Origin: a virus | DNA length: 20,506 nt | Direction: 5' to 3' (one strand) | IMG/VR virus record: IMGVR_UViG_3300032284_002275 | Location: 1 to 20,506 of that record | In this document: piece by piece, positions 1 to 20,506 of the stretch | How the letters are laid out: every line of letters begins with the position of its first letter | How positions within the stretch are numbered: the first letter of the stretch is position 1 | Position numbers and translations under genes: made by a program | Notes under the pieces: generated by a model | Databases searched by the model: none | The model's input: the letters and a program-made list of their open reading frames with translations, nothing else | Told to the model about the DNA's origin: nothing

Positions 1-6
1 AATTTT

Positions 7-363
7 TTGATATACGCAATGAAGTGTTACAATTCACCACATTGTATTATGTCTGAGTTTGAAGGTGATATTAAGAGAATAAAGTATCTTAAGAGATTGT
101 TTCGTAGATTTAAAAATGGTGGATCTTTAAAAGAAAGATTAATATTGAATCACATTATTTTATTGAATAATGTATTTGGTCCTGAACCGACGGCCAGAAT
201 ATTATTCTATAAGATAGAAGAAGATGATTATGATGTGTTAAAAACATTCCTATGTTATTTGCACTTAATGCCAGAGATTGTTTTTGGTATTAATGGTAGA
301 AACATATCATCATACGATATACCAATGCATAATCAGGTAGCAGAGATTTTATTAAAAATATGA
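7..363 (+). CDS. Conserved T4-like phage protein of unknown function, 5' end uncertain
   Basis: The frame is open to the window edge, so the gene may begin upstream. Candidate starts inside the window are TTG at 7 and ATG at 19 (MKCYNSPHC...), and neither has a clear Shine-Dalgarno. The protein is about 115 residues, with a basic stretch (KRIKYLKRLFRRFK) followed by predicted helices (LKERLILNHIILLNNVFG). From memory it resembles a small conserved protein found next to structural genes in T4-like cyanophages; its function is unknown. It has no signal peptide, membrane segment or catalytic motif that I can see. Its stop overlaps the ATG at 360, so it is translationally linked to the next gene. 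Confidence 0.75.
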   Translation: MIYAMKCYNSPHCIMSEFEGDIKRIKYLKRLFRRFKNGGSLKERLILNHIILLNNVFGPEPTARILFYKIEEDDYDVLKTFLCYLHLMPEIVFGINGRNISSYDIPMHNQVAEILLKI

Positions 364-716
364 AATCATTTAAAGAATTTTTAAACGAAAAGGGTAGATG
401 TTGGCCAGGACATAAACCTGTTCCAGGTAAAAAACCATATTCTCCCGGTAGTTGTAAAAAAGAAGAAGTTGAAGAAGATTTTATTGATGAAGATTTGAGA
501 CAATGGTTTAAACAAAAATGGGTCCGTATGGACACCAAAGGTAATATCAAAGGTCAATGTGCTAGAGAACCCGGCGAAGGCAAACCAAAGTGCTTACCAC
601 AATCAAAAGCACAATCTTTGGGTAAAGAAGGTAGAGCAAAAGCTGCAAGAAGAAAACGCCGTGAGGATCCAAATCCAGATCGCCGTGGTAAAGCAATTAA
701 TGTAAGGACGAAATAG
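360..716 (+). CDS. Basic phage protein with capsid-targeting-like leader
   Basis: The 118-residue protein opens with MKSFKEFLNE. This matches the pattern of the T4 capsid-targeting leader on internal head proteins (MKTYQEFIAE type), which the gp21 protease removes after (L/I)xE; here the site would be LNE|K. The body has a CWPGHKPVPGKK segment, several Cys (GRCWPG, GSCK, GQCAR, PKCLP) and a very Lys/Arg-rich C-terminus (RAKAARRKRRED), suggesting nucleic-acid contact. Its ATG overlaps the preceding stop and its TAG is immediately followed by the next ATG. Packaging inside the head is an inference from the leader. The molecular role of the body is not known to me. Confidence 0.8.
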   Translation: MKSFKEFLNEKGRCWPGHKPVPGKKPYSPGSCKKEEVEEDFIDEDLRQWFKQKWVRMDTKGNIKGQCAREPGEGKPKCLPQSKAQSLGKEGRAKAARRKRREDPNPDRRGKAINVRTK

Positions 717-1598
717 ATGAAAAGGTTTAATGATTTTTTAAATAACATAGAAAATTTAGAAGAAAAAAATAAACCTACACAACCCGAAAAATGGGCACGT
801 GCTAAGGCTGCTGCTAAATCTAAATTTGCTGTTTATCCTTCTGCTTATGCAAATGCTTGGGCTTCAAAGAAATATAAATCAATGGGTGGTGGTTGGAGAA
901 CAGCTAAAGAAGAAGTTGAAGTTATTTGGGAAGCAAAAGATGATAGCGATGATGATGGTACTGAAGTAAAAGTATATGATTACGATACCAATTATTTTCA
1001 CATTTGTCCAGCTGCAACTAAACTATACAAAGATATAGAAGATAAAACAGAACCAGGTGATGAAGATTTAGTTGAAGGCATGGCTAAATTACAAGATTGT
1101 ATTTTCTTTATTGAAAAACACCTTAAAGAGAAAAAAGGTTCACCCAAAGAAGATGATATGGGTTATTTGTTGGTTGCACAAAACATCAAAGACCAACTAG
1201 ATCGTATGCTCTCTATGACAACTCCACAAATGCGTTTAGAACATTGGTATTTACAAAGTCACATTGAAAATATCAAAAAATTGCTCGATTGGGAAAATCG
1301 TAAAGAAGAATTGGATGAACAGTATGAATGGTTGGAAGAATCAGCTGCATGGAAAAGAAAAGAAGGTAAAAGTCCTACTGGCGGTTTAAATCGTAAAGGT
1401 ATTGCTTCTTATCGTAGAGAAAATCCAGGTTCTAAATTAAGTATGGCTGTGACAGGTAAAGTTAAACCTGGATCTAAAGCAGCTAAACGTAGAAAATCAT
1501 TTTGTGCTAGAATGTCTGGTATGAAAGGTGCAATGAAAAAACCAAATGGTGAACCAACAAGAAAAGCATTAGCACTTAGAAAATGGAAGTGTAGATGA
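717..1598 (+). CDS. Composite basic phage protein with two conserved end domains
   Basis: This 293-residue protein starts at an ATG directly after the previous stop, with AAGGA upstream. The N-terminus (MKRFNDFLNN) is a looser copy of the leader in the neighbouring genes, with LEE|K at residues 14-17 as a possible cleavage site. Residues about 20-62 are a Lys/Ala/Trp-rich block (EKWARAKAAAKSKF, MGGGWR). Residues about 75-210 are an acidic, helical insert. The last 80 residues (SPTGGLNRKGIASYRRENPG, RRKSFCARM) are a basic block that I recall from many phage proteins of unknown function. The strong charge segregation suggests DNA or capsid contact. Function unknown. Confidence 0.8.
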   Translation: MKRFNDFLNNIENLEEKNKPTQPEKWARAKAAAKSKFAVYPSAYANAWASKKYKSMGGGWRTAKEEVEVIWEAKDDSDDDGTEVKVYDYDTNYFHICPAATKLYKDIEDKTEPGDEDLVEGMAKLQDCIFFIEKHLKEKKGSPKEDDMGYLLVAQNIKDQLDRMLSMTTPQMRLEHWYLQSHIENIKKLLDWENRKEELDEQYEWLEESAAWKRKEGKSPTGGLNRKGIASYRRENPGSKLSMAVTGKVKPGSKAAKRRKSFCARMSGMKGAMKKPNGEPTRKALALRKWKCR

Positions 1599-1891
1599 AA
1601 ATTATATTAGCACTGGCAGTTGCGGTTTTAATAAATCTTTCTTGTCGTGCAGAATCATTTATAACCAAAAAACCGGTGATATGTACTAATATTGAAACTA
1701 TAATTGAAAGATTGACCAATAAATTTGAAGAACTGCCTTTTTGGAGCGGAGTAGGACTAGAAAATAAATTTGTTCTTATGGTTAACAACAAAACCGGAAC
1801 TTGGACTATGTTAGAATTCAATAACGATACCGCTTGTATAATTGGCGAAGGTAAAGAAGCTGATCAAATATTTTCAAAACCTAGTTTATAA
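1595..1891 (+). CDS. Small exported protein, unknown function
   Basis: This 98-residue protein begins with a typical signal peptide (MKIILALAVAVLINLS) and a likely signal peptidase I site after CRA at residue 19. The residue three before Cys17 is Asn, so it is a poor lipobox and I favour a soluble periplasmic product. The mature part is about 79 residues with two Cys that could form a disulfide. The ATG overlaps the previous TGA (ATGA) and GGAAG lies 5 nt upstream. I do not recognise the family. Its place just before the lysis-like cassette makes an envelope role possible. Confidence 0.72.
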   Translation: MKIILALAVAVLINLSCRAESFITKKPVICTNIETIIERLTNKFEELPFWSGVGLENKFVLMVNNKTGTWTMLEFNNDTACIIGEGKEADQIFSKPSL

Positions 1892-1907
1892 ACAACTACC
1901 AATACAA

Positions 1908-2108
1908 ATGAAAACATTTAAAGAATATATTAACGAAATGGGAGCAGGCGGTGCTGGCGGAGGAGGTTCTGTTGGACCAACCAATGTAACTGGTGTACAA
2001 TCAGCAACAGATCCAAAAAGTGCTACTGCTGTTGATATGGATAAAAGACGTAGAAAACATAATCCAATACTAATGAAAATGGCACAAAGGAAACCACCTA
2101 AAAAATGA
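1908..2108 (+). CDS. Small glycine-rich protein with capsid-targeting-like leader
   Basis: I chose ATG 1908 over an upstream in-frame ATG at 1842 because the protein then starts with MKTFKEYINE, the same leader as the gene at 360, and avoids overlapping the upstream gene. INE|M fits the gp21-type (I/L)xE cleavage rule. The 66-residue product continues with a Gly/Ala-rich run (GAGGAGGGG), a TNVTGVQ segment and a basic tail (KRRRKHNP, AQRKPPKK). Small Gly-rich, basic-tailed proteins like this recur in T4-like phages. Internal head protein is the best guess, but the function is not established. Confidence 0.75.
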   Translation: MKTFKEYINEMGAGGAGGGGSVGPTNVTGVQSATDPKSATAVDMDKRRRKHNPILMKMAQRKPPKK

Positions 2109-2383
2109 ATAGTTTAAATGAGGTATTGTCTTTAGTTAAAGAACAATTTGGTCCTAAAAATACAGAATATGAATTATGTGCAAATATGATGTTAATAAAA
2201 GTTCGTGGTGTAGATAATAACAGTTTAGCTAAATGGATTACAAAAAAATTTGATTATTGTAAAGTTTACGTTAAAAAAGAAAAAGATCATAAAATACAAA
2301 ACCTAGGTTGGATAAAAATTGAACATAGTGATAAAGTTCAATCTGAATTGGTGTTAACAAATGTTGGATATATTTTCAATTAA
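2105..2383 (+). CDS. Hypothetical protein
   Basis: This 92-residue protein starts at an ATG overlapping the preceding TGA (ATGA), so translation is probably coupled. It looks like a small alpha/beta fold with no membrane segment, no signal peptide and two isolated Cys. I do not recognise a family. Its 3' end overlaps the start of the spanin-like gene by 23 nt in another frame. Confidence 0.65.
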   Translation: MNSLNEVLSLVKEQFGPKNTEYELCANMMLIKVRGVDNNSLAKWITKKFDYCKVYVKKEKDHKIQNLGWIKIEHSDKVQSELVLTNVGYIFN

Positions 2384-2933
2384 TTATTTTTTAGGACTAT
2401 TACCAACATGGTTACCATGGGCAATAGTAGGAGTAGGAGCATTTCTGTTTGTAATAGAGATGATACTCAACAAATTAATTCCTTTCTTTTACAGATTGCC
2501 AATTAGATTATTGGCAATTATTATTTTTGCTGGTGGTTTTTATATTGATGGTAGACAAGATGTTTTAGTTAATGCAAAAGCAGAAGTTGAAAAAACTGTT
2601 GTTGAACAAAAAATTGTCACAAATGAAGTCGTTAAATATATACACGACAAAGTTTATCAAGATAGGGTAATACATGATCAAGTTATTAAAGAAATTAATA
2701 CCAAAGATGACCATATGTGTGTTGTGCCTGATTCTTTTGTCAGGGTGCATGACAGCGCCGCTAAAGGTACCGTTTCCGGACTTTCCGAAGGAGTGGCTGG
2801 ATCCGATTCCGGAATTGCACTCTCTGAAGTCGAAAGAACAATTGCCGACAACTACGAACTCTACCACGAACTCTCAGACAAAATGAAAGGTGTTCAAATG
2901 TGGTTGAAAGAACAAAAAAGGATTAACCCATGA
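2361..2933 (+). CDS. Inner-membrane spanin-like protein (Rz-like)
   Basis: This 190-residue protein has two hydrophobic segments near the N-terminus (about residues 10-33 and 46-63). A long charged helical stretch follows (residues 66-115, many Val/Ile/Glu/Lys, likely coiled coil), and a second helix lies near the C-terminus. An embedded lipoprotein gene in another frame (2674-2886) is the classic Rz/Rz1 arrangement, and a GH19 endolysin lies 560 nt downstream. Together these suggest the i-spanin that bridges the envelope to disrupt the outer membrane at lysis. Most i-spanins have one membrane segment, so the second hydrophobic stretch is odd. Assignment rests on architecture, not on a recognised sequence match. 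Confidence 0.7.
   Translation: MLDIFSINYFLGLLPTWLPWAIVGVGAFLFVIEMILNKLIPFFYRLPIRLLAIIIFAGGFYIDGRQDVLVNAKAEVEKTVVEQKIVTNEVVKYIHDKVYQDRVIHDQVIKEINTKDDHMCVVPDSFVRVHDSAAKGTVSGLSEGVAGSDSGIALSEVERTIADNYELYHELSDKMKGVQMWLKEQKRINP
2674..2886 (+). CDS. Outer-membrane lipoprotein spanin (Rz1-like), nested in the i-spanin gene
   Basis: A 70-residue reading frame lies wholly inside the 2361-2933 gene, shifted by +1. It has a basic N-terminus (MIKLLKKLIPK), a hydrophobic core and a good lipobox, LLSGC, with the acylated Cys at residue 25. The mature part begins with a Pro-rich stretch (APLKVPFPDFPKEW), a hallmark of Rz1-type o-spanins, and ends in a polar Thr/Asn/Ser tail. AGGG lies about 8 nt before ATG 2674; ATG 2707 is an alternative start. 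The product would be sorted to the outer membrane, where it would meet the i-spanin across the periplasm. Confidence 0.72.
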   Translation: MIKLLKKLIPKMTICVLCLILLSGCMTAPLKVPFPDFPKEWLDPIPELHSLKSKEQLPTTTNSTTNSQTK

Positions 2934-3289
2934 AAAAACTAATGTTATGTTTAATTTCATTGTTATCTGGATGTTCTATTTTATTTGTTGCACATTATGA
3001 CAATAATGAATATGGTTTAGTCAATAAAATTCGCACCGATGCGGAATTGAAAAACTGTACTAAAGAAGGTGTACAGGTGTTATATCAAGACACTTTGGAA
3101 CTAAAGAATTATAGTCAATATTTACCGTATAATGATGTAACAGTAAAGATGAGTAATGATTTATTCACACTTGTTGATGAACTACATCAAAAAGATACAA
3201 TCAATCTAACTTATTGTGGTCTAAAACTAAATACCATATCTAAGTCTGCGGAACAAATACAAAAAGTTATTGGAGGTGAACCAAGATGA
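2930..3289 (+). CDS. Predicted lipoprotein, unknown function
   Basis: This 119-residue protein begins MKKLMLCLISLLSGC, a short type II signal peptide with lipobox LSGC and lipid-modified Cys15. The mature protein is mixed polar with two further Cys (NCTKEG and LTYCG), which could be disulfide bonded in the periplasm. Its ATG overlaps the stop of the spanin-like gene (ATGA), and AAGGA sits about 7 nt upstream. It is a second lipoprotein in the lysis neighbourhood and could be an accessory lysis or superinfection factor. No family was recognised. Confidence 0.72.
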   Translation: MKKLMLCLISLLSGCSILFVAHYDNNEYGLVNKIRTDAELKNCTKEGVQVLYQDTLELKNYSQYLPYNDVTVKMSNDLFTLVDELHQKDTINLTYCGLKLNTISKSAEQIQKVIGGEPR

Positions 3290-3495
3290 GCGCAATACAA
3301 GATTTAGCAATTCAGGCACAAGGTTATCAAGAATTATATAATCAAGGAAAATTGACAGCTGAAGAATATAAAGAATTGGTGAATGATATGAATATAGTTG
3401 GTCAAATCAACGCTGATTCGGAACAATTAGAACAAAACGATCAGTATCATGCTATTTTGATGGGAGCATTACAATTAGCTGAGGCATTAGCATAA
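3286..3495 (+). CDS. Small helical phage protein
   Basis: This 69-residue acidic protein has a strong ribosome binding site (GGAGGTGA) and a start overlapping the previous stop (ATGA). The segment LYNQGKLTAEEYKELVNDM looks like a short helix-turn-helix pair of the kind seen in oligomerising phage and bacterial short domains. There is no signal or membrane segment. It stops on the first base of the endolysin start codon. Function unknown. Confidence 0.7.
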   Translation: MSAIQDLAIQAQGYQELYNQGKLTAEEYKELVNDMNIVGQINADSEQLEQNDQYHAILMGALQLAEALA

Positions 3496-4118
3496 TGGAA
3501 CTTACAAAAGACCAATTAAGACAAATCATACCAAAGAATCCATATTTGGATCATTGGTATAAAGATTTGGCACTATTGTTACCAGATTATGAAATTAATA
3601 CACCAGCACGTATTGCTGGTTTCTTGGCACAATGTGTACACGAATCAGATGGTTTTACTGCACTTAAAGAAAATTTAAATTACAAACCAGCTTCATTGTT
3701 GAAAATCTTTCACAAGTATTTTCCAACCGAAGAATTAGCAAACGAATATTGTGCTAAACCAAACAAACAGGAAGCAATTGCTAATCGTGTCTATGCTAAT
3801 CGTATGGGTAATGGTGATGAAGCGTCTGGTGATGGTTATAGATACTGCGGTCGTGGTGCTATTCAAATAACTGGTAAAGATAACTATTTTTGGTTTGCTT
3901 CAAGTATTCAAATTACACCAGAAGAAGCATCAGAATATATGCAAACATTTGAAGGTGCATTACAATCTGCTTGTTGGTTTTGGGAAACAAATAATCTCAA
4001 TGCTGTAGCAGATGCCGGTGATATCGTTAAAATGACTAAAATTATTAATGGCGGTGATATTGGCCTAGAAGATAGAACAAACAAGTTCAATCATATTAAA
4101 CAAATTCTAGGAGCATAA
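3495..4118 (+). CDS. GH19 chitinase-like endolysin
   Basis: This 207-residue protein is probably the phage endolysin that cuts the glycan strands of peptidoglycan. It carries the GH19-type signature AQCVHESDGF with candidate catalytic Glu50, followed by ENLNY (Glu59). Further on are the family segments DGYRYCGRGAIQITGKDNY and the C-terminal IINGG. The size suits a single-domain phage lysozyme of this family. No signal peptide is present, so access to the wall would need a holin. The start overlaps the upstream stop (TAATG) with GAGG upstream. Spanin-like genes lie before it and membrane-protein genes after it, giving a coherent lysis cassette. Confidence 0.88.
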   Translation: MELTKDQLRQIIPKNPYLDHWYKDLALLLPDYEINTPARIAGFLAQCVHESDGFTALKENLNYKPASLLKIFHKYFPTEELANEYCAKPNKQEAIANRVYANRMGNGDEASGDGYRYCGRGAIQITGKDNYFWFASSIQITPEEASEYMQTFEGALQSACWFWETNNLNAVADAGDIVKMTKIINGGDIGLEDRTNKFNHIKQILGA

Positions 4119-4119
4119 T

Positions 4120-4401
4120 ATGCACGATCATAAATTATTTGCTGTAGCAGCGGCACTATTGATACTTCCATTGACTTTGGCTTTTTTTGGTCATGATCAA
4201 TTTCGTTATCCCTGCCAAGACCCCAAAAATTGGGATTCCCCTGAATGTAAACCACCTATATGCGATGTTACAAGAACTTGTCCAGAACAAATTTTTAAAG
4301 GTCAAAGAGATCCGAGATTGGGTCCTCCGCCTCCTGCCGATCAACAAAATCAAACAATACTTCCATCATGTAAACCAAGTGGAGCAACCTGTGGAAAATA
4401 A
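4120..4401 (+). CDS. Small secreted cysteine-rich protein
   Basis: This 93-residue protein has AGGAG 8 nt before the ATG. A hydrophobic N-terminal signal (FAVAAALLILPLTLAFF) is followed by a short mature domain with about six Cys (YPCQDP, PECKPPICDVTRTCPE, PSCKPSGATCGK). The pattern of paired Cys suggests a disulfide-stabilised periplasmic domain. From memory, a similar FGxDxxRYPCQDP segment occurs in other T4-like phages, but no function is known to me. The 3' end overlaps the next gene by 11 nt. Confidence 0.72.
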   Translation: MHDHKLFAVAAALLILPLTLAFFGHDQFRYPCQDPKNWDSPECKPPICDVTRTCPEQIFKGQRDPRLGPPPPADQQNQTILPSCKPSGATCGK

Positions 4402-4888
4402 TCAAGACCCATTTATGTATACAGAAGACCAGCTTATGGCTCGTCTTAAATTTTTTATTGGTATTTGTTTAGCATTAACATTGACAGGTATAGTCTTTGT
4501 TGTGTTATACTCTATTATCTTTATTACTCAACCATTAAACGCTATTAGTCCTATTGACCAAAAGTTTTTTGAAATGATTATACCAATTGCAACATTCTTA
4601 ACCGGTACGTTATCTGGTATTATGTTAGCAGGTAACGACAAAGACTTAAGAGAGAAAGCACTTAAAGATGCCAACAGACAAACACCAGTATCACCAATGC
4701 CAACAATTCCATCCGGCTCATCAAGCGTGTATACAGCACCTACGATATCTCCAACAATATCAAGTACGATCACAAATCCTATTGTACCAAAACCAACAGT
4801 TGTTGTTGAAGAAGTTGTAGTACAACCACCGGTTGTTGGATACGGTGGTAAATTAGCACCTCCACCAGCACCACAACCAGAAATTTAA
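4391..4888 (+). CDS. Two-pass membrane protein, holin candidate
   Basis: I place the start at GTG 4391, because GGAG lies 6 nt before it and the longer frame back to 4187 would lie over the secreted Cys-rich gene. The 165-residue product has a short charged N-terminus, a membrane segment at about residues 20-42 (FFIGICLALTLTG...) and a second at about 58-80 (FFEMIIPIATFLTGTLSGIM). A Pro/Val/Thr-rich tail ends in PPPAPQPEI. Two membrane segments next to an endolysin gene fit a holin or antiholin, but this is inference. The long low-complexity tail is unusual for a holin. Confidence 0.7.
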   Translation: MENNQDPFMYTEDQLMARLKFFIGICLALTLTGIVFVVLYSIIFITQPLNAISPIDQKFFEMIIPIATFLTGTLSGIMLAGNDKDLREKALKDANRQTPVSPMPTIPSGSSSVYTAPTISPTISSTITNPIVPKPTVVVEEVVVQPPVVGYGGKLAPPPAPQPEI

Positions 4889-4897
4889 GGAAGAACC

Positions 4898-5080
4898 ATG
4901 AAAAAAATTATTCTAGCTATTTTTCTAGCATTTGTTTCCGTTTCGCTAGTTCATGCTGAAGCCGAAACTAAAAAAGTTTGTGAAAAAACTAAAGATGCTA
5001 AAGGCAAAGAAAAAGAAGTTTGCAAACAAGTTAAGATTCATAAAAAACTTGATGGTGAGAAATTACCAGAAAAGAAGTAA
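4898..5080 (+). CDS. Small lysine-rich periplasmic protein
   Basis: This 60-residue protein has AAGGAAG 5 nt before its ATG. It has a clear signal peptide with a signal peptidase I site at VHA|EAE (residue 20). The mature peptide is about 40 residues and very rich in Lys and Glu, with two Cys (KVCEKT and EVCKQV) that could form a small loop. I do not recognise a family. It sits between two membrane-protein genes in the lysis region, so an envelope role is plausible but unproven. Confidence 0.68.
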   Translation: MKKIILAIFLAFVSVSLVHAEAETKKVCEKTKDAKGKEKEVCKQVKIHKKLDGEKLPEKK

Positions 5081-5494
5081 ATGGGATACGACAACATAGA
5101 AGTTGATGTTGGTGTATTGAAAAGTAAGGTGGCAACACTTACTGATCTTTGCAATAAAATGGATACTGTGATTGATAAACTTATAGATCAACACGATAGA
5201 CATATTGCAAAAGTATATACCGATATGGAAAATAGAAGATTAGAAACGGATGGAGATATTCGTGAAATTCACGACCGTATTGATATTGTTTTGGATAAAA
5301 TGCAATCATCCGAATTGCGTATTATGGATGAAATAAAATCTCTAAGAGCCTGTATTACCGAACATAGATCGGAAGAAAAGAAACAATTGGATTCCATTTT
5401 AGAGTGGAAATGGATGATTATTGGTGGTGTTCTTGTGTTATCATGGTTGATTTCTCATGTAAATATTGATACAATAATAAAGACACTAAATTAA
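5081..5494 (+). CDS. Coiled-coil protein with C-terminal membrane anchor
   Basis: This 137-residue protein starts right after the previous stop. Residues 5-110 are long amphipathic helices with heptad-like spacing. The last 30 residues contain a single membrane segment after a Trp/Lys boundary (EWKWMIIGGVLVLSWLISH). The layout resembles XhlA-type and other tail-anchored lysis accessory proteins of phages, but I see no decisive motif. It may be a second holin-like or anti-holin factor, or an unrelated membrane organiser. Confidence 0.7.
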   Translation: MGYDNIEVDVGVLKSKVATLTDLCNKMDTVIDKLIDQHDRHIAKVYTDMENRRLETDGDIREIHDRIDIVLDKMQSSELRIMDEIKSLRACITEHRSEEKKQLDSILEWKWMIIGGVLVLSWLISHVNIDTIIKTLN

Positions 5495-5511
5495 ACATTA
5501 CTTTTTATATT

Positions 5512-6537
5512 ATGAGCGTTTTTATTGATCGAGCCTTTCTGCTTAGGGTCTCTCCTAAGCTTCACAAATTCACACAGAAAAAACAAGACCTGTTTAACTT
5601 CAGGTGTCCTCTCTGTGGCGATTCCCAAAAAAATAAAGTCAAAGCAAGAGGTTATGTTTACCGTAAACACAACAACTACTTCTTTATGTGCCATAATTGT
5701 GGTGCATCAACCAGTTTTTATAATTTCCTAGAAAAAGTGGATTCAACTCTTGTTAAAGAGTATGCACTTGAAAGATATAAAAATGAAGATTCCGGAAACA
5801 TCAACTATAAGAAGCCTGATTTTACAGAATTTAAAAAGACGCCGGTTCCTAATTTCAAAAAAAGATTGGATATTCCTAGTATTGACTCCTTACCAGAAGA
5901 ACATTTTGCAAAAACTTATGTTTTATCAAGGAAACTTCCAGCAGAATCATTTAAGGAATTATACTATGCAGAAGATTTCAAAGCCTTCGTAGACGGTCTT
6001 GGTTTTAATCAACTTGGTCAAGAACGTTTGATTGAAGGTGACAAAAGATTGGTAATACCATTCTATGATAGAGACAAAAATCTAATTGCATTTCAAGGTC
6101 GTGCTCTTGGTGGGTCCAAACTTAGATACATCACCATGAAACTTGATGTTGATAATCACAAAGTGTTTGGACTTGACAGGATTGACATGGAACAACCAAT
6201 CTATGTGACGGAAGGTCCTATTGACTCCCTATTCATTAAGAACGCTGTGGCTACTGCCGATTCTAATTTGGAAAGTATAGTAAATTATTTGGATAAATCT
6301 AAAGTGATCTTGTTATTTGATAATGAACCAAGAAACAAAGAAATTTGTAAAAAACTTGAAAAAGCAATAGACAACCACTTTAATGTGGTGATCTGGCCAG
6401 AATATATAGAAGAAAAAGATATAAACGATATGGTACTTGCCGGGTTTTCACCTGAAGAAATACAAGATATGATAGATAAAAATACCTTTGTAAATTTGAG
6501 AGCGAAAATGGAGTTTATTAAGTGGAAGAAAATATAA
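5512..6537 (+). CDS. 61: T4 gp61-type DNA primase
   Basis: This 341-residue protein synthesises RNA primers on the lagging strand, working with the gp41-type helicase. The N-terminus has the zinc-binding pair CPLC (Cys32, Cys35) and CHNC (Cys60, Cys63) around KARGYVYRKHNNYFF. The TOPRIM core is visible as VTEGPIDSLF (Glu234) and LLFDNEPRNKE (Asp270). A C-terminal KDINDM segment also matches T4 gp61, whose length of about 342 residues is nearly identical. No strong Shine-Dalgarno is seen before ATG 5512. The gene opens the replication and nucleotide block and overlaps the next gene by 16 nt. Confidence 0.93.
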   Translation: MSVFIDRAFLLRVSPKLHKFTQKKQDLFNFRCPLCGDSQKNKVKARGYVYRKHNNYFFMCHNCGASTSFYNFLEKVDSTLVKEYALERYKNEDSGNINYKKPDFTEFKKTPVPNFKKRLDIPSIDSLPEEHFAKTYVLSRKLPAESFKELYYAEDFKAFVDGLGFNQLGQERLIEGDKRLVIPFYDRDKNLIAFQGRALGGSKLRYITMKLDVDNHKVFGLDRIDMEQPIYVTEGPIDSLFIKNAVATADSNLESIVNYLDKSKVILLFDNEPRNKEICKKLEKAIDNHFNVVIWPEYIEEKDINDMVLAGFSPEEIQDMIDKNTFVNLRAKMEFIKWKKI

Positions 6538-6992
6538 AAGATTGGATTGACAAGGTTGCTGAAAAAAGACCTGAACTTGGTGGTTTATCAATATGTCCAT
6601 TTGCTAAAAAAGCATTTGAAGATAACAAAATCTTTTGGTCATACATTAGCTATGAATCTGAAAAATACATAGAAAGTTATATTGATAGTTTCCATCAAGA
6701 TTATGAACTCATTGCCTTTATTAATTTAGGAATGAACTTGACAAATAATGAGTGTATAAGTATAATCAACAATCTGAACAAAAAATATCCAAAAGTTACT
6801 TTTCTTAAAGATCATCCAGATGACCCTGGTTTTATTCAAGGAATATTCACTGGTAATGGCAAGTATCCAATCATACTTGCACAACCAAAAGATAAATTAG
6901 ATAGAGCAAGGCATCAATTAAATAAAACTAATTATTATGATTATTGGGATGAAAAATACAAAAAAGAAATTTGGAGTTATGGTAGCGAATAA
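6522..6992 (+). CDS. Conserved phage protein of unknown function upstream of nrdA
   Basis: This 156-residue protein starts at GTG 6522, supported by GGAG 8 nt upstream, and overlaps the primase 3' end. Notable segments are LSICPFAKKAFE near the N-terminus and DDPGFIQGIFTGNGKYPIIL near the centre, followed by a Tyr-rich C-terminus. It is cytosolic with no membrane segment. I recall similar proteins in T4-like phages beside primase and ribonucleotide reductase genes, with no assigned function. Position suggests a link to nucleotide metabolism or replication. Confidence 0.78.
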   Translation: MEENIKDWIDKVAEKRPELGGLSICPFAKKAFEDNKIFWSYISYESEKYIESYIDSFHQDYELIAFINLGMNLTNNECISIINNLNKKYPKVTFLKDHPDDPGFIQGIFTGNGKYPIILAQPKDKLDRARHQLNKTNYYDYWDEKYKKEIWSYGSE

Positions 6993-7006
6993 TAATAAGG
7001 AAGAAT

Positions 7007-8800
7007 ATGGAAGATTATCTAGGTATTAAAATAGACTTGGAAAGAGATAAACTGTTTGATGAATTAGGAGTAAAAAGATTAAAAGAAAGCTACATGAGAG
7101 AAGATGAACAATCACCACAACACCGTTTCGCATTTGTTTCGAAAGCCTTTGGAACTAATATTGATCATTCTCAGAGATTGTATGATTACGCTAGCAAACA
7201 TTGGCTTAGTTATTCTACACCTATCCTTAGTTTTGGTCGTTCTAAACGTGGCCTTCCTATATCGTGCTTTCTCAATTATATTGAAGATACTGCTGAGGGT
7301 CTAGTTGATAATTTATCTGAAACTAATTGGTTATCTATGTTGGGTGGTGGCGTCGGCATTGGTTTTGGTATTCGCTCTGCTGATGACAAGTCTACGGGTG
7401 TTATGCCACACCTTAAAATATATGATGGATCTTCTTTGGCTTACCGCCAGGGTCGTACTCGTAGGGGTTCATATGCTGCCTATCTTGATATTTCTCATCC
7501 TGACATTATTCCTTTTTTAGAGATGCGTAAACCAACAGGAGATCAAAATCTTCGTTGTTTAAATTTACATCATGGTGTAAACATACCTGATTCTTTTATG
7601 CAAATCATTGAGAACTGTATGTTAGATCCAAATGCAAAAGATGATTGGCAATTGATTGATCCAGCATCAAATGAAGTAAGAGAGGTTGTGTCTGCTAAAC
7701 ATTTGTGGCAACAACTACTTGAAATTCGTATGCATACCGGTGAACCCTATTTGCATTTTATTGATACAAGCAATAGAGCATTGCCTCAATGGTTAAAAGA
7801 CAAAGGTTTAAAAGTAAATCAATCTAATTTATGTTCCGAAATTATATTACCAACTGATAAAGATAGAACAGCTGTTTGTTGTTTATCTTCAGTTAACTTA
7901 GAAGTATATGACGAATGGAAAAACGATAAATTATTTCTTAAAGACATGGCAGAAATGCTTGATAATGTGTTGCAGTATTTTATTGATAATGCACCTAAAC
8001 AAGTTGCTAGAGCAAAATATTCTGCAATGCGTGAGCGTAGTATTGGCGTTGGTGCTCTTGGTTTTCATGCTTACCTTCAGCGTAGCGGAATTCCTTTTGA
8101 GGGAGTTATGGCAAAAATTACAAACAAGCAAATATTTAAAAACATCAGAGAAAAATTAAATGAAGCAAACTTGCAATTGGGTAAAGAACGTGGCGAAGCA
8201 CCAGATGCTGTTGGTACTGGTTTTAGATTCTCTCATGTTATGGCAGTAGCACCTAATGCATCATCCTCTATTATTATGGGTAACACTTCTCCTAGTGTAG
8301 AACCATATCGTGCCAATGCTTATCGTCAAGATACTCTATCAGGTTCTTACTTAAATAAAAATCGTTGGTTAGATGAATTAATTATCAAATTATCAAATGA
8401 TAAACCAGAAGATTGGTATAACGATGTTTGGTCATCTATTATTGCTAACGATGGTTCGGTTCAACATTTAGATTGGATGTCAGAACACGACAAAGATGTA
8501 TTCAAAACGTCCATGGAAATAGACCAACGTTGGGTAATTGAATTAGCTGCTGATAGACAAGAATACATTGATCAGGCACAATCGCTAAATGTATTTTTTA
8601 GACCAACAGCTAGTATCAAGTACATTCATGCAATTCATTTCTTGGCATGGAAAAAAGGAGTTAAAACTCTCTATTATCTACGCTCAGAAAAAGCAGCAAA
8701 AGCGTATAAAGTATCTAAGAAAATTGAAAGACAGGTTATTAAAGAAATTGATATGACACAAATTGCACAAGGTAACGATTGTATAGCTTGCGAGGGATAA
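7007..8800 (+). CDS. nrdA: Ribonucleotide reductase class I, large (alpha) subunit
   Basis: This 597-residue protein reduces ribonucleoside diphosphates to deoxy forms, using a radical delivered by NrdB. Visible catalytic features are Cys87 (PISCFLN) and Cys291/292 as the candidate active-site redox partner, NLCSE with Asn274, Cys276 and Glu278, the radical-relay pair Tyr556-Tyr557 (TLYYLRS), and a C-terminal CIAC (Cys592, Cys595) for thioredoxin-type re-reduction. It is well short of E. coli NrdA (about 760): the N-terminal ATP-cone is absent and the protein starts directly with the alpha-subunit core. AAGGAAG precedes the ATG. iscU begins 1 nt after its stop. Confidence 0.96.
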   Translation: MEDYLGIKIDLERDKLFDELGVKRLKESYMREDEQSPQHRFAFVSKAFGTNIDHSQRLYDYASKHWLSYSTPILSFGRSKRGLPISCFLNYIEDTAEGLVDNLSETNWLSMLGGGVGIGFGIRSADDKSTGVMPHLKIYDGSSLAYRQGRTRRGSYAAYLDISHPDIIPFLEMRKPTGDQNLRCLNLHHGVNIPDSFMQIIENCMLDPNAKDDWQLIDPASNEVREVVSAKHLWQQLLEIRMHTGEPYLHFIDTSNRALPQWLKDKGLKVNQSNLCSEIILPTDKDRTAVCCLSSVNLEVYDEWKNDKLFLKDMAEMLDNVLQYFIDNAPKQVARAKYSAMRERSIGVGALGFHAYLQRSGIPFEGVMAKITNKQIFKNIREKLNEANLQLGKERGEAPDAVGTGFRFSHVMAVAPNASSSIIMGNTSPSVEPYRANAYRQDTLSGSYLNKNRWLDELIIKLSNDKPEDWYNDVWSSIIANDGSVQHLDWMSEHDKDVFKTSMEIDQRWVIELAADRQEYIDQAQSLNVFFRPTASIKYIHAIHFLAWKKGVKTLYYLRSEKAAKAYKVSKKIERQVIKEIDMTQIAQGNDCIACEG

Positions 8801-8801
8801 A

Positions 8802-9185
8802 ATGGCATATTCAGAAAAAGTAATAGATCATTATGAAAATCCAAGAAATGTTGGTAAGTTTATTATAGACAATACTATTGGTACAGGAATGGTGGGAGCA
8901 CCAGCTTGCGGTGATGTAATGAAATTACAAATCAAAGTTAACAATGAAGGAATAATTGAAGATGCTAAGTTCAAAACTTATGGTTGCGGTAGTGCTATAG
9001 CAAGCAGTTCATTAGTCACTGAATGGGTCAAGGGTAAAACACTTGACCAAGCAGAACAAATTAAGAATAGTGAAATTGCAGAAGAACTTGCTTTACCGCC
9101 AGTTAAAATACACTGCTCTATTCTAGCAGAAGATGCTATAAAAGCGGCAGTATCAGATTACAGGAAAAAAATATGCACGACATAG
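8802..9185 (+). CDS. iscU: IscU-type iron-sulfur cluster scaffold
   Basis: This 127-residue protein is a near full-length IscU, on which [2Fe-2S] clusters are built from IscS sulfur and passed on by HscA/HscB. All ligand residues are present: Cys36 and Asp38 (PACGD), Cys62 (YGCGSA), and His104-Cys105 (IHCS). The HscA-recognition motif LPPVK is intact at residues 98-102. From memory, long stretches match E. coli IscU almost residue for residue (start [18 protein letters not shown]). This suggests recent capture from, or strong constraint by, a proteobacterial host. It starts 1 nt after nrdA with GAGGG upstream. iscS, hscA and hscB are not in the window. Confidence 0.96.
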
Positions 9186-9505
9186 AAATTACAGATTCAG
9201 CAAATGCTAAAATAACAGACATATTATCAGAAGAAAATAATCCAGATTTAAAACTGCGTGTGTTTGTTCAAGGTGGAGGTTGTTCTGGTTTTCAATATGG
9301 CTTTACTTTAGATGAAATAAAAAACGAAGATGATTGGGTTATTGAAAAACCTGGTATGACAGTTTTAATTGATTCAATGAGTATGCAATATATGGTTGGC
9401 GCAAAAATTGATTATAAAGAAACCTTAATGGGAAGTGAATTTGTTATTAAAAATCCAAATGCACAATCAACTTGTGGATGTGGATCATCTTTTACAGTGG
9501 GATAA
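9173..9505 (+). CDS. erpA: A-type Fe-S carrier protein (ErpA/IscA family)
   Basis: This 110-residue protein carries the three conserved cluster-binding Cys of A-type carriers: Cys37 in [11 protein letters not shown] and Cys101 and Cys103 in STCGCGSSF. The GFQYGF and [14 protein letters not shown] wording is closer to ErpA than to IscA. Such proteins deliver clusters or iron to target enzymes. The ATG overlaps the 3' end of iscU by 13 nt and has AGGA 7 nt upstream, so the two are almost surely co-translated. Their joint placement within the nrdA-nrdB block implies supply of iron or Fe-S clusters during infection; the actual target is unknown. Confidence 0.94.
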
Positions 9506-9509
9506 AAAA

Positions 9510-9629
9510 ATGATTTTTATTGGGACATGGTTTGCGGCAGGATTCATTACATTCTTTGGATGGACCGCAGGAGAAAAAGTTTACGAAAAATATATTGAAC
9601 CTGAAACTGAAATACACGCTAAAAAATGA
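9510..9629 (+). CDS. 39-residue single-pass membrane protein
   Basis: Starting at ATG 9510, with GGGA 8 nt upstream, this short frame encodes a protein with one hydrophobic segment (FIGTWFAAGFITFFGWTAG) and a charged C-terminal tail (EKVYEKYIEPETEI). A longer in-frame start would overlap the A-type carrier gene heavily and gives an unlikely N-terminus. Its stop overlaps the next ATG (ATGA). Small membrane proteins of this kind are common between T4-like phage genes. Function unknown. Confidence 0.6.
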   Translation: MIFIGTWFAAGFITFFGWTAGEKVYEKYIEPETEIHAKK

Positions 9630-10276
9630 AACCGACTATTGCTATGTTTATTAATGATCCAAAATGCTCAGTTCAATCTGGCAATGGATTATTGAGGGCA
9701 CTTGAGGATCATTACCATTTCAAACTATTTTCAAAGAATGAAATGGAAGATGGATTCTTTAACAAGAATATAGATATGGTTGCATTTCCTGGTGGATTTG
9801 GCGATTCAGATTCTTTTGATACATTACTCAAACAAAATGGTAAGTATGTAAGAAAGTTTGTTAAGAAAGGTGGCAAGTATCTTGGTATTTGTATGGGTGC
9901 TTTTTGGGCAGGTCATCATTATTTTAATATACTAGATAATGTTGATGTTGTTCAATATATTAAACAAGAAGGAACTTGTACAAAAAGACCTCATGCAAAG
10001 AATATGCCAACAAATTGGTATAAAGGTCATCATGAGAATATGTTTTTCTATGATGGTCCAACTTTTGTTGGTGCTGGAGAATATGAAACTCATGCAACAT
10101 ATTCAAACACAGATATGCCAATGGCCATTGTGCAAAACAATATTGGTTTAATAGGTTGTCATCCAGAGAGCGAAGAATTTTGGTATGATAGTTACTCATG
10201 GATGAAAGGTAAATATCATGGTGGTGTTCACCATGAAATATTATTAGATTTTGTAAATGAATTAATGGAGAGATGA
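9626..10276 (+). CDS. Class I glutamine amidotransferase-like protein (BPL-N type)
   Basis: This 216-residue protein has the class I amidotransferase/DJ-1-like fold markers. PGGFGDSDSF lies near residues 55-64. The nucleophile elbow is GICMGAF with Cys89, and CHPESEEF gives His179 and Glu181, completing a Cys-His-Glu triad. The sequence looks most like the stand-alone domain related to the N-terminus of eukaryotic biotin-protein ligase. No synthetase partner domain is attached. It lies between the Fe-S genes and the thioredoxin. It could be an amidotransferase for a nucleotide or for DNA modification, but the substrate cannot be read from sequence. Confidence 0.82.
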   Translation: MKPTIAMFINDPKCSVQSGNGLLRALEDHYHFKLFSKNEMEDGFFNKNIDMVAFPGGFGDSDSFDTLLKQNGKYVRKFVKKGGKYLGICMGAFWAGHHYFNILDNVDVVQYIKQEGTCTKRPHAKNMPTNWYKGHHENMFFYDGPTFVGAGEYETHATYSNTDMPMAIVQNNIGLIGCHPESEEFWYDSYSWMKGKYHGGVHHEILLDFVNELMER

Positions 10277-10521
10277 TGAAAAGAATATTAAGATTTACGG
10301 CAGATTGGTGTAATCCATGTAAACAATTATCTGAAAATATAGAAAGAGCTAATTTAAAAATACCGGTTGAAGTTATAGACGTAGAAAAAAACGAAAGTAT
10401 TGCCAATTATTACGGCATTCGTAATTTGCCAACAATGATTTTGCTGGACGAAAATATAGAAATAAAAAGAATATCTGGCCTTAAAACGACCAATCAAATT
10501 AAAACTTGGATCAACGAATGA
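10276..10521 (+). CDS. Thioredoxin-like protein
   Basis: This 81-residue thioredoxin fold has the active site WCNPC (Cys12 and Cys15) after the beta strand KRILRFTAD, and a cis-Pro loop LPTMILL. ATG 10276 is preferred over ATG 10273 because GGAG is then 5 nt away. It is shorter than bacterial thioredoxin (about 108). The position between nrdA and nrdB strongly suggests it re-reduces the C-terminal Cys pair of NrdA, much as T4 NrdC does. The 3' end overlaps the nrdB start. Confidence 0.9.
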   Translation: MKRILRFTADWCNPCKQLSENIERANLKIPVEVIDVEKNESIANYYGIRNLPTMILLDENIEIKRISGLKTTNQIKTWINE

Positions 10522-11504
10522 TTAAAAAAACAGATTACAAATTATCAGATAAAAGAGATACGTTTAAACCTTTTAATTATCCTTGGGCATATGATGCGTG
10601 GTTAAAACATGAACAATCTCATTGGTTACATACAGAAGTACCAATGGCAGAAGATGTAAAAGATTGGAAGAAGAAATTAAATGAAGCTGAGAAAAAATTC
10701 CTCACACACATTTTTCGTTTTTTTACTCAAGGAGATATTGATGTTGCTGGTGGTTATGTCAATAATTATTTACCTCATTTTCCCCAACCTGAAGTAAGAA
10801 TGATGTTACTTGGGTTTTCTGCTCGTGAAGCACTTCATGTAGCAGCATACTCACACCTTATTGAAACACTTGGTTTGCCTGAGACAATGTATAATGAGTT
10901 CTTAGAATATGCAGCCATGAAAGAGAAGCACGATTATATTCTCAACGAAGCAAACGGCGTTGTCAGTACATTTTCAACTGCAAGAAATATTGCTATGTTC
11001 TCTGCATTTACGGAAGGTATGCAATTGTTCTCCTCTTTCATTATGTTGCTAAACTTTCCAAGACATGGTAAGATGAAAGGCATGGGTCAAATCGTTACAT
11101 GGTCAATTGTTGATGAGACTATGCACACCGAAAACATGATTAAATTGTTTAGAACATTTATCAATGATAATCCAGAAATTTGGAATGATGAATTAAAAAG
11201 TGAAATATACACAATTGCGGAAAAAATGGTAGAATTAGAAGATAAGTTTATTGATCTAGCATTTGAAATGGGTCCAATGGAAGATTTAACATCAGAGGAT
11301 GTTAAGAAATACATTAGATATATTGCAGACCGCAGATTAATTTCATTAGGCCTTAAAGGCATATTTAAAGTAAAAAGAAATCCATTATCATGGGTTGAAG
11401 AAATGATTAACGCACCAACACATACCAATTTCTTTGAAAATAGAGCAACTGATTATGCAAAAGGCGCAACAACAGGAACTTGGAATGATGTATGGGCTCA
11501 TTAA
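10518..11504 (+). CDS. nrdB: Ribonucleotide reductase class I, small (beta) subunit
   Basis: This 328-residue protein holds the metal-radical cofactor that activates NrdA. I start it at ATG 10518, overlapping the thioredoxin stop, rather than at an in-frame TTG 12 nt earlier. The ligand pattern is intact: REALHVAAY gives Glu104, His107 and the radical Tyr111; TEGMQLFSSF gives Glu166; and VDETMHTE gives Glu200 and His203. The first carboxylate is probably Asp73 or Asp75 in QGDIDVAGG. The retained Tyr argues for a class Ia-type di-iron or dimanganese tyrosyl radical. The C-terminus ends NDVWAH. Confidence 0.95.
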   Translation: MIKKTDYKLSDKRDTFKPFNYPWAYDAWLKHEQSHWLHTEVPMAEDVKDWKKKLNEAEKKFLTHIFRFFTQGDIDVAGGYVNNYLPHFPQPEVRMMLLGFSAREALHVAAYSHLIETLGLPETMYNEFLEYAAMKEKHDYILNEANGVVSTFSTARNIAMFSAFTEGMQLFSSFIMLLNFPRHGKMKGMGQIVTWSIVDETMHTENMIKLFRTFINDNPEIWNDELKSEIYTIAEKMVELEDKFIDLAFEMGPMEDLTSEDVKKYIRYIADRRLISLGLKGIFKVKRNPLSWVEEMINAPTHTNFFENRATDYAKGATTGTWNDVWAH

Positions 11505-12199
11505 TATACACTTTGATAGTAACACATATAACAATTATGTGTGTTACAATTTATTTACATAGAGGACAAGCACACAAATCCTTAGAGTTTGATCCTCGGT
11601 TAGAATCTATAATAAGATTTTGGTTATGGTTAACAACTGGAATGGTCACGAAGCAATGGGTTGCAGTACACCGTAAACACCATGCATTTACTGATAGAGA
11701 TGGCGATCCACACTCACCTGTACTTTATGGATTGCGTGATATTCTATTTGGCGGTGTCACTTATTATGCACAAGCGGCAAGAGATGAAAAAATGGTTGAA
11801 CAATTTGGTGCCGGAACACCTGATGACTGGATAGAAAAGAATATATATACTAGATTTCCATTTACCGGTGTTGTATTGACGTTAATTATTGATGCACTTT
11901 TATTTGGTCAAATTGGAGTATTGATTTGGTTAATTCAAATGATTTGGATTCCATTTTGGGCTGCAGGTGTAATCAATGGTGTTGGTCATCATCTAGGCTA
12001 TAGAAACTGGACAACAAAAGATCACTCTACAAATATTGTGCCTTGGGGTATTATTATTGGTGGTGAAGAACTACATAATAATCATCACAATAAACCAGCA
12101 AGTCCTAAATTATCAAATAAATGGTATGAGTTTGATGTTGGTTGGATGTGGATCAAAATTTTTGAAAAATTTAATTTAATAAAAATAAAAAAGGAATGA
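11492..12199 (+). CDS. Membrane fatty-acid desaturase
   Basis: This 235-residue integral membrane di-iron desaturase has all three His boxes: HRGQAH (His23, His28), HRKHH (His60, His63, His64) and HNNHH (His195, His198, His199), plus GVGHHLGYRN. Hydrophobic segments precede and separate them, for example LIYTLIVTHITIMCV and GVVLTLIIDALLFGQIGVLIW. It would introduce a double bond into acyl chains, probably at the delta-9 position, and so change host membrane fluidity. The start overlaps the nrdB 3' end by 13 nt. It is shorter at the N-terminus than typical bacterial enzymes. Desaturase genes are known in some T4-like cyanophages. Confidence 0.9.
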   Translation: MGSLIYTLIVTHITIMCVTIYLHRGQAHKSLEFDPRLESIIRFWLWLTTGMVTKQWVAVHRKHHAFTDRDGDPHSPVLYGLRDILFGGVTYYAQAARDEKMVEQFGAGTPDDWIEKNIYTRFPFTGVVLTLIIDALLFGQIGVLIWLIQMIWIPFWAAGVINGVGHHLGYRNWTTKDHSTNIVPWGIIIGGEELHNNHHNKPASPKLSNKWYEFDVGWMWIKIFEKFNLIKIKKE

Positions 12200-12201
12200 A
12201 A

Positions 12202-12387
12202 ATGGAGAAATCAATAACAGCTGAGTGTCATTCTTGTGAATCTTCATATGCAGTAGAGTATGTTGAAGAATTAACATCACTAGATTATCCTGAATTTTGT
12301 CCATTTTGCGGTGAACCCATCGAAGAAGTCACTGAAGAATCTTATATAGACGATGACGATGACTTAGATGAGGACAAATGGGATTAA
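12202..12387 (+). CDS. Small acidic zinc-ribbon protein
   Basis: ATG 12202 is chosen over ATG 12196 because AAGGA then sits 6 nt upstream. The 61-residue product has two Cys pairs, CHSC and CPFC, separated by about 23 residues, which form a zinc ribbon. A strongly acidic tail follows (DDDDDLDED). Such small zinc-ribbon proteins with acidic tails are common in phages and may contact RNA polymerase or other proteins, but no target can be inferred. Confidence 0.75.
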   Translation: MEKSITAECHSCESSYAVEYVEELTSLDYPEFCPFCGEPIEEVTEESYIDDDDDLDEDKWD

Positions 12388-12390
12388 AAG

Positions 12391-12828
12391 ATGAATCATT
12401 TCTTAACTTATACTAAACATAGTTATGAAATTATTTTAGAAGCAGAATCAAAACTCTGCATTGATTTACAACATGAGACAGAAGCATATGTTGTACACTT
12501 ATTTGCAAAATTTATGGATAGACCAAATATCAACACTCAACCAATTGGCATTAAGATGTTAGAAGCTGTTCATAAATCAACTAAAGAAAGAAGAAAAATA
12601 TTTAATGAAGTAGGCGATGAATGTTTAATAATAAATAGTTTTGGGTACGGTAAAAACAGATGGCCAACTCAAAATTATTATAAAGACATGGGAACATTAG
12701 CTTATGATCAAACAGCACATACTAATGATCCCCCTGATGATTTGTTTATAGAATTGGCCAAAAATTTTACCTTGATTAGTAAAGTATTAAACAAGTGTAC
12801 AAATTTTAATGATGACATGGCAATATAA
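12391..12828 (+). CDS. Hypothetical protein
   Basis: This 145-residue soluble protein starts 3 nt after the zinc-ribbon stop. The central segment VGDECLIINSFGYGKNRWPTQNYYKDMGTLAYDQ, with the preceding HETEAYVVHLFAKFM, recalls a bacterial family of unknown function that has a VGDxCLL motif followed by a YY-x-LG-x-AY motif; this is from memory and uncertain. It is mostly helical. The 3' end overlaps the next gene by 20 nt in another frame. Confidence 0.7.
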   Translation: MNHFLTYTKHSYEIILEAESKLCIDLQHETEAYVVHLFAKFMDRPNINTQPIGIKMLEAVHKSTKERRKIFNEVGDECLIINSFGYGKNRWPTQNYYKDMGTLAYDQTAHTNDPPDDLFIELAKNFTLISKVLNKCTNFNDDMAI

Positions 12829-13225
12829 TGGCAAAGAGTTTACTGATGACTTAATTGGTGATAACTACGGGTTCGTGTATCAGATAACCAATCTGACGAA
12901 TGGAAAAAAATACATAGGCAAGAAATTTTTTTATTCTGCCAAAACCAAGCAAGTCAAAGGTAAAAAGAAAAAATATAAGGCACCAAGCGATTGGCAAACT
13001 TACTATGGAAGTAGTGACATTTTAAAAAAAGATGTTATAATGCTAGGTGAAGATAATTTTCGTAGAGAAATTATACATTTATGTAAATCAAAAGGTGAAT
13101 GTGGTTATCTTGAAGCAAAAGAGCAGTTTGTAAATGGTGCATTAGAATCTGATGACTATTACAATACATGGATTATGGTAAGAGTTAGAAAATCACATAT
13201 TAAGGAATATAATGGAAATAGATAG
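12809..13225 (+). CDS. GIY-YIG-family endonuclease (SegE-like)
   Basis: This 138-residue protein carries a divergent GIY-YIG core: GFVYQITN (Gly21 to Tyr24) and GKKYIGKKFF (Tyr35-Ile36-Gly37). These are followed by a Lys-rich insert, WQTYYGSSD, Arg85/Arg86 and a catalytic-type Glu105 in LEAKEQF. YYNTWI gives the conserved Asn. The motif order fits single-domain SegE-like phage nucleases. No separate DNA-binding domain is attached. It may be a free-standing homing endonuclease or a domesticated nuclease. Confidence 0.82.
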   Translation: MMTWQYNGKEFTDDLIGDNYGFVYQITNLTNGKKYIGKKFFYSAKTKQVKGKKKKYKAPSDWQTYYGSSDILKKDVIMLGEDNFRREIIHLCKSKGECGYLEAKEQFVNGALESDDYYNTWIMVRVRKSHIKEYNGNR

Positions 13226-13580
13226 TTACAATGATATATCAAATGTTAAGAAGGAAAAATTTCATTGCTTTTACTTTTTTCAAAATGATGATGGACCCGG
13301 TGTTAAAGTTGAAGGACACCATTATAATTTAGAAGAATCTGGTAACTTTGTGCCGGGAAGTCCAATGGGTGAATTATACCACATTGTTTTGGTAAAAGAC
13401 CATCCAGAAGATAAGGAAAAGTTTGCCAACTTAGATTGTTTTGAGGCAATATTAGTAGAACCTGTTACTTACATAATTGAAATGATAAAACAAGGATGGT
13501 ATGGTATAATTGCTCGTAAAACCGAACATTCTCATGAAACGGTAGATTTAGCTGTTGACAAACTAAGGACTTTGTTGTAA
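13212..13580 (+). CDS. Hypothetical protein
   Basis: This 122-residue soluble acidic protein has AAGGA 6 nt before its ATG and overlaps the nuclease gene by 14 nt. It contains QNDDGPGVKVEGHHYN and a C-terminal helix. I recognise no family. Its last codons contain the -35 box of a promoter for the downstream RNase H gene. Confidence 0.7.
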   Translation: MEIDSYNDISNVKKEKFHCFYFFQNDDGPGVKVEGHHYNLEESGNFVPGSPMGELYHIVLVKDHPEDKEKFANLDCFEAILVEPVTYIIEMIKQGWYGIIARKTEHSHETVDLAVDKLRTLL

Positions 13581-13583
13581 AAT
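13555..13583 (+). promoter_or_regulatory. Sigma70-type promoter upstream of rnh
   Basis: The sequence shows TTGACA at 13555-13560, a 17-nt spacer and TAAAAT at 13578-13583. This is a full -35 match and a 5/6 -10 match. It overlaps the end of the preceding gene and would start transcription about 20 nt before ATG 13610. Confidence 0.68.
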
Positions 13584-13609
13584 ATAGTCTTTAGAAACGA
13601 AAGTTTATT

Positions 13610-14467
13610 ATGATACTTATTGACTTAAATCAAATTCTCATCGGCGGATTGATGGGACAAATCAACAAAAACAAGGTTGAACTCAAAGAGGACCTAATTC
13701 GCCACATGGTACTCAATACTCTAAGATACAATATCAAGCAATTTAAAGAATATGGTGAAGTTATTCTTTGTTGTGATAATCGTAAATACTGGCGTAAAGA
13801 CATATTTCCATTCTATAAAGCAGGACGTAAAAAAGCTCGTGATAAATCTGATTTAGATTGGCACATGATTTTTGATATGCTTGCCAAATTCAAACAAGAA
13901 CTTAGAGAATATTTTCCATATAAAGTTATTGATGTTGAAGGTGCCGAAGCCGATGATATAATCGGTACACTTGCACCTCGTGCTGTGATGCATGAAAATG
14001 TATTGATTCTTTCCAGTGATAGTGACTTTGTTCAATTACAAATGTGGAATACCAATTCAAAATACAAAATCAAACAATACAATCCAACCTTAAAGAAATA
14101 CGTTACTACCGATAACGCCTTGGACTCTCTTAAAGAGAAAATAATTCACGGCGATAAGGGTGATGGCATACCCAATGTCCTATCGCCTGGAGACTGTTTT
14201 GTGCGAGACCTGAGACAGAAACCAATAAAGCAAAAAGTTTTTGAAGAACTCATGGCAAGCCATTATGGAGATTGGAAAGATGAATCTGCTAGAAGTGGTT
14301 TTTCTCGTAATCAACTTCTAATTGACCTTAGATTAATTCCTGAGACTATAAAGAATGAAATTATAAATACATATGAGGAAGTAAAAACAGCAAACAAAAC
14401 AAAAATGCTAAATTACTTTATTGAAAAGAAATTGACAAACCTAATGGATGTTATTGAGGAATTTTGA
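13610..14467 (+). CDS. rnh: T4 RNase H-type 5'-3' exonuclease (FEN-1-like)
   Basis: This 285-residue nuclease removes RNA primers and flaps from lagging-strand fragments. The metal-binding acidic residues of the T4 RNase H/FEN-1 family are in order: Asp5 (MILIDLN), Asp56 (CCDNRKYWRKD), Glu113 with Asp115 and Asp116 (GAEADDIIG), Asp137 and Asp139 (SSDSDF), and Asp182 and Asp185 (HGDKGDGIPN). It is slightly shorter than T4 RNase H (about 305). No strong Shine-Dalgarno precedes the ATG, but a good sigma70-type promoter lies just upstream. It pairs functionally with the primase at 5512. Confidence 0.92.
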   Translation: MILIDLNQILIGGLMGQINKNKVELKEDLIRHMVLNTLRYNIKQFKEYGEVILCCDNRKYWRKDIFPFYKAGRKKARDKSDLDWHMIFDMLAKFKQELREYFPYKVIDVEGAEADDIIGTLAPRAVMHENVLILSSDSDFVQLQMWNTNSKYKIKQYNPTLKKYVTTDNALDSLKEKIIHGDKGDGIPNVLSPGDCFVRDLRQKPIKQKVFEELMASHYGDWKDESARSGFSRNQLLIDLRLIPETIKNEIINTYEEVKTANKTKMLNYFIEKKLTNLMDVIEEF

Positions 14468-14892
14468 TGAAAAATATATATGAAATTTTTGATGAGTTTG
14501 AAGAAGCTAAATCAAAAAAAGATAGAATGGATATAATTGGAAAAAATTTAAGTAAAACTCTACACGATGTTTTATTATTAACATTTCATCCTGATTATAA
14601 GTTTAAAATTAAAGAGCTACCTGAAGATTATAAACCAAATCAAAGTAATTTGCCAGGTTTATCTTATGCAAAGCTTTCAACTGAGATAAGAAAGCTTTAT
14701 ATGTTTCAGGAAGGTAATGCAACAGCAGAATCTTTAACTGATAAAAAGAGAAAACAACTTTTATTGGAATTATTAAATATTTTAGAACCAAGAGAAGCTG
14801 AAGTTATAATGGGGATCTTTAATAAAGATCAAGGTGTGAAAGGACTAACATATAAATTTGTTAAAGAGGCTTTTCCGAATATGTTACCTTAG
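14467..14892 (+). CDS. Conserved T4-like phage protein of unknown function
   Basis: ATG 14467 overlaps the rnh stop (TGATG) and has GAGGA 6 nt upstream, so it is favoured over TTG 14464. The 141-residue product begins MKNIYEIFDEFEEAKSKK, is helical, and includes LLLTFHPDYKFKIKELPEDY. I recall relatives in cyanophages near replication genes, classed only as a domain of unknown function. No catalytic motif is visible. Confidence 0.78.
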   Translation: MKNIYEIFDEFEEAKSKKDRMDIIGKNLSKTLHDVLLLTFHPDYKFKIKELPEDYKPNQSNLPGLSYAKLSTEIRKLYMFQEGNATAESLTDKKRKQLLLELLNILEPREAEVIMGIFNKDQGVKGLTYKFVKEAFPNMLP

Positions 14893-14895
14893 AAA

Positions 14896-15264
14896 ATGAA
14901 AAAAGATAGGATAATTATAACTTGTGGTAAATTTGATCCAATTAATCGTGATGAACTTGATTTCCTTAGGAGATGTAGACAAAAAGGAGATTGGCTAATT
15001 GTCGGTATACATTCTGATTGGTGGATGTGTAGTTATAATGGTGGTTTTTTTCAAAGTTTTGAAACACGAAAAGAAATAGTTTCTAGCATAAAGTATGTTG
15101 ATGAGATATTTAAATTTAATGATTCTGATGGCACAGCTTGTATATTACTCAAATTAGTAAAGACTTGTTATCCAAATTCAAATATAACTTTTATATCCGA
15201 AGAAGATATGCATGATATGCCAGAAACTAAAATTCGTGGTATTACTTTTGAAACAATGAAATAG
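14896..15264 (+). CDS. Cytidylyltransferase-fold protein with degenerate active site
   Basis: This 122-residue protein has the N-terminal strand-turn of the nucleotidyltransferase superfamily (IIITCGKFDP), the DWLIVGIHSDWW segment and a late TKIRG where the family usually has its ISTTxxR element. The HxGH signature expected soon after GKFDP is replaced by NRDEL (residues 17-21). The normal cytidylyl or adenylyl transfer chemistry is therefore doubtful. It may bind nucleotide without catalysis or use altered residues. Similar proteins are recalled from T4-like cyanophages. It follows the preceding gene by 3 nt. Confidence 0.78.
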   Translation: MKKDRIIITCGKFDPINRDELDFLRRCRQKGDWLIVGIHSDWWMCSYNGGFFQSFETRKEIVSSIKYVDEIFKFNDSDGTACILLKLVKTCYPNSNITFISEEDMHDMPETKIRGITFETMK

Positions 15265-15278
15265 GAGAAAAAAACTAA

Positions 15279-15443
15279 GTGACTAAGTTTGTAGCAAAGT
15301 TTCGTAAAAATTCTGATGATTATGAATTTACGAATCAATATTCTAAAAACAAAAAAAAGAAAAATAAAATACGCCAGGCGAGACAAAACAAAAATGGTGA
15401 ACCTGAGTACCAAATAAACGACTGGAAACAACGCAGGATCTAG
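15279..15443 (+). CDS. 54-residue basic protein, GTG start
   Basis: GTG 15279 is preceded by AGGAG at a spacing of about 11 nt and opens a 54-residue frame ending at TAG 15441-15443. The product is strongly basic (KNKKKKNKIRQARQNK) with an acidic-aromatic patch (SDDYEF). It ends next to the palindrome at 15444. It fills an otherwise empty 180-nt stretch. The Lys/Arg content suggests RNA or DNA contact, but no family is recognised. Confidence 0.6.
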   Translation: MTKFVAKFRKNSDDYEFTNQYSKNKKKKNKIRQARQNKNGEPEYQINDWKQRRI

Positions 15444-15461
15444 TGTTGTATTAATACAACA
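15444..15461. repeat. 18-bp perfect palindrome next to a consensus promoter
   Basis: TGTTGTATTAATACAACA reads the same on both strands. It starts on the base after a stop codon and ends 6 nt before the -35 box of the following promoter. There is no loop or T-run, so it is not a rho-independent terminator. A dimeric regulator binding site is the most likely reading. Confidence 0.7.
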
Positions 15462-15467
15462 GTCGTA

Positions 15468-15496
15468 TTGACAAATCAACAAAACACCTGTATAAT
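15468..15496 (+). promoter_or_regulatory. Perfect-consensus sigma70 promoter
   Basis: TTGACA at 15468-15473, a 17-nt spacer and TATAAT at 15491-15496 form an exact match to the bacterial housekeeping promoter. Transcription should begin around 15503, about 20 nt before ATG 15524, with TAAGGAG in the leader. This is what a phage early promoter recognised by unmodified host polymerase would look like. Confidence 0.9.
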
Positions 15497-15523
15497 CCTG
15501 GATATTCTTGTAAGGAGTATTCT

Positions 15524-15868
15524 ATGATTATACATGGTCGTATCGCAAAGTCCAAAAAACGTAAAGTACCCAAATCCGTACAAGCAGAGTATGATTCATG
15601 GTTGAAAGGTATTGAAGCAATGGCACCAAAAATCACAAAAAAAGTTTTTAAACAAACGTATTCGCTAGGTCCTGGCTCAGCACCAGCTGGTCGTGAGACA
15701 AAGCATTATCCGTCACTAAACACTGGTTTAGGTGTTGCAACAAAACCTGTTTCACCAAAAGTCTACACTGGTACAAAAATTGTAGGTATTGCTACAATGC
15801 ACAAATCAAATGCAGTGCCAGTATTTAATGATGAGCAAGCAAAAGATATTTCAAGTATGAGGCGTTAA
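15524..15868 (+). CDS. Conserved phage protein of unknown function
   Basis: This 114-residue basic protein has a strong AAGGAG about 8 nt before the ATG and is the first gene after the consensus promoter. The C-terminal part (KIVGIATMHKSNAVPVFNDE) recalls a segment seen in small proteins of several tailed phages. The N-terminus is Lys-rich (AKSKKRKVPKS). It is soluble, with no catalytic motif. Expression is probably early, judged from the promoter. Confidence 0.78.
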   Translation: MIIHGRIAKSKKRKVPKSVQAEYDSWLKGIEAMAPKITKKVFKQTYSLGPGSAPAGRETKHYPSLNTGLGVATKPVSPKVYTGTKIVGIATMHKSNAVPVFNDEQAKDISSMRR

Positions 15869-15869
15869 A

Positions 15870-15995
15870 ATGAAGATAATAGTTCCAGTTAAAAAACCGG
15901 TGTGTCGTACACCAATCAAGCCTGTGCAAAAGCACAAAATTGATACAAAGTATGCTCGCAAAGTAAAACACCCACACAAGGAGTTTTCATTATGA
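15870..15995 (+). CDS. 41-residue basic protein
   Basis: ATG 15870 has GAGG 7 nt upstream and lies just after the previous stop. The frame encodes 41 residues rich in Lys, Pro and His (VPVKKPVCRTPIKPVQKHK) and ends at TGA 15993-15995, overlapping the next ATG (ATGA). The overlaps and ribosome binding site support real translation despite the small size. Function unknown. Confidence 0.62.
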   Translation: MKIIVPVKKPVCRTPIKPVQKHKIDTKYARKVKHPHKEFSL

Positions 15996-16201
15996 GCAAA
16001 GGAAGTAATCCACGTCCATATAGCGTGGATCAAAAAACATTTAGGGATAATTGGGATGCAATTTTTGGCAAAGCACAAATAAAAGAAAATATTAAATGGC
16101 AAGAATTGGACCAAGTTACTAGGCAATGGGCAGTTTTATCTGGTTACGAAAAAGATTTAGCTAATTATGCAAGAAGGAAAAAAGAAAATGACAATTTATA
16201 A
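15992..16201 (+). CDS. Small conserved phage protein
   Basis: This 69-residue protein has AAGGAG before the ATG, which overlaps the preceding stop. It opens with MSKGSNPRPYSVDQKTFRDN, a start that I recall from small proteins of many tailed phages, and continues with a helical, Trp-containing tail. Function unknown. It overlaps the next gene by 14 nt. Confidence 0.75.
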   Translation: MSKGSNPRPYSVDQKTFRDNWDAIFGKAQIKENIKWQELDQVTRQWAVLSGYEKDLANYARRKKENDNL

Positions 16202-16406
16202 TTATGAAGAAGTTTTTCAGGATATTCCTGGCGATTCTGCTAATGTAATGTTCACCTTTCCTCCAGAAATGAATGAAAAATGCGGTTGGAAAGAAGGCGA
16301 TATAATTGAAATTAAGTTAGAAGGCAAATCTCTAATTCTTACAAAAAAAGACTTTTGGCCTTATTCTGATGAATTGGATATTCCTGATGCAAACACACTT
16401 ATATAA
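16188..16406 (+). CDS. AbrB/MazE-like swapped-hairpin protein
   Basis: ATG 16188 is preferred over ATG 16167 because AAGGA then lies 9 nt upstream. The 72-residue product contains VMFTFPPEMNEKCGWKEGD and IIEIKLEGKSLILTKK. This matches the SpoVT/AbrB-type layout of a strand, a short helix with (K/R)xxxGW(K)EGD, and paired strands. Such proteins bind DNA as dimers, and some are antitoxins. No obvious toxin partner is adjacent. A phage transcription factor is possible. Confidence 0.68.
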   Translation: MTIYNYEEVFQDIPGDSANVMFTFPPEMNEKCGWKEGDIIEIKLEGKSLILTKKDFWPYSDELDIPDANTLI

Positions 16407-17049
16407 AAACATTTTCATAATTGAAGCAGACACTCAAAAAGAATTGGTATTGACATTCTTTAGGATGCAAGAATTTTATGAATCTCAAAAACCAGAACTA
16501 TATAATAAAAAATTTTCTGTTTTTGATTTCATTGATACAATGATGAATGATAATGGTGAAATTAATTATTTTTCACATTGGGATGGCTTTAACATTCCAG
16601 ATTTTGCTTTTGAAAAGTGGAAAAAGAAAAATAAATCTTTAACGCCTTATGAAAAAAATTTGATTGATTTGATGGAATACAAAATTAGTTATGCCGAAAG
16701 ATACTATATTATTGGTTATATGAAAGGCGATAAGAATTGCTTGAATCATGAAATAGCTCATGCACTTTATTATGTCGATAAGAGTTATCGTGAAAAGGTG
16801 GATATTTTAAATTCTGAAATTGAATCAAAGCATCCAGAATTTTTTGATTTTGTAATGCAAGATTTGGCTCATATGGGTTATAATGAATCTGTTATCAAAG
16901 ATGAAGCTAATGCTTGGTTGAGCACAACATCAAAACAAGAGTTATTGAATTCTTTTAGTTTTTTGGATATTGATATATCTTATACCAAATGCTTGCCTAT
17001 GATAAAAAAATATCGTAAGCTGTTGTCTGAGTACAACACATTTGCTTGA
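16387..17049 (+). CDS. HExxH-motif protein, putative metalloprotease-like
   Basis: ATG 16387 gives a 220-residue protein starting MQTHLYKNIFIIEADTQKEL, a start I recall as conserved in T4-like phages. The segment LNHEIAHALYYVD contains HExxH with His121, Glu122 and His125, as in zinc metallopeptidases. A third ligand is not certain, though downstream Glu and Asp residues exist (for example VIKDEANAWL). It overlaps the AbrB-like gene by 20 nt. The next gene also carries an HExxH motif. Proteolytic activity is an inference; homologues may be structural. Confidence 0.75.
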   Translation: MQTHLYKNIFIIEADTQKELVLTFFRMQEFYESQKPELYNKKFSVFDFIDTMMNDNGEINYFSHWDGFNIPDFAFEKWKKKNKSLTPYEKNLIDLMEYKISYAERYYIIGYMKGDKNCLNHEIAHALYYVDKSYREKVDILNSEIESKHPEFFDFVMQDLAHMGYNESVIKDEANAWLSTTSKQELLNSFSFLDIDISYTKCLPMIKKYRKLLSEYNTFA

Positions 17050-17074
17050 GTGGTAACCTTTGTTATGTTATAAT
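17046..17074 (+). promoter_or_regulatory. Sigma70-type promoter upstream of the VWA gene
   Basis: TTGAGT at 17046-17051, a 17-nt spacer and TATAAT at 17069-17074 give a 4/6 -35 and an exact -10. AAGGAG at 17087-17092 precedes ATG 17098. The leader repeats the ATATT...TGTAAGGAGT wording of the leader at 15504-15523. Confidence 0.72.
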
Positions 17075-17097
17075 ATGTCATATTGTAAGGAGTTTAT

Positions 17098-19188
17098 ATG
17101 ACAACAATGCTTGAATCCAAATCATTACTTGCCAAACTAATGGCAACAGAGAACCTAAAAATTGAACAGCGAAATGTTCGTACCGCTTCATTTGATATGG
17201 TCCGTCGGATTTTGACGATTCCTACTTTGAATGGTGGATTGTCTAGTGTGATTTATGACCTTTTCATGGGTCATGAAGTTGGTCATGCATTGTATACACC
17301 GGTTGGTGAAACTACTAAAGCAGTTGTAAACAGAAAAATACCACATTCAATTTTAAATGTGGTAGATGATGCTCGTATTGAGCGCAAAATCAAAAACAAA
17401 TATCCAGGCCTTAAAACATCTTTTATCAAAGCATACAAAGAATTGCTAGAGAAAGATTTTTTTAACACTGCTGGTATTGATCTAAACACTTTGAATTTCA
17501 TTGATCGTGCCAATATGTATTTTAAAGGCGGTCCGGCACAAAATATTCATTTTACCGAAGAAGAAGATGTTCTTGTTAAAAAAATGAATTCTACCGAAAC
17601 TTATGATGATGTCGTTGAAGTTTCAGCTGAAATCGTTGAATTCATGAAACTAAAAGATCAGGAAGAAAAACAAAAACAAAAAGAAGAATCAAATGATGAT
17701 TCAGATGAAGATGAATCAGGTGATTATGATTTTTCTGGTGATGGTTCTGAAGGCGAAGATGGTGAAGAAGGCGAAGGCGATAACCAACAAGAAGATTTTT
17801 ACAGTGATGATGAAGAAAATGAATCAAAATCTTCTGGTGGTTCTTCACGCTTTGATGATAAACAACCAGAATCTTATACCGACAAGTCTTTCAAAGAAAA
17901 TGAAAGCAAGTTATTTGCTCAAAAACCAGAAAATCACACTTATGTCAATGTTCCAAAGTTTGACATAGAAAAATGTGTGATACCGTACAAAAAACTATGG
18001 TCAATACACAAACAAGAGGCCAGCCAAGAAATTTTCAGTATTGAGAACATACAAAAATTTAACAAGGTTCGTGATGAAATAAACAAAACAGTTTCATACC
18101 TTGCTAAAGAATTTGAAATGCGTAAAAATGCACAACAACTAAAACGTGCATCTACCGCAAAAACTGGTGAGCTGAACATGGACCGTGTTTACTCATATCA
18201 AATCAATCAGGACATATTCAAGAAATTGACAATTATGCCTGATGGTAAGTCTCATGGCTTAGTTTTGTTTCTTGATTGGTCTGCTTCAATGGTTAACCAT
18301 ATTAATAACACACTGAAACAATTATTGGCTTTGATGTTGTTCTGTAAGAAAGTAAACATTCCTTTTGAAGTTTATTCTTTTACTGATATCAGTAGTTATT
18401 CTTTTGGTCACAATTTTATAGGATACACAAAATCGCCAGAAGAATCAAACGAAGGCGACCTTTTGATGGAAGAATTTATTCTGTACAACATTTTTTCAAG
18501 TAAAATGTCCGCATCTGAATTTACATATGCGTGTGTTTCTATGTTTGATAGAAGAACCACGAAAATAATGGCAATGCACTCTACACCATTAAATCAAGCA
18601 ATTATTGCCGCTATGGACATTGTGCCTGAATTTAAGAAGAAGTACAAATTACAAATTGTTAATACCGTGTTTTTATCTGATGGTGATGCAAACTATATTG
18701 ATAGCTATACTATCGTAGACAGGGAAAATCATAAGAAAAGAACTAGTTATGGTAGTTTTGACACGATTGTAATTACAGATCCACAAACAAATTTCCAGGA
18801 ACAATACAAAGGCAGTTGGGATGACAAAAGAAAGATGACCAGTGCGCTGATCAAGTTGCTCCGTGCAAGGACACAATCAAATGTCATTGGTTTTTACCTT
18901 CAATCAGCTAAAGACTTTAAAAGGTACAGCCCTTCTTGGTTTCCACAAGGAACTAATTTGGATTTGTTGAGAAGCAACCTGAAAAAAGACAAATACCTAG
19001 TGTTAACGAACACAGGCTACAACGAATATTACTTTTTGTTGTCAGATTCTTCTTCTGATGATGAGGAATCTGTTTTTGAAGTCAAAGGAACGACAACCCG
19101 TAGCTTGGTTACTGCTTTTACCAAGTATGCGGCCGCAAAATTGTCAAATAAAGTCGTTTTAAATCGTTTTATCGGTTTAATTTCATGA
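17098..19188 (+). CDS. CobT-like VWA-domain protein with N-terminal HExxH
   Basis: This 696-residue protein, the longest in the window, has three parts. The N-terminal part has GHEVGHALYTP (His59, Glu60, His63) followed by VVDDARIERKIKNKYPG. A very acidic low-complexity linker covers about residues 195-260. The C-terminal von Willebrand A domain has a complete metal-ion site: DWSAS (Asp393, Ser395, Ser397), Thr496 in HSTPLNQ, and SDGD around Asp528. The layout matches CobT/VWA subunits that work with MoxR/CobS-type AAA+ ATPases, which T4-like phages also encode. No such ATPase gene is seen here. The gene has its own promoter. Role unknown; target-protein remodelling is likelier than cobalamin synthesis. 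Confidence 0.88.
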   Translation: MTTMLESKSLLAKLMATENLKIEQRNVRTASFDMVRRILTIPTLNGGLSSVIYDLFMGHEVGHALYTPVGETTKAVVNRKIPHSILNVVDDARIERKIKNKYPGLKTSFIKAYKELLEKDFFNTAGIDLNTLNFIDRANMYFKGGPAQNIHFTEEEDVLVKKMNSTETYDDVVEVSAEIVEFMKLKDQEEKQKQKEESNDDSDEDESGDYDFSGDGSEGEDGEEGEGDNQQEDFYSDDEENESKSSGGSSRFDDKQPESYTDKSFKENESKLFAQKPENHTYVNVPKFDIEKCVIPYKKLWSIHKQEASQEIFSIENIQKFNKVRDEINKTVSYLAKEFEMRKNAQQLKRASTAKTGELNMDRVYSYQINQDIFKKLTIMPDGKSHGLVLFLDWSASMVNHINNTLKQLLALMLFCKKVNIPFEVYSFTDISSYSFGHNFIGYTKSPEESNEGDLLMEEFILYNIFSSKMSASEFTYACVSMFDRRTTKIMAMHSTPLNQAIIAAMDIVPEFKKKYKLQIVNTVFLSDGDANYIDSYTIVDRENHKKRTSYGSFDTIVITDPQTNFQEQYKGSWDDKRKMTSALIKLLRARTQSNVIGFYLQSAKDFKRYSPSWFPQGTNLDLLRSNLKKDKYLVLTNTGYNEYYFLLSDSSSDDEESVFEVKGTTTRSLVTAFTKYAAAKLSNKVVLNRFIGLIS

Positions 19189-19199
19189 GGAGTGAGAAA

Positions 19200-19409
19200 A
19201 TGAAGCCAAAATTCTTAGTGGAATTCATGAATGGCGCAAAATCAGCGACTGTTCAAGTTGATCATCACACTTTATACAGCGTAATTTGCAAAAATAATGG
19301 CGTACAAGAGAAAATTGTGCAATTTTTGACACAAAAAGAAGCGGAAGACTACGGTCTACACTTCACCGAACAACTAAACCCATTTTTACTGAACGAAAAT
19401 GTCAAATAG
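19200..19409 (+). CDS. Hypothetical protein
   Basis: ATG 19200 has AGGAG 7 nt upstream, while the in-frame ATG 19185 overlaps that ribosome binding site, so the later start is used. The product is 69 residues, soluble, with a single Cys. No family is recognised. It follows the VWA gene by 11 nt and probably shares its transcript. Confidence 0.68.
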   Translation: MKPKFLVEFMNGAKSATVQVDHHTLYSVICKNNGVQEKIVQFLTQKEAEDYGLHFTEQLNPFLLNENVK

Positions 19410-19662
19410 AGAAGCAAGAAGCCAGATTCCTGGTGTAATTTTTGACCAGTTATTCAAGAGGATGCAGAAATCCAAACTATGGACGATAAAATGTCGTTTG
19501 GATGACTCATATCCTCTTAAAAAGATACCAAATTTTTCTTTTATACTTGAAGAAGAAGGCATTTTTATATGCAAAGTTGTTGCGGATTCACTAGAAAAAG
19601 CAAAAGAAATTATTTTAGAACAGCTACCAGTTGAGGAATTCTTAGAAAATGGAAATGAATGA
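19399..19662 (+). CDS. Hypothetical protein
   Basis: This 87-residue protein overlaps the preceding gene by 11 nt. It looks like a compact alpha/beta fold (WTIKCRLDD, FSFILEEEGIFICKVVADS, then a helix KAKEIILEQL). No motif or family is recognised. The 3' end overlaps the MazG-like gene by 14 nt, suggesting coupled translation. Confidence 0.65.
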   Translation: MSNREARSQIPGVIFDQLFKRMQKSKLWTIKCRLDDSYPLKKIPNFSFILEEEGIFICKVVADSLEKAKEIILEQLPVEEFLENGNE

Positions 19663-19921
19663 TAAAACAAAAGAGGCAATGCTGATATTGCAAGAGGAAT
19701 GTGCTGAAGTTGCTCAGGCAATATCAAAAGTCTTTAGGTTTGGTATTGATACTGTACACAATATGAACTCAAATCGGCAAAGGTTAGAGGAAGAAATCGG
19801 TGACCTTCTTGCCATGGTTGACATACTAATTGAAAGTAGTATAATATCAGATAGTAATGTCAACGAAGCAAGAAAGAACAAAAAGAACAAACTTAGAAAA
19901 TGGTCGTCAATCTACAATTAG
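19649..19921 (+). CDS. MazG-like nucleotide pyrophosphohydrolase
   Basis: This 90-residue all-helical protein has the MazG/dUTPase-superfamily metal motif: LQEECAE (Glu16, Glu17, Glu20) and LEEEIGDLLAMVD (Glu49 to Asp52). Such enzymes hydrolyse (d)NTPs or related nucleotides to monophosphates. Phage MazG has been proposed to alter host nucleotide or alarmone pools. It is a single-domain, short form. ATG 19655 is an alternative start. GAGGA lies about 11 nt upstream. Its stop overlaps by 4 nt the stop of the - strand gene. Confidence 0.85.
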   Translation: MEMNDKTKEAMLILQEECAEVAQAISKVFRFGIDTVHNMNSNRQRLEEEIGDLLAMVDILIESSIISDSNVNEARKNKKNKLRKWSSIYN

Positions 19922-20094
19922 AATGATTTCTTTTTATACTCATAGTCACGAATCATGTTTTCAATATCAGCGGCACTTTTTGGTGCTCTTGATTCAATGT
20001 ATGCTTCAAGACCGTTTCTTGCATAACCATCAGCTTTGATTCTGACATATACGACACCGGCGATTAAAACTAAGGTTAGAATAGTAAGTAACAT
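19918..20094 (-). CDS. 58-residue membrane-anchored protein on the opposite strand
   Basis: Read on the - strand, ATG at 20094-20092 opens a 58-residue frame ending TAA at 19920-19918. AAGGAG (20109-20104) lies 9 nt before the start, as strong as any in the window. The protein has an N-terminal membrane helix (MLLTILTLVLIAGVVYV) and a charged cytosolic tail (RAPKSAADIENMIRDYEYKKK). It is the only - strand gene I can support and fills the single sizeable gap on the + strand. A T4-type late promoter lies directly upstream. No family is recognised. Confidence 0.72.
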   Translation of the reverse strand: MLLTILTLVLIAGVVYVRIKADGYARNGLEAYIESRAPKSAADIENMIRDYEYKKKSF

Positions 20095-20103
20095 TTTAAA
20101 AAA

Positions 20104-20109
20104 CTCCTT
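20104..20109 (-). promoter_or_regulatory. Ribosome binding site of the - strand gene
   Basis: AAGGAG on the - strand is 9 nt from ATG 20094. It decides the start and is the best single argument that the short frame is translated. Confidence 0.75.
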
Positions 20110-20132
20110 TTTATTAGTGTTTCTACTATTAG

Positions 20133-20140
20133 TATTTATA
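20133..20140 (-). promoter_or_regulatory. T4-type late promoter box TATAAATA
   Basis: The - strand carries exactly TATAAATA, the T4 late-promoter -10 element recognised by gp55 (established for T4). It lies 38 nt upstream of ATG 20094, leaving room for a short leader with the AAGGAG site. No -35 box is present at sigma70 spacing, as expected for a late promoter. Confidence 0.65.
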
Positions 20141-20153
20141 CTGAAAGAAAATT

Positions 20154-20504
20154 ATGCAACAACAAGAAATACAATTTTTTTGGTCTTTGACTGAACAAAT
20201 ACCGCTAGACTTGGATTTTACACCTTGTATTGAGTATGAGAAGAAAAAAAGAGAGGAATATGCTCGGAATAGTGTATTTTCTTTTGGTAACAGTGAATAT
20301 GTTGTTACTGGTGCTTCAACTGTGTCTATGATACCAACATTACCAACATTCACATCTTTACACATTAGAGCAGAACCTGAATCTGTTGGTTATTGGGAAA
20401 TGGGTAGTGCGAAGTTGCAGTTACATAGGGAAATACGACCAAGTTGGTTTAATAGAGTGATGACTAAATTATTTTTTGGATGGAAATGGAAGGATACAAA
20501 ATGA
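20154..20504 (+). CDS. Hypothetical protein
   Basis: This 116-residue protein reads divergently from the - strand gene. The ribosome binding site is weak (GAAAG). The N-terminal half contains an acidic then basic segment (CIEYEKKKREEYARN). The middle has VVTGASTVSMIPTLPTF and the C-terminus is Trp-rich and basic (WFNRVMTKLFFGWKWKD). No catalytic motif or family is recognised. The stop TGA at 20502-20504 overlaps an ATG at 20501 that probably starts the next gene outside the window. Confidence 0.72.
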   Translation: MQQQEIQFFWSLTEQIPLDLDFTPCIEYEKKKREEYARNSVFSFGNSEYVVTGASTVSMIPTLPTFTSLHIRAEPESVGYWEMGSAKLQLHREIRPSWFNRVMTKLFFGWKWKDTK

Positions 20505-20506
20505 AA

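Follow-up and report, generated by a model that had tools for sequence, protein, structure and literature searches.

The closest described counterpart of the element reported here is the T4-type late promoter (TATAAATA, served by the gp55 sigma), whose form in the T4-like cyanophage S-PM2 is NATAAATA (PMC2984593). Two further arrangements described in such phages bear on the locus: the antisense RNA CfrI of S-PM2, about 225 nt long, links psbA and a homing endonuclease gene, and early and late promoters overlap in RB49 and S-PM2 (PMC2984593). We analyzed a 20,506-base virus record (the window, meaning this whole stretch of DNA) that is probably a fragment of a T4-like phage genome. As at a T4-type late promoter, an exact box lies 38 nt before the start codon of a small leftward gene with a Shine-Dalgarno sequence, there is no -35 conservation, and a gp55-type sigma is encoded in element-bearing relatives. 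Unlike such a promoter, the locus has its box embedded in a 16-24 nt element whose entire length is conserved, and the box is missing from most relatives. As with CfrI, opposite-strand transcription in a T4-like phage is possible at the small gene too, but here a conserved protein gene is involved and the neighbours vary. The RB49 and S-PM2 arrangement has its likeness in hsp20 promoters of related contigs, which carry TATAAATA between TTGACA and TATAAT, whereas no sigma-70 match accompanies the promoter of the small gene on its own strand. The features of the locus are listed in Table 1.

Table 1. Features at the small-gene locus, in window coordinates.
Feature	Position	Strand	Remark
MazG-like gene, convergent	19649..19921	+	stop overlaps small-gene stop by 4 nt
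Perfect sigma-70 match TTGACA-16-TATAAT, inside MazG-like gene	19818..19845	+	predicted promoter pointing rightward through small gene
Small gene, 58 aa, ATG start (MLLTILTLVLIAGVVYVRIKADGYARNGLEAYIESRAPKSAADIENMIRDYEYKKKSF)	19918..20094	-	hydrophobic N-terminal helix, conserved helix-turn-helix tail
Shine-Dalgarno AAGGAG	20104..20109	-	9 nt before small-gene ATG
Second direct core copy AGTAGAAACACTAATA	20112..20127	-	15 nt downstream of first; same 15-nt period in relatives
Conserved core AGTATAAATACTAATA, T form	20127..20142	-	sequence conservation
TATAAATA, exact T4-type late box inside conserved core	20133..20140	-	38 nt before small-gene ATG
Right-hand gene, divergent, 116 aa	20154..20504	+	sequence-related to right-hand neighbour in 12 other loci

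The VWA/peptidase gene of the window belongs to PHROG_459 (E 7.7e-183), and its annotated relatives, at about 35-37% identity, are from T4-like cyanophages and pelagiphages. Elsewhere the window encodes the large subunit of a class I ribonucleotide reductase (7007-8800), a NifU-N (IscU-like) protein beside an Fe-S biosynthesis (IscA-like) gene, here in a phage (8802-9505), and a fatty acid desaturase (11492-12199).

A preliminary description of the window had proposed that its lone minus-strand ORF encodes a membrane-anchored protein under a T4 late promoter, and that leftward late transcription silences the MazG-like and VWA genes. The ORF, its AAGGAG, the overlap of its stop with that of the MazG-like gene and the exact late box are all present where that description placed them. 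We fetched 80 contigs with the VWA protein alone, neither the small gene nor its promoter guiding the choice. A small ORF with the same tail motif was found in 32 of the 80, each time with the element upstream, on the strand opposite the VWA/peptidase gene and 0.65-5.6 kb beyond the VWA end. The reading frame is thus kept in relatives, changes between them fall mostly at third codon positions, and dN/dS is mostly 0.05-0.4 (one pair reaches 0.81). On these substitution patterns the small gene is under purifying selection. The conserved tail motif, this selection and the pairing of element and gene among VWA loci rule out an ORF arising by chance.

Alignment of 23 diverse members defines a first family (family I) by the motif LExYIxSKxP....DVERLxREY, in which Tyr32 and Pro38 are invariant and E30, I33 and R49 nearly so. 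The membrane anchor claimed for the 58-residue protein is backed by hydropathy (mean 2.39 over residues 1-19), but many relatives have an N-terminal helix that seems to be amphipathic rather than transmembrane. The structural model predicts helices at residues 2-36 and 41-57 (mean pLDDT 79, pTM 0.46). The small protein gave no significant match in Pfam, PHROGs, NCBIfam, PADLOC or PDB sequences and no tblastn match among 50,697 annotated phages, and a fold search of BFVD returned nothing below E 0.001. A second family (family II), with proteins of 37-39 aa, shares the leader and has a comparable N-terminal helix (MKLLKSIY.FL), followed by the tail AKYAANLARNGKIKEAQALYR. What is constant between the two families is the leader and the membrane-type N-terminus, and protein length across them is 37-62 aa. 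At six loci (L009, L032, L046, L064, L095 and L100) the leader and N-terminal helix precede AKYAANLARNGKIKEAQALYR, an unrelated tail, as though one C-terminal module had replaced another. Judged from these comparisons, the small gene is genuine and belongs to a new family of very small phage proteins with a predicted membrane anchor.

The upstream element has a 16-nt core, AGTATAAA[C/T]ACTAATA, which or a near copy of which precedes the start codon in all relatives; its majority form is TATAAACA, and it is usually extended to a near-invariant 24-mer. At 33 sites (class A) the conserved block runs from -8 to +15 (TATATATTAGTATAAACACTAATA) at 1.3-1.8 bits per position with little conservation outside; some of these 33 were fetched by the pattern itself, and the VWA-fetched loci show the same block. 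In the window AGTATAAAYACTAATA occurs as two tandem copies 15 nt apart. This arrangement is beyond chance: allowing up to 2 mismatches, 2 copies were found where 0.06 were expected, and none of 100 shuffles contained two. The box TATAAATA alone is not beyond chance in the window (2 found, 3.2 expected from shuffles). In relatives a second half-site often follows 15 nt after the core. Viewed as a whole the element is a near-palindrome, TATTAGT-N6-ACTAATA, with a left half-site that varies (TTAGT, CTAGT, TAAGT). The length of the leader and the stretch after the element vary freely. Across the sequences compared, distant phages differ much less in the element than in the small protein: the 24 positions of the element hardly change even where identity of the neighbouring VWA protein has dropped to about 45-49%.

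Element and gene are tightly linked. Among the 80 VWA loci both occurred together in 32, the element only in 1, the gene only in 0 and neither in 47 (0 expected by chance). The element is found once per locus, directly before the small gene; at the sole element-only locus, L055, a 29-codon ORF (MKLVILIKQFLDAYIEARKDYFKKYHLWY) lies behind it. A scan of the whole collection for the element identified 71 stretches, of which 49 were automatically classed as having a family I or II ORF after it and about 10 more were assigned to such ORFs by reading; the remainder lie at hsp20, at a phasin-like gene or at a few sites that look like chance occurrences. A scan with the 14-mer TATAAACACTAATA was too short to be informative, its matches being mostly due to chance. 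At the hsp20 promoters of L258 (1496-1530; G017), L214, L241 and L282, and at the promoter of the phasin-like gene of L289, we observed the palindrome TTAGTATAAATACTAA or a near copy, mostly between TTGACA and a TATAAT-like box, that is, in the sigma-70 spacer. The hsp20 and phasin-like genes also share the leader AACTCGCTTAAC-AAGGAG. From their layout these could be early promoters overlapped by late ones, or possibly a small regulon. Separately, a recurring leader in which a hairpin could form, GTTGTATAAATA...GGCAACCATAGTGTGTTGC, precedes a DUF6267 gene (about 396 aa) in L210 (13403-14593; G007 73403) and seven other contigs. In 84,980 bacterial and archaeal genomes the element is essentially absent, with 2 isolated matches, which rules out a host operator. 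We also rejected a replication origin, since neither in G007 nor in the window does GC skew switch at the element, and a promoter for a T7-like single-subunit polymerase (CACTAATAaGGA resembles CACTATAGGGA), no fetched stretch having more than one match in the collection scan. Eight loci (L010, L012, L013, L019, L033, L054, L056 and L064) have a divergent gene with the protein start MTTFT[TS]EDR; 36-37 nt separate its beginning from the element, which must therefore overlap the upstream region of that gene.

We then considered the late promoter. In this phage group the late box takes the form NATAAATA, in agreement with the S-PM2 consensus (PMC2984593), and shows enrichment ahead of genes on their coding strand, with sense/antisense counts of 22/0 for GATAAATA, 12/0 for CATAAATA, 7/0 for AATAAATA and 21/5 for TATAAATA. 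Contigs G004, G007, G016 and G017, the last three of which bear the element, encode a late sigma of the gp55 type (PHROG_234; E 2.2e-60 in G004); the window, a 20.5-kb fragment, contains no match to it. Given this enrichment and the sigma in relatives, TATAAATA in the window is a credible late box, and late (gp55) expression of the small gene is plausible there. The promoter claim of the preliminary description therefore stands in part: the exact box is rightly placed and gp55 occurs in relatives, but the box is absent from most of them. It occurs only in the T form of the core, in a minority of 11 out of 45 loci, and in the other 34 no NATAAATA lies within 130 nt of the start codon. It follows from these 34 loci that, as far as the compared sequences go, a late promoter is not a family-wide feature of the small gene. 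Since the TATATATT of the majority form also shows no enrichment upstream of other genes in the phage group, that form is no ordinary late promoter. Only 8 bases are required for a late box, and the near-invariant 24-mer implies a constraint beyond it.

One explanation of that constraint is that the element is an operator or promoter for another phage factor, not gp55, and that TATAAATA in the window is a by-product of a single C-to-T change in the core. The prevalence of TATAAACA, the 24 near-invariant positions, the near-palindrome with extra half-sites at a 15-nt period and the presence of TTAGTATAAATACTAA within the sigma-70 spacer of the phasin-like promoter and, in several related contigs, of hsp20 promoters would all be consistent with such a factor. 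However, no candidate for it was found, and the left half-site is variable. In addition, TATATA stands directly upstream of the core in 33 C-form loci and is missing from 2, as against 2 with and 8 without among T-form loci (Fisher p 8.5e-6, uncorrected for phylogeny), as if the box had moved in the T form. A need for a TATA-type box at either of two places in the promoter would fit this pattern, drawn as it is from loci that are not independent. We therefore regard the other-factor explanation as a serious but rather unlikely one. A more specific version, in which the 24-nt element would be the site of a phage transcription mode other than early or gp55-late serving one gene per genome, and some lineages including the window would have been converted to a gp55 late promoter by one C-to-T change, seems to us improbable.

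The constraint might also act on the RNA, the leader being a translational control element or a 5' hairpin. The last ACUAAUA of the leader often touches the Shine-Dalgarno sequence, 5' hairpins are predicted for L001 (z -6.2), L037 (z -2.5) and L010-type leaders (z -2.3), and in the L035-L077 clade, read by eye, CAC/GUG pairs are exchanged for UAC/GUA. Nevertheless, no fold is predicted for the leader of the window (z -0.2) or for the short leader of class A, which lacks structure, the free variation in leader length and in the part after the element does not suit a structured RNA, and the lack of an Rfam match rules out a known RNA family. This makes control at the RNA level quite doubtful.

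As for antisense transcription, no intrinsic terminator was found on either strand between the small gene and the MazG-like gene, as the preliminary description had noted. Across loci with a called neighbour the convergent stops are mostly -18 to +45 nt apart with hardly any terminator between them, and firing of both promoters would probably yield transcripts that overlap. On this layout antisense overlap is physically possible, equally in either direction. That leftward late transcription mainly makes antisense RNA silencing the MazG-like and VWA genes would find support in these abutting stops and in the precedent of CfrI in S-PM2 (PMC2984593), but the left neighbours of the small gene in 29 loci fall into 13 families, being MazG-like in only 3 loci, the VWA gene lies at the distance given above, selection acts on the small protein, and in L001 the gene directly after the small gene is co-directional, leaving no convergent target there. 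Because the left neighbour varies while the small protein is conserved, silencing of MazG and VWA cannot be the conserved purpose. In the loci compared there is no fixed antisense target under selection, and we consider such silencing very unlikely.

We also considered the opposite direction. Near-consensus sigma-70 promoters in these loci number 119 rightward versus 15 leftward, and within 1.5 kb of the element there is no leftward one. Early promoters lie to the left of the element in 21 of 29 loci where 14.7 were expected, a slight excess to which we attach no weight. Given the rightward bias and the perfect match inside the MazG-like gene, early rightward transcription keeping the small gene off until late would fit at least as well as silencing of the neighbours. 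A related possibility is a pair resembling a type I toxin-antitoxin system, in which a small hydrophobic peptide is held down by the overlapping rightward RNA. The length of 37-62 aa, the hydrophobic helix and the opposing transcription would suit it; on the other hand, a conserved hydrophilic tail under strong selection is unusual for type I toxins, and we found no dedicated antisense promoter inside the gene, the opposing sigma-70 match sitting in the neighbouring gene. We give this possibility scarcely any credence. We favour instead a membrane-anchored effector that would be kept off early.

Taken as a whole, the best explanation, which we hold tentatively and at slightly under even confidence, is that a phage-specific promoter/leader drives a late, membrane-targeted small protein that is held low early. 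The element would drive the leftward gene, whose product would combine a membrane-targeting helix at the N-terminus with a short, conserved tail in the cytosol. In the window the promoter part, with its exact T4-type box, would direct gp55-dependent late transcription, starting near 20126-20128 if T4 spacing applies. Early in infection the small gene would be antisense to rightward sigma-70 transcription and so kept low; late in infection the direction of transcription at this spot would reverse. The small protein would then most likely act at the inner membrane, and its two likeliest roles may be lysis timing or exclusion of a second phage.

In all, these comparisons identify a new small phage protein family with an unusually constant, phage-specific leader element, in which a shared N-terminal helix is followed by one of at least two alternative tails. 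A late promoter is a credible reading in the window and a conjectural one for the family. The family has been missed by existing annotation and is uncharacterised, and the element provides a signal that can be tested. Such a constant non-coding element before one tiny gene would mark a regulatory event that these phages cannot vary. The idea put forward in the preliminary description is thereby turned round: early backward transcription may hold a late membrane protein off.
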